DNA of 64,000 nucleotides, taken from assembly GCA_947630285.1 (NCBI GenBank), contig CANRHD010000004.1, positions 1 through 64,000 on the forward strand. Reading direction: 5' to 3'. Shown in pieces: positions 1 to 64,000 of this stretch (positions are counted from its first letter, which is position 1; every line of letters begins with the position of its first letter). Made by a program: the position numbers and the translations under genes. The notes beneath the pieces are model-generated. The model had not been told where the DNA came from. It saw nothing but the letters and a program-made list of their open reading frames with translations, and did not search any database. The stretch comes from an uncultured Clostridia bacterium. GTDB taxonomy: Bacteria > Bacillota > Clostridia > Oscillospirales > Acutalibacteraceae.

Positions 1-105
1 AAGGCGGGAAAATCATTATACCATATTGTTGCTTTTATTTTTACTCTAAATGGTTCATATCTATTTACAACGCAGAGATGTCCGATTAATAAGCTCCTAT
101 TAATA

Positions 106-134
106 TTGAAACCATTCAATAAATGTGTTATAAT
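106..134 (+). promoter_or_regulatory. Predicted sigma-70-type promoter
   Basis: TTGAAA at 106-111 and TATAAT at 129-134 are separated by 17 bases, a near-consensus housekeeping promoter. It points at the decayed reading frames that begin at 158 and perhaps at the Fic gene at 588. Confidence 0.5.
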
Positions 135-157
135 ATATATAATAATATTGTTTTTTG

Positions 158-566
158 GTGAAAGCGGAAGATTTTACTGTAAAAAGCAGTACTGCGGATA
201 TGTACGATTTGGAGTTGTGCAATATGGGTTTTATTGAATCGTACAAACATATTGATAACTATGCGGCGAAGTATTAAATGACGATAGACACATATCTGCT
301 TATATTTATGAAATGATAAATTCTCCTCATGGTTCTTATCTTAAATAATATGAATCAAAAAGATCCTCTTGCTTTATATTAGTCGCCAAACACCACCCTA
401 CTCAAAAATCAGAACAATCAAAGAATCCAGAATCTCCTACACACATATATTCTTAGCCGAGTGCTAATCATAATGAATTATCTCCAAAATTTGCCAATTA
501 TATGAAATTTTTAGTAGGTATTTTAATTATTGTATTTGTAATCTTTTTAATAATAAAAAAATTATA
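158..566 (+). pseudogene. Decayed gene remnant ending in a membrane segment
   Basis: A 39-codon frame starts at GTG 158 and stops at 275-277 with no convincing ribosome site. An adjoining frame continues to a TAA at 566 but is broken by in-frame stops near 343 and 455. Its last ~22 residues, from 501, are a strongly hydrophobic segment ending in two lysines, like the C-terminal anchor of a small membrane protein. I infer one or two old genes eroded by frameshift and nonsense mutation. I do not recognise the family, and nothing else is visible in the first 580 bases apart from the promoter. Confidence 0.4.
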
Positions 567-587
567 ATTTAATTTCGGAGGTGCAAT

Positions 588-1196
588 ATGGCACTTGAAA
601 ATAAATTAGGGCTGACAAGTTCCGCCGATCTTGCCCATGAAGAAGAGCGCATCAGCAAGAAAAAGGCGCTTGAGCTTTTTGAAAAAGGTGTTCTTGACTA
701 CCTACCTGCCGGCAAATTTTCAACCTTACAGTTAATCCATAAATATCTCTTTGAAGATATTTACGACTTTGCAGGTGAACTTCGCACGGTAAATATGGCA
801 AAGGGGAATTTCCGCTTTGCTCCCTTGATGTATCTCGAAGCGGCGCTTGATAACATTGATAAAATGTCGCAATCTAACTTTGATGAGATCATCGAAAAGT
901 ATGTTGAGATGAACATCGCCCACCCTTTTAGAGAAGGTAACGGCCGCAGTACACGCATTTGGCTTGACCATATTTTGAAAAATGAAATCGGCAAGGTTGT
1001 CGATTGGAGCAAAGTAGATAAGGAAGATTACCTGCTCGCTATGGAGCGCAGTCCGATTAAAGATGTGGAAATCAAAGTGTTGCTGAAAGGTGCGCTTACA
1101 GACGAAATAAACAGCCGTGAGGTATATATGAAAGACATCGACCACAGCTACTATTATGAGGGATATACAACCTTTAAGACGGAAGAATTACGATAA
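588..1196 (+). CDS. Fic family protein (putative protein adenylyltransferase)
   Basis: A 202-residue Fic protein. The catalytic loop HPFREGNGRSTR begins at about residue 112 and matches the HPFx[D/E]GNGRxxR signature: the His is the general base, the acidic residue binds Mg, and the Gly/Asn/Arg residues hold the nucleotide. Fic enzymes usually transfer AMP from ATP to hydroxyl side chains of target proteins and often act as toxins. A GGAGG ribosome site lies 6-7 bases before ATG 588. No obvious inhibitory [S/T]xxxE[G/N] helix is seen in the protein, so an antitoxin might be separate. The decayed Fic gene just downstream is of a different subtype. The gene appears intact; its target is unknown. 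Confidence 0.85.
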   Translation: MALENKLGLTSSADLAHEEERISKKKALELFEKGVLDYLPAGKFSTLQLIHKYLFEDIYDFAGELRTVNMAKGNFRFAPLMYLEAALDNIDKMSQSNFDEIIEKYVEMNIAHPFREGNGRSTRIWLDHILKNEIGKVVDWSKVDKEDYLLAMERSPIKDVEIKVLLKGALTDEINSREVYMKDIDHSYYYEGYTTFKTEELR

Positions 1197-1213
1197 CGAA
1201 ACAAGGTACAAAT

Positions 1214-2294
1214 ATGCCCGATAAAAATTGGCAATTTGAACTTGAAGAATATATCAGACAGGGCGAACCGTAAAGAGCCGAAAAAAGCGAGGCTTGGCAA
1301 ACGGCTATCGGCTTACAGGCGGTTGACGGACTGAAAACCTCTGATTATTTGCTGGATACCGCAAAGGAACATATCGAGGGTAAAATCACTATCGATGAAG
1401 CGCAGAAGCGTATTTACAGCTATTACGAACAGAGAACTGCCCGCACGGAAATCGAAAATGGAACAAAGGAAGCCGACATCGTTTCCGCAAGGATCACTAA
1501 GCTTTTGGGCGAAAAGGCGTTTCAGTTTTCTCCTGCTGAGTGGATCACCATTCACCGCAGATTGTTCGAGGGCGTATTCGACCACGCCGGACAAATACGA
1601 AAATACAACATTTCCAAGAAGGGATGGGTATTGAACGGCAAGTCGGTTATCTACGCCTATTTCAACAGCATAAAAGACACCTTGGATTATGATTTTGCTA
1701 CCGAAAAACAGTTCTCCTATGCGGGATTGTCGGTGGAAACATCGGTAAAACATCTTGCGAAATTCGCATCGGATATTTGGCAGATTCACCCCTTCGTGAG
1801 GAAAACACAAGAGTCACCGCCGTGTTTATGATTAAATATATGAAAACCTTTGGGTTCCGTGTCAATAACGATGCATACCGTGAAAACTCTTGGTATTTCC
1901 GCAATACATTGGTGTGAGCAAACTATAACGATTTGCAAAAAGGTATTCATTCCACCACAAAATTTTTGGAATTATTTTTCTCAAACCTTCTGCTCGGTAC
2001 AAATTACGAATTTAAAAATCGCTATATGCATGTTGATTTTGTGGATGAAAATACCGCCCAAAGTGACAAAAGCGAAGCACCAAAGTGCCAAATTGACACT
2101 TTGAAGTGTACTTTAGAAGAACTTGCCGTATTAGATTTAATAAAAAAGAACCCGTCTGTTAAGCAAACCGAGCTTGCGAACAAACAGGAAAGTCCGTCAG
2201 AAGTATAAAGCGCATCATAGACTCTCTGAAAGAGAAACAATATATCCGCAGAGTTGACGGCAAACGCTACGGCAAATGGGAAGTTTTGGTTTAG
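1214..2294 (+). pseudogene. Fic protein with C-terminal winged helix, multiply inactivated
   Basis: Read across frames, this is one ~360-residue Fic protein of the kind with an N-terminal antitoxin-like segment, a Fic core and a C-terminal winged-helix DNA-binding tail. It carries at least four lesions: an in-frame TAA at 1271-1273 (a Gln codon changed), a one-base deletion near 1795 inside the Fic loop, a TGA at 1915-1917 (an Arg codon changed) and another one-base loss near 2182 before the winged helix. The recognisable tail reads to TAG 2292-2294. The surviving fragments would not give a working enzyme. It overlaps no other gene and shows that the left part of the element is decaying. Confidence 0.8.
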
Positions 2295-2354
2295 TGTTTG
2301 CATTTTCTGTCGTTAGAATGAAACTTTATAAATATTATAACGAGGTGCTCGATT

Positions 2355-4202
2355 ATGATAAAAACTGTATCACAAACAACAATCGCTGATGTGTTTTCTA
2401 TAACCAGCGATAAAACATATAAGATTCCGAAATACCAACGTGAATATACTTGGGGAATCAAAGAATGGGATGCACTCTTTAACGATGTGACCGAAAATGA
2501 TTTTGGTTACTTTCTCGGCTCCTATATTTGTGTGAACAGTAGCACGATAAACGGAACAGTATTAGAGGTAATTGATGGTCAACAGCGTTTTTCCACAATC
2601 ACCTTATTACTGGCAGCTCTTTACTCCGAACTTGCTAAACATAAAACCGAAATGGACGAAGATGACTTGAGTGAGCTTTCTAATTTGAGAAATGAGCTTG
2701 CGAACAAAAAGCAGAAATTTACTGCTTCTGGTGGTAAAGTCACGGAATATAACCAGCGACTTTTGCTTCAGAAACAAAACTCAAACGATGAAGACTATTC
2801 TTTCATTCTTTCTGATAATGGCATTATTACACTTAAACTTTCTAAGCCTTCTAATTTCGGTAACAGAAGAATTGCAAAGGCTTATCGTCATTTTCAAAAA
2901 TTGATTGATGATGAAGTACAGGAAATCAAAACAGATAATCCCAATATTACTGACATAGGGGCGCTATTCCAGATTGTAAGAAAATTTGAAGCGGCAGTAT
3001 TGGTCGGAATTGAGGTTGATACCAATAAAGATGCCTATATGCTCTTTGAATCTCTCAATCACAGAGGTGTTCCGCTTTCTGCTCTTGATCTGATTAAAAA
3101 CTCTCTTATTGCACAGGCTGAAAACTCTGCTGACGCAGATAATGCTTATGAACAATGGAAACAGATATTAAAAGCCGTTGGACAAGATGACTACTCTGTT
3201 CAGGAACGATTCTTCAGACAATTCTATAATGCATTTAGAGATGAATTGAATGCGCCCTACAAATCTGCTGACAAGAAGTATTATCTTGGATATTTAGCAA
3301 CAAGAACAACTTTGATTGATATCTACGAAAAAATGATTAAGAGCGATTATCGAGTCCTTTTGGAAAACCTTTCAGAAAAAGCAAACAAATACTCTATCAT
3401 TGTAAATAATACCGATGATGAGTATGTTTACACAACAAGCATGCAAAACTTAGCAAGAATCTCCGGCGCTCCTTCATATTTGTTGCTGATGTATCTATTG
3501 ACTAATCAAGAAATGCTCCGCCTTTCAGATGAGAACATAAAAGCTATCGTTGATATTCTTATCGTTTTCTTTGTAAGAAGAAACTTAACCGATGTTCCGA
3601 ACACTCGCAAACTTACTCAACTGTTTATTGATATTATTGTAACGATTAAATTTGAGAGTGGAAACAAAATCGTTGAAAGTATCAAAGATATGCTCAAGTC
3701 TGTTTCGGCAACGGATGAAGCCTTTGAAGAAAAACTTCGTGGTCCCATTTATGACGAAAACCCCGAAGCAACCCGATTTGTTCTGTGCAATATTGAAGCA
3801 CAACACCAAACCAAGGAGATATATTTCGATTTGTGGTCGAGAGACACAAGCAACAAGTATGTTTGGACTATTGAGCATATCTTCCCCGAAGGTGAAAATA
3901 TCCCCAAAGAATGGGTTGATATGATTGCTGACGGTGATAAGGCAAAGGCAATCCAAATCAGAGCCGATTATGTACATACCCTTGGCAACTTAACGATCAC
4001 CGGGTATAATCAGAATCTTTCCAACATGTCTTTTGAGCATAAGAAAGACAGAAAATCAAAGGACAAGACAAAAGATATCGGTTACAGAAACGGCTTGTTC
4101 TTAAACGAGGATGTTGTAACTGAAACAGAATGGACTGTTGATAAAATAACCACAAGAACTGACAAGATTGTAAAAATACTTCTTAAAATGTATAAGTGGT
4201 GA
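2355..4202 (+). CDS. GmrSD-like type IV restriction protein (DUF262 + DUF1524)
   Basis: 615 residues with the two-domain architecture of GmrSD/BrxU-type modification-dependent restriction factors. The N-terminal DUF262 region has KIPKYQREYTWG (about residue 23) and VIDGQQRFSTITLL (about 75), the DGQQR motif being the nucleotide-binding signature. The C-terminal DUF1524 region has an HNH-type segment, with TIEHIFPEG near residue 505 and an Asn-rich HTLGNLTITGYNQ stretch near 540. Family members use NTP hydrolysis to cut modified (often glucosylated or hydroxymethylated) phage DNA. GAGGTG precedes ATG 2355. It sits immediately before a methyltransferase-rich cluster but with a ~115-base gap, so it is probably a separate transcription unit. 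Confidence 0.85.
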   Translation: MIKTVSQTTIADVFSITSDKTYKIPKYQREYTWGIKEWDALFNDVTENDFGYFLGSYICVNSSTINGTVLEVIDGQQRFSTITLLLAALYSELAKHKTEMDEDDLSELSNLRNELANKKQKFTASGGKVTEYNQRLLLQKQNSNDEDYSFILSDNGIITLKLSKPSNFGNRRIAKAYRHFQKLIDDEVQEIKTDNPNITDIGALFQIVRKFEAAVLVGIEVDTNKDAYMLFESLNHRGVPLSALDLIKNSLIAQAENSADADNAYEQWKQILKAVGQDDYSVQERFFRQFYNAFRDELNAPYKSADKKYYLGYLATRTTLIDIYEKMIKSDYRVLLENLSEKANKYSIIVNNTDDEYVYTTSMQNLARISGAPSYLLLMYLLTNQEMLRLSDENIKAIVDILIVFFVRRNLTDVPNTRKLTQLFIDIIVTIKFESGNKIVESIKDMLKSVSATDEAFEEKLRGPIYDENPEATRFVLCNIEAQHQTKEIYFDLWSRDTSNKYVWTIEHIFPEGENIPKEWVDMIADGDKAKAIQIRADYVHTLGNLTITGYNQNLSNMSFEHKKDRKSKDKTKDIGYRNGLFLNEDVVTETEWTVDKITTRTDKIVKILLKMYKW

Positions 4203-4265
4203 TTATTTCAGTACGTTGTACGACTCATATCTTTTCTCTTAAACCATAATTAATTGGCACTATTA

Positions 4266-4295
4266 TTGCGAAATTTGTAGATTTCGATAGATAAT
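4266..4295 (+). promoter_or_regulatory. Possible promoter of the modification/HerA-NurA cluster
   Basis: TTGCGA at 4266-4271 and GATAAT at 4290-4295 are spaced by 18 bases. A small inverted repeat (GAAAT-TTGTAG-ATTTC) lies in the spacer, where a regulator could bind. AAGGAG at 4303-4308 serves the ATG at 4318. The match is imperfect, so this is tentative. Confidence 0.35.
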
Positions 4296-4317
4296 ATAGA
4301 GTAAGGAGTTAACCACG

Positions 4318-6759
4318 ATGGTATCAAATATTTGGAATAAGGATATTCCTGTAGAAAAAAGTTCCTACTTATGTGATGATGATATCACATTCTTTAATCT
4401 TGAGAAATTCAAGCATGATGAAAGCAAACTCACTATGATTGATTTGTTTTGTGGAGCAGGCGGTTTTGCGGTTGGTTGCTCTTGGGCTGGATTTGAATCA
4501 GTACTTGGTATAGATCATTTTGAACCTGCTATGCGCACATGGTCTTATAACCATCCAAATGCCATTGGATGTTTAGGCAATATTACAAAGATAGAACCTA
4601 AAAAAATCAAAGAATTGCTCCAAAGTAAAGGAATTCACAAAATTCATTTAATAACTGGCGGAGTACCTTGCCAAGGTTTTTCTATTGCCAATAGGAAACA
4701 CAATGATAACGATGAACGTAATTTCTTGTTTTTAGAGTACATGAAATTCGTCAAAGAGTTTGATCCAGATTATATAATTCTTGAAAATGTATCTGGTATG
4801 AGAAGCACCGCCGGAGGACAATTCGAAAAAGATATTAAAGAGTTTATGAATTCACTTGGATACACCACTACAGTAGATTTGTTAAATGCTGCTGATTTTG
4901 GTGTTCCTCAGATTCGTCAAAGACTGATTTTTGTCGGTGTTAAGCAAGCAAGAGGACTCACCTCTGAGTATATCTTTCCTGTTGGAAAATTCAAAAACAA
5001 TTATCGTACCGTTCATGAAGCTATTTCAGATCTTCCCGAGTTAGAAAACAACGAGGAAATTTGCAAGTACACTAAACCCGCAAAAAGTGAATACCAAAAG
5101 TTGATGAAAGGCAAGGGCAAAATAACAAGCATAACCCCACCTAAAAAACTAACCAATCATATTTCTCCCAATCATCCACAGGAAACAATCAAAAAAATTG
5201 CTTCAACTGAACCGGGTAAACCTATGTATCCGAAATTTAAGCAAAGAATTCGTTTACGTGAAAACGCTCCAAGTCCCACACAGCTTGCTGGCGGTATCCG
5301 TCCGCAATTCCAATTTGGGCATCCTACTCAGCCAAGAGGCCTAACTATAAGAGAGAGAGCAAGAATTCAAAGTTTTCCTGATAGCTATGTTTTTCTTGGC
5401 GGTATTGTGCAAGAGCGTGTGCAAACTGGCAACGCTGTACCGCCGCTCCTCATTTACAATGTAACGCTCCCCATTGCAGAAGATATCAGAAGGAAGGAAA
5501 AAAAGAAAATGTATAGAGTTTGGTATAGTACAGAAAGCTTTGCAGATTTCATAATAGATAATACTGAACTAAAGCATTACAAAACTACAAAATACAAGCT
5601 TTTAGAAAGTGATGCGAAAACCACTAAGTTTCATTATATGCCTGATCATATTAAAAAAATATTGGTTTTAGATGCGCCAGATTTAATAATTGAAAAGATA
5701 TATGAAACATATTCTGAGCCCATATTATCTATTGAAATTTCCAAAGAAGCTGGTACAGGACATAATGTTTTTCAACGTTTTGCTAGGATTGTTTCAGCCG
5801 TTGAAAATGGCGTTCCGTCTTTTTACATATATCCAAAAGCTAAAATCATTACAAGAGACACAAAAACTGATTGGGATCCAATAAATCCTTTGATTTTCTA
5901 TAGCTTAGAAGAATTGATGAGCATTTTTGATATGCCTGCGTTGTTTTACTATTTTCCTAATGATTATGACAATTCTCCGTGCTATAAGAATTCGGATTAT
6001 CTTGAGAGCCAAGGAATCATTTATAGCAAGAATATTAAGTATGCCGATTGCCCTGATGAAGCTAATAGCGAAATGCAAGCTATGTTTACTGCGATTAACA
6101 CATTGGTCGGTGATGTTGAGATGAACGGTGCAAAAAAAGCTTGTCGTGATATAATTAAAAACAAATTATACAAGGCACGCCGAAAATGGATGCAAAAGCA
6201 GTATTACGATTTATCAAGCGGAAAAGACTATTTAGAACTATCGCCGAACACATCAACCATCGTTGTTCCAACTGAATATCTAATAAACTATTTACGCAAA
6301 AACAAGTATAAAAAATCCAAATACGAATCCTTGTTACTCCAAAGAAAAGAAACGGTCATTTATATGCCGCAAACAAACCAATTTCGTTCTGACCCGTATG
6401 CAGGTTGTCTTACTGCCATAGATTATATGCAATGTCGTACTGGAACTGGAAAAACGTTTGAAAATAGAGAGAAAAATCTTGTTTTTTCATTCGGAAAAAT
6501 TGTAAAAGATGATAATAAGAAAACCATATGTGTCAATGGTTCTTTGTCTATTGAGACTTTCTGCAAAAATGTAATAAGTACTGAAAAGAAAAATTTACTT
6601 GGTAAAAAATACAAAGAACTCAAAAAAGAGCAAATTCCACAATATTATATGCAAATTAGATACGGTTCTACTTTTTCAAAGAATAAGTCAATTCGTATTT
6701 TTTCTACATTTGCTGATGCGATTTTGTTTAAAGATGGTGCTCTTTGGAGAGATAGTTAA
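4318..6759 (+). CDS. C5-cytosine DNA methyltransferase fused to a putative nuclease domain
   Basis: 813 residues. Residues 1-397 are a C5-methyltransferase: motif I DLFCGAGGF at about 42, motif IV GGVPCQGFS with catalytic Cys118, the ENV motif near 158, QIRQRLIFVGV (motif VIII) and a terminal TGNAVPPLL. Residues 398-813 (from the internal ATG at 5509) are clearly paralogous to the separate protein that follows at 6771, and are the same length, 416 residues. That half has DAPDLI followed by an LSIEISKEAGTGHN stretch, resembling a PD-(D/E)XK core with an atypical lysine position; I infer a cognate restriction nuclease. AAGGA motifs just before 5509 could allow the nuclease half to be made alone. 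Recognition site unknown. Confidence 0.8.
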   Translation: MVSNIWNKDIPVEKSSYLCDDDITFFNLEKFKHDESKLTMIDLFCGAGGFAVGCSWAGFESVLGIDHFEPAMRTWSYNHPNAIGCLGNITKIEPKKIKELLQSKGIHKIHLITGGVPCQGFSIANRKHNDNDERNFLFLEYMKFVKEFDPDYIILENVSGMRSTAGGQFEKDIKEFMNSLGYTTTVDLLNAADFGVPQIRQRLIFVGVKQARGLTSEYIFPVGKFKNNYRTVHEAISDLPELENNEEICKYTKPAKSEYQKLMKGKGKITSITPPKKLTNHISPNHPQETIKKIASTEPGKPMYPKFKQRIRLRENAPSPTQLAGGIRPQFQFGHPTQPRGLTIRERARIQSFPDSYVFLGGIVQERVQTGNAVPPLLIYNVTLPIAEDIRRKEKKKMYRVWYSTESFADFIIDNTELKHYKTTKYKLLESDAKTTKFHYMPDHIKKILVLDAPDLIIEKIYETYSEPILSIEISKEAGTGHNVFQRFARIVSAVENGVPSFYIYPKAKIITRDTKTDWDPINPLIFYSLEELMSIFDMPALFYYFPNDYDNSPCYKNSDYLESQGIIYSKNIKYADCPDEANSEMQAMFTAINTLVGDVEMNGAKKACRDIIKNKLYKARRKWMQKQYYDLSSGKDYLELSPNTSTIVVPTEYLINYLRKNKYKKSKYESLLLQRKETVIYMPQTNQFRSDPYAGCLTAIDYMQCRTGTGKTFENREKNLVFSFGKIVKDDNKKTICVNGSLSIETFCKNVISTEKKNLLGKKYKELKKEQIPQYYMQIRYGSTFSKNKSIRIFSTFADAILFKDGALWRDS

Positions 6760-6770
6760 GGAGTGTAGAA

Positions 6771-8021
6771 ATGTACAGAGTTTGGTACAGCACAGAAAGT
6801 TTTGCTGATTATATTATTAATCACACCTTACTTTCTCAACAGAACAATGTTATTAAAAATAAAATGTATGAAAGCGATGCAAATAATCCTACTCGCTTCC
6901 ATACAATGCCTGACCATATTAGAAAAATTTTGTATCTTGATGCTCCTGACCTTATTGTAGAGAAAGACAACGAGCCTATTTTTTCTATTGAAGTTACAAC
7001 TGAGGCTGGTACCGGTCACAATGCCTTTCAGCGTTTTGCCAGAATAGCGGCTGCTGTTGAAAATAGTGTTCCCGCTTTTTATATTTACCCTGAAGGGGCG
7101 ATAATAACAAGACGTAATGCAGCTCCTCGATGGGATGTTATTAATCCTGCTATTTTTCAAGCTCTTGAATCTGTTATGAGCATTTATGACATTCCGGCTC
7201 TCCTTTATTATTTTCCGTCTGACATATCTAATTATTTGAACAATCCTCAAGATGCCCCTCACTTAGGACAAAAAGGTCTCAAGTTCGATGCCGATATTAT
7301 TAACTATTCGGGGTGTCCGGATTCAACAGATAATAATATGATTCAAATGTTTGCAGCTCTTGATGAGGTGATATTATCAACCGAAGCATATGGCGTGTTG
7401 GCAGGTCGAGAAAGACTTTTGAGAAATATCACCATACGTGACCAACGTAACAAAATGCAAGAGCAGTTCTTTGTTAAAGCAAACGGACGTACTATCAATG
7501 ATATGTCTCCCATATCAGCCGTGCAAGTGATACCTTCAGAATATCTGATCAATTATTTATCTAAATATGAAGATGCCCGCTATTCTATTGGCGAATTGTT
7601 GCGTTCAAGAGAAAATACTGCCATTTATCAAGTTAATGCACGCTTCCGTGGAGATCCATATCCTGGAGCTTTAGCTGCTATTGATTACTTGAAGTGCAGA
7701 GAAGGAAAAACGTTTGAAGATAGGAGAAATAATTTAATCTTGGTGTTTGGTAAGGTAGAAGTTGATACTGAAAATCATACTTTAAATATTATTAATGAAA
7801 ACAATTCTTCTATTAACGACTTCTTCAATGACGTTAAAAATAGCGAGCGACACAACTTATTGACCAGAGATTATAACGAATTAGAAAACAAGGATATCCC
7901 AAGATATTTGATGCAAGTAAGATATGGTTCTACTTATTCAAAAGTCAAGCATATACGAGTGTTCTCTTACTTTGCAGACGCAATCTTGTTCCCTGATGGC
8001 TCACTTTGGAGGGATGCATAA
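6771..8021 (+). CDS. Stand-alone paralogue of the fused nuclease-like domain
   Basis: 416 residues, starting MYRVWYSTESFADYI, aligning end to end with residues 398-813 of the preceding protein. The most conserved block (about 62-120) has DAPDLIVEK, then IFSIEVTTEAGTGHNAFQRFARI and VPAFYIYP. The PD ... E-x-T pattern is like a PD-(D/E)XK fold whose usual lysine is replaced, so nuclease activity is an inference. Another shared block is the DPYxGxLxAIDY segment near residue 300 and the C-terminal VRYGSTYSK/SYFADAILF. AAGGAG before ATG 6771 gives good initiation 11 bases after the fusion gene's stop. It may form hetero-oligomers with the fusion protein. Confidence 0.65.
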   Translation: MYRVWYSTESFADYIINHTLLSQQNNVIKNKMYESDANNPTRFHTMPDHIRKILYLDAPDLIVEKDNEPIFSIEVTTEAGTGHNAFQRFARIAAAVENSVPAFYIYPEGAIITRRNAAPRWDVINPAIFQALESVMSIYDIPALLYYFPSDISNYLNNPQDAPHLGQKGLKFDADIINYSGCPDSTDNNMIQMFAALDEVILSTEAYGVLAGRERLLRNITIRDQRNKMQEQFFVKANGRTINDMSPISAVQVIPSEYLINYLSKYEDARYSIGELLRSRENTAIYQVNARFRGDPYPGALAAIDYLKCREGKTFEDRRNNLILVFGKVEVDTENHTLNIINENNSSINDFFNDVKNSERHNLLTRDYNELENKDIPRYLMQVRYGSTYSKVKHIRVFSYFADAILFPDGSLWRDA

Positions 8022-8467
8022 TGACCGAAGAACAAGTAACAAAAGCATTGTTGCAGTATTTAACTGATAACGGTTGGCATATTGTTTGTTTTGACTTTCC
8101 ACAAAGTGGAACAGGTAAAGTTTTACACCCTAATAATGCCGACGGTGAAAAAAATAAAGATTCAATTATTCCTGATATAGTAGCCGTAAAAAACAATATA
8201 TCTTTATTTTTTGAAAACAAAGATAGGTTTTATTTACCCGACTATAAAAAGATTAATGAATTGATTGTAGATAATCAATATACAAACGCCATAGATAAAT
8301 TGCTTTTTGATTATGAAATAGATAACACATTCTATGGTATTGGTCTGCCAACAGAAAAGCATAAAGAAAAATCAAAAGAATCTGCTTACTTAGTGAACTT
8401 TATATTAGGTGTAAATGCCGATAGGTCTGTTGAAATTTTATACAACCCAGAAAAGATAGTTTTATAA
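8021..8467 (+). CDS. Small PD-(D/E)XK-like protein
   Basis: 148 residues from ATG 8021, whose A is the last base of the preceding stop (TAATG overlap), with GGAGG at 8009-8013. An upstream in-frame TTG at 8006 is less likely because it would place the ribosome site inside the gene. The segment IIPDIVAVKNNISLFFENKDR (about residues 47-67) fits a PD-x(n)-(D/E)-x-K nuclease core. I do not recognise a named family. Its translational coupling between the nuclease paralogue and the second methyltransferase suggests a restriction, nicking or repair role in the same system. Confidence 0.6.
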   Translation: MTEEQVTKALLQYLTDNGWHIVCFDFPQSGTGKVLHPNNADGEKNKDSIIPDIVAVKNNISLFFENKDRFYLPDYKKINELIVDNQYTNAIDKLLFDYEIDNTFYGIGLPTEKHKEKSKESAYLVNFILGVNADRSVEILYNPEKIVL

Positions 8468-8479
8468 GGATTTGAAAAA

Positions 8480-9421
8480 ATGCGTGTATGCAGTTTGTTT
8501 AGTGGTATAGGTGGAATAGATTTAGGATTTAAACAGGCAGGATTTGAAATTGTGTGGGCGAATGAATTTGATGAAAATGCAGCAAGGACATATCGCTACA
8601 ATTTCAAAGATTGTAATCTTGTGGTAAAAAATATCAAAAAAGTTAATATTGATACTATCCCTGATTTTGATGTGCTTACGGCCGGGTTTCCATGTCAGCC
8701 ATTTTCATCTGCTGGTATGCAAAAAGGTTTTCAAGACACAAGAGGAACTCTGTTTTTCGAGATTGTTAAAGTAGTTGAAAGAAAACGGCCAAAGGTCATA
8801 TTCCTTGAAAATGTAGCAAACCTCTTGGGGCACGATGACGGCAAAACATTCTTGACAATATATAATGCACTTGTCCCGTTTGGATATAGCTTTAAATATC
8901 AAGTTATGGATGCATTAGACTATGGTAATATTCCTCAAAGAAGGTCAAGGATATTTATTGTTGCTTTTTTGGATGAGCAAATGTGTGATAGATTCAAGTT
9001 TCCCGAAAAGATTGAGCGAACAGTTCAATTAAATGATATTTTGATTAGGTCAATTAAACATGATGATTCATACTATTTTCATGAAGATAGCAAAGGTTAC
9101 TACAAACTTAAACAAATAGTTAAAAGTAAATCTGTAATCTATAGGTTTTATGATTCAATAGATGTTTATAAATCATATCGTGTATGTCCAACACTACTAG
9201 CAAGCATGGGAAAGTTTCCAGATAGCATTCCAGTAATTCTAGATGACTTCGGAATAAGAAAAATTACCCCTTATGAATGTCTTGCTTTGCAAGGATTTCC
9301 AAAAGAATTCAAATTTGCGCCCAAAACACCACTTGTTAAAGCTTATAAACAATGTGGAAATAGCGTGGTTGTGCCAGTAATCAGGGAAATCGCCAAACAA
9401 ATAGCAATAATAATATTGTGA
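8480..9421 (+). CDS. C5-cytosine DNA methyltransferase (second, stand-alone)
   Basis: 313 residues, the usual size of a minimal C5-methyltransferase. Motif I SLFSGIGGIDLGF starts at residue 5, motif IV GFPCQPFSS has catalytic Cys72, motif VI ENV lies near 112, motif VIII IPQRRSRIFIVAF near 150, and the terminal motif X region has QCGNSVVVPVI. It would transfer a methyl group from S-adenosylmethionine to C5 of cytosine. It is only distantly similar to the fused enzyme and has a shorter, different target-recognition region, so it probably methylates another sequence or the other strand of an asymmetric site. It starts 12 bases after the previous stop within the operon. Confidence 0.9.
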   Translation: MRVCSLFSGIGGIDLGFKQAGFEIVWANEFDENAARTYRYNFKDCNLVVKNIKKVNIDTIPDFDVLTAGFPCQPFSSAGMQKGFQDTRGTLFFEIVKVVERKRPKVIFLENVANLLGHDDGKTFLTIYNALVPFGYSFKYQVMDALDYGNIPQRRSRIFIVAFLDEQMCDRFKFPEKIERTVQLNDILIRSIKHDDSYYFHEDSKGYYKLKQIVKSKSVIYRFYDSIDVYKSYRVCPTLLASMGKFPDSIPVILDDFGIRKITPYECLALQGFPKEFKFAPKTPLVKAYKQCGNSVVVPVIREIAKQIAIIIL

Positions 9422-9430
9422 GGATATAAT

Positions 9431-10366
9431 ATGTCAAAATTTGAAGAAGAAATAATTGATCTAATTGGCGCTCAGGCTGAAAATGATCAAGTTGACTTTA
9501 AAAAAGAATACTATTCCAAAGAGAAAAAATACGATCTTATAAAAGATATTGTTTCTTTTGCAAACAATACAAAACCAAAGGATAAGTATATCGTTTTTGG
9601 AATAGAGAACTCTTCTTGGGTGCCTACCGGCATAAACCTATCGTCTTTACCAGATATATCTGAGATTAATGATTTGCTTCATATATATGTGGAACCTTTT
9701 ATTGATGTAGAAATTGGGCATTTTGACTACAAAGGTATAACCATTGGGTTCATCAGAATTCCTCATAATGGATTAAATCGACCTTATATAATTTCAAAAG
9801 AATACAGTAAAAATAAAGTAACTTCTTTACGCAAAGGTGAGATTTATATTCGAAAAGGAGCAAGCAATTTCATTTGTGATAGAAACGACCTTGATGATAT
9901 ATATTGCAATAGAGGTTCATTAAATATTGACTTTTATACGACAGAAATAATTATCAGTAACATTCGAATAACTAACAAATCGTGCCTAATGGGGCAAGTA
10001 AGATTTATACTCCAAAACAATACACCCAAGACAATTGTTTTTGACGATGTTAAAGTGTATATCCATTGCGGAAGCAATCTTTTAGAACATACTACAGAAT
10101 TTATAGATGATCAAAAAAACATTATTAATAAACTTCCTGACATTTTATCACATGTTCCAATTCAGCTTTCTTCAGGGGATTGTATACAAAAGACTGCCTT
10201 TTTTTCAATATCTGAATCTGCCGCAATGAATCTAAGAAAAAAAGATTCAAATTCAATAAAAGCTTCCATTAAAATTCGTGATGTCTTGAATCATATGTAT
10301 CAGAATGAATTTTCAGCCGTATCTTTAAATTTTTCTGATGACATATTGAGGAAATGGGGATGCTGA
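9431..10366 (+). CDS. AlbA_2 / Schlafen-type domain protein
   Basis: 311 residues. The N-terminal ~145 residues match the AlbA_2 (Schlafen AlbA) fold: VDFKKEYYSKEK near 22, the VSFANNTKPKDKYIVFGIENS block near 40-60, and LRKGEIYIRKGASN near 136-150. Proteins with this domain bind nucleic acid, and some have nuclease or ATP-dependent regulatory activity. The C-terminal half (~155-311) is an uncharacterised beta-rich region with no motif I recognise. It starts 9 bases after the methyltransferase stop and ends just before the adenine methyltransferase, so it belongs to the same transcription unit. Its task there (regulator, specificity factor or effector) is unknown. Confidence 0.7.
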   Translation: MSKFEEEIIDLIGAQAENDQVDFKKEYYSKEKKYDLIKDIVSFANNTKPKDKYIVFGIENSSWVPTGINLSSLPDISEINDLLHIYVEPFIDVEIGHFDYKGITIGFIRIPHNGLNRPYIISKEYSKNKVTSLRKGEIYIRKGASNFICDRNDLDDIYCNRGSLNIDFYTTEIIISNIRITNKSCLMGQVRFILQNNTPKTIVFDDVKVYIHCGSNLLEHTTEFIDDQKNIINKLPDILSHVPIQLSSGDCIQKTAFFSISESAAMNLRKKDSNSIKASIKIRDVLNHMYQNEFSAVSLNFSDDILRKWGC

Positions 10367-10397
10367 TATGGAAAAAGAACAGAAAGGAGAAATGGAA

Positions 10398-11285
10398 ATG
10401 AATTATTCACCATTAAGATACCCTGGTGGAAAAAGTAAAATCGCACCATTTGTATCCCTGCTTATCGAAAAAAGCAACCTTGATGAATGTACATATGTCG
10501 AGCCTTTTGCCGGCGGCGCTGGAGTAGCATTGTCACTTTTATTTGAAGGAACCGTTACAGATATTGTAATTAACGATTATGATAAGGCCATTTATTCTAT
10601 GTGGAAAGCTATCCTTACGGAAACGGATACTTTTATAAATCTTGTTTGCAATACACCATTAACGATTGATGAATGGAAAAAGCAAAAAAATATATATACA
10701 AATGAAAATAAAAAATATTCATTAGCCTTAGGATTTTCCACATTTTATCTTAATAGGACAAATCGTTCGGGAATATTAGCGGCAGGTCCCATAGGCGGAT
10801 ACAATCAAACTGGTAATTACCTAATTGATGCAAGATACAACAGGGAATCTTTAGTGGATAGAATTGAAAAAATAGCCGCACACAAAGCTCATATCCATTT
10901 GTACAACAAAGACATAGAAAGCTTTATTAAAAACTATTTGCCTAAATATCAAAAAAAAGCTTTTGTCTATTTTGATCCACCCTATTACAACAAAGGAAAA
11001 GAGTTATATAAAAACTTTTTTGTTCACAATGATCACAAACGCATCTCAAAATTAATAAGAGAACTAAATTGTTTTTGGATGGTTACTTATGATGATGTAG
11101 ATGAAATATGTGAACTATATAAAGATTATGAATGCAAGCAGTTTGATTTAACTTATAGTGTGGCCAACTCTGGCAAAAAATCTGAAATAATGTTTTTGAG
11201 CGATAAAAAACTTTGGCCGCATGACGATGAGTTGAAACAAAAAAAAATACGGATTAATATCAGAAAGCGGTGTAAAGATGAATAA
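10398..11285 (+). CDS. D12-class N6-adenine DNA methyltransferase (Dam-like)
   Basis: From ATG 10398 the protein has 295 residues and begins MNYSPLRYPGGKSK, which carries the PGGK S-adenosylmethionine-binding motif. VEPFAGGAGVALSLL follows (FxGxG motif), and the catalytic DPPYY lies near residue 192, all typical of the Dam/DpnM/EcoRV-methylase family. AAAGGAG at 10383-10389 is 8 bases from this ATG; the upstream ATG at 10368 would add 10 residues with a poorer site. It would make N6-methyladenine. The last 8 bases overlap the start of herA, implying coupled translation. Having adenine and two cytosine methyltransferases in one operon is unusual. Confidence 0.88.
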   Translation: MNYSPLRYPGGKSKIAPFVSLLIEKSNLDECTYVEPFAGGAGVALSLLFEGTVTDIVINDYDKAIYSMWKAILTETDTFINLVCNTPLTIDEWKKQKNIYTNENKKYSLALGFSTFYLNRTNRSGILAAGPIGGYNQTGNYLIDARYNRESLVDRIEKIAAHKAHIHLYNKDIESFIKNYLPKYQKKAFVYFDPPYYNKGKELYKNFFVHNDHKRISKLIRELNCFWMVTYDDVDEICELYKDYECKQFDLTYSVANSGKKSEIMFLSDKKLWPHDDELKQKKIRINIRKRCKDE

Positions 11286-13311
11286 AATATCAATTAATAA
11301 CTTAATCGATCAAGATCCGCTGTTAAAACTGGTTCAGCCTGATAACTTTATTGGTTGGATATACTCTATGGATTATGATTCTGCATTAGTTGTGACAAAC
11401 GATGCTTGGAAAGCCAAAGTAAATGGAGTTCCGCACAACAGTTTTTTGATTGCATCTTCTTTTAATCCAGCAAACTATGCAAGTGCAAATCAAATGGAAA
11501 AAGAAGTGATTTTGTTAAGAGTTATTGGAGCCTGCAAATTACCTCAAGATGATGATATGATTCGTACAAAAATCGATAATTATCAAAACCAAACAGATCT
11601 ATATTTGAGCGATGATGATAAAGGCTACGATCCTATAACACAAAATAGATTACAGTTTGGAGGGTTGAAATGTCGTGTATTAGGCACATTCTATATGAAG
11701 AATAGTGAACTAAATATGGGGAGCGATATCGAGTCTTTTTCCGTTTCAATGCGTATGGGAGTATATATGCCTAAATCAGATGCTTTATCTCTGATCGTTA
11801 ATTATGTCGATCCGATAAGGAAAAATCGTTTTAAAGAAGAATTATCGGCTTTAGGCATCAACAATAATCTTCTTCCTTTTGAAATTGGAACTGTCAGGTA
11901 TACATCAACAGATCGATTACATCGCGCAAATGAAGCTGATAAAATACCTTTTTACATTCAGCCTTCCGACTTTTTAGCTCGCAGAACTGCCGTTTTAGGT
12001 ATGACTCGAACCGGCAAATCTAATATGATTAAGCAAACTATCTCTGTTGTTAAGAATATTGCGGATAGCTGTGATTTACCAATTGGTCAATTGGTTTTTG
12101 ATATTAATGGTGAATATGCAAACGCAAATAAACAAGATAATGGTTCTATTTCCGACGTTTATTCCGACGGGTGCGAAAGATATCGAATGATCCCTACCGA
12201 TGGTTTTTCACATTTATTGAATAATTTTTATTCTGAATTACAAGAGGGATTATCTATTCTTGGCGACTTAATTAGGGAAGCGAAAAAAGATGGATCGGCC
12301 GATATTGACACTTTTTTGGGAATGTCTTTAGAACGTCCTGATCCCATTGAAGAAAAAGGAGAATATAAACGCTGGCAAGTAAAAACTGCTCTTTATAAAA
12401 CTCTTCTTAAAAAAGCAGGATATGCCTACACTGGAACTTTTTCTGTTAAATTCGAAGCAAACAAAAAAATTAGAGAAGCTGTCGATGCTGTAATAAATGA
12501 AAATGTAGAGCCCGGTTGCGAAGTTCATATTAATCCTAACGACTCCCTTTCTTTTGAAGAAGCATTTAAGTGGTTTACTGCAGCACGAACCGCAAACAAA
12601 GATAAAAAAACCAAAGCAACAGGCAAGCTAAAATCGAGTAGCGGTTCGAATTGGTTCGATGAAGAATGCATAGCCATGCTAAATCTGCTTGACGGTCATA
12701 ACAATAACGATGCTTATATCCGAGGATTTAGAACACTCGAATGCGGTCGTCCTTACCATACCCCATATAGAACAAAAGATGTATGTGAAGAAATATATCA
12801 GCATCTTATCAAAGGCAAAATAGTTATTTTGGACTTATCGGTTGGACAAGCTCAATTAAGAGAACGTATTAGTAAAAGAATTGCAAAATATGTCTTTGAT
12901 AACTCAATGAATTGCTTTACTAGTGGGAAGAATCCCCAAAATATCGTAATTTACATTGAAGAAGCGCACAATTTAATTGGAAGAAATATGGATTTGTCAG
13001 AAACTTGGCCTCGTCTGGCAAAGGAAGGGGCAAAGTATAAAATCGCTCTCGTATATGCAACACAAGAAGTATCTTCAGTTCATCCTAATATTCTCGCTAA
13101 TACAGAAAACTGGTTTATTTCTCATTTGAATAGCGAAAAAGAGATTTCTGAACTTGCAAAATTCTATGATTTTGCAGACTTTAAACAATCATTACTTCGT
13201 TCGCAAGATGTAGGTTTCGCAAGAGTAAAAACTCTATCAAGCCCTTTTGTAGTTCCTATTCAAATAAATAAATTTGATCCTAAAAGAATAATTTCCCAGA
13301 AAGGAAAATAG
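11278..13311 (+). CDS. herA: HerA-like DNA translocase/helicase ATPase
   Basis: 677 residues with the HerA/FtsK-superfamily layout: an N-terminal beta-barrel (HAS-like) region up to ~180, Walker A GMTRTGKSN at 241-249, and Walker B IVIYIEEAHN with Glu561/Glu562. A region from ~400 to 470 is probably an inserted helical segment. HerA forms hexameric rings that thread or translocate double-stranded DNA and work with the nuclease NurA. Its ATG overlaps the adenine methyltransferase by 8 bases and nurA follows 2 bases after its stop, so the three are surely co-translated. In archaea the pair performs end resection; in bacteria HerA genes are common in defence islands. Confidence 0.88.
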   Translation: MNKISINNLIDQDPLLKLVQPDNFIGWIYSMDYDSALVVTNDAWKAKVNGVPHNSFLIASSFNPANYASANQMEKEVILLRVIGACKLPQDDDMIRTKIDNYQNQTDLYLSDDDKGYDPITQNRLQFGGLKCRVLGTFYMKNSELNMGSDIESFSVSMRMGVYMPKSDALSLIVNYVDPIRKNRFKEELSALGINNNLLPFEIGTVRYTSTDRLHRANEADKIPFYIQPSDFLARRTAVLGMTRTGKSNMIKQTISVVKNIADSCDLPIGQLVFDINGEYANANKQDNGSISDVYSDGCERYRMIPTDGFSHLLNNFYSELQEGLSILGDLIREAKKDGSADIDTFLGMSLERPDPIEEKGEYKRWQVKTALYKTLLKKAGYAYTGTFSVKFEANKKIREAVDAVINENVEPGCEVHINPNDSLSFEEAFKWFTAARTANKDKKTKATGKLKSSSGSNWFDEECIAMLNLLDGHNNNDAYIRGFRTLECGRPYHTPYRTKDVCEEIYQHLIKGKIVILDLSVGQAQLRERISKRIAKYVFDNSMNCFTSGKNPQNIVIYIEEAHNLIGRNMDLSETWPRLAKEGAKYKIALVYATQEVSSVHPNILANTENWFISHLNSEKEISELAKFYDFADFKQSLLRSQDVGFARVKTLSSPFVVPIQINKFDPKRIISQKGK

Positions 13312-13313
13312 AA

Positions 13314-14693
13314 ATGTCAGATTATAACATCGATAGAACCTCTCATATTGACATCGTGCAAAACCCTGATGTAAAAACAATTTTGGATAACTGTGACTAC
13401 ATGAGAGAACCTACTGGGAATGAAATAAATGATATCATCAGTCATTTTGTATCCGTCCCTGATAGGGAATTTAGTTTACCTCAAAAAGTAATATCTATCG
13501 ATGGCAGCAATTACGAAGCCAGTATTCGAAAAGAACTACCATTTACGAGAATAGGCTTTGTAAAAATAGGTAATTTGTTAATAAAGCGAAATGATTTCAA
13601 AAAAATATCTGATGGTAATTTTGTTAATCCGTTTGAAGTGTCTAAAATAAGTAAAAATAATTCTTCCCTCTCATTTGCACTACCAAGTACAAATATGTGT
13701 TATAAAGGTGAGAATAATGTTCGTGATAGCTTCAGAAGAACTATGGATGAAGCATTGTATAATTGTAGGTTTTCTGAATCTGATGCATCAACAAGTCTAA
13801 GAACTACTTTATTTCGTATGGCTGAATTGCGGTTAGAAGGTTCGAATAATAATGGAAGTATACTTCTATTTAAATGTCCTTCGTGTGGCACCGAAAACCT
13901 CGAATTATGGGATATCCCAGAAACACAACATTGTCCGCATTGCGGAAATGTCATTTATCCTTCAGATTGTTTGCGAATATGGGAAGACATTAGCGATTCG
14001 GGATCTAACCAATCTGCATTAACAAGATTCACAAATGCCCTTATGCATTTGTTGGTTGTTCATTATATAAGATTGCTTAAAGAAAAAAATCCGGATTCTT
14101 ATCTAAATTCTTTATCTGATTTGTGTTTTATAATCAATGGTCCTTTAGCTGTATTCGGCAATCCTGCATGGTTACACTCATCTATTTTAAAATACTTATA
14201 TGATATTAATAAAGAACTAACAGATAGTGGAAGACCTCCTATCATTGTTATGGGTGTATTAAAAACGGGCGCAATATGTGATTATTATAAAATGATAGGT
14301 TCTTTTGTTGCTAAAAACTCGATATTTTCAGTTTCAGATGGTTTCCGAAATAAATATATTAATTTTGATCGGCGACCTTCGGCTACAACTTTTGGTGCCG
14401 AAACCTATTATGGTCAAGATTTTCTGCTAAAAACAGAAACCGGAAAATTGTTTGTCTTTAATGCATTGTTACCGTTTAGAGACAAACATAACAAAACTTG
14501 TTTTAAAGATGAAAAGGCTAATTTGCTTAATTATAGTAATATAGGAACATACGCAAAACTGATTGAAGAATTTGAATGTGATCTTGATAGTGCATCGCTC
14601 GTTCCGATTGCACTTGCAAAGAAATACACAACAATCACTTTAGAACCTGGTGGAAAAGTTCTTGATTTACTTGCCAAGAACGCATTAAATTAA
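13314..14693 (+). CDS. nurA: NurA-domain nuclease with zinc-ribbon insertion
   Basis: 459 residues. The NurA signature ISIDGSNYEA is near residue 62, the Asp being a predicted metal ligand, and the later family blocks are seen as FIINGPLAVFG near 276 and VMGVLKTGAI near 312. Between them (about residues 186-225) is a CPSCG ... CPHCG zinc-ribbon not expected in a minimal NurA. The family consists of 5'-3' exonuclease/endonucleases stimulated by HerA. The second motif has Asn where an Asp-Gly-Pro is often found (NGP), which could weaken metal binding. It starts 2 bases after herA. I am fairly confident of the NurA assignment from the motif set and the herA neighbour. Confidence 0.75.
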   Translation: MSDYNIDRTSHIDIVQNPDVKTILDNCDYMREPTGNEINDIISHFVSVPDREFSLPQKVISIDGSNYEASIRKELPFTRIGFVKIGNLLIKRNDFKKISDGNFVNPFEVSKISKNNSSLSFALPSTNMCYKGENNVRDSFRRTMDEALYNCRFSESDASTSLRTTLFRMAELRLEGSNNNGSILLFKCPSCGTENLELWDIPETQHCPHCGNVIYPSDCLRIWEDISDSGSNQSALTRFTNALMHLLVVHYIRLLKEKNPDSYLNSLSDLCFIINGPLAVFGNPAWLHSSILKYLYDINKELTDSGRPPIIVMGVLKTGAICDYYKMIGSFVAKNSIFSVSDGFRNKYINFDRRPSATTFGAETYYGQDFLLKTETGKLFVFNALLPFRDKHNKTCFKDEKANLLNYSNIGTYAKLIEEFECDLDSASLVPIALAKKYTTITLEPGGKVLDLLAKNALN

Positions 14694-14706
14694 AAAGGAG
14701 GACCTA

Positions 14707-16365
14707 ATGATTATCAAAAATATTGAAGTTGAAAAATTCAGATCTATTAGCGGAATTTCGTTTGATCTCGGTAAAAAATTAACTGCTATTGCAGGAAGAA
14801 ACGCAACTCAAAAAACAACTTTGTTGGGTATGTTAGGACAACCTTTTTCCATTTCAAAAAATTCTCCATTGTATGGTTGCTCTACAGTCGATGGCTACAA
14901 TTTCAAATCTCAGTTCAATGAAAAATTTAAACTATCAATTAATTATGAGCCTATTGGGAGTCACAAATGGACTTTAAACTTTCATAACAAAGAATATTAT
15001 CTAAATAATAAAATTACCATACATAGTATTCCAAGAAAGCAAAAGGGCAAACCAGACACCATACGTTTTTGGAATACAGATGGTAAAGCGAAAGGAGCAG
15101 GATATGTTCAATTGCCTGTTTATTATTTAAGTTTGAGCAGATTGCTTCCAATAGGAGAAAGTTCAAAAACAAACACATTGAATATTAACTTGACTGCTGC
15201 TGAAAGTAAATATTGCGTGAAAGCGTATAGAGAAATTTTGTCTATTAATCAGATGTCAGGAACACCTATCGTTAGCGCCGAAAAAGGTATAGGCAAGCAA
15301 GTATACGCAGGTATTAACGATGGAATGCACGACATTTTCACTAACTCCGCTGGTGAAGGTAATGTTTCAAGAATTATTTTAGCCGTTCTTTCCTTTAAAC
15401 GACTGAAAGATAAATATAAAAAAGATTATAAAGGGGGTATTTTATTAATTGATGAGTTGGATGCTACCTTATATGGATTTTCCCAAAAGAAGTTGTTAAA
15501 ATACCTATTAGACTCCGCAAAAGAATACAAGATACAAATCATTTTCACAACCCATTCGCCTATTGTATTAAATGAGATGTATAAGCTTCAAAAAGAGGAA
15601 ATTAAAAGATCAGGAATAAAACCCGAACAATCTGCATACGATACTGCTATAGTATACCTTACTCCAACCTATAAGGAAGATGGTAGTCGTATGATCAAAG
15701 CAGAAAACATTTTAGGTTCAACCAGACTTAACGAAGTCGTTAACGATATAAACCTTGTGCCGTTGTCAAAAACAAAAAGAATTAACGCATATTTTGAAGA
15801 TGAACACGCTTTGATGTTTGGAACATATTTATTAAAACATTATTATTCGATAAACTTAGAAAACTATATTAATTTTATTGATGTTAATTTGGGATGGACT
15901 AACTATTTACAATTATATAAAAAGAACATTCCAGAATTCATTAATAGTATTATTAACTTAGATGCTGATGTTCCTGACAAAAAAGAATATCGTGAAGAAA
16001 AGCAAGTGGTTGAAAATTCTTCTAACATTCTTTTTCTGCCGCTAGAAATCGAGAAAGGGTTATTCTCTTTTCTAAAAAATCATGCTAATTATATAAACTT
16101 TGAAACAAATTATTCTAATGTTTCGACATTAACTTATGATATCTGCTTTAATGATTGGCCATTAGAAGTTGAAATCTACAAAACAAATGATTTTAAAAGA
16201 TGGTACGAAACCATAACAAACTTTTTAGGTGGACCAGAATTGTTGTTTAAATGTTGGATTGAATCAAACGAAGATGATGCCAAAAAATATGCTAAGCGGT
16301 TCGTTGAGATCTACAATTTTCTCTCGGATATTTTTGAATTAGATCAAATACCATCTATTGAGTAA
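14707..16365 (+). CDS. OLD-like AAA ATPase with C-terminal TOPRIM nuclease domain
   Basis: 552 residues. The N-terminus (IEVEKFRSISGISFDL) is that of RecF/OLD-type ABC ATPases. Walker A reads GRNATQKTT at 30-38, with Gln35 in place of the usual Gly; Walker B LLIDELD is at 246-252, and FTTHSPIVLNE is the switch/H-loop. The C-terminal half looks like a TOPRIM: YFEDEHA at 362-368 supplies the glutamate and LDADVPD at 418-424 the Asp-x-Asp pair. OLD-family proteins (for example GajA) are DNA endonucleases gated by ATP. It is the last gene of the cluster, with AAAGGAGG before ATG 14707 and a terminator right after the stop. Confidence 0.75.
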   Translation: MIIKNIEVEKFRSISGISFDLGKKLTAIAGRNATQKTTLLGMLGQPFSISKNSPLYGCSTVDGYNFKSQFNEKFKLSINYEPIGSHKWTLNFHNKEYYLNNKITIHSIPRKQKGKPDTIRFWNTDGKAKGAGYVQLPVYYLSLSRLLPIGESSKTNTLNINLTAAESKYCVKAYREILSINQMSGTPIVSAEKGIGKQVYAGINDGMHDIFTNSAGEGNVSRIILAVLSFKRLKDKYKKDYKGGILLIDELDATLYGFSQKKLLKYLLDSAKEYKIQIIFTTHSPIVLNEMYKLQKEEIKRSGIKPEQSAYDTAIVYLTPTYKEDGSRMIKAENILGSTRLNEVVNDINLVPLSKTKRINAYFEDEHALMFGTYLLKHYYSINLENYINFIDVNLGWTNYLQLYKKNIPEFINSIINLDADVPDKKEYREEKQVVENSSNILFLPLEIEKGLFSFLKNHANYINFETNYSNVSTLTYDICFNDWPLEVEIYKTNDFKRWYETITNFLGGPELLFKCWIESNEDDAKKYAKRFVEIYNFLSDIFELDQIPSIE

Positions 16366-16366
16366 C

Positions 16367-16402
16367 AAAACGCTCCCAGAATGCAATTACTGGGAGCGTT
16401 TT
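16367..16402. terminator. Strong terminator closing the defence cluster
   Basis: A 13-bp perfect stem (AAAACGCTCCCAG with CTGGGAGCGTTTT, 10-base loop) begins one base after the OLD-like gene's stop and ends in T-rich sequence. It could work in both directions. Confidence 0.85.
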
Positions 16403-16460
16403 CTGTAAACTAAATTTAACCGCTTTCTCACGAGAAACTTTGATAGGTTTTTGATAGCGT

Positions 16461-16552
16461 TTATTTTATGAACCTCACCATCTGGTCTGCGGCTTCGAGT
16501 TGTTCGGTGATGCCTTTCTTTTTGCATGTATTTTTATTAGCCTAGAAAGCGT
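16461..16552 (-). pseudogene. Remnant 3' end of a second tnpV copy
   Basis: On the minus strand this stretch encodes KKKGITEQLEAADQMVRFIK then TAA, matching the C-terminal part of the intact TnpV encoded at 16583-16954 (KEGVTEQLKAGDQMAWVRK). Upstream of that the reading frame is broken by a stop. It is a truncated, diverged duplicate sitting directly behind the intact gene. Confidence 0.7.
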
Positions 16553-16582
16553 AGATTAAGTGCAGATAATATTTTTGTTTTC

Positions 16583-16954
16583 TCATACGAACACCACCTC
16601 TGCGTTGACTGTTTCGGTTACTCGCTCACGGATGTTATTCATCTTCCGCACCCAAGCCATTTGGTCGCCTGCTTTGAGCTGTTCTGTCACACCTTCCTTT
16701 TCGGCGTATTCTTTTACCAGCCGAGAAAAGAGGGATTGTGCTTCTTCCTCTACATCGGCGAGGTGGAAATGGAGTTTGCCGGAAGTGAGCAAATTGTAGT
16801 ACAGGACTTTGTGGTATTGCTTCAAGTATCGCAGTCGGCGCTGGCCGTAAATGCCGATAGGCCGTTCTTCCTCGGGTAGTAAGTAAAGATTCGGTAGGCA
16901 GTAGTCACCTTGCTTTATGTATGTGCCGCTGGATTGTTCGAATATTGATTTCAT
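16583..16954 (-). CDS. tnpV: TnpV family transposon-encoded protein
   Basis: About 123 residues from ATG 16954 (MKSIFEQSSGTYIKQGDY). The reading frame extends 16 codons further upstream, but AGGAGGT 8 bases before this ATG fixes the start. The conserved blocks GDYCLPNLYLLPEEERPIG, GIYGQRRLRYLKQ and LLTSGKL identify TnpV, a small protein found on many Firmicutes conjugative and mobilisable elements. Its function is unknown. Together with DUF6809 downstream of it and the decayed copy behind it, it marks this section as mobile-element DNA. Confidence 0.85.
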   Translation of the reverse strand: MKSIFEQSSGTYIKQGDYCLPNLYLLPEEERPIGIYGQRRLRYLKQYHKVLYYNLLTSGKLHFHLADVEEEAQSLFSRLVKEYAEKEGVTEQLKAGDQMAWVRKMNNIRERVTETVNAEVVFV

Positions 16955-17086
16955 ATAGTAAAACCTCCTATTGTGCTCAAAACGATTTCCCAAAATGCTC
17001 AATTACAAAAAATACAACGAATATTCCGCTGTTCATGACACTTTTTACGACGTACATTGAAAATTAGGCGTTTTTTCGAAATAGAA

Positions 17087-17386
17087 TTACTCTTTAAGCA
17101 AATCTTGAAACGGTGTTTCGGTTGAGACAAAGGCTTCATAGGTGAAGTTTGCTCTGAGTCGGAAGCCCATAATAAAGCTATCAAGATTGGATTCGCCGTT
17201 GACAACACCCCAAGCGTTCACATAGTCGAGAAACCATTTCTTCGGCTTGTCGGTCAGGGCGTTGGTCAGTAAATCCTCGTTATTCATCAGGACTTCCATT
17301 TGCTTTTGCACCGTTTTATTCTCTTTTGTACTGCGTGCCTGCGGATCAATATTTCCGTAGTAAAATTCTTCTATAAACCGTGACAT
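17087..17386 (-). CDS. DUF6809 family protein
   Basis: 99 residues from ATG 17386 (MSRFIEEFYYGNIDPQ). Twelve upstream in-frame codons lack a ribosome site, whereas AAAGGCAGG lies before this ATG. The N-terminal MSRFIEEFYYGNI block is characteristic of the family, which is common on Clostridia mobile elements. No enzymatic motif is visible. The central part is charged and helical and the C-terminus is aromatic-rich. Function unknown. Confidence 0.7.
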   Translation of the reverse strand: MSRFIEEFYYGNIDPQARSTKENKTVQKQMEVLMNNEDLLTNALTDKPKKWFLDYVNAWGVVNGESNLDSFIMGFRLRANFTYEAFVSTETPFQDLLKE

Positions 17387-17542
17387 AAATAATGCACCTG
17401 CCTTTCGATTACAGTTTAGCAAAATTGAAAAGCAGGTGCGAGTATGCGAATTTTCAAATCGCAGATTTTCTAATTGACATTATTTACTTTCCAAGATATA
17501 ATTTATGATGTAGGTTATGTTAAATTTGAAGTAATTTGTATG

Positions 17543-17850
17543 ACGGAGCGACGAGAAATCCGAAAAGGACAAAGGACTCAAAACTTCTACAAGCTTAAAA
17601 TATGTAATTCCAAGATACTATCAACATAGATTAAAATTCTCGTTACGCCGTTGAGAACCCACAAGATAGGCTCCGGGAGATTCTCCTCTCCTTTGAGGTG
17701 GGCCCAGTTGCTGTATCGAAGCTTTACACCATACTTCTTAGACTGTCATTTAGGTGACCGTCTTGGTTGTTATGCGTGTAAAGTACCAATTCGGACAGAT
17801 TGAGACCATACACGCATAATGTGTATGGTTTTACTTTTTGTCCGGATTGG
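17543..17850 (+). ncRNA. Highly structured RNA candidate, HEARO/omega-RNA-like
   Basis: An ORF-free ~310-base stretch upstream of an HNH gene with many nested complementarities. 17543-17557 pairs with 17637-17651 (13 of 15 positions). CCCAC 17658-17662 pairs with GTGGG 17698-17702. 17741-17748 pairs with 17755-17762 (7 of 8). 17786-17796 pairs with 17840-17850 (11 bp, one G-U) and encloses a perfect CCATACAC/GTGTATGG hairpin (17806-17828). An 11-base perfect complement (17770-17780 with 17809-17819) competes with that hairpin. The first stem begins right at an ATGA (17540-17543). Published HEARO RNAs (now seen as IscB-type omega RNAs) lie upstream of HNH genes and, as I recall, adjoin ATGA/GTGA. 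The family match is unverified. Confidence 0.55.
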
Positions 17851-17861
17851 AGGTGAAAGTA

Positions 17862-18203
17862 ATGAAAATCAATAAATATAACGCTCTGCGATTTTGGGAA
17901 GAGTGCTACGGCAACAAACAGTATGCAGAGGATTTTCACGGGAATTTAATGTGTAAAGGCGGCTATGGTAACAAAAATTTCTCTGTCAACTATTATGGGC
18001 AAAAAATATATTGTGGATGGAATATTCATCATATATTGCCGTCAGCTTGCGGAGGAACAAACGCAAAAAGCAATTTACTCTGCACCAACATTGCAACAAA
18101 TGAAGAAGCTGCGGACAGAATCACATTTTGGATTGGCGAATCCCTGTATCAAGTTAAACGGATATACGGAACAAGAGATCACGAAATCATTAAAATTGAG
18201 TAA
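17862..18203 (+). CDS. Small HNH endonuclease-like protein
   Basis: 113 residues from ATG 17862; GGAGGTG at 17849-17855 is the ribosome site and partly lies in the 3' arm of the upstream RNA stem. The core WNIHHILPSACGGTNAKSNL followed by LLCTNIATNEEAAD has the His-His/Asn pattern of HNH nucleases (His-His ... Gly-Gly-x-Asn ... Asn-Leu ... Asn). It lacks RuvC and PLMP regions, so it is not IscB, and is smaller than the IshB proteins I know of. It could be the effector or mobility nuclease of an RNA-linked element. DNA target unknown. Confidence 0.6.
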   Translation: MKINKYNALRFWEECYGNKQYAEDFHGNLMCKGGYGNKNFSVNYYGQKIYCGWNIHHILPSACGGTNAKSNLLCTNIATNEEAADRITFWIGESLYQVKRIYGTRDHEIIKIE

Positions 18204-18215
18204 GGAGTTTTATTT

Positions 18216-18395
18216 ATGGGAAAACACTTTTTTGACTATGATGGCGGAGATTTTGCACATACAATCTCAGACAATATGGCAATTGACTCTGACGGAGATT
18301 TGCTGATGCGTATGGGAGATAATATGGCAATGGATATGGATTCCGGTGAATTACATATCATATCCGGTTGGTCGGATGATGAAGATGATGACTAA
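18216..18395 (+). CDS. Small acidic protein
   Basis: 59 residues from ATG 18216, with AAGGAG at 18202-18207 and only 12 bases after the HNH stop. It is Asp/Gly/Met-rich and ends in GWSDDEDDD. Two similar internal units (HTISDNMAIDSDGDLL and MRMGDNMAMDMDSGELH) suggest an internal duplication. No known domain is recognised. The strong ribosome site, tight spacing and terminator right behind it support it being a real gene in an operon with the HNH protein. Confidence 0.6.
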   Translation: MGKHFFDYDGGDFAHTISDNMAIDSDGDLLMRMGDNMAMDMDSGELHIISGWSDDEDDD

Positions 18396-18400
18396 TTGAC

Positions 18401-18438
18401 AAGTAACCGCCTCTGCGAAAATGCAGAGGCGGTTACTT
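18401..18438. terminator. Bidirectional terminator hairpin
   Basis: A 16-bp perfect stem (18401-18416 with 18423-18438, loop GAAAAT) lies between two convergent genes. It overlaps the last codons of the minus-strand HTH gene. Confidence 0.85.
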
Positions 18439-19011
18439 TAACTTCTTCTGCTTCATCTTCCGACTAAAATCGTTCAGCGTTTGGATATGCCACAGGCTTT
18501 TGTGGGTGATGGAACGGAAGGTCAGGGAACAGAAAAAGTCGATGAGGAAAATTTTCGGTATGTAAAAGAGCTGTCCTTTGCAGAATGATTTAAGTTGCCC
18601 ACGGTTGCACCAATTGTTTACGGTGGTTTTGGCGTAGCCGGTCAGGGCGACAACATCCTGCACGGTAACGACATCCTTATACTTGTCGAGCAGTTTGGCG
18701 TAATAGTCGTGCATTTGCCTAAGTACATCCTCGGGCAGTTCTTTTGAGAGCTTCGCCACATAGTGACCGCCGTACCATCCACGGGGTGCAGAATAGAGCT
18801 CGGGGTAAACGGCTCGCTCCTCAAGGTACGCCCGCACATCCGCTTTCTTGATCTTATAGCACCGTGTTTTTTTGTCAGTCCATTCACAGGGAACTTTGCC
18901 GCTTTTGAGTAAATGCAGCGCCGTGGATTTGCTGATATGGCAGAGCCGATAAAACTGATCCTTATTCATCACATTGGGCACGCTGTCCCAGTCAATCGGT
19001 AGATTCTTCAT
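18433..19011 (-). CDS. Excisionase-like helix-turn-helix DNA-binding protein
   Basis: 192 residues from ATG 19011 (MKNLPIDWDSVPNVMNKDQF); GAGGTG 8 bases upstream favours this over the longer frame. Two DNA-binding modules are apparent. VMNKDQFYRLCHISKSTALHLLKSGKVP (about 14-41) is a MerR/excisionase-type winged HTH, and VTVQDVVALTGYAKTTVNNWCNRGQL (about 113-138) is a second. The position next to a tRNA attachment site, at the right end of the element, suggests a role in excision, transfer control or replication start. The directly repeated 22-mer just upstream (19053-19096) is a possible binding site. Confidence 0.65.
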   Translation of the reverse strand: MKNLPIDWDSVPNVMNKDQFYRLCHISKSTALHLLKSGKVPCEWTDKKTRCYKIKKADVRAYLEERAVYPELYSAPRGWYGGHYVAKLSKELPEDVLRQMHDYYAKLLDKYKDVVTVQDVVALTGYAKTTVNNWCNRGQLKSFCKGQLFYIPKIFLIDFFCSLTFRSITHKSLWHIQTLNDFSRKMKQKKLK

Positions 19012-19052
19012 CTGATACACCTCAAAAATAGATTTCGTCGGTTTGAAGCTCT

Positions 19053-19096
19053 TTCTGCGGTGTATATAATTTTGTTCTGCGGTGTATATAATTTTG
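19053..19096. repeat. Tandem pair of perfect 22-bp direct repeats
   Basis: Positions 19053-19074 and 19075-19096 are identical; each contains GGTGTATATAATTTTG. They lie ~40 bases upstream of the HTH gene and look like an iteron or operator pair. Confidence 0.8.
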
Positions 19097-19145
19097 TATT
19101 GCCTTCTCTCGTAATTTCTCTCCTGTCTTCCCCGATTTCTCTCCA

Positions 19146-19167
19146 AAATCGGCAAAAATGCCGATTT
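19146..19167. repeat. Inverted repeat near element end
   Basis: A 9-bp perfect palindrome (AAATCGGCA / TGCCGATTT, four-base loop) lies between the HTH gene and the attachment site. From here to 19301 I see no gene. Confidence 0.5.
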
Positions 19168-19301
19168 GAACCCGGTTTTAAAAATGCAGCCGCAGCAAGG
19201 CTTTCTGGGCGAATAAGCCTTATTTTATGCGGCTTTCAGCGCAGAGAAAACGACCTGAAAATATTACGAAACCACCTGATCTTGACACGCTGACGAAAAG
19301 A

Positions 19302-19357
19302 CTAGAAATCAGGTAGCCTTCACGGGCTCGTGGGTTCGAATCCCACCGCTTCCGCCA
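19302..19357 (+). other. tRNA-Ser 3' half: right attachment site of the integrated element
   Basis: The sequence has the 3' half of a class II tRNA: end of the anticodon loop (GAAA), 3' anticodon-stem arm TCAGG, a long variable arm closed by AGCC/GGCT (19315-19328), a perfect T arm GTGGG-TTCGAAT-CCCAC (19330-19346), acceptor strand CGCTTCC, discriminator G and CCA (19355-19357). The upstream bases cannot form the 5' half (no CCTGA arm, D arm or GGAAGCG acceptor), so this is not a functional tRNA. Tyrosine recombinases commonly integrate at such tRNA 3' halves. The NGA anticodon remnant and long variable arm indicate serine. Confidence 0.8.
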
Positions 19358-19395
19358 AAAGACCTGCAAGGTTCTTGTGAGCCTTGCAGGTCTTT
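19358..19395 (+). terminator. Terminator behind the tRNA 3' half
   Basis: A 14-bp perfect stem (AAAGACCTGCAAGG with CCTTGCAGGTCTTT, 10-base loop) directly follows the CCA end. It is presumably the original tRNA-Ser terminator left on the chromosomal side. Confidence 0.85.
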
Positions 19396-19400
19396 ACTTT

Positions 19401-19512
19401 TTAACCATTTAACTATTTAACTATTTAACCATTTAACTATTTTACCATTTAACTATTTTACCATTTAACTATTTTACTATTTAACTATTTTACTATTTAA
19501 CTATTTTACTAT
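19401..19512. repeat. A+T-rich octamer minisatellite, about 14 tandem copies
   Basis: Fourteen contiguous copies of an 8-base unit of the form TTWACYAT (TTAACTAT, TTAACCAT, TTTACCAT, TTTACTAT) fill this stretch. Later copies alternate between two variants, making a 16-base higher-order unit. It lies between the tRNA remnant and the polysaccharide locus; no gene is present. Confidence 0.9.
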
Positions 19513-19565
19513 TCACTATCTGTAAACCTAATCAAAACAATTAGCTTATCAAAGCGTCGAATATT

Positions 19566-20515
19566 CTACATACTTTCTTTTGCAATATTCTTTATAGTCA
19601 GATACAGTCCTGTTTGGGCGGTTATCTGAACAATATCGTGGTCCGAATCGTTATTTCCCTCTACCAAAGCGACGCCGTCCTGCGTTATGGCAACATCCCA
19701 ACCGACATAGCTGACCTGAGGATATCTGCACGCCGCATCAGATACGACTTTTTTGAGGATTTCCCAGTTGGGGACCTTAAACCCAAGGCAGGACATTCCC
19801 GTGACAGGGTGAAACATAACTTTTTTCAGGTACCTGTCCATAAACATGGAATCGACAACGCCCGTTTCAATATCGATGTGCGCACAAAATCCGCCATTGT
19901 GAATATTATCTACTACAGCGGTTGAGCCGCCTATTCGCATTGCGCAGGAAATAATCTTTCCTTTGAAAGTCAAAACACGAATAGTATTTACCGATGTAGG
20001 ATTAAGGAGGCTCATATCAGGGTGTTGGACAATTATTTCTTCAGCAATATAGTTTTTGTAATCTTCAAATTTAAACGGGTTTGAGTTATACTCCTCTGCC
20101 GTAAGCTTGAACACGCCTTTGCCCGCACCGCCGTTAAGCGGTTTCATAATTACCGCTGTGTGCTTTTCCAAAAATGCACGAAACTCCTGCTCGTCCGCCG
20201 TTCTGAGATCGAGGAATTCTCTGTGGATAAGATCCGAAAACTTTTTATCGAATTTTCCCTTATCTTCAAAAATATCAATATATGCAGGATCATTGTACTT
20301 CTGTATTTTTTTACAGCGACGGTATGTTATAAACTTATTTCTTTCAAATCCGGACTTTTTATGGAACTCATAACAAAAATAGTCATCGGGGCTGCACCCG
20401 TACCGCACAAAGCAATACAGTTCACTTAACAGACAGCGTAGTACCCCCCCCCCCGCTCTACTTTGGCCTTATTGCAAAAACGCCTTATGTTGCTTGTAAT
20501 AAAATCAAGTGTCAT
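19566..20515 (-). CDS. Sugar-transfer-associated ATP-grasp protein, frame broken at a poly-G tract
   Basis: The true start is ATG 20515 (AGGAG six bases upstream; MTLDFITSN...). After ~24 codons the frame runs into eleven Gs at 20444-20454 and then hits a stop at once. One more G (12), or two fewer (9), would join it to the long downstream frame, which starts CLLSELYCFVRYGCSPDDYF and runs 280+ residues to 19566. The body has IMKPLNGGAGKGVFKL (ATP-binding loop), NTIRVLTF and the terminal LVEGNN metal-binding motif of ATP-grasp enzymes tied to polysaccharide genes. It is the last gene of the glycan locus, with its own promoter. As sequenced it is OFF. Confidence 0.75.
20444..20454 (-). repeat. 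Poly-G(11) tract in the coding strand: candidate phase-variation switch
   Basis: Eleven consecutive C residues on the plus strand (G on the coding strand) lie ~60 bases inside the ATP-grasp gene. The tract length is exactly one base short of an open reading frame. Confidence 0.8.
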
Positions 20516-20612
20516 TTTTTTCTCCTAATCTTTTATATATACGGCGCCCTTTGACAATTTTCGATTTTCGGTTTATCGTCAGCTTGTAAAGCAGGCGCTT
20601 TATTAATTTTTT

Positions 20613-20641
20613 ATATTATAACAGAACCATGTTATTGTCAA
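20613..20641 (-). promoter_or_regulatory. Promoter of the ATP-grasp gene
   Basis: On the minus strand TTGACA (20636-20641) is followed after 17 bases by TAATAT (20613-20618); an overlapping TATAAT gives a 15-base spacer. This places the phase-variable ATP-grasp gene in its own transcript. Confidence 0.55.
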
Positions 20642-20682
20642 GGTTTTGAATTTGAGCTTTTGTCCTGCCAAAGTGAAAAATA

Positions 20683-21765
20683 TTATCTGATAACAAAGCT
20701 TGTTGTAAAAGTGTAGGCCGAAAAGAAATAATATGCGGTCATTGCCGAGGTTGCACCGAGGGTTTTCATCTGCTGGGTAAAGCGTTTCTTTTCGCCGCAA
20801 GTACACGCTTCGGCGATAAGCAGAACATCGAACAGGTCAAAATACATGGATATTCTGAAAAGCTCCGCAACTGTGGTAAACGCCAAAATTCTGAACAAAA
20901 GCGCAACGAAAGCAAGGTTGCAAAGCCCCGGATATTTTACATCTTCGGCGCCGAAGTGATAAGAAACCAGCGAAAATCCCAAAACGAAGGTGAAGATAAT
21001 AACTCCGGCAAAAGTGAGAACTTCATCTTTTTCGATATATCCGCCGTAGGCGTCATACGCTCCGGTTAATTCAACAAATAACGCAATTAACGAACGAGCG
21101 TTAAATATAACGAATACGGAGGCAATAATAAGCAAAAGATAATTCCTGAAACGAAGCTTAATAAAATAGATGGGATAAGCCAAAAGGAAAATTATGGCGC
21201 TGCTGTGGAACAGGGACGCAAGCAGAACCAGCAGTACAAATCTTATGAATTTCTTGTTTTCAAGGCATTTAAAGGTGTGCATCAAAATTGCCAAGGACAA
21301 GGTCTGGCGCAAACCGCTCAGCGTAAAGGGAAATGTACCTATGACAATAAGCACGATAAAGCTTACATATATGTTTGAGGAATATTTGCTTATAATTATA
21401 TAAACGGACATTATATAAACGAAAGCAATAAGGAAACGCCAGGCATAAAAGTCAAATCCCAAATGGGCAAATATTGAACCGCAAATATAATAAAACGGGT
21501 CTTTTGTGTTGTTTACAATCGAACCGTATCTTGAAAAACCGTAAGTGCTGAATCTGTTATAAGAAGCCAAATATCTCATTAAATCGCCATTACTTGTTGC
21601 GGACTGCAAAGCGAAAATAATTAAAAAGAACAACGAAACCGCCAATATAAACAGCGTTTCCCCTGAAACGGTATGCTTTTTACGCAAATCGGGTTTTCTT
21701 CTGTTGAATTTAATATTTGCAAGCACAAATAATAATATCATAAAAGCGGCAAAGACAATATACAT
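20683..21765 (-). CDS. EpsG/Wzy-like polysaccharide polymerase
   Basis: 360 residues with about ten hydrophobic segments spread over the whole length, starting with a signal-anchor MYIVFAAFMILLFVLANI. The TSNGDLMRYLASYN segment (about residue 56) and a long hydrophilic loop after it match the EpsG family, membrane proteins that polymerise or assist polymerisation of exopolysaccharide repeat units on the outer face of the membrane. GLRQTLSLAI in the middle is also typical. It is 19 bases downstream of a glycosyltransferase gene, probably in the same transcript as the acyltransferase. Confidence 0.75.
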   Translation of the reverse strand: MYIVFAAFMILLFVLANIKFNRRKPDLRKKHTVSGETLFILAVSLFFLIIFALQSATSNGDLMRYLASYNRFSTYGFSRYGSIVNNTKDPFYYICGSIFAHLGFDFYAWRFLIAFVYIMSVYIIISKYSSNIYVSFIVLIVIGTFPFTLSGLRQTLSLAILMHTFKCLENKKFIRFVLLVLLASLFHSSAIIFLLAYPIYFIKLRFRNYLLLIIASVFVIFNARSLIALFVELTGAYDAYGGYIEKDEVLTFAGVIIFTFVLGFSLVSYHFGAEDVKYPGLCNLAFVALLFRILAFTTVAELFRISMYFDLFDVLLIAEACTCGEKKRFTQQMKTLGATSAMTAYYFFSAYTFTTSFVIR

Positions 21766-21784
21766 ACTTTAATCCTTTTCCTCA

Positions 21785-22999
21785 CTAAATGTTTATAAGC
21801 CTGTTGAACAGGGCGTAATATTGGGAAATATTTTTTTCCATATTAAAGTTTTCCTCTGCAAACGAACGGCAATTTCGAGAATAGCTCTCTTTGCCGTTAT
21901 TGAAAATAACTCTGATTTCGCTCAAAAGCTTTTCAATATCGTCGGGCGGCACGACAGCACCGCAGGACTCGCTGACAAGCTCCGGGTTTGCGGTTGAATT
22001 AAAGCACACCGCAGGTGTTCCGCACGAAAGCGCCTCGGCGGTAACCTTGCCGAAGGTCTCCTGCAAAGACGGCTGTAAAAACACATCTGCCGCAGAATAA
22101 TACCCAACCAACTCCTCAACGGAATTGGTCCTCGGAACATTGATTATATTGCCGGGCAGAGATATATCAACTTTAATATTGCCTACCAAGACGATTATTT
22201 CGTTGTCGGAAAGTCTTTTTGACAGTTCAACAACGGTATTAATCCCCTTTTCATACAGCCAGTCGGAAGCGACCGACAAAATTATCTTTTTATCGGAAAC
22301 GCCCAATTTTTTGCGCAAATCGGCCGTTTCAACCGGTTTAAAAAGCTCGGTATCTATCCAGTTATAAATTCTCGTGATTTCAACGGCATTTTTAAATACG
22401 GGGGCTTTCTTCGCCTCGTCCGTTATCCATTGGGAAACGCCGACTGCGGCAAGACGGGGTATTCCGTTAAACAGGCGCTCTTTGTCGCTGAACATTTTTC
22501 GTGAGCGGTCAAAGAACCAGCTTTTGTTATATTTTTTTAAACAAGGGCAGTTATCGCATTGTTTTTGCCATTTATAACAGCCGTCCAGGGTATAATGACA
22601 GCATTTACCCGTAAAGAACCAGCAGTCGTGCAATACCGCAACGGTAGGAATATCATTTTTTGCAAGATAAGACAGAAGCATAGGCAAATTAATAAAATTG
22701 CCGTGCAGGTTCCCGAGCAAAACAACATCGGGAGAATACTCGCCCATAAAGCGAAGCAAATCTCTTGTGGCGGCTTTGGAAAAATAGCCCTGCTTGCCCG
22801 ATACCCGTGACAGAAGCCCGTGAAGCTTAACATCAAAGCTGTTGCCTATAACATACTCCGATTTCGGGTCAACCGACCTGCCCTTTGAATATGCGGTTAC
22901 GCAGTCGTCGCCCCGGTCGATTAAGTATTTACTTGTATCATAGCAATTACGCCCCGTAGAACCTGTCAGGTTTGCAGCGTTAATTTGCAATACTTTCAT
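21785..22999 (-). CDS. Glycosyltransferase, GT4-like (GT-B fold)
   Basis: 404 residues with the GT4 arrangement. The N-terminal domain starts MKVLQINAANLTGSTGRN; a Cys-rich HDCWFFTGKC ... CCHYTLDGCYKWQKQC insertion (about 123-155) is typical of WcaC/colanic-acid-like transferases. The C-terminal donor domain has ILSVASDWLYEKG and the E-x7-E region FLQPSLQETFGKVTAEALSCG near residue 320. It would add a sugar from a nucleotide donor to the lipid-linked repeat unit at the inner membrane face. It sits between the acyltransferase and EpsG genes with short gaps. Confidence 0.85.
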   Translation of the reverse strand: MKVLQINAANLTGSTGRNCYDTSKYLIDRGDDCVTAYSKGRSVDPKSEYVIGNSFDVKLHGLLSRVSGKQGYFSKAATRDLLRFMGEYSPDVVLLGNLHGNFINLPMLLSYLAKNDIPTVAVLHDCWFFTGKCCHYTLDGCYKWQKQCDNCPCLKKYNKSWFFDRSRKMFSDKERLFNGIPRLAAVGVSQWITDEAKKAPVFKNAVEITRIYNWIDTELFKPVETADLRKKLGVSDKKIILSVASDWLYEKGINTVVELSKRLSDNEIIVLVGNIKVDISLPGNIINVPRTNSVEELVGYYSAADVFLQPSLQETFGKVTAEALSCGTPAVCFNSTANPELVSESCGAVVPPDDIEKLLSEIRVIFNNGKESYSRNCRSFAEENFNMEKNISQYYALFNRLINI

Positions 23000-23028
23000 A
23001 GCCTTATCCTTTTACAATTTATAATTGT

Positions 23029-24008
23029 TCAGTCAGCCTTTGCTTTATTTTTTATTTTTTTAAAAAGCAGGGTTATGCCGCTTACAAGCTTATCGCTTAC
23101 AAAATGCAAAATTAATGCGCCGATAAGAATTACCGAGGTAAGCAATATCCAATTCAGAGGGAAAGGTAAAAGCTTAGCCAAAGGCGTAATTATGCCTATT
23201 TGCACAACATAAATCTCAAGCGTAATTTTAGACAAAAGCTCGAATATCTTTTTGATCCATGCAGGCAGCCTTTCAAGCTTTCCGTCGATTCCGCAGAAAC
23301 AGCGGACGATAAACCAAAGCAGGGCAAGCAAAACATACTGATTAAGAATTTGCAGATATAGTATGACCCCCCCCCGAATTTTGAGAAGAGCGTCTTGCTT
23401 GCGAAGTAAACAACTGCCGAACCTGCGAGTAAAAACCAATTTATCAGCTTGTTTTTGTCCCGGTACTTGTCGAGATTGAGCCTGAAATATGCGCCCATAA
23501 GCATCGACTCGAAAAAGATGAAATAAATAAACCATCTGCCTACAGAGTCAACATTGTAAACTGTTTTATCGATAAACAAAATATAGGAAACAAGCTGTAA
23601 CAAAAGCACAGCCAAAAATACAAGTTCAATATGCCGCTTGATTTCAGGCGATTTCATCAGGAAATAGAGAGGTATATAAAGCAGCATAATGCACGAAATA
23701 AAATTGAAAGCGGTGGGATATACGAACCAACCCAAAGCCGTATGACTGCCCCATTTATATATACCCAAAATAAGATACAGAACCGTAATTAAAATAATCT
23801 GGGGATATATGCGTAAAATTCTTTTGCCGTACCACTTCGGAAAGCTGTTCTTGGGATTGCACAGGCAAAAGCCCGAAACGGCGAAAAACAGAATATCGCC
23901 GAGCAGTCCTCCGTTAGCTATTAAGTCCGTAGGATATACGCCAACATAGTGTGAATTTGTAATCAGCATTGCCGCAAGGCTGCGCAATACGGTTATAAAG
24001 AAAATCAA
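23029..24008 (-). CDS. Acyltransferase_3-type membrane protein, frame broken at a poly-G tract
   Basis: The N-terminal part reads from TTG 24008 (LRSLAAMLITNSHYVGVYP ... LFFAVSGFCL, the acyltransferase-3 signature with its His) through about eight membrane segments to ...ASKTLFSKFGGG. At nine Gs (23367-23375) the frame changes: the original frame continues as non-membrane sequence to 23196. The correct continuation (LNQYVLLALLWFIVRCF ... membrane segments ... KKIKNKAKAD) lies in another frame ending at 23029. Ten Gs, or seven, would restore a ~326-residue enzyme. The family O-acetylates or succinylates surface sugars. As sequenced it is OFF. Confidence 0.75.
23367..23375 (-). repeat. Poly-G(9) tract in the coding strand: candidate phase-variation switch
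   Basis: Nine consecutive Cs on the plus strand sit exactly where the acyltransferase frame is lost; adding one G restores it. It is the second such tract within 3 kb of the same locus. Confidence 0.8.
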
Positions 24009-24062
24009 ATTTATTCACATCCTTTTCGGAGAAGCTAAAAACCGCCGTAATAATTGTGATAT

Positions 24063-24092
24063 ATTTTACTATGTGCGGCATATAAAAGTCAA
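24063..24092 (-). promoter_or_regulatory. Promoter of the acyltransferase-GT-EpsG transcript
   Basis: Minus strand TTGACT (24087-24092), 18-base spacer, TAAAAT (24063-24068). The whole stretch closely resembles the promoter at 30944-30972, including a shared spacer GCCG block. Confidence 0.55.
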
Positions 24093-24096
24093 CATA

Positions 24097-25386
24097 CTAA
24101 TTTGAGCCCTCGCAGACCGATTTTAAATCTTCAAGGAGCATCGACTGCATATCCGCTTTGTTATGATGCTTCTTTCCGCACTCGTATGCCATTTTGCCGT
24201 AGTATGAAAACAAATCACGGTTTTCGGATAATTCCTTTAATTTATTATACACTTCATCGGCGCTTTGGGCTACAACCGCCGCATCGTTATCGATTAAATG
24301 CTTTATTGAGGCCTCGTCGTCCCTGCCAACGGCAAAAATACATTTTCCCAATGCAAAATAATCAACAAGCTTTGTTGAAAACGACTGATGAACCGATAAT
24401 CTGCTCTTTAATGACAGACCCTCGACATGGACCAGAACGCCTGCCTCCTGCTGCATTTTTTGCACCGTTTCATATGATACGGGCGGATGAATATATGAAC
24501 CTTTGCCGCTTAAAGCTTTTTTCATTTTCTCGGTAAGCGGCGTGGCGCTGTATATGTTTAACTCAAAATCGTACCCCTCACAATTAAGCTTCTCTACAGC
24601 CTTTGCCATAAGCGAAAGCGATTTCCACCTGCCGCTGCCCAAATTACCCGTATAGAGTAACCGGATTTTCCCGTCGGGAGCTTTCCGCTCCGGGGCAGGT
24701 TTGCCGAAGTCTGCGCTTTTGGTAAGTATTTTGCAGACGGGCGTAAATATTTTTTCGTACTCCTCTTTTTGAATTTGAGAAATAACATAGAGAATATCGC
24801 ACCGGTCTATAAGCTTTTTAACCTTGCGGCGTTTATAAAACCTGTCTATCCAATAAAGCGGAGAAAACCTGAGCTGTTTTAATGTATAGCAGTCATCGGA
24901 AATATAGCCTATCATCGGCACGCCTGTATATTCTTTAATAAACAATGCTATATCCGAAAGATAACTTGAATAATATACGGGCTGAAAAATAATGTCCGGC
25001 TTAAAGTCGTCCAAAAATTTTCTCAATTCGGGCGTATTCCAGCGGCCGACCCTCCAAACAAAATCCCGTACCCAAAACATAACCTGCCATCTGAGCTTTC
25101 GAGCGGTGTCAAAAACATTCTGCTCTTTCTCATTGCGGAGCGTTGCGTCCGGCTTTTTCTTGTCAACGGTTTTACCCGTAGGCACACGGGGATTTTTTAA
25201 ATTCTTAACAAGTGTTTCAAAAGTAATCTGAAAACAGACCATATCGAAAGGATTATCCGGCTGACCCGGATTGCAGTACACAGAGGCAAACTGCAAACCT
25301 TCCATTCCGTCAAATATATTGCTGTAGGATAAGCCAAAGCTGTTGTCATCTGCCCAAGGAGTTGAAGACAAAACCAAAATCTTCAA
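24097..25386 (-). CDS. GT-B fold glycosyltransferase
   Basis: 429 residues. It opens MKILVLSSTPWADDNSFG, has a Rossmann-like acceptor domain (FKPDIIFQPVYYSSYL near 130, VPMIGYISDDCY near 165) and a donor domain with RLLYTGNLGSGRWKSL near 260 and STKLVDYFALGKCIFAVG near 360. These match family 4-like transferases of capsule and exopolysaccharide loci, though the usual E-x7-E is not clear. It is the last gene of the upstream polysaccharide transcript; donor and acceptor cannot be read from sequence. Confidence 0.75.
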   Translation of the reverse strand: MKILVLSSTPWADDNSFGLSYSNIFDGMEGLQFASVYCNPGQPDNPFDMVCFQITFETLVKNLKNPRVPTGKTVDKKKPDATLRNEKEQNVFDTARKLRWQVMFWVRDFVWRVGRWNTPELRKFLDDFKPDIIFQPVYYSSYLSDIALFIKEYTGVPMIGYISDDCYTLKQLRFSPLYWIDRFYKRRKVKKLIDRCDILYVISQIQKEEYEKIFTPVCKILTKSADFGKPAPERKAPDGKIRLLYTGNLGSGRWKSLSLMAKAVEKLNCEGYDFELNIYSATPLTEKMKKALSGKGSYIHPPVSYETVQKMQQEAGVLVHVEGLSLKSRLSVHQSFSTKLVDYFALGKCIFAVGRDDEASIKHLIDNDAAVVAQSADEVYNKLKELSENRDLFSYYGKMAYECGKKHHNKADMQSMLLEDLKSVCEGSN

Positions 25387-25408
25387 TTTTTTATTCTCCT
25401 TTCAAAAA

Positions 25409-26392
25409 TCATCTGCTGCGGTGAACCAAATAGAAGCCAAGCAACCTTGACATTCCGAAATATCCCGAAATACGGTAAACCTTTCCGCCGAGCTTTACCT
25501 TTGAATTCAAGTCATATTTAAGTAAATATTCTTTGCAGATGGGCTTTAATCTGTTATGAAGCTCCCTGCGCTGTTTTCCGCTTAATTTTGTATAACCGAT
25601 TAAAGAAATACAAATCAAGGTTTGATACATAATATAGCTTATCAGCGCCTCTTTGGTTTTAGGCTTGCACGACCCGACAAGAGCCAGAGAGTCCTCAATT
25701 ATCAGACAAAGATCTTGCAGATGCTTATAGTCAACGGTAGCCGTGATAGAGCCCTCACGCCCTTTTCTGTAAATGTAAAAATTCTCCGTTAAAAAAGACC
25801 AGGTCGGCTCATGGACAAAAATCCGTATGCCCCACTCAATGTCCTCAGATTTCAGTCCCTTTTTAAACAGAAGACCGTTTTCCAAAAGAAAAGCCCGGCG
25901 CACGCTCATGGTACAGCCGCTTATATGTAATTTTCCGTCAAGCACCAAATTGTAGAGCGTTTGAGACGGGTCAAGGCCCTTGTAATCGGAAAAATATCTG
26001 TGATTGCTTTCCTTAACGGTATCGCCCCGTAAAATCTTGCACCCGTATGCAATTATATCCGAATGTTCGGTATTTGCCTTTTCCGCAATAAGCGACAAGG
26101 CGTGCGTATCGTCCCAGTAATCGTCGCTGTCAATAAAAATTATATAGTCGCCCTTGGCCTTTAAAAGGCCCGTGTTTCTTGCGTCGGATAAACCGCCGTT
26201 TTCCTTGTGAATTACAGTAACCCTGTTATCTTTTTTCGCAAATTCGTCACAAATTCCGACAGAACCGTCCGAGGAGCCGTCGTCAACCAAAATCAGCTCA
26301 TAATCGTTAAAATCCTGCGCTAAAACGCTGTCAACGCATTGACGCAGATAATTTTCTACATTATATACGGGAATGATTATACTAAAAAGCAT
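25409..26392 (-). CDS. Glycosyltransferase family 2
   Basis: 327 residues with the GT2 GT-A fold: FSIIIPVYNVENYLRQCVDS at the N-terminus, ELILVDDGSSDGS at about 33 (nucleotide-sugar binding), RNTGLLKAKGDYIIFIDSDD near 72-95 (DxD metal site) and a later SEDIEWGIRI acceptor motif (the ED base) near 180. It transfers a sugar by inversion onto a growing lipid-linked oligosaccharide. The C-terminal ~100 residues are helical and less conserved. Neighbours are the TupA-like protein upstream and a GT-B enzyme 22 bases downstream. Confidence 0.9.
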   Translation of the reverse strand: MLFSIIIPVYNVENYLRQCVDSVLAQDFNDYELILVDDGSSDGSVGICDEFAKKDNRVTVIHKENGGLSDARNTGLLKAKGDYIIFIDSDDYWDDTHALSLIAEKANTEHSDIIAYGCKILRGDTVKESNHRYFSDYKGLDPSQTLYNLVLDGKLHISGCTMSVRRAFLLENGLLFKKGLKSEDIEWGIRIFVHEPTWSFLTENFYIYRKGREGSITATVDYKHLQDLCLIIEDSLALVGSCKPKTKEALISYIMYQTLICISLIGYTKLSGKQRRELHNRLKPICKEYLLKYDLNSKVKLGGKVYRISGYFGMSRLLGFYLVHRSR

Positions 26393-26442
26393 ATGCCGTT
26401 CCTGCCTCCTGTGTTTTAATACGGTAATTTACCGCAAGGGAT

Positions 26443-27429
26443 TTATTTTGTTTCCCGTACAATTTTCGGGCTGTTGAGGTCAATCCAATCCGCCATTTTC
26501 AAATCCCACTCTTCCGGGGTGATCTGCTGGCAACAGCCGCCGTGATAAAAGGTAATCTCACCGAAATAAATGCGGCCGTCAAGGTTATACAGATCTACCC
26601 TGCACATCGGAAACGGCTGGGAAAGCTTTTCGGCAATCTCGATCATGCGTTCAAAATTTTCGGGCTTGTCAACATGGCCGCTGTAGTTGTCCCTGCCCCA
26701 ACGCACGGGTAAAAGGTTAAAGTCCATATCGTAAATATTTCTCGGGTACACATGCTGATGGCGGCCTCGGTCGTCCATTACGCCGATATCCATCATCAAT
26801 ATCTTAGGCTTGCCGTCAAAGCAGAAAAAACGATAGTCGGAGGGAAGCTTGCCCGACTTATCACGAATAATTTTCTCCGCTACTATCTTAGGCGGAATGT
26901 TTTTGTAATTCCATTCACGGGAAATAAGATAATACTTTGAGTGCAGACCCTCGGTAAGCTTGCGCCTCGCTTCTTTTTCGTTAAAATCCCGAGCCTGCGC
27001 CGGGTTATAAAATACATGGCCGCCCGAGCCGTTGTTGCACTTTAATATAACAGGCTCTTTAAATGCGGAAAAGTCGATGCTTTCGGCGTTGTCATATACG
27101 CCCACCTGCGGTATAAGTATATCGCCGTAACCGCATTGCTCAACATATTCACGAGCCAAATGCTTGTCCGAACATTTTGTTAAAAGCGGATTGCGGTTAT
27201 TTATCTTGAGCCACCACATTTTTTCGTTAAACAATCGGGGTTCGTCAAGATTGAGCTTTTTTCCCGTATAGGTTTTATAAAACCATTTGGCATAGGCTTC
27301 ATCGGGAAGTACTGACATTGCACGGATAATTATACCCCTGACGGCAATAAAGCCCTTTCTGGCAACCGGATTGGCGTCGCTCCATTCGGTCATTTTATCC
27401 TTGATTTTATAAAGAATTGACGAGCCCAT
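26443..27429 (-). CDS. TupA-like ATP-grasp polysaccharide biosynthesis protein
   Basis: 328 residues. PRLFNEKMWWLKINNRNPLLTKCSDKHLAREYV (about 64-96) and VILKCNNGSGGHVFY (about 126, ATP-binding loop) plus ITFYHGGCCQQITPEEWD near 297 match the TupA ATP-grasp family. TupA itself is involved in teichuronopeptide synthesis; ATP-grasp ligases join an activated carboxylate to an amine. With the upstream UDP-sugar dehydrogenase making uronic-acid carboxyls, amidation of uronate by an amino compound is a reasonable inference. The ATG overlaps the epimerase stop by one base (TAATG), so translation is coupled. Confidence 0.8.
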   Translation of the reverse strand: MGSSILYKIKDKMTEWSDANPVARKGFIAVRGIIIRAMSVLPDEAYAKWFYKTYTGKKLNLDEPRLFNEKMWWLKINNRNPLLTKCSDKHLAREYVEQCGYGDILIPQVGVYDNAESIDFSAFKEPVILKCNNGSGGHVFYNPAQARDFNEKEARRKLTEGLHSKYYLISREWNYKNIPPKIVAEKIIRDKSGKLPSDYRFFCFDGKPKILMMDIGVMDDRGRHQHVYPRNIYDMDFNLLPVRWGRDNYSGHVDKPENFERMIEIAEKLSQPFPMCRVDLYNLDGRIYFGEITFYHGGCCQQITPEEWDLKMADWIDLNSPKIVRETK

Positions 27430-28403
27430 TATAAATTCTCCTTATACCATTCAATGGCTAATTTTATACCGTCCTGAAAGCTGTAATCGGGGTTATAGCC
27501 CAACAGCCTTTTCGCCTTGGAAATATCGGCGTTTGAATGTTTAATATCGCCCTTGCGGTCGGGTCCGAAATTCGGCTCAACCGAAATTCTGAGAGCGTCG
27601 GTAAGCCCGTAGTAAATATCAATAAGATATTCTCTGCCGCCGTATGCGATATTAAACGCCTGCCCTGCCGCCTCGTGCGGAGCAAGGCACGCTTTAAGGT
27701 TTGCCTCGATAACATTCTCAATGTATGTAAAATCACGGCTCTGCCTGCCGTCTCCGTTTATGGTAGGCGTTTCTCCGTTTAAAAGCTGTTTTAAAAATTT
27801 CGGTATTACTGCGGCATAGGCGCCGTCCGGGTCCTGCCTCCTGCCGAAAACATTAAAATACCTGAGCCCGTAAGTGTCAAGGCCGTAGTGCATGGTGTAT
27901 TGCTTTGCCCACTCCTCGTCACAGCGTTTTGTAAGCGCATAGGGAGAGAGCAAATTACCCTCCCTGCCCTCTGTCTTGGGAAGATTGGGTTCATCGCCGT
28001 AAACAGAAGAGCTGGAAGCGTAAACAAACTTTTTAACCTTGTTTTGACGGGCCGCCTCAAGCATATTAAGGGTTCCGTCTATGTTGTTTTTGCAGTAAAA
28101 CAACGGCATTTCAATAGAACGGGGCACGCTGCCCCACGCCGCCTGATTAAGAACATAGTCCACGCCCTCGCAGGCCTTCATACAGGTGTAAAAATCTTTT
28201 ATATCGCCCTTAATAAAAGTATATTTGGGGTTATCGGCAAACAAATCGACATTTGCCTGCTTACCCGTTGAAAGGTCGTCAAGGGCCCTGACATTACAGC
28301 CTTTTGCGAGTATTGCCTCACAGAGATTTGAGCCGATAAAACCGGCCGCTCCCGTTACGAGAAAGGTTGTGCTTTCAGGAAAATGTAAATCTTTGTATCC
28401 CAT
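27429..28403 (-). CDS. UDP-hexosamine/uronate 4-epimerase (SDR family)
   Basis: 324 residues of the extended SDR fold: NAD-binding TGAAGFIGSNLCEAIL at about 17, catalytic Ser-Ser-Ser (YASSSSVYGDEPNLPKTE) near 126-140 and the YALTKRCDE Tyr-x3-Lys motif near 152. Overall it resembles WbpP/TviC, which interconvert UDP-GlcNAc(A) and UDP-GalNAc(A). The dehydrogenase gene directly upstream makes that pairing likely. Substrate cannot be settled by motif alone. It lies in the middle of the polysaccharide operon. Confidence 0.85.
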   Translation of the reverse strand: MGYKDLHFPESTTFLVTGAAGFIGSNLCEAILAKGCNVRALDDLSTGKQANVDLFADNPKYTFIKGDIKDFYTCMKACEGVDYVLNQAAWGSVPRSIEMPLFYCKNNIDGTLNMLEAARQNKVKKFVYASSSSVYGDEPNLPKTEGREGNLLSPYALTKRCDEEWAKQYTMHYGLDTYGLRYFNVFGRRQDPDGAYAAVIPKFLKQLLNGETPTINGDGRQSRDFTYIENVIEANLKACLAPHEAAGQAFNIAYGGREYLIDIYYGLTDALRISVEPNFGPDRKGDIKHSNADISKAKRLLGYNPDYSFQDGIKLAIEWYKENL

Positions 28404-28425
28404 TGGTTATACCTCGATAACTAAA

Positions 28426-29745
28426 TTATAATCTCCAGTAATTGTATCCGGCGCTCTCATAAGCCTTGCGGTCAAGAAGCCCCTTAATGTCAATAAGCAC
28501 CTTTTTGCCGTTATCCGTTTTCTTAAACATTGCGTCAAAATCGGCGGCGGTTAAAGACTTAAAGCTGTCGTGAGCCACAGCGAGAATTATTGCGTCGCAG
28601 TCGGTAATATCGTCTATTGAGACAAATTCAACCCCGTAAAGGCGCTTTGCCTCGTCCCTGTCGGCTGTCGGGTCGGTTATAACGGGGGTTATGCCGTACT
28701 CGTTAAGTTCTTTTACTATGTCAATAATCTTTGTATTCCTTGTGTCGGGGCAATTTTCCTTAAAGGTAAAGCCGAGCACGGCTACCTTTGCATTCTTTAT
28801 TGAAATATCGGACTGAATCATATTTTTGACGGTACATTCGGCTACATATTTGCCCATATCGTCATTAATACGCCTGCCCGATAAAATTATCTGGCTGTGA
28901 TAGCCCATCTGCTCGGCCTTGTATGTCAGATAATAAGGGTCAACGCCTATGCAATGGCCTCCGACAAGACCGGGGTAGAAGTTCAGGAAATTCCACTTGG
29001 TTGCGGCGGCTTTAAGCACCGACCGGGTGTCAATTCCCATTTTATTAAAGATTATGGAAAGCTCGTTCATAAATGCGATGTTTATATCTCTCTGGCTGTT
29101 TTCGATAACCTTTGCCGCCTCCGCAACCTTAATGCTTTCGGCACGGTGTACCCCTGCCTCAACTACAAGCTCGTAAACGCTTGCAACCTCTTCGAGAGTT
29201 TCCCCGTCCATACCGCTTACAATTTTTGTAATTGTTTCAAGCCTGTGAACCTTATCGCCGGGATTAATGCGCTCGGGACTGTAGCCCACTTTAAAATCAA
29301 CACCGCATTTGAGCCCCGATTCCCGTTCGAGAATAGGCACACAAATATCCTCCGTTACGCCGGGATAAACGGTGCTTTCATATACGACGATAGAGCCTTT
29401 AGTAAGGTTACGGCCGACTATCTCCGACGCACCCTCAACCGGAGTTAAATCGGGAGTGTGATCCTCGTTTACCGGTGTGGGAACGGCGACTATATGAAAT
29501 TTTGCGGTTTTAAGCTTAGTTTCGTCTGCGGTAAATTCGACACTGCACGACCTTATAGCTTCGTCGCCGACCTCGTTGGTGGGGTCAACGCCGCTTTTAT
29601 AAAGCTTAATTTTGTTCTCGTTTAAGTCAAAGCCGACAACCTTAACCTTTTTTGAAAAGGCAACCGCAATCGGCATACCGACATATCCGAGACCTACAAG
29701 AGAAATTTTTTCTTCGCCTTTTAAAATCTTTTCGTAGAGTGACAC
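28426..29745 (-). CDS. UDP-N-acetyl-hexosamine 6-dehydrogenase (WbpO/TviB-like)
   Basis: 439 residues. N-terminal NAD site ISLVGLGYVGMPIAVAFSKK at 14; substrate/catalytic segments VYESTVYPGVTEDICVPILE near 120 and NFYPGLVGGHCIGVDPYYLTYKA near 253 with the catalytic Cys in GGHCIGVDP; C-terminal domain with LGFTFKENCPDTRNTK. These identify UDP-sugar dehydrogenases of the WbpO/TviB/WbpA group, which oxidise UDP-GlcNAc or UDP-GalNAc to the uronic acid with two NAD. With the epimerase it would supply a HexNAcA unit, giving the polymer acidic sugars. Confidence 0.88.
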   Translation of the reverse strand: MSLYEKILKGEEKISLVGLGYVGMPIAVAFSKKVKVVGFDLNENKIKLYKSGVDPTNEVGDEAIRSCSVEFTADETKLKTAKFHIVAVPTPVNEDHTPDLTPVEGASEIVGRNLTKGSIVVYESTVYPGVTEDICVPILERESGLKCGVDFKVGYSPERINPGDKVHRLETITKIVSGMDGETLEEVASVYELVVEAGVHRAESIKVAEAAKVIENSQRDINIAFMNELSIIFNKMGIDTRSVLKAAATKWNFLNFYPGLVGGHCIGVDPYYLTYKAEQMGYHSQIILSGRRINDDMGKYVAECTVKNMIQSDISIKNAKVAVLGFTFKENCPDTRNTKIIDIVKELNEYGITPVITDPTADRDEAKRLYGVEFVSIDDITDCDAIILAVAHDSFKSLTAADFDAMFKKTDNGKKVLIDIKGLLDRKAYESAGYNYWRL

Positions 29746-29750
29746 AATAA

Positions 29751-30857
29751 TTAACTCCTTATTTTAAGATATTTGCACATATCCTCATTTACTATGTTTA
29801 CATCAAATCTTTCCCTGCAATACTCTGCGCCGGCAGCTCCCATTTTTTCGATAAGCTCGGGAGCTTTTATAAACTCAATCATCTTGTCGGCTATGGCGTC
29901 GGAGTTCTTAACGGGAACCAAAAATCCCGTTTTACCGTCAATGACGGTTTCACGGCAGCCCGGAGCGTCTGTTACGATTACCGCCCGTCCCATAGACATA
30001 GCCTCCAGCACGGTCCTCGGCGTACCCTCACTGTAAGACGGCAAAACGAACACGGAACATTGTTTGTAGTATTCAACAACATTATCGGTTTCGCCGAAGT
30101 GTTCTATTATTCCGTTGTCTGTATATTTTCGCAAATCGTCACTATTTAAAGAATCCTGTATATTCTCGCAGGCGCCCAACAGCATAAACCTGACGGACGG
30201 GTACAGAGCCTTAACCTTTTCGCAGGCCGCAAGGTATTCCCTTATGCCCTTTGAATACATAATGCGTGAGAGCATAAAAAATGTAAGCCTTTCTGGATAC
30301 GGCGCAACGGCAAATTTTTCGGTATTTACACCCGAACCGCTGACCAAACGGCATTTTTTCTCATCAACAAGACGGCTGTTTACAAACTGCGCCCTGTCGT
30401 CGCCGTTTTGGAATATGACGGTATCCGCACATTTAAACGCCCTGCGGTAAAGTAAGGACATAATTTTTCTTATCAGCTTTGCCTTAGCGGTTTGCGAAGT
30501 GAAGGCGTAGCCTGCGCCGGTCACCATTGCCGCAACATGAGGCACGCCGGCTTTTTTTGCGGCTATAGAGCCGTAAATAACGGGCTTTGAGGTGTACCCC
30601 AGCGTTACATCGGGCTTTTCCTTTTTAAGCAGTTCGTAGAGAGCCTTTTGGTATTTTAAATCGGCAAAAGGATTTACGCCGTTTTTATTCATGGGGATTT
30701 CCACGAATTTTGCACCCAACGCCTCGATTTTCTCAACATTTTCGCTGTTTGGCCCGGTAACCGTTACCTCATAACCGCAGGAGATAATTTTTTTTATTAA
30801 ATCGCCCCTGAAATTATATACGGTACGGTTTTTGGGAGAAATTAAAACAAACTTCAT
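29751..30857 (-). CDS. GT4 glycosyltransferase, PglA/CapM-like
   Basis: 368 residues, GT-B fold. The start MKFVLISPKNRTVYNFRGDLI, the TLGYTSKPVIYGSIAAKKAGVPHVAAMVTGAGYAF block near 82-118, MLSRIMYSKGIREYL near 199 and the E-x7-E donor site in FVLPSYSEGTPRTVLEAMSMG near 277 resemble PglA/CapM enzymes that transfer GalNAc or a related HexNAc early in repeat-unit assembly. It is the first gene of the polysaccharide transcript, 87 bases from the promoter -10. No initiating phosphoglycosyl transferase is seen in the locus, so that function must be encoded elsewhere. Confidence 0.82.
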   Translation of the reverse strand: MKFVLISPKNRTVYNFRGDLIKKIISCGYEVTVTGPNSENVEKIEALGAKFVEIPMNKNGVNPFADLKYQKALYELLKKEKPDVTLGYTSKPVIYGSIAAKKAGVPHVAAMVTGAGYAFTSQTAKAKLIRKIMSLLYRRAFKCADTVIFQNGDDRAQFVNSRLVDEKKCRLVSGSGVNTEKFAVAPYPERLTFFMLSRIMYSKGIREYLAACEKVKALYPSVRFMLLGACENIQDSLNSDDLRKYTDNGIIEHFGETDNVVEYYKQCSVFVLPSYSEGTPRTVLEAMSMGRAVIVTDAPGCRETVIDGKTGFLVPVKNSDAIADKMIEFIKAPELIEKMGAAGAEYCRERFDVNIVNEDMCKYLKIRS

Positions 30858-30943
30858 ATATTTTTACCTTTATGATGTATTTTATTAACTTTAGTCAGTT
30901 TAAAAGCTTTACAACGCATAAATGCAAAATTATATACTTTATT

Positions 30944-30972
30944 ATTTTACTATTACGGCAGATAAAAGTCAA
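30944..30972 (-). promoter_or_regulatory. Promoter of the main polysaccharide transcript
   Basis: Minus strand TTGACT (30967-30972), 17-base spacer, TAAAAT (30944-30949), placed upstream of the PglA-like gene. Its sequence from -35 to -10 is nearly that of the second promoter at 24063-24092. Confidence 0.55.
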
Positions 30973-31036
30973 CACAAAAAAACTTTAAAATGTGCGTAGG
31001 ATTTTAAACGGTAAATTGTTAAAAAAGCAAAAATAA

Positions 31037-31067
31037 AATCGGATAAAGTCCGTTTCTTTATCCGATT
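31037..31067 (-). terminator. Terminator behind the VOC gene
   Basis: A 12-bp perfect stem AATCGGATAAAG / CTTTATCCGATT with a 7-base loop and flanking A/T runs separates the VOC/oxidoreductase transcript from the polysaccharide locus. Confidence 0.75.
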
Positions 31068-31116
31068 AAAAGCTAATTATTTGAAATTACAAATGATTAT
31101 AACCGTAAAGCCATAG

Positions 31117-31605
31117 TCATTTTACAAGCTGAAAGGAGTTTTCGGTATATTGCATTATCTCAATTTTATTGCCGTCGGGGTCGTGTATCCACATTTGATA
31201 AGTTTTATCGGGACCGAATGAAATTTCGCTGTCGATTTTTACGCCCTTTTCAATAAGCTCACTCCTAAAAGCATATATGTCATCGACAATCAGCGCAAAA
31301 TGCTGATAGTTATTATGGAAAAAAGCAGGTCTGTTCATCACAAAGGCCCCCAACTGGTCAAACAGCTCGATAAACACGCCTGCGCCTGTCTCCATATATG
31401 TAAGCCAAGTATTGTTGCCTCTTTTTTCAAGGAATTTATAAGCTATACCGGGCAGTTTCACGCCGGATTTTTTTACTATTGAGATAAAGTCATAATATTT
31501 AAGGCTGAATTTTTCCTTTAAACCGAGGGCGTCCCTGTAAAACTCAACGGATTTCTTCTGATTTTTGCAATTAAATGCCAAGTGGCCGAATTGTTTTATC
31601 ATCAT
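31117..31605 (-). CDS. VOC family (glyoxalase/dioxygenase-fold) protein
   Basis: 162 residues from ATG 31605, chosen because AGGGG lies just before it and the reading frame before that overlaps the upstream gene. The single-copy VOC pattern is visible: IKQFGHLAFNCKNQKKSVEFYRDALGLKEKFS at the start (metal His) and HFALIVDDIYAFRSEL near 104, then DPDGNKIEIMQYTE near 147 (metal Glu). VOC proteins bind a divalent metal and act on small molecules (isomerases, lyases, dioxygenases). Spacing of one base behind the Gfo/Idh gene indicates an operon with it; substrate unknown. Confidence 0.8.
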   Translation of the reverse strand: MMIKQFGHLAFNCKNQKKSVEFYRDALGLKEKFSLKYYDFISIVKKSGVKLPGIAYKFLEKRGNNTWLTYMETGAGVFIELFDQLGAFVMNRPAFFHNNYQHFALIVDDIYAFRSELIEKGVKIDSEISFGPDKTYQMWIHDPDGNKIEIMQYTENSFQLVK

Positions 31606-31606
31606 T

Positions 31607-32572
31607 TTATCCCCTGCCCTTTTCAAACGGATAAACCAAATTCATCTGCCGCCTGCATTCGTCCATTATTTTCATACATTCAAGCGTATTGTTTAAAGGC
31701 ACATAATCGGATTGCGTTTTTCCCTGCCTTATTTCCTCTGCCGCCCGTGAAAACTCGGTCAGATAATCGGTTTTTCCCTTAAACACCTCGTTTTTGGCGT
31801 TTGTTTTAAGCCGTGCCAACGAACCCATATGGAACATAGGAACGGTTATTTTTCCGTTTTCGCCCGTAATAACGCATTTTTCGTCAAGGCGGTTAAAATC
31901 GGATTTTATAAAACATTCAAAGCCGTCATATTCCAAAGTTATTCTGTCGCTGACATCAATACCGTTTTTAATTTCTCCGACGCATTTTATTCCCTTGGGA
32001 TACCCAAAAAGATTGTAGCAGTAAGTTATGGGGTAAACCGCAATGTCAAGCAGAGCTCCGCCTGCGGTATCGGGGTTAAATACCCTTGATTTCTTATCCA
32101 TAAACATACCCGGTATGCAAAAGCTTAACTGCGCTTTTTTAATTTTACCCAATTCGCCGCCGTCAATCCACTTTTTCACGGTGAGCGCAACATCGGAAAA
32201 CCATGTCCACATAGCCTCGCACAGGTAAGTTTTGTTACTCTGCGAGGCCTCAATCATTTTATTAACCTCCTCACAGCTTACGCCGAGAGATTTCTCGCAC
32301 AGGACGCTTTTATGCTTCTCCAGCGCCTTAACCGTGTATTCAAGGTGAAAGGTGTGCGGCGTGGCAACATATACGGCGTCAAAATCGGAATTTAGCGCTA
32401 CTTCAAAGCTTTCATAAGCTACGGCCGCATGCTTAAGTGCAAAGGCTTTTGCCTTATCGAACCGTCTGCTGTAAACGCCGGAAATTTGATGCTCGCCCTT
32501 TTCAATGCTCCTTGCCGTCTGCGCCGCAATGTTTCCGCATCCGACATAGAGCCATTTAAACTTATTTTCCAT
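31607..32572 (-). CDS. Gfo/Idh/MocA family oxidoreductase
   Basis: 321 residues. The N-terminal dinucleotide-binding fold WLYVGCGNIAAQTARSI begins at 9 (GxGxIA), AVYVATPHTFHLEYTVKALEKHKSVLCEKSL near 66-96 contains the EK(P/S) catalytic lysine motif, and GGALLDIAVYPITYCYNLFG near 174 has the family's Asp-x3-Tyr/His-type active-site segment. Such enzymes oxidise or reduce sugars, inositols or related compounds with NAD(P). Coupled to the VOC gene downstream, which hints at shared sugar or small-molecule metabolism. Confidence 0.85.
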   Translation of the reverse strand: MENKFKWLYVGCGNIAAQTARSIEKGEHQISGVYSRRFDKAKAFALKHAAVAYESFEVALNSDFDAVYVATPHTFHLEYTVKALEKHKSVLCEKSLGVSCEEVNKMIEASQSNKTYLCEAMWTWFSDVALTVKKWIDGGELGKIKKAQLSFCIPGMFMDKKSRVFNPDTAGGALLDIAVYPITYCYNLFGYPKGIKCVGEIKNGIDVSDRITLEYDGFECFIKSDFNRLDEKCVITGENGKITVPMFHMGSLARLKTNAKNEVFKGKTDYLTEFSRAAEEIRQGKTQSDYVPLNNTLECMKIMDECRRQMNLVYPFEKGRG

Positions 32573-32600
32573 ATACTGCCCCTATTAATATTTTTATGAT

Positions 32601-32792
32601 TTATGCAGGCTTTCTTAAAACGATGTAATTTTCCATAAGGTCAATTTTTTCTATTTCGGCCTCAATTTCGGTTTTTTCGCCCAAAATATTTATAAGGATT
32701 ATCCTGCCGTTTTCCACCCTGACGGCGGCAACATTTTCCTTAATAATCCGCTTATTTGAGCCGTTTAATTCATATACGGTTGAAAGACACAT
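32601..32792 (-). CDS. CooT-family nickel-binding protein
   Basis: 63 residues starting MCLSTVYELNG; the N-terminal Met-Cys-Leu-Ser is the signature of CooT-like small proteins, where the Cys2 thiol binds Ni in a dimer. A second recognisable block is GRIILINILGEKTEIEAEIEKIDLMENYIVL. CooT is named for CO dehydrogenase maturation in Rhodospirillum, but homologues occur widely in Clostridia without it. The next gene downstream on the minus strand of this pair is His-rich, consistent with metal handling. Confidence 0.75.
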   Translation of the reverse strand: MCLSTVYELNGSNKRIIKENVAAVRVENGRIILINILGEKTEIEAEIEKIDLMENYIVLRKPA

Positions 32793-32794
32793 TT

Positions 32795-33040
32795 TTATTC
32801 CCCTTTCATCTGTTTGAGCGCCTGTTCAAGCTTCTCGTTTGCCTTTTCAAAATCGACAACCGCCGCCCTAATATACTCCGAAGCCGCATCGGGCGTATTT
32901 TCGGCTAATTTTTTTAAATCCTCGGCATGATGGCGGTTGTGGCCGAGCATATATTCAAGCAAAGCGAGGGTTTCCTCGGGAGATGCGGCCTTATTGCTGT
33001 GTTCGTGATTGTGTTCGTGAGCGTTAATTTGATTTTCCAT
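32795..33040 (-). CDS. Small His-rich protein, possible metal-handling partner of CooT
   Basis: 81 residues. The N-terminus has a HEHNHEH cluster (residues 8-14) and GHNRHHAEDL follows near 33, giving eight histidines in 40 residues. The rest is amphipathic helix (LEYMLGHNRHH..., AVVDFEKANEKLEQALKQM). It is placed two bases before the CooT gene, with a ribosome site. I cannot name the family with certainty; similar proteins travel with CooT. Binding of nickel or cobalt is inferred from composition. Confidence 0.6.
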   Translation of the reverse strand: MENQINAHEHNHEHSNKAASPEETLALLEYMLGHNRHHAEDLKKLAENTPDAASEYIRAAVVDFEKANEKLEQALKQMKGE

Positions 33041-33054
33041 ATTTATACCTCCGA

Positions 33055-33906
33055 TTAAAATTCTGTTTGAAGTCCGTCGTATGAGACATTAAAGCCCTTT
33101 TCACGAGCCAACTCCACCAAATCGTCGTAAACGGTACCCCCGTTATGCGAAAAATGGTTTACGAAGAAAACCGTTTTACCGTTTGCGCCGCCCTCTTTTA
33201 TGAGCCTTGATTTGACATCACAGCACGCCTTCAGCCCCATATGGTACCCGTAAGCCCCGTCTTTAAGCGTTGAAGTGCAGTCGAGCGAAACGAAGTCGAA
33301 AACTATACCGCTGTTTTTTATATAGTCCCAGGTATCTTCGGGAAAATATCCGCTGTCGTGAGCATAAAGAAGCGATTTATCTTCCTTTTGAATTATGTAA
33401 ATTACGGGGTCAAGCTCCGCCGCATGGCTCGCCCTCATAGGCGTTATCTTGTAGCCGTTAGAAACAAAGCTTTTAAATTTTGTAATATAGTTTATGCTGA
33501 TTGCCTTTTCGTCGTCGCTTACCCTTTCCTTTTTAAAATACGGGCGCATTATTTTGCCGGAATTTCTTGTCAGATAAAGCTCAAGCGGTTTTTTGTCGGC
33601 CGCATTGTCGGGATATACGGCAAAAACGGGCGAACAGCGATAAACCAAATCGAAGGGATAAAAATGATCGTCGTGCCCGTGGGTTATAAGCAAGGTTTTA
33701 ATTTTTCTCAAATCGAGCCCGTAATTTAAAACATGCAAATATGTATCCGCCGGAAAGTCGATAAGCAAATCGTCGTTAATGAGCGTTTGGGAACGGGTTC
33801 TGATATTTTTACCGCCGAGCTTTCTTGCCCTTTCGCAGACATCGCAGCTGCAAAAAAGCGCCGGAGTTCCCTCTGCGGCGGCAGTGCCGAGAAATTTTAT
33901 TTTCAT
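33055..33906 (-). CDS. MBL-fold metallo-hydrolase (PhnP-like)
   Basis: 283 residues. MKIKFLGTAAAEGTPALFCSC opens the fold; TLLITHGHDDHFYPFDL at about 92 is the HxHxDH zinc motif, MRASHAAELDP near 157 supplies another His, AHDSGYF near 179 the Asp, and FFVNHFSHNGG near 246 the final His. FCSCDVCERARK near 18 resembles the Cys motif of PhnP-type phosphodiesterases acting on cyclic phosphates. Substrate is unknown. It has its own promoter upstream and is 14 bases before the His-rich gene, so the MBL, His-rich and CooT genes may share a transcript. Confidence 0.85.
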   Translation of the reverse strand: MKIKFLGTAAAEGTPALFCSCDVCERARKLGGKNIRTRSQTLINDDLLIDFPADTYLHVLNYGLDLRKIKTLLITHGHDDHFYPFDLVYRCSPVFAVYPDNAADKKPLELYLTRNSGKIMRPYFKKERVSDDEKAISINYITKFKSFVSNGYKITPMRASHAAELDPVIYIIQKEDKSLLYAHDSGYFPEDTWDYIKNSGIVFDFVSLDCTSTLKDGAYGYHMGLKACCDVKSRLIKEGGANGKTVFFVNHFSHNGGTVYDDLVELAREKGFNVSYDGLQTEF

Positions 33907-33937
33907 AAGCCCTCACCAAAAAATAATTCTTGATTAT

Positions 33938-33965
33938 ATTATACTTTATTCTTGACAAGTTTCAA
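33938..33965 (-). promoter_or_regulatory. Promoter of the MBL-hydrolase transcript
   Basis: Minus strand TTGAAA (33960-33965), 16-base spacer, TATAAT (33938-33943), 32 bases before the MBL start codon. Confidence 0.5.
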
Positions 33966-34052
33966 CGATAAAAAGAAAAAAATATCAAATATAATTTATT
34001 TTTATACATATTTATGACAGAATAAATATGTAACGAATAACGAGGTGAAAAA

Positions 34053-35084
34053 ATGAAACTTGCAATGTTTGACGCAAAGTCCTATGACATAGAGAGCTTT
34101 GAAAAGCACTCGGACGGAGATTTTCAAATTAAATTTTTTGAGACAAAACTAAACGAGGATACCGTAAAGCTTGCAAAGGGCTTTGACGGAGTTTGTATTT
34201 TCGTAAACGATACGGCGAACGCCGAGGTAATTGACGCTCTTTACGAGACGGGCGTTAAGTTTATAGCGCTTCGCTGTTCCGGATACAACAATGTAGATGT
34301 AGAGCACGCATACAAAAAAATTCATGTTTTTCATGTGCCTGCCTATTCGCCGTATGCGGTTGCGGAACACACAATGGCAATGCTTCTCACAAGCGTCAGA
34401 AGAATACACAAGGCATACAACAGGACTAAGGATTTTAACTTCTCTTTAAACGGCTTAAAGGGCTTTGACCTGCACTCAAAAACTATGGGCGTGGTGGGCA
34501 CAGGCAAAATAGGAAAGGTTTTTATTGATATATGCAACGGCTTTGGAATGAAAGTAATCGCTTACGACAAATACCCTGCGGCGGACAGCTCGATAAATTA
34601 TGTTGAACAGCTTGACAGTCTTTTAAGGCAAAGCGATATAATATCCTTTCATTGTCCGCTCAACGAGGACAGCTATCATTTAATCAACAAAGAAAGCATA
34701 GAAAAGCTGAAAAAAGGCGTAATTATATTAAATACCTCAAGAGGCGCAATTATTGACTCCGAAGCCCTGCTTGAGGGAATAAAGGACAGAAAAATAGGCG
34801 CCGCCTGTCTTGATGTTTACGAGGAGGAGTCCGATATATTCTTTAACGATTATTCGGGCCACATAGTAAACGACGACACTCTTGCAAGGCTTATTACCAT
34901 GCCCAATGTTTTGGTGACATCGCATCAGGCTTACCTTACCGAAGAAGCCCTGAACAATATAGCGGAAATTACAATTAACAATATAAAGGCTTTTGAAGAC
35001 GGCAAGGGCTGTGAAAACGAATTGTGCTATAAATGCGGACGCATTGAAAACTGCAAAAATCAAAGAGACGAAAAGTGCTTTTAA
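34053..35084 (+). CDS. D-2-hydroxyacid dehydrogenase (D-lactate dehydrogenase-like)
   Basis: 343 residues. LRCSGYNNVDVEHAYKK near 76 (substrate Arg), PAYSPYAVAEHTMAMLL near 99, the NAD fold MGVVGTGKIGKVFIDIC near 148, LKKGVIILNTSRGAIIDSEALLEGI with the catalytic Arg near 232, the Asp/Glu of LDVYEEES near 258 and the catalytic His in VLVTSHQAYLTEEAL near 293 are all present. Family: reduces pyruvate or another 2-keto acid with NADH. The Cys-rich C-terminal tail (CENELCYKCGRIENCKNQRDEKC) is an unusual extension that may bind a metal. GAGGTG precedes ATG 34053. Confidence 0.85.
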   Translation: MKLAMFDAKSYDIESFEKHSDGDFQIKFFETKLNEDTVKLAKGFDGVCIFVNDTANAEVIDALYETGVKFIALRCSGYNNVDVEHAYKKIHVFHVPAYSPYAVAEHTMAMLLTSVRRIHKAYNRTKDFNFSLNGLKGFDLHSKTMGVVGTGKIGKVFIDICNGFGMKVIAYDKYPAADSSINYVEQLDSLLRQSDIISFHCPLNEDSYHLINKESIEKLKKGVIILNTSRGAIIDSEALLEGIKDRKIGAACLDVYEEESDIFFNDYSGHIVNDDTLARLITMPNVLVTSHQAYLTEEALNNIAEITINNIKAFEDGKGCENELCYKCGRIENCKNQRDEKCF

Positions 35085-35099
35085 AGATAAAGCAAAAAC

Positions 35100-35124
35100 C
35101 GGCAAGGATCGTAAACCCTTGCCG
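35100..35124. terminator. Shared terminator between D-LDH-like gene and tRNA-Leu
   Basis: CGGCAAGG / CCTTGCCG stem (35100-35107, 35117-35124), flanked by A-run on the left and T-run on the right, so it can stop both convergent transcripts. Confidence 0.75.
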
Positions 35125-35129
35125 ATTTT

Positions 35130-35216
35130 TGGTGCTGGTGACCGGACTTGAACCGGTACGGTATTGCTACCGAGGGATTTTAAGTCCCTTGCGTCTGCCG
35201 ATTTCGCCACACCAGC
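35130..35216 (-). tRNA. tRNA-Leu (anticodon UAA)
   Basis: On the minus strand an 87-base class II tRNA. Acceptor GCTGGTG pairs with CACCAGC, discriminator A and an encoded CCA follow, the D arm has GGCAGACGC, anticodon stem GGGAC/(ATC)CC encloses loop CTTAAAA (anticodon TAA), the long variable arm reads CGGTAGCAATACCG, and the T arm is ACCGG-TTCAAGT-CCGGT. All stems pair. It is a complete, functional-looking gene. Confidence 0.95.
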
Positions 35217-35407
35217 ATATCCGAAGTGCTTTAATATTATATAGAAATTTTAAAATAAAGTCAATAGCAAAATGTATTTTATTTGCGGTTCGAGCGTCAT
35301 GCCTAATACGGCGGCAAATTTTAAATTTAACAGGCAAAAAACAATAGTAATTGCTTTTGAAAATTATTTATGCTATACTGATTTTATAAAATTAAGGGGG
35401 TTTTTGT

Positions 35408-36850
35408 GTGTCAGAAAACAAGCAAAGCAACGAAGCTGTAAAAAACGAACCTCGCAATAAGATAGGCATAAAAGAGGGCATGGGCTATATGCTCGGCGAT
35501 GCGGGCAATCTTTTTATACTTACCTATGTTTCCTCTTTTTTAAAGGTATTTTATACCGATGTTTTGAAAATTGCGGCCGATAAGGTTGCAAATCTTTTTC
35601 TCATCACAAGACTTTGGGACGCAATAAACGACCCTATGTGGGGCGCAATAGTTGCAAAAAAGAGGCCTAACAAGGACGGAAAATACCGTTCCTATTTAAA
35701 ATGGCTTGCCTTTCCCCTTGCGCTTTCCCAGTTAATTTGCTTCATAAATATCAAACAGTTTACCGACAGTCAATGGCTCATAATCGCCTTTGCATATGTT
35801 ACATATATCTCGTTCGGTATGCTCTATACGGGAATGAATGTGCCCTTCGGTTCGCTGGCGTCGGTAATTACAGACGATCCCGACGGCAGAACCCTGCTCT
35901 CCACCTTCAGGTCTATAGGCGGCGGAATAGGCGGAGCCGCTCCCCTTTTGATAGCGCCTTTTATAATCTATACAAAGGTGCAAAATCCCGACGGCACTAC
36001 GCATAACGAAGCAAACTCTAAAGGTATGCTTCTCTTTGCCGTTTTAATGGCGGTGTGCGCCGTGGTATTTTACTTGGCCTGTTTTAAATCCACCAAAGAG
36101 CGTGTGCCCTCGCAGACGGAGCCTCATATAAAAATTAAGGACGCATATATCGGAATGTTGAAGAGCAGGCCGTTTGTTTCGCTTGCTCTCACGGGCATAC
36201 TTATCAGCGGACAGCTCCAGTTTGCCTCCTTAAATCAGTATCTTTATAAAAATTATTTTTGCAACACAAACCTTTCCGTTATGGGAACTGTGGCGCAGTA
36301 TCTTCCCATGGCTCTGATGATTCCCTTTGTGCCGAAGCTCGTTAAAAAATTCGGCAAAAAGGAACTGAGCGCTTTCGGTGCATTTTTCTCTGCCGCAGCC
36401 GCTGTCGCCTGCTTCATAATAAAGCCGGAAAGAAATCAATCCTGGTTATTTATGCTTATTTTATTTATAATCGGATTCGGTTATTCGTTTGTTTCTATAA
36501 CAAACTGGGCGGTAGTTGCCGATGTAATAGACTATCAGGAATATAAGACCGGCATCAAGAGCGAAAGCGCAATTTACGCCGTTTACACCTTCTGTCGCAA
36601 GCTCGGCCAGACCATTGCCGATTACGGCGGACTTATGCTTTTGAGCAAAGTGGGATATGATGTTGATGTAATGGCAAACTCAGGCTATGTTGAGGGCGTA
36701 AGCGAGGGCATCTTAGGCGTATGCACGCTTATACCGGCTATTACTTATACGCTTATTTTCCTTTTGTATAAATTCGCTTATCCGCTTACCAAGGAAAAGC
36801 TTGAACCGATTTATGAACATGTGCGCTGCCAAAACAGCAACGAAAACTAA
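35408..36850 (+). CDS. GPH-family sugar:cation symporter (MFS-type)
   Basis: 480 residues with about 12 hydrophobic segments. The signatures of the glycoside-pentoside-hexuronide family are seen: GYMLGDAGNLFILTYVSSFL near 26, DAINDPMWGAIVAKKRPNKDGKYRSYLKW near 71-100 (the cytoplasmic Asp-Pro/Arg loop) and FGYSFVSITNWAVVADVIDYQEYKTGIKSE near 357. These carriers take up disaccharides or uronides with Na+ or H+. The start is GTG 35408 with AAGGGGG seven bases upstream. The sulfatase-like gene 42 bases downstream suggests uptake of a (formerly sulfated) host glycan fragment. Confidence 0.85.
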   Translation: MSENKQSNEAVKNEPRNKIGIKEGMGYMLGDAGNLFILTYVSSFLKVFYTDVLKIAADKVANLFLITRLWDAINDPMWGAIVAKKRPNKDGKYRSYLKWLAFPLALSQLICFINIKQFTDSQWLIIAFAYVTYISFGMLYTGMNVPFGSLASVITDDPDGRTLLSTFRSIGGGIGGAAPLLIAPFIIYTKVQNPDGTTHNEANSKGMLLFAVLMAVCAVVFYLACFKSTKERVPSQTEPHIKIKDAYIGMLKSRPFVSLALTGILISGQLQFASLNQYLYKNYFCNTNLSVMGTVAQYLPMALMIPFVPKLVKKFGKKELSAFGAFFSAAAAVACFIIKPERNQSWLFMLILFIIGFGYSFVSITNWAVVADVIDYQEYKTGIKSESAIYAVYTFCRKLGQTIADYGGLMLLSKVGYDVDVMANSGYVEGVSEGILGVCTLIPAITYTLIFLLYKFAYPLTKEKLEPIYEHVRCQNSNEN

Positions 36851-36892
36851 AGGCGGAAAGAATATACACAAAAACATTTGAGGTGAAATAAA

Positions 36893-38269
36893 TTGGGTGC
36901 AAAAAGGCCGAATTTAATATTTATACTTGCTGACGCATTAAGATACCGGAGCGTCGGCTATAACGGCGATACGCAGGCAAAAACTCCTAATATCGATATG
37001 CTTGCGCAGTGTTCTGCCGTAATGGAAAACTGCTTTTCAAACCACCCTCTCGAATCGCCCTATTTTGCCTCAATGCTTACAGGAAAATATACTACCTCCA
37101 CAGGTATAGTAGCAAACTCTCTGTCGCTGAACCCACAGCAGAGAACTATAGCGCATATTCTTACGGACAACGGCTATAATACCGAATTTATAGGCAGATG
37201 GAGCCTAAGCCCTAAAAAGGAGTGCTTTATACCGCAGGGTGAAAACAGGCTCGGCTTTGACTCATATTTTGCAAGCTTTGAGAAAAAGCGCAGATTTAAT
37301 CAGGCTGTTTTTACTCTTGATACAAAGGATAAAATCAAAACAGATAAATACGAGAGCGACCTGCAAACGGAGCTTGCCGTTGAAAGGATTGAAGAAAACG
37401 CCAAAAGCAACTCCCCTTTTGCACTTTTCGTGTCATACGCTCTGCCCGGTAGCTCTCAAAGCAAGAGAAATATTGCGGAAAAATATACAAGCTTGTTTAA
37501 GGATACTCAATTTTCGCTCCCGAAAAATTATGACGGCGTAAACGACCCGTATTCAGACAGGCAGTCAAAGGCTTCTAAGACCAAAAGGAAAAAATTAACC
37601 GAAACTAAAAAATTATATTATGCCATGGTTTCAAATATAGACGAAAACATAGGCAGGATTATGCAAAGCACAGTTGAAACGGGTATAGACGACAACACAA
37701 TCATTGTTTTTACTTCCAACTGCGGAGAGCTGTTCGGCGCTCACGGAAGAATAGGTAAAAATATCTTTTTTGACGAAGCGGTGAGAGTTCCCTTTATCAT
37801 AAGATATTCAAACCTGCTTGCTACAGGCAAAAACGAAAGCTGTTTGGGCACGGTCGATATTATGCCTACTCTGCTCGGCTTAATGAATATTGATATTCCC
37901 GACAGCGTTCAGGGTACGGACAAAAGCCGATATATGCTGTCGGGCAAAAGCGACAGCAAAGGCCAACTGCTTATGGGCACAGGCCCTGCCGAGGGCTTCG
38001 GGCCGTCAAAGGAATGGCGGGCGTACAGAACCAAGGAATTTACCTATGCCGTTTACAAGAGCGATAACGAGGAATTTTTGTTTGACAATCTCAACGACCC
38101 TCTGCAAACAATCAATTTGATTTACGATAAAAACTACATCGACATAGGCAAGCGCATTAAGGACGAAATGTATGCCGAGATGGCGGCAATCAACGACAGC
38201 TTTGAAAGCAACGCCTATTACAAAAAGCATTGGATAAAAAATAAAAAGGTTATTGCACAGCTAAAGTAA
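36893..38269 (+). CDS. Sulfatase-family protein lacking the catalytic cysteine/serine
   Basis: 458 residues from TTG 36893 (GAGGTG seven bases upstream). The alkaline-phosphatase superfamily fold is clear: PNLIFILADALRYRSVGYNGD, ...TPNIDMLAQ, MLTGKYTTSTGI near 63-74, and the later FTSNCGELFGAHGRIGK near 280. Functional sulfatases need a Cys or Ser (turned into formylglycine) in C/S-x-P-x-R just before the LTG block; here the segment reads PLESPYFASMLTGKY, with Glu at the Cys position and Phe for Arg. The usual Asp-Asp metal pair near residue 13 is Asp-Ala. I infer it is not an active sulfatase; it may have another activity. Confidence 0.75.
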   Translation: MGAKRPNLIFILADALRYRSVGYNGDTQAKTPNIDMLAQCSAVMENCFSNHPLESPYFASMLTGKYTTSTGIVANSLSLNPQQRTIAHILTDNGYNTEFIGRWSLSPKKECFIPQGENRLGFDSYFASFEKKRRFNQAVFTLDTKDKIKTDKYESDLQTELAVERIEENAKSNSPFALFVSYALPGSSQSKRNIAEKYTSLFKDTQFSLPKNYDGVNDPYSDRQSKASKTKRKKLTETKKLYYAMVSNIDENIGRIMQSTVETGIDDNTIIVFTSNCGELFGAHGRIGKNIFFDEAVRVPFIIRYSNLLATGKNESCLGTVDIMPTLLGLMNIDIPDSVQGTDKSRYMLSGKSDSKGQLLMGTGPAEGFGPSKEWRAYRTKEFTYAVYKSDNEEFLFDNLNDPLQTINLIYDKNYIDIGKRIKDEMYAEMAAINDSFESNAYYKKHWIKNKKVIAQLK

Positions 38270-38272
38270 AAA

Positions 38273-38298
38273 AAGGCCCCTGACAATCAAGGGGCCTT
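38273..38298. terminator. Terminator between sulfatase-like and SGNH genes
   Basis: AAGGCCCCT / AGGGGCCTT stem with 8-base loop between two convergent genes; A-run before and A/T-rich sequence after make it usable by both. Confidence 0.75.
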
Positions 38299-38316
38299 AA
38301 AATATGCAAAATCAAA

Positions 38317-39042
38317 TCACTTTATACTGTCTTTAATAAATTCATACATCAGGGGCGTTATGTCGTCCTTATAGCATACGAGCGTTGGGTGAACATCGTC
38401 AATCATATGATTTTTTTTGTCGTGGGAATTGATTTCCTCATTTGCCCAAAGGTCAAGCAAGGGAATATTCCATTTGGACTCAATCTGCAAAAGAATTTCT
38501 CTCATTTGCTCGTATTCGGGACTGTCGTATTTAAACGAAGTATAAAATCCCACCGGGCAATCCCAAGTATCCTCGCAATAGCAGATAATATATTCAATGG
38601 CGCCTGCGACCGTTGAAGTGTCAAAGCTCTCGATGGAATACAAATTCCCCACTTCGCCCAGCGGAGCATTTTTTTCGGCGTCGTTTGTTGAAAGCTGGCA
38701 AACCACAAACTGAACATTCATATTCGGGTCAAGCTTTCTGAGCCTTGATATGTAGGAATTTTCGCCCGAGGTTACAAGAGTTGTACCGTTTACCGCCTCC
38801 TTTACGGCGTTTACCTTATAAATGCTTGTAAGGTAATCGGCAAAAGAGATGTTGTACGAGCCGAAGCCGTTTGTTATCGACGAGCCTAAGAAAATTACGG
38901 TATTTCCTTTAATTTCGGACTCCTGCTCTTTCTGAAACGCCGGAAGATACTTAAAAGCGTCGCCGGTAAACAGCCCGACATATGCCACGGCGGCTATAAC
39001 GATCACCAAAACCAAAGAAATAATAATTCTGAAAACTTTCAT
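38317..39042 (-). CDS. Membrane-anchored SGNH/GDSL hydrolase
   Basis: 241 residues. An N-terminal membrane segment (VFRIIISLVLVIVIAAVAYVGLF) puts the catalytic part outside the cell. Block I is VIFLGSSITNGFGS (nucleophile Ser near 54), VNGTTLVT provides the block II Gly, QLSTND the block III Asn, and DDVHPT the catalytic Asp/His near 217. Enzymes of this fold remove acyl groups from lipids or carbohydrates. Nearby genes include a second SGNH enzyme and an acetyl-esterase-like protein, consistent with deacylation of polysaccharide. Confidence 0.8.
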   Translation of the reverse strand: MKVFRIIISLVLVIVIAAVAYVGLFTGDAFKYLPAFQKEQESEIKGNTVIFLGSSITNGFGSYNISFADYLTSIYKVNAVKEAVNGTTLVTSGENSYISRLRKLDPNMNVQFVVCQLSTNDAEKNAPLGEVGNLYSIESFDTSTVAGAIEYIICYCEDTWDCPVGFYTSFKYDSPEYEQMREILLQIESKWNIPLLDLWANEEINSHDKKNHMIDDVHPTLVCYKDDITPLMYEFIKDSIK

Positions 39043-39124
39043 AATACCCCTCTTTCATAACTTACGGATATTCTAACAAAAAACAAGCCGATTTACAATA
39101 GTTATATAAAATATATTTTTTCGC

Positions 39125-39898
39125 TTAAAATACGCTGTCCAAAAAGTCTATGGCTCTGTCCGCCCAGCCCTCGGCCTCTTTGCCTTCGGCAAGCCCTATA
39201 CCGTGGCCGCCCGTATTGTAATATATAAACTCATTTTTAACCGATTTTTCATTGAGCGCCTGCTCAAGCATAACGGAGTTTTTGTAACTAACGGATTTGT
39301 CGTCCTTATTGTGCCATGCAAAGGTGGGCGGATAGTCCTGCGTAATGTGTTTTTCCACGGAGGCGGCGTCCCTTTCCGGCTTTCCGGTAAACAGTCCCAA
39401 AAAGTTGTTCCTTGATACCTTGTGGGTTAGTTCGCCCATAGTTATTACGGGATATGCAAGCACAAGAGCTTTTGGCTTTAAAGAATAGGTTTTTCCCTCA
39501 TATTCGCACTCAAAGCGTTCGTATTGCGTGGCAAAGAACGAGCAAAGGTGGCCGCCTGCCGAGCTTCCCATAAGGGCAAAACCGTTCGGGTCCGTATTAA
39601 ATTCGTCCGACCTTGATTTAATAAACTGTATCGCCCTTGCTACATCTTCCATAGGGTAAGGATACCTGGCGTTTCCGCTGCCAACGCTGTAAAACAGTAC
39701 AAAAGCGTTGTATCCCCTCTCGTTGAGTTTTTCGGCAAAGGGTCTGCCCTCGTTTGAATCGGAGACAAATTTGTAAGCCCCTCCCGGGCAAATTAGCACC
39801 GACGGAGCGTTGTTTCCGATAACATAGCTTTCAACGGTCACAAGCCTGCGCTTCGGCCTTTCTTTAATCTCATTTTTTGAATAGAGCTGAAATTTCAT
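39125..39898 (-). CDS. Alpha/beta hydrolase, acetyl-esterase-like
   Basis: 257 residues. APSVLICPGGAYKFVSD near 29-45 is the oxyanion-hole HGG(G)-like motif with Pro-Gly-Gly; GFALMGSSAGGHLCSFFA near 105 has the nucleophile elbow G-S-S-A-G; the Asp lies in WHNKDDKSVSY near 195 and His in YNTGGHGIGLAEG near 228. This is the layout of BD-FAE/acetyl-xylan esterase-like enzymes, cytoplasmic because no signal is seen. Probable substrate: acetylated sugars. Confidence 0.85.
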   Translation of the reverse strand: MKFQLYSKNEIKERPKRRLVTVESYVIGNNAPSVLICPGGAYKFVSDSNEGRPFAEKLNERGYNAFVLFYSVGSGNARYPYPMEDVARAIQFIKSRSDEFNTDPNGFALMGSSAGGHLCSFFATQYERFECEYEGKTYSLKPKALVLAYPVITMGELTHKVSRNNFLGLFTGKPERDAASVEKHITQDYPPTFAWHNKDDKSVSYKNSVMLEQALNEKSVKNEFIYYNTGGHGIGLAEGKEAEGWADRAIDFLDSVF

Positions 39899-39973
39899 AA
39901 AATCACCGTTTTAATAATAACAAAAATTGAAATCATTGTAAATAAGTATTATAATATTAACGAGGTGAGCAAA

Positions 39974-40633
39974 ATGGGTGATGAATTTGAAAAATACTCA
40001 AAGAAAACCAAATACGATGTTCCAAAGCAAACCAAGGCGGAAAACTTTAAATATTTGAACAAGAGATACCCAGCCCAAAACTGCACGGTTATTATAGGCG
40101 ACTCTATAGTGGAGCTTTGGAATTTAGAGCTTTTTAAGAAATACGCCAAGGTGCTTGACTGCGAAGTTTTAAACCGAGGTATAAGCGGCGATACAAGCGA
40201 CAGAATGTATCAGCGGCTTGAAGAAAACGCAATTAATATAAAGCCGAAAAATATAGCCGTCTTAATCGGCACTAACGACATTGGCCTCGGCTTACCGCCC
40301 GAATTTTCGGAAAAGAATGTGGAAAACAGTATCAAGCTTATCCGTGAAAAACTGCCGGGGACAAAAATCATAATTATAAGCTTACTGCCTGTCAACAAAA
40401 ATATAGGCTTATTTAACAGCTGTGTCGGCAAAAGGAACAACGAGCTTATTGACGAGCTGAATTTAAGATACATGGAATTATGCAAAAAGTACAAGGTTGA
40501 CTATTTGGACATCAACACAAAGCTGAAGGACAAAAAAGGCAGATTTGAAAAGGATTACACCTACGACGGACTGCACCCGAATATCAAGGGCTTTGTGCTG
40601 ATGACGCCCGAATTAATAGATTTGTTAAAGTAG
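39974..40633 (+). CDS. SGNH/GDSL hydrolase, cytoplasmic
   Basis: 219 residues from ATG 39974; GAGGTG at 39962-39967 makes this a better start than the GTG at 39965. Block I VIIGDSIVELW (Ser near 41), LNRGISGDTSDRM block II, IAVLIGTNDIGLG block III, and YDGLHPNIKGFVLM with catalytic Asp/His near 202. It resembles lysophospholipase L1-like/acyl-carbohydrate esterases. No signal peptide. It is divergent from the alpha/beta hydrolase gene, sharing a short 75-base intergenic region. Confidence 0.85.
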   Translation: MGDEFEKYSKKTKYDVPKQTKAENFKYLNKRYPAQNCTVIIGDSIVELWNLELFKKYAKVLDCEVLNRGISGDTSDRMYQRLEENAINIKPKNIAVLIGTNDIGLGLPPEFSEKNVENSIKLIREKLPGTKIIIISLLPVNKNIGLFNSCVGKRNNELIDELNLRYMELCKKYKVDYLDINTKLKDKKGRFEKDYTYDGLHPNIKGFVLMTPELIDLLK

Positions 40634-40750
40634 TTGCATAAATCGGAATTTTCCTATATAATATTTAAGTTACTATGCTTTTTAGAGGGAACGGAAATGT
40701 AATTAATTAACTTAACAACTATAAATTAAGGCAAAGGAAAAGGTATTTTT

Positions 40751-41869
40751 ATGCTTCAGTATGAAGAATTGAGACTCAGGCTGTTGGGAAACGAGGACGC
40801 ATTAAACGATTTGGCGGACGCCCTCGGCCTTGAAAAGATGAAAGAAGAAATTGCCGAGCTTGACGCAAAAACCGCAGAAAACGGCTTTTGGGACGACATT
40901 AAAGGCTCGCAGATTGTTCTTAAAAAGCAAAGCTCATTGAAAAACAAGGTCGGCTCTTATGAAAAATTAAAGCAGGATTTTGACGACGCCCTTGTTATGA
41001 TTGAGCTTGCAAACGAGGAAGAGGACGAGAGTCTTTTTCCCGAATGTGAGGAAAGCGTTAAAAAAATCGAACAGAGCATTGAAACGATGACCCTCTCCAC
41101 CCTGCTGTCAGGTGAATATGACAGCAAAAATGCGATTTTAACATTCCATGCCGGCGCCGGCGGAACGGAAGCGCAGGACTGGGCGCAGATGCTTTTCAGA
41201 ATGTACTGCCGCTGGGGTGAAAGACACGGATATAAGGTTACAACGCTTGACTATCTTGACGGCGACGAAGCCGGTTTAAAATCCGCAAGCATCTTAATCG
41301 AGGGCGAAAACGCCTACGGTTATATGAAAAGCGAAACGGGAATACACAGGCTTGTGAGGGTTTCGCCGTTTGACTCCGAGGGCAGACGGCACACCTCGTT
41401 CGCTTCGCTTGAGGTTATGCCGGAAATTGACGACACCATAGAGGTTGAAATTGCGCCCGAGGACATTAAAATGGATGTTTACCGCTCTTCGGGAGCCGGC
41501 GGCCAAAAGGTCAACAAGACCTCTTCCGCAGTCAGACTTACTCATATTCCCACGGGCATAGTCGTCTCCTGTCAGGTTGAAAGAAGCCAGCACCAAAACA
41601 GGGAAGTTTGTATGACTATGCTCAAATCCAAGCTTATTGAAATCAAGGAGAGAGAACACCTTGATAAAATATCCGATATTAAGGGCGACCAAAAGGAAAT
41701 CGCCTGGGGCAGTCAGATAAGATCGTATGTATTTATGCCGTACCAGCTTGTCAAGGACCACAGGACAAATTTTGAGATGGGCAATATCACTAATGTTATG
41801 GACGGCGACCTTGACGGCTTCATAAACGCCTATCTTAAAATGGAGTCCCAGAAAAAGCTTGATGAATAA
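40751..41869 (+). CDS. prfB: Peptide chain release factor 2
   Basis: 372 residues. The stop-recognition tripeptide Ser-Pro-Phe is at 205-207 (VRVSPFDSEGRR), and the catalytic GGQ at 250-252 (SSGAGGQKVNKTSSAVR). RF2 ends translation at UGA and UAA. In most bacteria prfB carries an in-frame TGA near codon 25 with a CTT-TGA +1 shift site; here the N-terminal region is one open frame from ATG 40751 without that element, so autoregulation by frameshifting is absent. The 117 bases upstream are A/T-rich with no clear terminator. Confidence 0.95.
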   Translation: MLQYEELRLRLLGNEDALNDLADALGLEKMKEEIAELDAKTAENGFWDDIKGSQIVLKKQSSLKNKVGSYEKLKQDFDDALVMIELANEEEDESLFPECEESVKKIEQSIETMTLSTLLSGEYDSKNAILTFHAGAGGTEAQDWAQMLFRMYCRWGERHGYKVTTLDYLDGDEAGLKSASILIEGENAYGYMKSETGIHRLVRVSPFDSEGRRHTSFASLEVMPEIDDTIEVEIAPEDIKMDVYRSSGAGGQKVNKTSSAVRLTHIPTGIVVSCQVERSQHQNREVCMTMLKSKLIEIKEREHLDKISDIKGDQKEIAWGSQIRSYVFMPYQLVKDHRTNFEMGNITNVMDGDLDGFINAYLKMESQKKLDE

Positions 41870-41916
41870 TTGCCGGGTTCACTGCTCTTTTTAATTTTAT
41901 TGAAAGGAAGTATTTT

Positions 41917-42237
41917 ATGAACTGTTACATCATTGACAAAAAGGGAATTAACACAATAGAAAAGAATTTTGCCTCGACCGTAATGGGCAAAAGGGCAAGA
42001 GTGCCTGTAATTCTCTCCATTTTATTTATGGTGGTTTGGATAACGGTTACATTATCGCTGATAAGCCTTGAATGTGCCTGCGCAAAATGGGCGATGATGA
42101 ATAACATTAAAAATATTTCCTTTGTTTCAAGCGAACCCATGTCCTATTTTATCGCCTTTTTGATTGTTGTTTTAATGTGCATCATTTCATATATACATTA
42201 CAACAGAGAATTAAGGCAGTATATAGAATCACTTTAA
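41917..42237 (+). CDS. Small membrane protein of unknown function
   Basis: 106 residues with two membrane segments (about 30-49 and 76-93) and a short loop between containing Cys-Ala-Cys. AAAGGAAG lies before ATG 41917. I do not recognise the family. It follows prfB by 47 bases and is closed by a terminator, so it may be transcribed with prfB. Confidence 0.6.
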   Translation: MNCYIIDKKGINTIEKNFASTVMGKRARVPVILSILFMVVWITVTLSLISLECACAKWAMMNNIKNISFVSSEPMSYFIAFLIVVLMCIISYIHYNRELRQYIESL

Positions 42238-42258
42238 AAGCGCAAACAACAAATAAAA

Positions 42259-42290
42259 AAGACATGACAGTTTAATTTCTGCCATGTCTT
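42259..42290. terminator. Bidirectional terminator
   Basis: AAGACATGACAG / CTGCCATGTCTT stem (one mismatch), A-run on one side and T-run on the other, between two convergent genes. Confidence 0.7.
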
Positions 42291-42306
42291 TTATTTTGCC
42301 CGGTGT

Positions 42307-44523
42307 TTATTTTTGTGCGCCGTTTAATTTATCTGTCAAATCGAACTTGCCCTTTTTGCACAAAAGAGTATTTTTGTCTCCCGGCTTTATTCTTGTTACG
42401 GTATCGCCTATGTAACGAATATCTATCGGGCAAAGCTTATCGCAAAGCTCGCAAACGGATTTCCTGCTCTCTTCTTCAACAGCAAGCTGTTTTTTAATAG
42501 GCTGTTTTTCCTTTAAAGCGCCTGTGGGGCACACATCGACGCAGGCTCCGCAGAATGTGCAGGAGCTTAAATCAAGCGGCAGAGAAAGCTCGGGATTAAC
42601 TATTGTGTCAAATCCCCTGCCTATAAGTCCGAGCGCAGTAACGCCCTCTCTTTCCTCGCAGACACGCACGCAAAGACCGCAAAGAATACATTTATCCGCA
42701 TTTCTTATAATCAAAGATGATTTATCCTCATTATTTCTGAAATGCTTTTCTCCGCTGAATTTTTGCGGTTTTACATCATATTCGTTGGCGTATTCGATAA
42801 GCTTGCACTCATAGTAGTCGTGACAGCCGCATTCAAGACAGCGCATAGCTTCGTTTACCGCCGTTTCCTCGGAAATGCCGAGCGCAACCTCTTTGAAGCT
42901 GTTTTTCCTCTCGTCGGCGGGAAGCACGGGCATCTCTGCCCTCACAGCCTTTTCAAATTTATCAAAATAGCCGTCGGGCAGGGTTCTCTCAACATAAAAC
43001 GGTTTTTTATACTTAACATCTTCACCGTTTAAGTACCTGTCAATAACAACCGAGGCCTTTTGCGCTTCACCTATAGCCTCAATGGCGATAGAAGCCCCCC
43101 TGTTGGAAACATCGCCGACAGCGAAAACTCCGTCTGCGGAGGTTCTGAACGAGCCGCTGTCCGCAAGGATTGTATTTTTTGCGGAAATTTCAAGACCCTC
43201 AAAGCCCTCGAGCTCGGGATATTGGCCGATAGCCATAATAACGGTGTCAAATTCAACTTCCTCAACCGAACCGTCAACGGCCTTCGGCCTTCTTCTTCCG
43301 CTTTCATCGGGTTCGCCAAGCTCATATTTTTGGATTTTTACGGATTTTAATTTACCGTTTTCGCTTATAATTTCACAGGGACTTGAAAGGAAGCAAAAAT
43401 CAACGCCCTCCTCCATAGCCTCTTTTATTTCAATATCCTCGGCAGGCATCTCGTCCCTTGTTCTTCTGTAAAGAACCCTGACTTCCTTTGCGCCGAGTCT
43501 GACCGCCGTTCTGCAAGCGTCCATTGCGGTATTTCCGCCGCCGCAGATCGCCACCCTGCCGCCTATTTCCGGCCTGTTTCCGAGAGCGACCTCCCTGAGG
43601 AAATCAATACCGCCGATTACGCCCTCGCAGTCCTCGCCGGCAATACGCATTTTACTGCTGTTCCATGCGCCGAGAGCCACAACAACTGCGTCGTAATCCT
43701 TTTTAAGCTCGTCAAGACTGATGTCCCTGCCTATTTTTACATTGTTTTTAAAATTAACGCCCAAGTCCTCAATTTGCTTTATTTCCCTGTCAAGTATCGA
43801 CTTGGGAAGCCTGTACTCGGGAATACCGTATCTGAGCATACCGCCCATTTTTTCCATCATATCAAAAACGGTTACGCCGTGTCCCATTCTTCTTAAGAAA
43901 AACGCCGCAGTAAGGCCGCCCGGCCCTCCGCCGATTACGGCAACCCTTTTACCAGTATCGGGTTCGACGGGAGGTATGTAGCGGTCGTCGCTCGCCAAAT
44001 CCATATCGCCGACAAAGCCCTTTAAAGCGGCTATTGATACAGGCTCGTCAACATACTTTCTTCTGCATTTCTTTTCACACGGGTGAGGACAAATTCTGCC
44101 TATCGACGAGGGAAAAGCTATCCTCTCTTTAATGAGCCTGACAGCCTGTTTATATTCCCCGTTTGCAATAAGCCCAACATAGCCCTGGCAGTCCGTATTT
44201 GCCGGACATTCAAGCGAACAGGGAGCTTTGCAGTCGCCGTCGTGGTCGGATATAAGCAGTTCGAGCGCAGTTTTCCTTGCCCTTATTACCCTATCGGACT
44301 TTGTGTTAATAACCATGGACTCACTGCACTTTGTTGAGCAGGCACGCAAAAGCTTTGCCGAACCCTCCGCTTCAACAACGCAAAGACCGCAGGCGCCGTA
44401 TGTTTCGACCCGTCCGTCATAGCACAAATTGGGAATTTTTATTCCGTTTTCGCTTGCCGCTTCAAGGATAGTTGTATTTTCCTCAACGGTAAGCTTTTTT
44501 CCGTCTATAGTTATGTTTATCAT
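42307..44523 (-). CDS. NfnB/GltD-like flavin oxidoreductase fused to NuoG-type Fe-S domain (StnC-like)
   Basis: 738 residues. Order: [2Fe-2S] ferredoxin domain (Cys motif CYDGRVETYGACGLCVVE, residues ~34-52); NuoG-type SDHDGDCKAPCSLECP Cys motif near 95; GltD/NfnB-type linker Cys motif GRICPHPCEKKCRR near 140; FAD site VAVIGGGPGGLTAAFFLRRMG near 192; NAD(P) site VAICGGGNTAMDACRTA near 318; two [4Fe-4S] motifs (CILCGLCVRVCE, CTFCGACVDVCPTGA) near 615-660; and a terminal CELCDKLCP cluster. The set matches StnC of the Sporomusa-type NADH-dependent ferredoxin:NADP transhydrogenase. Downstream of, and one base from, the NuoF-like gene. Confidence 0.75.
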   Translation of the reverse strand: MINITIDGKKLTVEENTTILEAASENGIKIPNLCYDGRVETYGACGLCVVEAEGSAKLLRACSTKCSESMVINTKSDRVIRARKTALELLISDHDGDCKAPCSLECPANTDCQGYVGLIANGEYKQAVRLIKERIAFPSSIGRICPHPCEKKCRRKYVDEPVSIAALKGFVGDMDLASDDRYIPPVEPDTGKRVAVIGGGPGGLTAAFFLRRMGHGVTVFDMMEKMGGMLRYGIPEYRLPKSILDREIKQIEDLGVNFKNNVKIGRDISLDELKKDYDAVVVALGAWNSSKMRIAGEDCEGVIGGIDFLREVALGNRPEIGGRVAICGGGNTAMDACRTAVRLGAKEVRVLYRRTRDEMPAEDIEIKEAMEEGVDFCFLSSPCEIISENGKLKSVKIQKYELGEPDESGRRRPKAVDGSVEEVEFDTVIMAIGQYPELEGFEGLEISAKNTILADSGSFRTSADGVFAVGDVSNRGASIAIEAIGEAQKASVVIDRYLNGEDVKYKKPFYVERTLPDGYFDKFEKAVRAEMPVLPADERKNSFKEVALGISEETAVNEAMRCLECGCHDYYECKLIEYANEYDVKPQKFSGEKHFRNNEDKSSLIIRNADKCILCGLCVRVCEEREGVTALGLIGRGFDTIVNPELSLPLDLSSCTFCGACVDVCPTGALKEKQPIKKQLAVEEESRKSVCELCDKLCPIDIRYIGDTVTRIKPGDKNTLLCKKGKFDLTDKLNGAQK

Positions 44524-44524
44524 A

Positions 44525-46276
44525 TCATCTTACCTCGACAGCGGAGAAATTGCAGTTACCCCTGCACTTTCCGCACTTAATACATTTATCTGCGTCAATG
44601 GCGTGCGGCTGTTTTACCTTTCCTGAAATTGCGTTTACGGGGCAGTTTTTCGCACATTTTGTGCAGCCTACGCATTTGCTCGAATCAATCACATATTTAA
44701 TAAGAGCGGAACACTCGCCTGCCGGGCACTTTTTATTGTTGATATGCGCCTCATACTCGTCCCTGAAATATTTTAAAGTTGTCAGCACGGGATTAGGCGC
44801 TGTCTGTCCGAGTCCGCACAAAGCTCCGTCCTTTACGGAATAGCACAGCTCCTCAAGCAGTTCAATATCTCCCGGTCTGCCGTTCCCCTCGACAATCCTT
44901 GTAAGCATCTCGTACATTCTTTTTGTGCCGAGCCTGCAATGCACGCATTTTCCGCAGGATTCCTTGGTGGTGAAATCAAGGAAAAACTTAGCCATACCTA
45001 CCATACAGGTGCTTTCGTCCATAACAACCATACCGCCCGAGCCCATAATTGCGCCCGTCTGCGCCAACGCCTTATAGTCGATTACGGTATCAAGCAGGCT
45101 TTCGGGGATACAGCCGCCCGAAGGGCCGCCCATCTGCACGGCTTTGAACTTTTTAGAATCCCTTATTCCGCCGCCTATATCGAAAATTACCTCTCTCAAG
45201 GTCATACCCATGGGAATTTCCACAAGGCCGCCCCGTTTTATTTTACCCGTGAGTGCGAATACCTTTGTACCCTTACTGTTTTCGGTACCCATCTGCGCAA
45301 ATTTTTCGCCGCCGTTTAAAATAATCCAGGCTACATTCGCATATGTTTCAACATTGTTTATGTTTGACGGCTTATGCCAATATCCCTCCTGCGCCGGGAA
45401 CGGAGGCTTGAGCCTCGGCATACCTCTGTTGCCTTCAAGGGATTCTATCAGCGCCGTTTCCTCGCCGCATACAAATGCGCCTGCGCCGGCCTTTATTCTC
45501 ATTTTGCAGGAAAATCCGCTTGAAAGTATGTTCTCACCCAAAAAGCCCCTTTCCTCCGCCTGTTTAATGGCTTTTTCAAGCCTTTTGACGGCAAGGGGAT
45601 ATTCGGCCCTTACATAAACGACCATTTCGCCTGCGCCGATTGCGTATGCGCCGATGAGCATGCCCTCTATAAGGGAATGGGGGTCGCTTTCTATAACGGC
45701 TCTGTCCATAAATGCGCCGGGATCGCCCTCGTCCGCATTGCAAATGAGATACTTTTCGCTGCCCTCGGAATTGCGCGCGGCGTTCCACTTAAACCATGTC
45801 GGGAAGCCTGCGCCGCCTCTTCCGGCAAGGCCGGAAACCTTTATTTCCTCGATTACCTGCTGTGCCGTCATTGTTTTTAAAACCTTTTCAACGGCCTTAT
45901 ATCCGTCGCAGGCAAGGTATTCGTCAATATCCTCGGGATTAATCAGACCGCAGTGCCTGAGAGCAATTCTCGTCTGTTTATTTAAAAACTCCTCGTCTTC
46001 TTTGCTGATTTTAAGCGCTTCCAAATCTTCGAGAGAGTTTTCGCTAACAGCCTTAATTATCGCTTCACAGTCATTTTCGGAAACCTTGACAAGTCTTGTT
46101 AAATCTCCGTTATCGTCATATATATCAACTATTGGCTCAAGAAAGCACATACCGTTACAGCCGGTAAAGCCCAAGTCTATACCGTCATATTTTTCTGTCA
46201 ATTTTTCAAAAGCGGAATAAACCTTTGCTGCACCTGCCGCAATACCGCAGCTTCCCTCGCCGACTACTATTTTCAC
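44525..46276 (-). CDS. NuoF/HydB-like NADH-binding flavoprotein subunit
   Basis: 583 residues. N-terminal thioredoxin-like [2Fe-2S] part (Cys near 10, GFTGCNGMCFLEP near 37), then SGLAGRGGAGFPTWFKWN near 148 (FMN), CNADEGDPGAFMDRAVIESDPHSL near 177 (NADH site), CGEETALIESLEGNRG near 264, ESCGKCVHCRLGTKRM near 443 ([4Fe-4S]) and two C-terminal ferredoxin clusters (CVGCTKCAKNCPVNA, CIKCGKCRGNCNF). This is the bifurcating-type NuoF (HydB/StnB), where FMN splits NADH electrons. Overlaps the NuoE-like gene by four bases. Confidence 0.85.
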   Translation of the reverse strand: MKIVVGEGSCGIAAGAAKVYSAFEKLTEKYDGIDLGFTGCNGMCFLEPIVDIYDDNGDLTRLVKVSENDCEAIIKAVSENSLEDLEALKISKEDEEFLNKQTRIALRHCGLINPEDIDEYLACDGYKAVEKVLKTMTAQQVIEEIKVSGLAGRGGAGFPTWFKWNAARNSEGSEKYLICNADEGDPGAFMDRAVIESDPHSLIEGMLIGAYAIGAGEMVVYVRAEYPLAVKRLEKAIKQAEERGFLGENILSSGFSCKMRIKAGAGAFVCGEETALIESLEGNRGMPRLKPPFPAQEGYWHKPSNINNVETYANVAWIILNGGEKFAQMGTENSKGTKVFALTGKIKRGGLVEIPMGMTLREVIFDIGGGIRDSKKFKAVQMGGPSGGCIPESLLDTVIDYKALAQTGAIMGSGGMVVMDESTCMVGMAKFFLDFTTKESCGKCVHCRLGTKRMYEMLTRIVEGNGRPGDIELLEELCYSVKDGALCGLGQTAPNPVLTTLKYFRDEYEAHINNKKCPAGECSALIKYVIDSSKCVGCTKCAKNCPVNAISGKVKQPHAIDADKCIKCGKCRGNCNFSAVEVR

Positions 46277-46767
46277 TGCTCATTCCCCTCCTCAAGCGCA
46301 TTTTGTCTTAGAGTATTTAAAATGCCTATTACTTTATCCGGGGTCAGACTGCCGTATGTTTCGCCGTTAATCATCATAACGGGAGAAAGACTGCAACAGC
46401 CGAGGCAGGCAACATTTTTAAGGCTGAACAGGCCGTCCTCGGTTGTTTCGCCGTCGCTTATTCCGAGCGTTTCGTTAATCGTTTTTTCAATGAGGTCTGA
46501 ATTATTGACATGGCACGCCGTACCCTTGCAGAGCATAATTAAATACTTGCCCACGGGTTTTAGGCGAAACTGCGTGTAAAATGTTGCGACGCCCATAATT
46601 TTGGCAACCGGTATTGACATTTTGTCGGAAATATGTTTTATAATCTCCTCCGGTAAATAGCCGTATATGTCCTGAGCGTGCTGTAAAACAGTTATCAAAC
46701 TGCCCTTTACAGACGCATAATCTTCAAGCGTTTTGTCAAGTAAAGTTAAATCTATATTCTCAGCCAT
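46273..46767 (-). CDS. NuoE/HydC-like [2Fe-2S] subunit
   Basis: 164 residues. A helical N-terminus with GSLITVLQHAQDIYGYLP is followed by a thioredoxin-like fold carrying the four Cys ligands: CKGTACHVNN near 80 and VACLGCCSLSPVMMING near 118. It is the small subunit partner of NuoF in complex I, HydABC and StnABC. As first gene of the three-gene operon it has GGAGG before ATG 46767. No hydrogenase (H-cluster) subunit is visible nearby, so a transhydrogenase role is more likely than hydrogenase. Confidence 0.85.
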   Translation of the reverse strand: MAENIDLTLLDKTLEDYASVKGSLITVLQHAQDIYGYLPEEIIKHISDKMSIPVAKIMGVATFYTQFRLKPVGKYLIMLCKGTACHVNNSDLIEKTINETLGISDGETTEDGLFSLKNVACLGCCSLSPVMMINGETYGSLTPDKVIGILNTLRQNALEEGNEQ

Positions 46768-46849
46768 ACTTTCCTCCGTGTATTGAACTCAATTATATAT
46801 TTTAATCTTTTTTATATCAAATGGCAACGAACAAATATTGTATTTTTTA

Positions 46850-46878
46850 TCGACAAATGTAAAAAAATATAGTATAAT
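46850..46878 (+). promoter_or_regulatory. Promoter of the PHP gene
   Basis: TCGACA (46850-46855), 17-base spacer and a perfect TATAAT (46873-46878), 25 bases before ATG 46903. Confidence 0.65.
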
Positions 46879-46902
46879 ATGCACAAAAGAAGGGAATTGT
46901 TT

Positions 46903-47586
46903 ATGTATAAAACCGAACTGCACTCTCACACCGCAGAAACAAGTAACTGCGGTAAGACCAAGGCAAAAGACCTTGTAAACGCCTATATTGACGCAGGTTA
47001 CAGCACCGTTGTAATAAGCGACCATTTAAGCACCCACACTTATTTCAGGTACAATTATGATAAGATGAGCTGGGACGAAAAGATAGATGTTTTTGTCAGG
47101 GGCTTCAATACGGCGCTTGAAGCGGCAAAGGGCAGATTAAACATACTTTTCGGCATGGAAATGCGGTTTGACGAAGCTCTGCCGGAGCACGATTTAAACG
47201 ACTATCTTGTTTTCGGAGTAACCGAAGATTTCCTGAGAAAAAACGGCGACCTCATTAATATGAACATAAAGTCTTTTTCTGAGCTTGCGCATAAAAACGG
47301 ATTGTTGATTTACCAGGCGCACCCTTTCAGGGACGATATGACGAGGGCCGACCCTGCGCTTGTTGACGGTGTTGAAATATACAACGGGAACAGAAGGCAT
47401 GACTCCAGAAACGATAAGGCCGAAAAATGGGCAAGGGAAAACGGATTAAAAGGCACCTCGGGTTCCGATTTCCACAAACCCGAAGATGTCGCTCACGGCG
47501 GAATACTTACGGATACGGAAATTAAGACAAACGGCGATTTACTGAAAATACTTAAAAGCAACAATTATGAAATAATCAGAAATTAA
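46903..47586 (+). CDS. PHP-domain phosphoesterase
   Basis: 227 residues from ATG 46903 (AGGGAA eight bases upstream; the upstream ATG at 46879 overlaps the promoter). TELHSHTAETSNCGK near 4 is the H-x-H motif, VISDHLSTHTY near 39 the Asp-His pair, GMEMRFDE near 86 the Glu, and HPFR/ GSDFHKPED near 148 and 193 the remaining metal ligands. PHP proteins are trinuclear-metal phosphatases or nucleases (for example histidinol phosphatase). The substrate is undetermined. Confidence 0.82.
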   Translation: MYKTELHSHTAETSNCGKTKAKDLVNAYIDAGYSTVVISDHLSTHTYFRYNYDKMSWDEKIDVFVRGFNTALEAAKGRLNILFGMEMRFDEALPEHDLNDYLVFGVTEDFLRKNGDLINMNIKSFSELAHKNGLLIYQAHPFRDDMTRADPALVDGVEIYNGNRRHDSRNDKAEKWARENGLKGTSGSDFHKPEDVAHGGILTDTEIKTNGDLLKILKSNNYEIIRN

Positions 47587-47596
47587 CGCAAAATTT

Positions 47597-47912
47597 ATGC
47601 CGCATTGGTTATCAATGCGGCATCAGAGTGTAGAAAAAGTATGTTTCACTTGGCAATATGCACAAAAGGAGTAAGATTATGGGGAACCCCCGGCGAGGGT
47701 TCCCCACCGCAAAACAGTTCACCGAACTGTTTTGCGCCCCTCCTGCGCTCTTTGAAGTGCAAGGATTTCGCAGTCTGCGGACTGCGCCGAGGGCTTTGCC
47801 CCTCGACCCCACCGCCTTTTGAAAAAGGCGGACGAAAACTTTTGGATATTTTGCTATTGCAAAACAGTTTATCGACGGACTGTGCCGCATTGGTTATCAA
47901 TGCGGCGTTTTT
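47597..47912. repeat. Intergenic hairpin array bracketed by two copies of one terminator-like palindrome
   Basis: The 325 bases between the PHP and DegV genes hold no convincing gene. An identical 23-base palindrome, stem GCCGCATTG, occurs at 47599-47621 and 47884-47906; the second is followed by a T-run. Between them are stems at 47681-47705 (GGGGAACCC/GGGTTCCCC), 47709-47735 (12 bp around GCAAAACAGTTC), 47769-47786 (CGCAGTC/GACTGCG), 47788-47805 and 47812-47831 (CCGCCTTT/AAAGGCGG). GC content is higher than nearby intergenic DNA. Looks like a non-coding palindromic element inserted in a terminator. Confidence 0.75.
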
Positions 47913-48796
47913 TATGTTCTGTCCGAGCCTACAAAGAACAGGCCTATTGCGCCCGGTCCCGTATGCGAGCCTATAATCGGCCCTATATCGTATTTTTCTA
48001 TTTTTCCTTTTAGGTTGGGGAATTTTTCCTCTATCATTCCGATTACGGCGTCTGCGTCATCGGAACAGGCAGCGTGAGAAATAAAGCATTTGTTGTTGTA
48101 ATTATAGCCGCCGTCCGCATATTTTTCCATTCTTTCTACAAGTGCGCTCATAGCCTTAGCCTTACCCCTGCATTTTTCCGTGGGAACAATTACGCCCTTT
48201 TCATTGAGTCTGAGCAGAGGACAAATTTTTAAAATAGTTCCTACCCAGCCGGAGGCCGGAGAAATTCTGCCGCCCCTTATGAAATTTTTAAGGTCCGTTG
48301 CAAAAAACCAATAATGAATTTTATGCTTCAGCGTCTCCGCATATTCTATTAAATCCTCTAATTTCATTCCCTCGTCCCGTCTGTCGGCAAGTATGGAAAC
48401 ATACATGCCCTGACCCGTAGCTCCGCCGAGAGAGTCCAAGACATAAATATTTGAATCGGGATATTTTTCCTTAACCTCCTGCTTTGCCAAAAGAGCGCAA
48501 TTATAAGAGCCCGACATACCCGAGGAAAAATCAATATGTAAAATCGGCTTTCCCTCCTGAGCAAGCTTTTCAAAATACTCGGTATATCTGCTTACATTAA
48601 CCTGCGAGGTAGTTGGCTCTGCGCCGTTTTTCATTTTTTCGTAAAACTCCGAAACAGGCATGGTTTTTCCGAAGTCGTGCGGATATTCAACCCCGTCAAG
48701 CGCATAGGTAAAACAGATATATCTTATATCCCTGCTCTCCATATACTCGTTTGTAAGGTCCACGGTCGAACTGCAAGAAAGAATAAAGTCTGACAT
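47912..48796 (-). CDS. DegV family fatty-acid-binding protein
   Basis: 294 residues. FILSCSSTVDLTNEYMESRDI at the start, AEPTTSQVNVSRYTEYFEKL near 80, ILHIDFSSGMSGSYNCALLA near 107, LDSLGGATGQGM near 140 and the C-terminal IGPIIGSHTGPGAIGLFFVG match DegV proteins. They bind a single fatty acid and, as FakB, present it to the FakA kinase for phospholipid synthesis. No FakA gene is in view. Start ATG 48796. Confidence 0.9.
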   Translation of the reverse strand: MSDFILSCSSTVDLTNEYMESRDIRYICFTYALDGVEYPHDFGKTMPVSEFYEKMKNGAEPTTSQVNVSRYTEYFEKLAQEGKPILHIDFSSGMSGSYNCALLAKQEVKEKYPDSNIYVLDSLGGATGQGMYVSILADRRDEGMKLEDLIEYAETLKHKIHYWFFATDLKNFIRGGRISPASGWVGTILKICPLLRLNEKGVIVPTEKCRGKAKAMSALVERMEKYADGGYNYNNKCFISHAACSDDADAVIGMIEEKFPNLKGKIEKYDIGPIIGSHTGPGAIGLFFVGSDRT

Positions 48797-48816
48797 TATT
48801 ATACTCCTTAAAATTA

Positions 48817-50445
48817 TTAGTTTATATCAGGCTTGTGGCTTACCGCCCAAGCAATATTTGTAGCGTGGTCCGCAACTCTTTCAAAATCGGTAATTGTATT
48901 TATGAAAAGCATACCCGATTTAGTGCCGCAAATGTGTTTATTAAGCCTTTCGATATGGGACTGCCGATAATCCTCCTCCATCTTATCGACAAAAGCCTCC
49001 AGCGCATTGATTTTTTTGGCCTTTTCGTAAGTGAGCTCCTGATTTGTAAACGATTCGACAGCCTCGTCGATAAGCTCAAGCGTCGTTTCAAACATAGATT
49101 TCAGCTCTGCGCTCCCCTCGTCGGAAAACTCTATGCTTTCCTCGTTTCTCGACTGCGCCGCCTCCGAAAGGTTCTGCGCATGGTCGCCGATGCGTTCAAT
49201 ATCGTTAATTACATGGAAGACCCGACCTATATATTTGGCGTCGTGGTAAGATAAATCAAGGGCGTTTATTTTTACTAAAATCGGCGTAATATTGTGATTA
49301 AGATAGTTAATGACATCTTCGGTGTGCTGAATTTCATCGAAATGCTCAACGGAATTTGACAAAAGATCGTTTGCCGCCAAAACAAAATTATTCCTTGCAA
49401 GCAACGCCATTCTGTGTACTTCTTTGGCTACCTGGGCAACGGCAAAGGGAGGCGTATTTACCATCAGGTTGTCAACATAGTGCATCGAAAAATCATTTTC
49501 GGACTCGTCTTTTTTATCGGGTATTATTATTTCCGCAAGCCTTACAAGAAGCTTTGCAAACGGGAACATTATTACGGTCGAGACAACATTAAAAATAATG
49601 TGAATTAATGAAAGCTGCATCATTTTGTTGTCGCTGATATGCTCAATCCAATCCGTAAACGGCACAAGCCTTGAAAAAGCGATGAAGAAAACTGCGCCGA
49701 AAACATTAAACAATATGTGCATAACCGCAGTTCTTTTGGAATTTTTCTTTGTTCCTATTGTGGAGATCAAAGCGGTTACGCAGGTGCCGATATTTTGGCC
49801 GTAAATTATATAAGCCGCAAAATTTAACGGTATAAGCCCCTGCGAGGCCAGAGCCTGCAAAATACCTATGCTCGCCGCAGAGCTTTGAATTATTGCGGTT
49901 GTAACGGCGCCGATTGCAACGGCGACAATGGGGTTCTCCGCTTCCAAAATCCAGTTTTTAAAAAGCTGTGACTGCGCAAGCGGCTCCATGGCGTTTTTCA
50001 TCAGGTTCATTCCAAGAAAAAGCATACCGAAGCCCGTTATGGCAAGCCCTAAATGCCTGTAAGAATTTTTCTTTGCGAACATAGACCAAAAAGCGCCTAT
50101 TCCTATTGCCACGGGCGCATAAAGCCCGATGTCGAGCGATACCAAAACGCTTGTTGTGGTGGTGCCTATATTGGCGCCCATAATAACGCCTATTGCCTGC
50201 GTAAGGTTCATAACACCCGTGTTGACAAATCCCACAACCATAACGGTCGTTGCAGAAGAGCTCTGTATAAGCGTAGTTATGACAAAGCCTATCAAAACGG
50301 CGGAAAATCTGTTGCTCGTTGTTTTTTCAAACAATGATTTTAATTTTTTTCCTGCCGCAAGCTCAAGCCCCTCGCCCAAAATTTTAATGCCGTAAAGCAA
50401 TAAGCCGAGACCGCTCAACAACATCGCTATGCTATCAAATCCCAT
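48817..50445 (-). CDS. Na/Pi cotransporter family protein with PhoU-like domain
   Basis: 542 residues. The membrane part has two inverted repeats, each with the QSSSA signature: ITTLIQSSSATTVMVVGFVN near 56 and VTTAIIQSSAASIGILQAL near 182. Residues ~350-540 form a PhoU-like helical bundle (HDAKYIGRVFHVINDIERIGDHAQN and later DFERVADHATNIAWA). Such NptA/YjbB-type proteins move phosphate with sodium, often as exporters. It lies 11 bases behind the GH20 gene and ahead of DegV. Confidence 0.9.
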   Translation of the reverse strand: MGFDSIAMLLSGLGLLLYGIKILGEGLELAAGKKLKSLFEKTTSNRFSAVLIGFVITTLIQSSSATTVMVVGFVNTGVMNLTQAIGVIMGANIGTTTTSVLVSLDIGLYAPVAIGIGAFWSMFAKKNSYRHLGLAITGFGMLFLGMNLMKNAMEPLAQSQLFKNWILEAENPIVAVAIGAVTTAIIQSSAASIGILQALASQGLIPLNFAAYIIYGQNIGTCVTALISTIGTKKNSKRTAVMHILFNVFGAVFFIAFSRLVPFTDWIEHISDNKMMQLSLIHIIFNVVSTVIMFPFAKLLVRLAEIIIPDKKDESENDFSMHYVDNLMVNTPPFAVAQVAKEVHRMALLARNNFVLAANDLLSNSVEHFDEIQHTEDVINYLNHNITPILVKINALDLSYHDAKYIGRVFHVINDIERIGDHAQNLSEAAQSRNEESIEFSDEGSAELKSMFETTLELIDEAVESFTNQELTYEKAKKINALEAFVDKMEEDYRQSHIERLNKHICGTKSGMLFINTITDFERVADHATNIAWAVSHKPDIN

Positions 50446-50456
50446 TACTTCCCCCG

Positions 50457-52019
50457 TTAATCAGTTTCGCTTTCCTTAATTTTTTGGCTTTTTGCAAACT
50501 CCCTGCCGTCAAAGCCCAAATGATATGATACATGCCTTTTAAAATCGGAATAATCCTTTTCCACACGGCTGTAATTAATATTTTTCTTTCTCATGTATGT
50601 TTTATACCAATCAAGGCGTCTGTGAAAGTCCTTATAATTCCTGTTCTCAAGCTTGGTCCAGGCAACCTCCGCCAGGGCGTTTATGCGTGGAAAAACGGAA
50701 AATTCAAGAGCATCACTGCCGTCGATAAACTCCGTCCAAACAAGCCCTTCAAAGCCCTTAACCCTGTATTTGTCGCCGACAATTCCGATTTTGGCGAGAT
50801 TAAAATTATAGGTCTTTTTTAAAGGCGTTTTTGAAAACTTCCAATCGAAATAAAAATATGTAACAGGCGAGATGATAACATCTCTCTTTTTTGCCTGACC
50901 CCTGACGGCGGCTACGGAAGACGCCTGCCAAAGCTGTGTAACGACGGAAAAATCAAGCTCGTCCGTGGCGCAGTCGTCCCAGGCTATCGGAGTTTTGCCG
51001 TACTTTTTAAGCGTCTGCGTAAGCCTGTTCATAAAATAGATCTGGAGCTCTTTGGAATTTTTAATACCAAGCTCGGACTTTTTGGAACTGCATTTGTCGC
51101 ATTTATCCCAAACCTTGTAGCCTGTAAAAGCCTCGTCGCCGCCTATATGAAAGTATTTTGACTCAAACAGCGGACAGACCTCCGAAAACAGACTATCAAT
51201 AAATTCATATACGGCCTCGTTTCCGGCGCAGAGTATAGCGTTAAGCACGCCGTTGTGACAGGCAATTTCTATCTTTTCCCCCGTGCAGGAAAGCTCCGGA
51301 ACAGAGGATATAATCGCCGTCGTATGGCCCGGTAAATCAATTTCGGGTATAACCTCGATATTAAGCTCCCGTGCATAGGAAACTATATCCTTGATTTCCT
51401 GCTGTGTATAATAGTGAAAATACTCAACATTGTCATAGTCAAGGCCGTATCCCTTTAAATGCCTTGAAAATCTCTTGGAGCCGACCTCATTGAGCACGGG
51501 ATATATTTTTGACTCTATTCTGTATGCCTGGTCATCGGACAAATGCCAATGAAATTTATTCAATTTCAGCATCGCCATATTTTCAAGCAGTTCCTTAACC
51601 GTTTCAGGTTCAAAAAAGTGACGGCAGGAATCGAGCATAAAGCTCCTGTATTCTACATCGGGAGCGTCCTCGATTATAAGCGTTTCAAGTATAGCCTTGC
51701 CGTCCTGTTTTTTTGCCTGCATTAAAATGGTTTTTAAGGTAATTGCGGCATAAAATGCGCCTGCGTAATCGGAGGCGGAAATGTAGACGCCGTCATTAGC
51801 TATTTTCAGAACATAGGCTTCGCTTTTCATACCGTCAACTTTTGTAAACCTGATTACGCCCTCGTCCTCTTCGGGTTTTGTTTTAAGGTAATCACAAATT
51901 ATTTTTCCGGCTTTTACAAACTCCTCTGAGCAAAGCACCTTTGTTTTGGGAGAAATCTCATATGTAGAATCTCCGCAAATATATTTGTTTGGCTTAGGGA
52001 TAATGTTATATACTGACAT
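50457..52019 (-). CDS. Beta-N-acetylhexosaminidase, GH20
   Basis: 520 residues from ATG 52019 (MSVYNIIPKPNKY) with GGAGG seven bases upstream; the longer frame overlaps spoIIR and is unlikely. GH20 landmarks: N-terminal beta-domain, YRSFMLDSCRHFF near 141, LNKFHWHLSDDQAYRIESK near 168, EVIPEIDLPGHTTAI near 237 and the catalytic HIGGDEAFTGYKVW (Asp-Glu pair) near 309. No signal peptide, so it acts on imported oligosaccharides such as chitobiose or glycan GlcNAc/GalNAc termini. Confidence 0.9.
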   Translation of the reverse strand: MSVYNIIPKPNKYICGDSTYEISPKTKVLCSEEFVKAGKIICDYLKTKPEEDEGVIRFTKVDGMKSEAYVLKIANDGVYISASDYAGAFYAAITLKTILMQAKKQDGKAILETLIIEDAPDVEYRSFMLDSCRHFFEPETVKELLENMAMLKLNKFHWHLSDDQAYRIESKIYPVLNEVGSKRFSRHLKGYGLDYDNVEYFHYYTQQEIKDIVSYARELNIEVIPEIDLPGHTTAIISSVPELSCTGEKIEIACHNGVLNAILCAGNEAVYEFIDSLFSEVCPLFESKYFHIGGDEAFTGYKVWDKCDKCSSKKSELGIKNSKELQIYFMNRLTQTLKKYGKTPIAWDDCATDELDFSVVTQLWQASSVAAVRGQAKKRDVIISPVTYFYFDWKFSKTPLKKTYNFNLAKIGIVGDKYRVKGFEGLVWTEFIDGSDALEFSVFPRINALAEVAWTKLENRNYKDFHRRLDWYKTYMRKKNINYSRVEKDYSDFKRHVSYHLGFDGREFAKSQKIKESETD

Positions 52020-52101
52020 ATATTTACCTCCGTAAAAATACCTTTTGCGAAAACGGTACAAGGTTATTATACCAAACGCAAAAGGTAATTTAAAGTAAAT
52101 A

Positions 52102-52713
52102 TTAAACTTTTTCAATTATTTTTTCTAAAATTTCGATAATTTTAAACCGAGGCTCGTATTTTGAGTCGCTTTTTACTATTTTCAGCTCGTCGTCGGTCAG
52201 CACATCGTCGATGGTAACATCGTTTTCTGCGGCCGGCAAACACATAGGCGGAAACATAACGCACCACCAATTATGGCCTTTCCCCTCGCCTATTATAACA
52301 TTTACCGCCTCATATTCGCCTGCCGGCAGGGTAATGCCGTTGTCATATTTTCTTGTAAGGAAATTTGCCTTGCCTATGCTTATCTCAACATCATAGTCAC
52401 AGCCGTTTTCCTCAATAACTTTTTTTGCGGCCTGTGTTAGTTCCTCGGTTTTCGGCTTTAAAACCTTTTCGGCCTGCGACACATCTACAGAGCCGTCGAA
52501 ATATTCCCGTCCCGCCGCAAGCACGGCGTCCCTGACTTTCAGCTTCAGCTCCTGGTCCTGTTGCGAATCCGAATTTGCTATAACATGCATTCTCAAAAGC
52601 TTTTGCCTGATATTATCGCAGTTATACGAAAAATCCGCAACGCTGAAAATCACGGAAATTATAAGGCCTATGGCAAGGGAAAGCTCGATTATTTTAACTT
52701 TTTTCATTTTCAC
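52102..52713 (-). CDS. spoIIR: Stage II sporulation protein R
   Basis: 203 residues with an N-terminal membrane/signal segment (KIIELSLAIGLIISVIFSVAD), the conserved LLRMHVIANSDSQQDQELKLKVRDAVL (about 38-65) and the C-terminal NWWCVMFPPMCLP block. SpoIIR is secreted from the forespore under sigma-F and triggers SpoIIGA cleavage of pro-sigma-E. Its presence supports descent from endospore formers, though sporulation itself is not shown. A sigma-F promoter was not identified. Confidence 0.9.
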   Translation of the reverse strand: MKMKKVKIIELSLAIGLIISVIFSVADFSYNCDNIRQKLLRMHVIANSDSQQDQELKLKVRDAVLAAGREYFDGSVDVSQAEKVLKPKTEELTQAAKKVIEENGCDYDVEISIGKANFLTRKYDNGITLPAGEYEAVNVIIGEGKGHNWWCVMFPPMCLPAAENDVTIDDVLTDDELKIVKSDSKYEPRFKIIEILEKIIEKV

Positions 52714-52756
52714 TCAGTCCTTTCGTGGTAATTATTGGAAAGGTTGAGCGATTTAT

Positions 52757-53473
52757 TCATATTTTTTCAATAAGCTTTAATTCGTCGGCGCCGATTTCCC
52801 TTGACGAGCCCTCCGAAAGCTTCGGGTCCAACGAAAGACCGCCGATTTTAATCCGTTTAAGCTCTGTAACCTCAAGCCCGACAGCCCTGAACATTCTTTT
52901 TATCTGATGATATTTACCCTCGCAGATTATAACCTCTGCCAAAGTTCTTTCAGGGTTTAAGGTTTTAACGGAAGCCGGCCTGAACACGGTGCCGTCCTTT
53001 AGCTCCATTCCCTTTTCGAGCACGGAAATCTCATTATCGGTGCAGGCTCCGTCAAGCTTTGCAATATATGTTTTAGGCACATGGTTTGACGGGGACAAAA
53101 TCCTGTGGGCAAAGCCGCCGTCATTTGTGATAAGTACAAAGCCGGTGGTATCCTTGTCCAGTCTTCCTGCCGGAAAAAGCCCTTTTTTCTTCATGCAGTC
53201 GGGCAAAATGCTTATTACCGTAACATCGTTTTTATCGTTGCTTGCGCTGACAACGCCCACGGGCTTATTCTGCATAATGTATATAAATTTTTCGGTATTG
53301 ACAACCTCGCCGTTGAGTTCAATTATACTGCTTTGGGCGTCGGCCTTTACCGACAGGTCAAAAACAGTTTCACCGTTTAGCCTGACAGCGCCTTTTTTTG
53401 CAAGCTTTTTCAATTCGCTTCTTGAAATACCGCTTGAATTACCTAAAATTTTGTCAAGTCTTTCCAATGCCAT
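52757..53473 (-). CDS. Pseudouridine synthase, RsuA/RluB/E/F family
   Basis: 238 residues. S4 RNA-binding domain at the N-terminus (ERLDKILGNSSGISRSELKKLAKKGAVRLNG), then the catalytic motif LFPAGRLDKDTTGFVLITNDG near 98 with the Asp nucleophile, PKTYIAKLDG near 132 and KYHQIKRMFRAVGLEV near 190. It isomerises a uridine in rRNA; the most likely target is 16S U516 (RsuA) but this cannot be fixed from sequence. Starts one base after the DUF4830 stop. Confidence 0.88.
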   Translation of the reverse strand: MALERLDKILGNSSGISRSELKKLAKKGAVRLNGETVFDLSVKADAQSSIIELNGEVVNTEKFIYIMQNKPVGVVSASNDKNDVTVISILPDCMKKKGLFPAGRLDKDTTGFVLITNDGGFAHRILSPSNHVPKTYIAKLDGACTDNEISVLEKGMELKDGTVFRPASVKTLNPERTLAEVIICEGKYHQIKRMFRAVGLEVTELKRIKIGGLSLDPKLSEGSSREIGADELKLIEKI

Positions 53474-53474
53474 A

Positions 53475-53984
53475 CTATCCCGTCGCTTTCACGGCAGCGG
53501 TTGTCGTTGAAGTCTGCGGTTTTACAAAGCTGTGCATAAATCCGTTAAGCTCGACAGAGCAAATATCGCCGCCTATAACATTTCCGTCATAAATCAGTAA
53601 GGTGGCTCTTATACATTCGCTGTCCTCGTATCCCGGATAATTGGTAACTATGTAAGTCCACTTTTTTACTCTCTTTGAGCAATACTTTTTCAGATCAAAC
53701 CCCTGCTCAAGCTGAATTTTATTGTAATTTTCATAAACATCGTCAAATTCAGCCGGAATTATTACCTCTTTCACCTCACACGGCTCCTCTTCCACACTCC
53801 AGCCGAATTGAGAAAGATACGCTATTCTTTCCTCGGCATTCGACGCCCTGAGATTAAACTCATTTGCCTTTGCGGTTTCAACGCTTTTTTTAGTTAAAAC
53901 CAGCAGTACAAGGCACATCAGAATGAGCAAAAGAATTACAGTCGCAAATCTTATTTGCCTTTTGTTCACCGAATATACAAACAT
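53475..53984 (-). CDS. DUF4830 domain protein
   Basis: 169 residues: N-terminal membrane anchor (IRFATVILLLILMCLVLLVL), then the extracytoplasmic DUF4830 domain beginning NAEERIAYLSQFGWSVEEEP near 48 and ending with WTYIVTNYPGYED...IRATLLIYDGNVIGGDICSVELNGFMH. A Thr/Ala-rich tail follows. The family occurs in Clostridia next to rsuA/coaD-type genes; function unknown. GAGGTG precedes ATG 53984. Confidence 0.75.
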   Translation of the reverse strand: MFVYSVNKRQIRFATVILLLILMCLVLLVLTKKSVETAKANEFNLRASNAEERIAYLSQFGWSVEEEPCEVKEVIIPAEFDDVYENYNKIQLEQGFDLKKYCSKRVKKWTYIVTNYPGYEDSECIRATLLIYDGNVIGGDICSVELNGFMHSFVKPQTSTTTAAVKATG

Positions 53985-54040
53985 ATAATTTCACCTCGTA
54001 CACAATTATATGCGACGAGGTGAACATTAATTCTTAAATA

Positions 54041-54574
54041 TTAATCGTCGGAAGGCTGTTGAGCCGCAGCGGAACGCAGAGACATTCTCGCCTTTCTTAT
54101 CTCATTGACGGCGGCGGTAAGCGCTTCGTCAGATGTGGCGACGATATTTTCAACATATTCGCCTGCGCTTTTGCGAAGCTCATTGGCCCATTTCTGCGCC
54201 TGTTCCGTAACCTCGGAAGCGGAAGCCCTCGCCTGCTCAATAATCTCGGCCGCCTGCGTTTTTGCCTGCTGTAAAATATCTGCGGCATTTTGTTCGGCCA
54301 ACTTTGTAATTTCGTGTTCAGAAACAATTTCTTTAGCCTGCTTGTGGGCCTCTTCAATAATTCCGTCAGCAGAACCCTGAGCAGCATCAATTATTTCTTT
54401 TCTCTCGGAAGCAATTTTTCTTGCCTTCATAAGCTCATCAGGCATATTAAGGCGAATGTCCTCAATTAATGTAATTATCTCTTCACCATCAACCGATATT
54501 TTAGAAGAAAAAGGGACATTTTTGCTGTTTTCAAGAACTTCCTCAATGCTGTCGAGCAAACTTTCAATACTCAT
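54041..54574 (-). CDS. Coiled-coil protein of unknown function
   Basis: 177 residues, almost wholly helical with heptad character. A repeating pattern of the type A-x2-I-x-(Q/E)-A (DILQQAKTQAAEIIEQARASASEVTEQAQKWANEL) covers residues ~95-140. N-terminal SIESLLDSIEEVLENSKNVPF may be a capping helix; VDGEEIITLIEDIRLNMPDELMKA is DivIVA/ATPase-stalk-like. It overlaps coaD by four bases and so is translationally coupled. It could be a DivIVA-like or stalk-like scaffold; I cannot name it. Confidence 0.65.
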   Translation of the reverse strand: MSIESLLDSIEEVLENSKNVPFSSKISVDGEEIITLIEDIRLNMPDELMKARKIASERKEIIDAAQGSADGIIEEAHKQAKEIVSEHEITKLAEQNAADILQQAKTQAAEIIEQARASASEVTEQAQKWANELRKSAGEYVENIVATSDEALTAAVNEIRKARMSLRSAAAQQPSDD

Positions 54575-55068
54575 TTTTCTGCACCTCTACTAATTCTTTT
54601 TATAATGTCCTCGCATATCTCGGCAGGGACAAATTTGCTTATATCCCCGTCAAGCATGCAAATATGTTTAACAACGCTTGAGCTTAAATACATATTTTCC
54701 GCTCTTGTCGTTATAAAAACCGTGTCAACATCGCCGTTGAGCTCTTTGTTGATAAGAGCCTGCTGAAATTCATATTCAAAGTCCGAAACGGCACGCAAGC
54801 CCTTAACAATGGCAACTGCGTTTACCTGCCTGGCGTAGTCTGCCAACAAGCCGTCATATGTATCGACCTCAACATTTGCAAGGTTATGCGTACAACGCCT
54901 TATCATATCGACCCTTTCGCAGGCGGTAAAACAATAATTGTTCTTTTTTAAATGATTGGTCATGACAAGCACTATAACCCTGTCAAACATCTTTGCGCTT
55001 CTGCTTATGATGTCAAGATGACCTAAAGTAACCGGATCAAAACTACCGGGACAAATAACTGTTCTCAT
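54571..55068 (-). CDS. coaD: Pantetheine-phosphate adenylyltransferase
   Basis: 165 residues. The nucleotidyltransferase TVICPGSFDPVTLGHLDII at the N-terminus (His of T/HxGH), KGLRAVSDFEYEFQQALIN near 88 and YLSSSVVKHICMLDGDISKFVP near 127 (including the Ser-Ser-x2-Val-Lys motif) are diagnostic. It adenylates 4'-phosphopantetheine, the fourth step of CoA synthesis. Located 11 bases behind rsmD, the usual pairing in Firmicutes. Confidence 0.95.
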   Translation of the reverse strand: MRTVICPGSFDPVTLGHLDIISRSAKMFDRVIVLVMTNHLKKNNYCFTACERVDMIRRCTHNLANVEVDTYDGLLADYARQVNAVAIVKGLRAVSDFEYEFQQALINKELNGDVDTVFITTRAENMYLSSSVVKHICMLDGDISKFVPAEICEDIIKRISRGAEK

Positions 55069-55079
55069 AGCAGTACCTT

Positions 55080-55625
55080 TTAAACATTCTTATTCTTGTA
55101 AGTAGTAAGCTTTGTTTTGGAATATTTATATTCCTTGTACTTGATAAACTCTCCGAGGTCATCGGGAAGCTCCTCCGAATAATCGGTTTCGCAAATAACA
55201 GTGGCGTTTTCGTTACAGCATTTTGCGGCATACGGCAAAACCTCGGCACAAATGCCCTTTTTATACGGAGGGTCAATAATTATCAGGTCAAATTTAAGCT
55301 TTGAATTTTTTATATAGCTTATACTGTCCGTATTGAGCACGGTTGCGTCTTTATATAAGCCCGTTGTTTTTAGATTTTCCTTAACGGTTTCAAACGCCTC
55401 TTTGTTATTGTCTACAAAGACGGCGCTCTGTGCGCCTCGGCTCAGAGCCTCAATTCCGAGCTGACCGGAGCCTGCAAACAAATCCAACACCCGTGCGCCC
55501 TGAATATCAAACTGGACTATGCTGAACATTGCTTCCTTAACCCTGTCGGTAGTCGGTCTGATTATTTCATCGCCCTCAAGCGTCTTTAATTTCCTGCCTC
55601 TCGCCGCACCTGTTATTACTCTCAT
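55080..55625 (-). CDS. rsmD: 16S rRNA (guanine-966-N2)-methyltransferase
   Basis: 181 residues from ATG 55625 (MRVITGAARGRKL); the upstream 20 codons of frame have no family similarity, and GGAG lies before this ATG. VLDLFAGSGQLGIEALSRGA near 47 is the SAM-binding site and DLIIIDPPYKKG near 118 the DPPY catalytic motif. It methylates N2 of G966 in 16S rRNA. Paired with coaD. Confidence 0.92.
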   Translation of the reverse strand: MRVITGAARGRKLKTLEGDEIIRPTTDRVKEAMFSIVQFDIQGARVLDLFAGSGQLGIEALSRGAQSAVFVDNNKEAFETVKENLKTTGLYKDATVLNTDSISYIKNSKLKFDLIIIDPPYKKGICAEVLPYAAKCCNENATVICETDYSEELPDDLGEFIKYKEYKYSKTKLTTYKNKNV

Positions 55626-55732
55626 TTTTGAATAACTCCAACCATTAATACAGTATATTTTCCTATTTTTATTGTAAAAAGTCAATAGTTTTTTAAAAAT
55701 ATGCTCCCAAAGCCCCTTTAAACAAAGGGAAA

Positions 55733-56386
55733 TCAGGCTGTCAAAACCGCATTTTCAAGCTCATTTACATCTTTGGCGCAGGCCTTTAATTTATATCCCC
55801 TGAAGTCGTCGGATTTTCTGAAGCCCCACAAAACTGCGACAAAATCAACACCGGCGTTTTCGGCGGTCATAGCGTCTACTTCGCTGTCGCCGACATATAT
55901 AACCTCCGATTTTTTAAGCTTAAGGCAGTCTAAAATATACTCGACGCCTTCCGCCGAGGGTTTGTTTTTCCTTTCGGGGGTACTGCCGATTACCAAGTCA
56001 AAGCAACCGCCGAAAATTGATTTACAAAGTTCTTTTGCGGCAAAATCGGCCTTGTTTGTAACTACGGCGAGCAACATTCCCCTGCTTTTCAGCTTTTTGA
56101 TTATATCCTCAATTCCCTCATACGGCCTTGTCTTTTTCATCATATTTAATTTGTAAAAATCGGTAAACTCTCTATAGCACCTGTCTGTAATTTCAGCGTC
56201 GGTATTTTCGGGCAAAGCCCTTTCGACAAGCTTGTAGATGCCGTTGCCGACAAAAAGCCTTATCTCCTCGTAAGTTCTAAGAGGATAGCCGTGCGAAGCG
56301 AGTACAAAATTTACGCTGTCCGCCAAATCGTCAAGTGTGTTTAGCAGAGTTCCGTCCAAATCAAAAATAACCGCCTTATATTTCAT
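55733..56386 (-). CDS. HAD-family phosphatase (phosphoglycolate phosphatase-like)
   Basis: 217 residues with the HAD motifs: AVIFDLDGTLLNTLDDL (nucleophile Asp at 9), LLAVVTNKADFAAKEL near 105 (Thr), the Lys in ...ERKNKPSAEG near 138 and IYVGDSEVDAMTAENAG near 162. The cap domain resembles Gph/PpaX, which act on phosphoglycolate or pyrophosphate. It starts two bases after the uvrC stop, so the genes are co-transcribed. Confidence 0.88.
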   Translation of the reverse strand: MKYKAVIFDLDGTLLNTLDDLADSVNFVLASHGYPLRTYEEIRLFVGNGIYKLVERALPENTDAEITDRCYREFTDFYKLNMMKKTRPYEGIEDIIKKLKSRGMLLAVVTNKADFAAKELCKSIFGGCFDLVIGSTPERKNKPSAEGVEYILDCLKLKKSEVIYVGDSEVDAMTAENAGVDFVAVLWGFRKSDDFRGYKLKACAKDVNELENAVLTA

Positions 56387-56388
56387 AA

Positions 56389-58221
56389 TTAATCGTCTTC
56401 CCTGTAATATGCAATTATATTGTCCGCAAGCTTCTCGGTAATTCCGCTCACCTCAAGCAATTCTTCCTTTGTAGCCGCTTTGACTGCACCTATTGTCTTA
56501 AAGTGCTTTAACAGCGCCTTTGCCTTTTTATCGCCAATGCCCTGTATTTTTGTCAGAGACATTGAAAGACTGCTTTTTGAGTGCTTTTTACGGTGATATT
56601 CGACAGAAAACCTGTGAACCTCGTTTTGTATCTCGGAAACAAGAGTAAAAACCGACCGCTTTGAATTAATCGCAATTTCTCCGCCGTTGGAGGCTATAGC
56701 CCTTGTTCTGTGCTTTCCGTCTTTAACCATACCGAAAACGGGAACATCAAGGCGGAAACGGCTTATAACATCGGCAACCGCATTTACCTGACCTATTCCG
56801 CCGTCAAGCAAAATCAAATCGGGAAGTCTGCCGAAGCCCTCGCCCGTATCCTTGTTTTTTTCGTATTCGTTGAACCGCCTTGTAAGCACCTCGTTCATTG
56901 AACCGTAGTCGTCATTCTGAAAACCTTTTACGGTGAAGCGTTTATACGCCCTCTTATAAGGCTTTCCGTCCTTGAAAACCACCATACCGCCTACGGAATC
57001 CGCACCTGCGGTATGGGATATATCGTAGGACTCGATATAATCGGGAGTGTTTTTTAAATTAAGCAGGGTTTTAAGCTCCTCAAGCTCCGCCATTGCCTTT
57101 CTGTTTTTATTTTTATAAAGGGCAAGCTTGTCCTTGGCGTTTTCACGGCACATATTTACAAGCTGAAGCTGTTCGCCCCTTTCGGGTATAAATATTGTGA
57201 CCTTCTTGCCCCTTTTTTCTGTAAGCCATTGCTCCAAAAGCTCTTTGTCGTCCAAACAGCCGTCAACCGTTACCCTTTTCGGGATATTATTTCTGATTGA
57301 GTAATATGATGTAATGTAATCCGCCCTTCGTGACTGCGGAGAGTCGTCCCCGTTTTCAAAAAAGAAATGCTCGCTGTCGTAAAGTCTTCCGCCGTTAAAC
57401 CTCAAAACCACAAGGCAAACGGTATCGTCATATTCGGCAGAGGCGAAAACATCTTGCTCCTCTACATTTTTATATACAACCTTTTGCTTGTCCTTAATAC
57501 CTTTTACGGCATTGATTTTATCCCTGTATTTAGCGGCGTTTTCAAATTCAAGGTTTTCGGAGGCCTCGTTCATCTTCTCGGTAAGCTCCTTTATAACGGA
57601 GTCCGTATCGCCCTTTAAAAAGCGAAGAGCCTGGTCGAAGCTTTCGGAATATTCCCTTTGCGGCACCTTTCCCGTACATACTCCGCAGCACTGCGAAATA
57701 TAATAGTTAAGGCACGGTCTTGATTTTCTTATGTCCTCGGGGAAGCGCTTGTTGCACTGATAAAGCTTAAATATCTTATTCGCCGTATCTACGCTTTGTT
57801 TTACGGCGTAAGAGCTCGTGTAAGGTCCGATATACTGTGCGCCGTCGTCGTTTTTTTGTAAAACCGCCTCAATCTTTTTGTACTTATCTCCCGAAATTCT
57901 TATATAACTGTAGCCCTTATCGTCCTTTAAAAGTATATTGTACTTGGGCATATGCTGTTTAATAAGACTGCATTCAAGCACAAGGGCCTCGAACTCACTG
58001 TCGGTTACGATATAGTCAAAATGGTCAACATTTTCAACCATTTTCCTGACCTTTACCGCATGGCGGTTTTGAGAGCCGAAATACTGGCTTACCCTGTTTT
58101 TCAGCTTTTTCGCCTTACCTATATAGATAATCCCGTCCTTTGAATCCTTCATAATGTAAACGCCGGGAAGCAAAGGCAGACTCATGGCCTTTTTTCTTAG
58201 CTGAGGAATTTTATTATTCAA
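56389..58221 (-). CDS. uvrC: UvrABC excinuclease subunit C
   Basis: 610 residues from TTG 58221, chosen because GGAGGTG lies seven bases upstream; the in-frame upstream codons overlap that site. GIY-YIG nuclease domain (LLPGVYIMKDSKDGIIYIGKAKKLKNRVSQYF), Cys-rich CLNYYISQCCGVCTGKV near 158, UVR motif around 225, RNase-H-like domain with ESYDISHTAGADSVGGMVVF near 383 and LILLDGGIGQVNA near 450, and C-terminal helix-hairpin-helix (IQGIGDKKAKALLKHF). It makes the two incisions in nucleotide excision repair. Confidence 0.95.
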   Translation of the reverse strand: MNNKIPQLRKKAMSLPLLPGVYIMKDSKDGIIYIGKAKKLKNRVSQYFGSQNRHAVKVRKMVENVDHFDYIVTDSEFEALVLECSLIKQHMPKYNILLKDDKGYSYIRISGDKYKKIEAVLQKNDDGAQYIGPYTSSYAVKQSVDTANKIFKLYQCNKRFPEDIRKSRPCLNYYISQCCGVCTGKVPQREYSESFDQALRFLKGDTDSVIKELTEKMNEASENLEFENAAKYRDKINAVKGIKDKQKVVYKNVEEQDVFASAEYDDTVCLVVLRFNGGRLYDSEHFFFENGDDSPQSRRADYITSYYSIRNNIPKRVTVDGCLDDKELLEQWLTEKRGKKVTIFIPERGEQLQLVNMCRENAKDKLALYKNKNRKAMAELEELKTLLNLKNTPDYIESYDISHTAGADSVGGMVVFKDGKPYKRAYKRFTVKGFQNDDYGSMNEVLTRRFNEYEKNKDTGEGFGRLPDLILLDGGIGQVNAVADVISRFRLDVPVFGMVKDGKHRTRAIASNGGEIAINSKRSVFTLVSEIQNEVHRFSVEYHRKKHSKSSLSMSLTKIQGIGDKKAKALLKHFKTIGAVKAATKEELLEVSGITEKLADNIIAYYREDD

Positions 58222-58290
58222 AAAAAACACCTCCCCATAAACAAAAAGACACACCGAAAACCTCGATGCGTCCTTAATATTTTATAGTGA

Positions 58291-58557
58291 TTATTCTTCC
58301 GCAAAGCCCGAATCAACAAGCTTAACAAGCTCTTCAACCGCCTGTTCCTCATCGGGGCCGCCGGCTATTATACGGATTTGCGTACCGCCCATAATTCCGA
58401 GTGAAAGGACGCCGAGAAGGCTTTTTGCGTTTACTCTTCTCTCTTCTTTTTCAACCCAAATTGATGACTTGAACTCGTTGGCTTTCTGAATAAAGAAAGT
58501 AGCAGGACGAGCATGCAAACCTACTTGATTCTGAACAAGAACATCTTTTGTGAACAT
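58291..58557 (-). CDS. HPr-family phosphocarrier protein
   Basis: 88 residues. GLHARPATFFIQKAN carries the active His15; VNAKSLLGVLSLGI carries the regulatory Ser near 46 that HPr kinase would phosphorylate. This is full-length HPr-like and has both regulatory sites. It may be the PTS HPr or a Crh-type regulator; no PTS enzyme I is in this window. Its promoter is at 58618-58645. Confidence 0.88.
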   Translation of the reverse strand: MFTKDVLVQNQVGLHARPATFFIQKANEFKSSIWVEKEERRVNAKSLLGVLSLGIMGGTQIRIIAGGPDEEQAVEELVKLVDSGFAEE

Positions 58558-58617
58558 AAATTTATCTCCTCACATCTGAAAAATACATTGTTAGCCTTTT
58601 CGCTTTTCCGTTATCAT

Positions 58618-58645
58618 ATTATATCACAAATCTTGTTCTCGTCAA
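58618..58645 (-). promoter_or_regulatory. Promoter of the HPr gene
   Basis: Minus strand TTGACG (58640-58645), 16-base spacer, TATAAT (58618-58623). The rest of the 217-base gap up to 58775 shows nothing else convincing. Confidence 0.6.
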
Positions 58646-58775
58646 CATTTTTAACACGAGATATGGTGGTATTTTTAATAATTCGGTGGTAATTCCAAAC
58701 TATTAAGTTTTTAAAGTTAAACATTTGTGCAAAATGACAATTATATAATTCCATTAATATGTAATATGCACAAAA

Positions 58776-59732
58776 TCAATTATTAACCTTATGGTGGACA
58801 GGCGGTGTTTTATCTGTAATAGCGCTGAATTTATAACCCATCGCCTTATAGTTCTCAATAATCGTAGGCAAGGCGTCCACCGTTGTGTGCTTCGCCTTTG
58901 TATCGTGCATTAGAACAACAATCGTGTTGCTGTATTTAGGCACCTTTTTACACTGGTCTATAAGCTTCTGAACGGGTACATTGTTGCCGTCGGCGTCTCC
59001 GGAGGACACATTCCAGTCAAAATAGTGGTACCCCTTTTCCTCAACGCCCTTTGTTATTTTTGACATAATTCCCTTGCAGTGGTTACGGCTGATTGTGTTA
59101 CTGCCGCCCCCGGGAAATCTGATAATTTTGGTTCTGACGCCGGTTTCCTTGTAAACGGTGTCGGAAATCAACTGTAAATCCTTGTAATAGGCGTCTTCCG
59201 AAGCATAAATCTTTTTATAATCGTGCGTATATGAGTGCAGGGCAATGGTATGTCCCCTGTCCACTATATTCTTCATATACTTATTATAGTTTGTATTGAT
59301 TACAAAAAATGTCGCTTTTACATTGTATTTGTCAAGTATATCCAAAATCTCCGGCGTATATGATGACGGGCCGTCGTCAAATGTTAAATATATAGTCTTT
59401 TCCTTATCCTTTACGGTACCGTCATCGGTTTTCGGTGCGGTAGTGGTGGTCACCTGATGCCGCATTGCTTCCTGCTGTGAAATCTGCTGAATATTTAATG
59501 TAGTCGCCATGGTCGTGGCGGCGGCAGTGATTTTATCCGCCTTAGAGTATTTTTCCGTTCGGGTACTCGACTGCGTTTGGGTAAGCGTAGCGTTAGTTTT
59601 CTGTACCGGCTTCTTGTTTATCAAAACAAAGGCAACCGAGGACAAAAGTATAACTATTACTATAGATAATAAAATAATTATCTTTTTAGAGTTGTCTTTT
59701 GAAAGGTTGACAGTTTTAATTTTTTGTTCCAT
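58776..59732 (-). CDS. Polysaccharide deacetylase (NodB-homology), membrane-anchored
   Basis: 318 residues. N-terminal membrane anchor (IIILLSIVIVILLSSVAFVLI) and a Thr/Gln-rich linker are followed by the NodB domain: YLTFDDGPSSYTPEIL near 119 (the catalytic TFDDGPS), ALHSYTHDYKKIY near 161 (HSxTH metal motif), RFPGGGSN near 207 and VVLMHDTKAKHTT near 280 (C-terminal His). All metal ligands of CE4 enzymes are present. It would remove N- or O-acetyl groups from peptidoglycan or surface polysaccharide outside the membrane. Confidence 0.92.
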   Translation of the reverse strand: MEQKIKTVNLSKDNSKKIIILLSIVIVILLSSVAFVLINKKPVQKTNATLTQTQSSTRTEKYSKADKITAAATTMATTLNIQQISQQEAMRHQVTTTTAPKTDDGTVKDKEKTIYLTFDDGPSSYTPEILDILDKYNVKATFFVINTNYNKYMKNIVDRGHTIALHSYTHDYKKIYASEDAYYKDLQLISDTVYKETGVRTKIIRFPGGGSNTISRNHCKGIMSKITKGVEEKGYHYFDWNVSSGDADGNNVPVQKLIDQCKKVPKYSNTIVVLMHDTKAKHTTVDALPTIIENYKAMGYKFSAITDKTPPVHHKVNN

Positions 59733-59823
59733 ATCCGTTTCCTCTTTATCAGTTCACCCGAAGTTTGCAAAATTATGCAGTTAAAAAAGGTTCTTTCCGC
59801 ATAACATCCATATTATATTATTT

Positions 59824-61158
59824 TTATATTCCGAGAATAATTCCTGCAACCCTGAAGTAAACAAGCAGAGATATTGCATCCACAATGGTAGTAATGAAAG
59901 GACTTGCCATAACGGCCGGGTCAAAGCCTATCCTCTTTGCAAATATGGGAAGCGTTGAGCCCACAAGCTTTGCAAAAATTATAGTAAGCACCATGGTTAA
60001 GCAAACTGTTGCCGAAACGAGCAGTCCGACCTTGTCAAAAAGCATAAGCTTGGCGAAATTTGCAACGGCAAGAGTTAAGCCGCACCAAAAAGCTACCCTG
60101 AACTCCTTCCAGATTACCTTAAAAATGTCCCTGTAATCTATATCGCCAAGGGACAGGCCTCTGATTATTGTTACCGAAGATTGACCGCCGCAGTTGCCGC
60201 CGGTGTCCATAAGCATCGGGATAAATGAGGTCAAGACAATTTGTGCTTGCAGAGCCTTTTCAAAATGAGTGATAATTTTGCCTGTAAATGTGGCGGAAAC
60301 CATCAGCAAAAGCAACCAGGGAATACGCTTTTTCCAAGTCTCGAAAACGCTCATTCTCAAATACGGCTTGTCCGTAGGCGTAATGGCCGCCATTTTTTCA
60401 ATATCCTCTGTGTTTTCCTCCTGCAAAACATCCATAGCGTCGTCGAATGTGACGATGCCGACAAGTCTGTCCTCCTGGTCAACAACGGGTATTGCAAGCA
60501 TATCGTACTTTTGAAACTTTTCCGCAACAAGCTCCTTATCCTCAAGAGTATTTACCGAAATTACATTTGTTTCCATAATTTCAAACATTTTTTTACTCTT
60601 GTCGGATAAAAGCAGATCCTTTACCGTAACCAAGCCCAAAAGCTTGCGGTTTTCGTCCGTAACATAGCAAACATATATAGTTTCCTTGTCTACGCCGGTA
60701 CGCCTTATTCTTGTAAAAGCATCGTCAACCGTCATATATTTTTTAAGGTCAACATATTCGATTGTCATTAAGCTTCCGGCCGAGTCCTCGGGATATTTAA
60801 GTATATCATTAATACTTTTTCTAACCTCCGGATCGGTGTGCATAAGTATTCTTTTTACAACGGTTGCCGGCATTTCCTCGATAAGGTCAACGGCGTCGTC
60901 AACATACAGCTCGTCGATAACCTCACGAAGCTCGGTATCGCTGAAAGCACGGATAAGTATTTCCTGTGCGTCGGATTCCATATTGACAAAAACTTCCGAA
61001 GCAAGTTCTTTAGGCAACAGTCTGTAAAGAAGCGGTAAAGCCTCCTCAGGCACTTCTTCCAATATGGAAGCTATATCGGCCTCGTTCATCTGAGAAAGCA
61101 GCGCTTTTAATTCTCGGTAATTTTTTTTACCAAGCAGTTCAAGGATTTCATCGTACAC
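59824..61158 (-). CDS. mgtE: Magnesium transporter MgtE
   Basis: 444 residues from GTG 61158, with GGAGG seven bases upstream; the longer frame runs through that site. N-terminal MgtE_N helical domain (LSQMNEADIASILEEVPEEALPLLYRLLPKELASEVF), two CBS domains (about 120-250; ETIYVCYVTDENRKLLGLVTVKD and VVDQEDRLVGIVTFDDAMDVL), a connecting helix and five membrane segments with the PMLMDTGGNCGGQSS selectivity signature near 330. The CBS and N domains close the channel at high Mg. An M-box riboswitch and a small ORF lie in the leader. Confidence 0.92.
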   Translation of the reverse strand: MYDEILELLGKKNYRELKALLSQMNEADIASILEEVPEEALPLLYRLLPKELASEVFVNMESDAQEILIRAFSDTELREVIDELYVDDAVDLIEEMPATVVKRILMHTDPEVRKSINDILKYPEDSAGSLMTIEYVDLKKYMTVDDAFTRIRRTGVDKETIYVCYVTDENRKLLGLVTVKDLLLSDKSKKMFEIMETNVISVNTLEDKELVAEKFQKYDMLAIPVVDQEDRLVGIVTFDDAMDVLQEENTEDIEKMAAITPTDKPYLRMSVFETWKKRIPWLLLLMVSATFTGKIITHFEKALQAQIVLTSFIPMLMDTGGNCGGQSSVTIIRGLSLGDIDYRDIFKVIWKEFRVAFWCGLTLAVANFAKLMLFDKVGLLVSATVCLTMVLTIIFAKLVGSTLPIFAKRIGFDPAVMASPFITTIVDAISLLVYFRVAGIILGI

Positions 61159-61218
61159 CTTGTTTCCCTCCAATCTTGATTGTAACGATAATAAATCGTA
61201 GGAAACAAAGCACAAAAC

Positions 61219-61305
61219 CTATATGCTGAAAACAACGGCGCCAAAAAGCGTTTTGTTTAAAGCGGTACTTCGCGGTTCTGTACTTATCACGCCTCCTGCG
61301 TCCAT
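61219..61305 (-). CDS. Possible 28-residue leader peptide of mgtE
   Basis: A short frame from ATG 61305 encodes MDAGGVISTEPRSTALNKTL... and stops at 61219-61221. GAGGTG lies seven bases before the ATG, a stronger ribosome site than chance would suggest. It sits between the riboswitch terminator and mgtE, so its translation could tune mgtE expression, in the way leader ORFs do for other Mg transporters. That function is inference. Confidence 0.45.
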   Translation of the reverse strand: MDAGGVISTEPRSTALNKTLFGAVVFSI

Positions 61306-61343
61306 TGTTTTCACCTCACAAAAATTATTTAAAAATTTACAGT

Positions 61344-61378
61344 AAAAAACTCATACCGACGAAAAAACACGGCATGAG
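61344..61378 (-). terminator. Intrinsic terminator of the M-box expression platform
   Basis: On the minus strand the stem CTCATGCCG / CGGTATGAG is followed by six Ts, at the 3' end of the riboswitch and before the leader ORF. It would form in high Mg. Confidence 0.75.
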
Positions 61379-61545
61379 AACAGCTATGTTATTTCGTTCA
61401 AGCTTTAGCTTCAAAGGGCAATGAAACTGCGTTAGTTTACACCTTGCTTTTTCGATGTAAACTGCTGACCTGCTTACAGTGTCTCCACTTTTCGCGGCAG
61501 CAGCCCGTATCCCTGTGGGAGCCTTACCTACCGATATTAGTTTAC
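61350..61545 (-). promoter_or_regulatory. M-box (ykoK) magnesium riboswitch
   Basis: The minus-strand leader has the M-box core: GGTAGGTAAGGCTCCC, then ATACGGGCTGCTGCCG, then GTGGAGACACTGTAAGCAGG with GTCAGCAG, and long paired extensions, ending in a terminator stem with a T-run. The M-box senses intracellular Mg and turns off mgtE when Mg is high. Position directly upstream of mgtE fits. Confidence 0.85.
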
Positions 61546-61551
61546 AAATAT

Positions 61552-61580
61552 ATTATGAATATATAATCGCTATTTGTCAA
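61552..61580 (-). promoter_or_regulatory. Promoter of the M-box/mgtE transcript
   Basis: Minus strand TTGACA (61575-61580), 17-base spacer, CATAAT (61552-61557), placed just before the riboswitch. Confidence 0.6.
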
Positions 61581-61606
61581 TAGATTTTATAGAAAAAAGT
61601 TTAAAA

Positions 61607-61629
61607 AAGCGGCGCATTATGCACCGCTT
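61607..61629 (-). terminator. Terminator behind the DUF2974 gene
   Basis: AAGCGG...CCGCTT stem with a short GC extension, followed on the minus strand by a T-run; located between the DUF2974 stop and the mgtE promoter. Confidence 0.65.
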
Positions 61630-61636
61630 AGTTTAA

Positions 61637-62800
61637 TTATGAATTTGCCGCCTCAATTTGCTGAACCTTGCCCTCTATATCCATAGAGCCGTCCCTTGCA
61701 ACGGTTTTAACTGCGTCCGCTATAACCTTTGTTGAACCTGCAAAGGTATCGTGAAACTCCGTCTTTGTAGCTTCGTCAATGTTTTTCCATGCACGCCTTG
61801 CGCCCTTTATCGAAGATACGAGATTTCTCGCAAAATTTTTAAGGTTTACCTGCCCTATGCCGTTTATTACCGCAGTCATTACCCTGTCAAACGCCGCGCT
61901 CTCGTCATCGTTTACCGTAAGCAGTATTTCCATAAGGCTTAAATCGGCAATTTTTGACAGCGCAAATCTGTCCTGCTTTGTAACAAACTCCGTGCCCTTG
62001 ACCTTCCATGTTGAAGCGTCGTGCTGAAGCATACCCCAAAACTTAGTGCTTTTAACTATTTTATAGTCGTCGTCATGAGCCAAAATCATACCGATAAAAG
62101 AGTTGCTCGGTATAAAATGCTTGTATTCGGGTAGAATTTCGTTATATTCTTTTGAATTTATAAAGTTAAAGTTTTCAAATCCCGGGCCGTCGTTATTATA
62201 GACGGTTTTAATTCTGTCCCTTGCCTCCTGACTGCAATGCAGGGCGCTGTAAAGAGAGACATTACCGCCCTTTGAATGACCGCAGATGATAATGGGTCCG
62301 TCGTAACGCTTTGCGATATTGTTTACATAATTAACTCCCAATTTATGAGACGGGATACCCTTTCTCAGATAAATATCAAAATCCTCTTTCCAGCCTATCA
62401 GGGTATCGTCTGTACCCCTGAAGATAATTACCAGAGTGTTATCGGGCAAAATAAGGGTCATGGCCGCAAACTGCAAAGCAGGCTCTGTCGCAAATGCGCT
62501 TTGGCAGGCAACCACCTTTAAATCCCTGTATCGTTTACAGCTTGCCATAGCCATCATTTTAACGCTTATCTTTTTTAACAGCATTATACCGGGAGCAACA
62601 TGCTTATACCCGTTGTAGGCAAAAACCCTGTTACAGGCCTCGGCAAACGGTATGGGCTCTTTGTTGAAATTATCGTTTATGACCTTTTCAAACGGCATAT
62701 AAAATATCTCGCACAGCGCAAGATTGTCAATGTCGCAAAAAGGCAGCTCGTCAAAAGTTTTGTCCCCGTATTTCTTTATAAAGTCAATAGATGTTGCCAA
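61637..62800 (-). CDS. Mbeg1-like (DUF2974) lipase-fold protein
   Basis: 387 residues from TTG 62800 (GGGGAGGA upstream). FAAMTLILPDNTLVIIFRGTDDTLIGWKEDF near 110-140 is the class-3-lipase-like entry to the fold, IIICGHSKGGNVSLYSAL near 170 has the G-x-S-x-G nucleophile elbow with Ser in GHSKG, and YNNDGPGF follows. These are the landmarks of DUF2974/Mbeg1-like alpha/beta hydrolases. The acceptor and substrate are unknown. No signal peptide is seen. Confidence 0.8.
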   Translation of the reverse strand: MATSIDFIKKYGDKTFDELPFCDIDNLALCEIFYMPFEKVINDNFNKEPIPFAEACNRVFAYNGYKHVAPGIMLLKKISVKMMAMASCKRYRDLKVVACQSAFATEPALQFAAMTLILPDNTLVIIFRGTDDTLIGWKEDFDIYLRKGIPSHKLGVNYVNNIAKRYDGPIIICGHSKGGNVSLYSALHCSQEARDRIKTVYNNDGPGFENFNFINSKEYNEILPEYKHFIPSNSFIGMILAHDDDYKIVKSTKFWGMLQHDASTWKVKGTEFVTKQDRFALSKIADLSLMEILLTVNDDESAAFDRVMTAVINGIGQVNLKNFARNLVSSIKGARRAWKNIDEATKTEFHDTFAGSTKVIADAVKTVARDGSMDIEGKVQQIEAANS

Positions 62801-62896
62801 AATAAATCCTCCCCGTAGCTTGCTTATATGTTTTCACAGTTAAGTTTAACACCGCTGATAAAAATTGTCAAATGAATATCAATCTTTTATAAAAAA

Positions 62897-62923
62897 ACGG
62901 ACAGCGGTTTTGCCGTTGCCCGT
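62897..62923 (-). terminator. Terminator behind the SPFH gene
   Basis: A stem of 11 pairs with one mismatch and one G-U (loop TTTTG on the plus strand), with a run of seven As on the plus strand giving a T-run in the RNA, directly after the SPFH stop. Confidence 0.75.
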
Positions 62924-62940
62924 TCTGAAGAACTGTTTAA

Positions 62941-63882
62941 TTAATTTTTTGCCTTTTCGCTGTTGTTTTCGTCCGTTACAAGCTCTTTTAAGCTTGCCGC
63001 AAGACCTGCTATACCCTGAATTTCAGAGGGTATAATAATCTTTGTGGCCTTTCCGTCGGCCGCCTTTTCAAAGGCTTCAAGGCTCTTAATGGTAAGAACC
63101 GCCTGACCGGGATTAGCCTCGTTGATAAGCTCGATAGCCTTTGCGTTTGCCCTTCCGACGGCAAGTATGGCTTCCGCTTCACCCTCGGCCTCACGCATTT
63201 TTGCTTCCTTAACCGCTTCTGCACGGAGTATTGCCGCCTGCTTTTCCGCCTCGGCGTTGAGGATCTGCGACTCTTTATGTCCCTCTGCGACAAGTATCTT
63301 ACTTGCCTTTTCGCCCTCTGCGGTAAGAATTGCCTCACGGCGCTGACGCTCGGCTTTCATCTGCTTCTCCATTGCGTCCTGAATTTCACGGGGAGGAATA
63401 ATATTTTTAAGCTCAACACGGTTTACCTTGATGCCCCAGGGGTCTGTAGCTTCATCGAGAATTACCCTGATTTTAGCGTTAATGGTGTCCCTTGAGGTAA
63501 GGGTTGAGTCAAGCTCAAGCTCGCCGATGATGTTACGAAGCGTTGTGGCGGAAAGATTTTCAATAGCCGAAATCGGGCTTTCAACGCCGTAGGTATAGAG
63601 CTTGGGGTCGGTTATCTGGAAAAACACAACCGTGTCTATCTGCATTGTAACATTATCCTTGGTGATTACGGGCTGTGGCGCAAAGTCAACGACCTGCTCT
63701 TTAAGGGAGACTATTCTCGCCACCCTTTCAAGGAAGGGAATTTTAATATGGAAGCCTGTCTCCCATGTGCCCTGATAAGCTCCGAGTCTCTCAATTACAT
63801 ATGCCTTTGACTGAGGGACGATTTTAATATTTGCGGCGACTATCGCCAACACAAGTATAATTGCAATTATTAAAAAGATCAT
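62941..63882 (-). CDS. SPFH/band 7 membrane protein (stomatin/QmcA-like)
   Basis: 313 residues. N-terminal membrane segment MIFLIIAIILVLAIVAANIKIV, then the SPFH domain (QSKAYVIERLGAYQGTWETGFHIKIPFLERVARIVSLKEQV, about 25-70; TMQIDTVVFFQITDP near 100; IKVNRVELKNIIPPREIQDAMEKQMKAERQRR near 155), and a long Glu/Ala-rich coiled coil (about 180-250) typical of stomatin-type proteins. They form large ring-like cages in membrane microdomains, usually paired with NfeD, whose C-terminal end directly precedes it here. Confidence 0.92.
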   Translation of the reverse strand: MIFLIIAIILVLAIVAANIKIVPQSKAYVIERLGAYQGTWETGFHIKIPFLERVARIVSLKEQVVDFAPQPVITKDNVTMQIDTVVFFQITDPKLYTYGVESPISAIENLSATTLRNIIGELELDSTLTSRDTINAKIRVILDEATDPWGIKVNRVELKNIIPPREIQDAMEKQMKAERQRREAILTAEGEKASKILVAEGHKESQILNAEAEKQAAILRAEAVKEAKMREAEGEAEAILAVGRANAKAIELINEANPGQAVLTIKSLEAFEKAADGKATKIIIPSEIQGIAGLAASLKELVTDENNSEKAKN

Positions 63883-63887
63883 AACAT

Positions 63888-64000
63888 TTACTCCTTTTCT
63901 GCTTTTACTATTAATTTTACCCCGTCAATTCTCACAGCCCTTACTATAGAACCCTTGGGGATAATTTGATTGTTTTCCGAACGGGCGGTCCAGACATTAC
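63888..64000 (-). CDS. NfeD-like protein, C-terminal fragment (runs off the window)
   Basis: The last 37 codons of an NfeD protein: NVWTARSENNQIIPKGSIVR followed by AVRIDGVKLIVKAEKE and TAA 63888-63890. This is the OB-fold tail (GxxVxVxxxxGxxLxV pattern). The gene continues upstream of the window edge. It ends five bases before the SPFH start, the normal NfeD-SPFH operon. Confidence 0.75.
   Translation of the reverse strand, partial: NVWTARSENNQIIPKGSIVRAVRIDGVKLIVKAEKE

Follow-up and report, generated by a model that had tools for sequence, protein, structure and literature searches.

A nine-gene clostridial block comprises two neighbouring predicted self/non-self DNA systems, one apparently arranged around a D12 adenine methyltransferase with exchangeable effectors

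HerA acts as the motor of defence complexes, according to three reports (PMC11291478, PMC10853773, PMC12839542), and the E. coli prophage system PD-lambda-5, which comprises components A and B, has proven anti-phage activity (PMC9519451). Heterodimeric Type IIS restriction enzymes such as BtsI have also been described (PMC2909958). In the Thermus element ICETh1, one operon reportedly encodes a Type IIG RM enzyme, NurA, the HerA/FtsK-type ATPase TdtA and an N4/N6 methyltransferase (MTase).

The window analysed here is a stretch of 64,000 nucleotides from an uncultured Clostridia bacterium, and the ORF listing places nine ORFs at 4318-16365, all on the + strand. The first-pass annotation described nine co-directional, tightly spaced genes followed directly by a terminator, and both features are real: the spacing between neighbouring ORFs ranges from -8 to +13 bases with two overlaps, and a terminator-like hairpin 3' of gene 9 (about 16367..16402, +) folds at -20.8 kcal/mol versus a mean of -7.9 kcal/mol for shuffled sequences (z-score -5.5). 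This hairpin is absent from a consensus terminator scan that covers loops of 3-8 only. The block is AT-rich: 2-kb windows between 4001 and 16000 have a GC content of 0.32-0.35, compared to 0.38-0.49 for those beginning at 16001 or later. Directly 5' of it lies a GmrSD-type protein (2355..4202, +; PF03235 3e-34, PF07510 2e-15), whereas the far side of an exchangeable slot described below is occupied by a TnpV transposon protein (16583..17002, -; PF14198 2e-44); an empty-site search in one other genome of the genus gave only a 45-base match, in the right flank. The earlier calls of three DNA methyltransferases (two C5 and one D12 adenine MTase) and of AlbA_2, HerA and NurA are borne out by Pfam at the values listed below for each gene, with NurA above the Pfam cut-off. 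For the OLD-like AAA+TOPRIM protein, Pfam and PDB profiles support the ATPase, whereas the TOPRIM part is predicted from invariant acidic residues only. The reported lack of BREX and DISARM hallmarks also holds, as a Pfam scan of ten window proteins found no PglZ, BrxC, DrmA or DrmB, and PADLOC returned only MTase models such as DrmMII for these systems among the matches listed.

The nine-gene block is two neighbouring predicted self/non-self DNA systems, not one, which we term module A (genes 1-4, 4318-9421) and module B (core genes 5-8, 9431-14693, with gene 9). Relatives of genes 1-3 were found in 3/3 other genomes, joined by gene 4 in L125, and genes 5-8 were absent from the stretch examined around these module A relatives. 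Genes 5-8, in turn, were found without genes 1-4 and without gene 9 in a relative of 77% DNA identity. The island of L125 consists of the GmrSD-type gene (a 93% relative, 5' of module A), genes 1-4 and the TnpV flank (a 75% DNA match on the same side), with another cassette filling the slot of genes 5-9. Linkage beyond chance was seen for genes 6-8 and for genes 6 and 9 in the surveys below, and for genes 1-3 in the three relatives. A single composite of all nine genes, as originally proposed, would agree with their tight spacing and common direction, and with modules A and B both being of a modification-plus-nuclease type; however, in every other genome seen with either module the two were apart, and L125 carries another cassette at the place of genes 5-9, so that we rejected this highly improbable reading. 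As a synteny unit the ordered block thus breaks into two conserved sub-blocks. What stands on sequence grounds is a defence-type locus for modification plus destruction, whose effectors are probably HerA-NurA and the OLD-like protein. The assumption that three MTases jointly mark self has to be divided: the C5-MTases go with the Type II-like module, and the adenine MTase alone with HerA-NurA and OLD. That the D12 MTase is the usual partner of the OLD gene had not been foreseen.

Module A has the predicted make-up of an ordinary-looking Type II-like restriction-modification system. Gene 1 (4318..6759, +) encodes a C5-cytosine MTase (residues 1-398; PF00145 4e-65) fused to an extra copy resembling a restriction endonuclease (REase) large subunit; the latter forms the C-terminal half and is paralogous to gene 2, with 49% identity over about 427 aa. 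Gene 2 (6771..8021, +) encodes a 416-aa REase large-subunit-like protein that matches the PADLOC model 'Type II nicking endonuclease' (5e-8). Its relatives lie directly after a C5-MTase in L125 (93%), L126 (71%) and L120 (67%), and each of the three module A relatives has a single R copy, compared to two in the window. A search of the PDB with the gene 2 profile found no relative, and genes 2 and 3 gave no Pfam family above cut-off. Gene 3 (8021..8467, +; ATG at 8021) encodes a small PD-(D/E)xK protein of 148 aa, recognised by the motif residues P51-D52 ... E65-N-K67, which are invariant in 4/4 sequences; it shows only weak similarity to Hjc (0.0077; 0.59). Gene 4 (8480..9421, +) encodes the second C5-cytosine MTase (PF00145 2e-91) and has an 84% relative at the same place in L125; none was seen in L120 or in L126, the contig of which ends nearby. 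The window has all Type II-type parts, of which the MTase-R-small core recurs in the three other genomes and the second MTase in L125 only. Plasmid searches with genes 2 and 3 gave no match, and a viral-contig scan with gene 2 was unproductive. The two C5-MTases may serve both strands of an asymmetric site, and the endonuclease would have two subunits.

The core of module B begins with gene 5 (9431..10366, +), an AlbA_2 (Schlafen-type) accessory protein (PF04326 3e-14). Its relatives occur at 12/87 loci of the survey described below (11 once the duplicate L096 is removed), in every case immediately 5' of D12 and HerA, and at this frequency gene 5 was rejected as a universal sensor. Gene 6 (10368..11285, +) encodes a D12 N6-adenine MTase (Pfam 3e-23) of the PD-lambda-5_B type, which matches the PADLOC profile PD-Lambda-5_B at positions 1-284 of 291 (1.2e-119) and has a D203-P204-P205 motif conserved in 60/60 sequences. 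Gene 7 (11278..13311, +) encodes a predicted HerA-type DNA translocase ATPase of 677 aa (PF01935, HerA/DUF87, 3e-9), in which the Walker A residues G246-K247-S248 and the residues E561 and E562 are kept in 84/84 sequences. It scores below the NCBIfam HerA equivalog cut-offs for both repair-type and described antiphage proteins, with a best score of 63.5 bits versus 800 (NF042943). Gene 8 (13314..14693, +) encodes a NurA nuclease of 459 aa (PF09376 1e-7) with a CxxC...CxxC zinc-ribbon-like insert and D63 conserved in 60/63 sequences. HerA and NurA are thus adjacent with their catalytic residues retained, as a HerA-NurA pair should be. Distance-matrix coevolution gave r=0.91 for HerA-NurA and 0.46 for HerA-D12, against a permutation maximum of 0.24.

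The survey comprised 87 loci, that is, the best 80 of 470 HerA relatives, a choice that favours window-like loci, and 7 of 21 viral loci; the other 14 viral loci match about residues 547-669 only and lie outside it. Removal of L096 as a duplicate of L017 left 86 loci. Most are metagenome bins whose organism labels can be wrong, and ORFs were called greedily by length; this procedure overlooked the L029 D12 and may place starts too early, so that gaps look shorter. Among the best 80 of 470 relatives and the viral loci, NurA comes after HerA in 67/86 loci and a D12 methylase is present in 59/67 HerA-NurA loci. In 56 of these 59 phmmer recognised D12 as gene-6-type, never with fewer than 68 bits; the other three are L029, L101 and L102. 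For 48 of the 57 phmmer matches, D12 is co-directional and immediately upstream, and it is kept despite a changed position in L042, L050, L053, L058, L067, L072 and L073. The background is 46 D12 matches in 32 of the genomes, together about 129 Mb (rounded sizes), so that about 0.008 would be expected in a 22-kb locus; this is a minimum estimate, since the search missed the D12 of the L050 genome's own locus. At 59/67 versus this expectation, methylase and nuclease of module B are genetically linked. As a negative control, no D12 was found in 15 NurA-less HerA loci, all from Verrucomicrobia. These exclude loci cut at once after HerA (L052 retains 0.4 kb after HerA; in L065 only 0.3 kb before HerA is visible), and short matches to the NurA query in 4/15, which fall within the HerA gene or at its end, were taken as spurious. 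A generic 'D12' in L098 (24.8 bits, five genes away, on a very long branch) was dropped from the 59, but is still within the 60 of the Fisher test and within the D12 tree.

In keeping with a linked methylase, L043 has a 51%-identical D12 about 13 kb downstream of HerA, and in L015, L008 and L012 an N6_N4 MTase adjoins HerA-NurA. Against it, L028 has HerA-NurA without D12, as have three Nostocales plasmids within the examined stretch. Split or cut genes were seen for HerA in L016, L053, L073 and L006, and for NurA in L033. Seven of ten hand-picked neighbour proteins had PADLOC matches, including HsdS, SoFic-like and Tiamat TmtA. HerA-NurA and D12 also lie beside an integrase in two temperate Vibrio phages; a Vibrio-phage stretch with this set gave no match in the E. 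coli genomes searched. The set spans bins and genomes labelled as about a dozen bacterial phyla plus two archaeal bins, and is therefore not a local oddity.

Gene 9 (14707..16365, +) encodes an OLD-like ABC ATPase (AAA_15 4e-14) with a predicted TOPRIM nuclease. PDB profiles matched PtuA (6e-12) and the OLD-family structure 6p74 (3e-9), and PADLOC matches to GajA, PtuA and AriA were weak. The residues K36, D249, E250, H283, E364, D365, D419 and D421 are each invariant in 19/19 sequences, and E364, D365, D419 and D421 form the basis of the putative TOPRIM assignment. As the closest relative of the HerA-NurA core lacks gene 9, its membership of that core was rejected and it was placed with D12. 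Relatives elsewhere in the class adjoin a gene-6-type D12 in 5/5 cases, and HerA-NurA was not seen beside D12 and OLD in these five or in 3/6 phage records (phage D12 contexts cover 6 of 23 records, plus L006 and L007); the OLD protein can therefore be the sole effector.

Across 17 other genomes, in which two of the gene-6 matches have internal stop codons, the gene-6-type D12 is partnered by OLD in eight, HerA-NurA in four, PD-lambda-5_A in two and no recognised partner in three. The D12 tree, from which L156 was left out as it shares a contig with L019, requires 11 partner changes (minimum 2), which suggests that this family repeatedly changes its cutting partner. PD-lambda-5_A lies beside D12 in L159, L164, L174 and L176, and these four rows cluster on the D12 tree no more than by chance; the same is true of the HerA-NurA label on the OLD tree. 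HerA-NurA and OLD are stacked on one MTase in the window as well as in two Rhizobiales and a Desulfuromonadales bin, corresponding to three separate unions on the OLD tree. We lean towards a modular restriction class in which a PD-lambda-5_B-type MTase is common to at least three unrelated effectors (PD-lambda-5_A, OLD-type and HerA-NurA). These would be linked by a DNA mark rather than by conserved protein contact, and could therefore be swapped or stacked. No such system is named in the published titles and abstract openings among the matches listed, and a partner-swapping methylase would represent a new construction principle for antiviral systems.

Other roles for module B have to be weighed against this. 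Resection of DNA ends is the reported task of HerA-NurA in archaea and Deinococcus, and module B might likewise be an end-resection set for DNA repair with the methylase and OLD gene as bystanders. We regard this as very unlikely, since NurA is patchy (3/295 genomes of the order, including its own), D12 accompanies most HerA-NurA loci far above background, and HerA falls far under the repair-HerA cut-offs. A transjugation-like set, in which HerA pumps DNA out, NurA trims it and the methylase marks the element, would suit the adjoining TnpV gene and the reported need for NurA and TdtA in DNA donation by Thermus ICETh1. This too is unlikely: the gene order differs, TdtA and NurA of ICETh1 have 568 and 377 aa versus 677 and 459 aa here, and the ICETh1 methylase is described as having only minor effects on transfer. 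Moreover, two temperate Vibrio phages carry the set, and MTases of this type are also found with PD-lambda-5_A, whose role in defence is proven. It is possible, though doubtful, that HerA-NurA-D12 does the restricting, and that gene 9 acts not as a further restriction effector but as an abortive-infection back-up that responds to inhibited restriction, in the manner of PARIS. In favour of this, gene 9 belongs to the OLD-type ATPases and has weak GajA, PtuA and AriA matches, PARIS is reported to sense an anti-restriction protein (PMC12839542), and PD-lambda-5 is termed a compact RM+Abi system by its authors; however, the occurrence of D12 and OLD without HerA-NurA in the class relatives and phage records speaks against it.

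Altogether, we propose as the probable explanation a Type II-like module A beside a restriction-like module B centred on the D12 MTase. The MTase would mark host DNA at a short site, and HerA-NurA would act as a translocating nuclease that attacks DNA without the mark. The OLD-like ATPase/TOPRIM protein may be a further effector that depends on this mark, or may step in if the first effector fails. If true, many bacterial HerA-NurA pairs would gain a defence role with a self-mark, the proven PD-lambda-5 system would be tied to two further effector types, and restriction effectors would be exchangeable around a constant methylase. Annotation tools could then call whole systems, where PADLOC saw only PD-Lambda-5_B and generic HerA- and OLD-type matches.

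Set side by side by description, module A resembles BtsI in architecture alone: the pair of MTases, together with a large and a small subunit, points to an asymmetric site, but here the MTases are of C5 type and an extra large-subunit copy is fused to gene 1. Module B shares with archaeal and Deinococcus HerA-NurA an adjacent translocase and nuclease with key residues retained, but differs in its tie to an adenine MTase, its patchy occurrence in phages and islands, and the zinc-ribbon-like NurA insert. HerA is likewise the motor of the defence complex in HerA-SIR2, HerA-DUF4297 and HerA/FtsK capture systems, from which module B differs in having NurA as nuclease partner and a live-looking adenine MTase; the word NurA is absent from the texts of both capture papers (PMC10853773, PMC12839542). 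The ICETh1 set also combines NurA, a HerA/FtsK ATPase, an N4/N6 MTase and a restriction enzyme on an integrated element, but its established role is DNA donation, and by description its MTase is of another class, its genes are ordered differently and its proteins differ in length. Gene 9 has the ATPase type and TOPRIM acidic residues of the Gabija, Septu, PARIS and retron OLD-type ATPases, with weak, partial matches to these families; its partner is a D12 MTase instead of GajB, PtuB, AriB or a reverse transcriptase, and the Pfam scan of ten window proteins found no UvrD helicase family as in GajB. Compared to PD-lambda-5, of which component A was not among the PADLOC matches listed for the ten window proteins, gene 6 belongs to the D12 family of component B with a full-length match, whereas the place of the effector in the block is held by HerA-NurA and the OLD-like ATPase.

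D12-HerA-NurA forms a widespread unit. With a profile built from eight HerA proteins, 470 relatives were retrieved from GTDB genomes and 21 from viral contigs. The survey took in the best 80 of the former and seven of the viral loci, 87 in all, or 86 after removal of one duplicate. NurA lies after HerA in 67 of the 86 loci, at the next position in 65 and one further in two, and a D12 adenine methyltransferase (MTase) is present in 59 of these 67 loci. Similarity to gene 6 (≥68 bits) identified 56 of them; tblastn searches using the D12 set added L029 and L102, and tblastn together with Pfam added L101. With starts set at the longest ORF, the gap is at most 30 bases between D12 and HerA in 44/52 cases, and between HerA and NurA in 63/65. 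As background, 46 D12 matches in 32 survey genomes (~129 Mb) give ~0.008 expected per 22-kb locus, a lower bound because genome sizes were rounded and the D12 of the L050 genome's own locus was missed by the search; a tenfold higher background leaves the linkage conclusion unchanged.

Eight HerA-NurA loci fall outside the 59. No D12 was found at L028; L075 and L099, also counted as lacking D12, lie on contigs that end before HerA and within NurA, respectively. L038 has a diverged D12 ~10 kb downstream in addition to an N6_N4 MTase four genes down, and L043 has a D12 of 51% identity on the far side of Type I genes, ~13 kb downstream. L083 retains a 44-residue D12 remnant, L087 has an N6_N4 MTase five genes upstream, and L098 has a generic D12 match five genes away. 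Among the 19 loci without NurA, four end within 0.3 kb after HerA, all with D12, and no D12 was found in the other 15 (L052, L057, L059, L060, L062-L066, L069, L071, L078, L079, L091 and L095), which are Verrucomicrobia by title, Limisphaerales being counted among them. D12 is thus found in 60/67 loci with NurA versus 0/15 without (Fisher p = 2e-11; 59 by the stricter count). As seven of these 15 loci have an aspartyl-tRNA synthetase family gene near HerA, they are possibly a housekeeping branch of HerA.

The active-site residues are kept: the DPP motif of D12 in 60/60 sequences, the Walker A lysine and E561/E562 of HerA each in 84/84, and D63 of NurA in 60/63. D63 would be the catalytic aspartate by analogy with D53 of drNurA. 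The HerA and NurA trees agree (r=0.91, 33 of 47 splits in common, 10 strongly supported conflicts), whereas HerA and D12 agree less (r=0.46, 18 of 47 splits, 46 conflicts); HerA and NurA therefore move together, and the methylase is exchanged more often.

In the window, the unit belongs to a block of nine genes, which were confirmed on a single strand at 4318-16365 with spacings of -8 to +13 bases, 115 bases downstream of a GmrSD gene. The domains named by the first-pass annotation hold up in Pfam, namely two C5-MTases, AlbA_2, D12, HerA, NurA (gene 8, with a match exceeding Pfam's cut-off) and an AAA_15 ATPase, and its terminator corresponds to a stable hairpin 3' of gene 9 (-20.8 kcal/mol, compared to a shuffled mean of -7.9). 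However, its proposal that all nine genes form one composite system fails, as module A (genes 1-4) and genes 5-8 (AlbA_2 to NurA) of module B, to which the OLD-like ATPase gene 9 also belongs, occur separately in other genomes. Upstream of GmrSD lie two Fic/DOC-domain ORFs (588-1831), the second of which ends at 1831, shortly past its Fic match, and is perhaps a broken copy.

Searches with genes 2 and 3 recovered module A in three other genomes (G268, G343 and G420, with loci L120, L125 and L126, respectively), one among 294 others in one search and two among 390 others in another. All three have the order C5-MTase, R protein and small PD-(D/E)xK protein; the MTase and R reading frames overlap and differ in L125 and L120, and share one frame in L126. 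In gene 1 (4318-6759), a C5-MTase is joined to a protein sharing 49% identity with gene 2; this second R copy was seen in the window only, the three relatives having a single one. By architecture only, module A is read as a putative Type II-like restriction-modification system with an asymmetric site, the architectural comparison being BtsI (PMC2909958).

Genes 5-8 were not found near module A within the stretch examined in L120, L125 and L126 (7.3 kb for the last). Conversely, a module B relative in G159 (also L005 and L017), with 77% DNA identity over 9450-14677, carries AlbA_2-D12-HerA-NurA and lacks genes 1-4 and gene 9, so that the module boundary is fixed from both sides. The nearest relative, L125 (GmrSD 93%, MTase 95%, R 93%, small protein 92%, second MTase 84%), matches the window DNA at 2327-5957 and 6769-9381, and then at 16564-16956 beside a TnpV gene. 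Between these flanks, genes 5-9 are replaced by another cassette (L125:11430-17009), consisting of a 484-aa gene with a weak TIR-like assignment that falls short of Pfam's cut-off, a 910-aa helicase, a gene of 179 aa and a 295-aa SEC-C gene; thus genes 5-9 occupy an exchangeable slot. The cassette is perhaps a defence system. Directly upstream of module B in L005 (2131-6087) are a PLD-ResIII-DUF3427 helicase and two short genes that, judged by eye, resemble a NUDIX hydrolase and a peptide deformylase.

The methylase also has partners other than HerA-NurA. Gene 9 matched five others among 391 genomes of the class (1e-20), all adjoining a gene-6-type D12; HerA and NurA were not found near them with the window's own proteins as queries over the 3-20 kb examined. 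Gene 6 itself matches PD-Lambda-5_B of PADLOC (1e-119), and its search of the phylum hit 17 other genomes of 348, where D12 neighbours OLD in eight, HerA-NurA in four (one of them on the contig of L019), PD-lambda-5_A in two and no recognized partner in three. In the phage records examined (6 of 23), D12 is partnered by OLD in three, once convergently, by PD-lambda-5_A in two and by a disrupted gene in the remaining one. The matches to PD-Lambda-5_A, the third partner type, reach 1e-171, 7e-143, 3e-147 and 1e-42. A quick D12 tree of 78 rows, including L098 as one very long row and five OLD rows found via gene 9, requires 11 changes of partner, against a minimum of 2 and a shuffled mean of 17.8, and its well-supported branches force at least four label changes for HerA-NurA, five for OLD and three for PD-lambda-5_A. 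HerA-NurA and OLD labels cluster beyond the shuffled ones, whereas PD-lambda-5_A labels do not.

OLD is stacked on D12-HerA-NurA at four loci (the window, L092, L094 and, in opposite direction, L047), which form three separate unions in the OLD tree, with L047 on a long branch. The window OLD falls among D12-OLD pairs from its own class (55% and 51%), and the window D12 with a HerA-NurA D12 (84% to L017); given these different partner sets, OLD most likely arrived later, joining a pre-existing D12-HerA-NurA operon. As judged from neighbourhoods and trees, gene 9 belongs with the same methylase as HerA-NurA.

Variants also exist around HerA-NurA. An N6_N4 MTase takes the place of D12 in L015, Halorarius L008 and Deferribacter L012. 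Three Nostocales plasmids (L009, L010 and L011, ~11600-15290) carry an XRE-HerA-NurA operon in which no D12 was found, a possible methylase-free variant. Seven loci (L019, L029, L033, L034, L038, L042 and L044) have an extension resembling AddAB downstream of NurA, made up of a ~890-aa UvrD-type helicase and a ~285-aa PD-(D/E)xK_1 protein; L035 has the helicase alone. HerA is split into two annotated ORFs in one Vibrio phage and intact in its sister (L006:1309-3502 and L007:1309-3501), and on the Deferribacter megaplasmid (L012:9952-13750) an IS200/IS605 TnpA-TnpB insertion breaks the gene.

To the linkage, conservation, partner exchange and kept active-site residues, all evident at the sequence level, we add a proposed mechanism. 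The D12 enzyme would mark adenines at a short host site, and HerA-NurA would translocate along DNA without the mark and degrade it, a step modelled on archaeal and Deinococcus complexes (PMC9960219). OLD may be a second effector or back-up, and AlbA_2 is probably a lineage accessory. The effector probably reads the DNA mark itself rather than docking on the methylase, since a single methylase family works with three unrelated effectors and the tree of the methylase follows HerA only loosely.

A DNA donation role for module B is an unlikely alternative. Thermus ICETh1 shows that such a role is open to NurA combined with a HerA/FtsK ATPase and a methylase, but the phage-borne copies and the link to PD-lambda-5 argue against it here. 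A role in DNA repair is unlikely, as NurA is present in 3/295 genomes of the order. Among the literature matches listed, titles and abstract openings gave no description of a D12-HerA-NurA or D12-OLD system; Iyer et al. in 2004 reportedly treated HerA neighbourhoods and may have mentioned methylase neighbours earlier.

The D12 methylase links the locus to PD-lambda-5, a proven anti-phage system that has this methylase family as its component B. Nine of the ten phages tested were affected by PD-lambda-5, whose cloning host lacked the mrr region (PMC9519451), a choice of host suggesting that its methylase is live.
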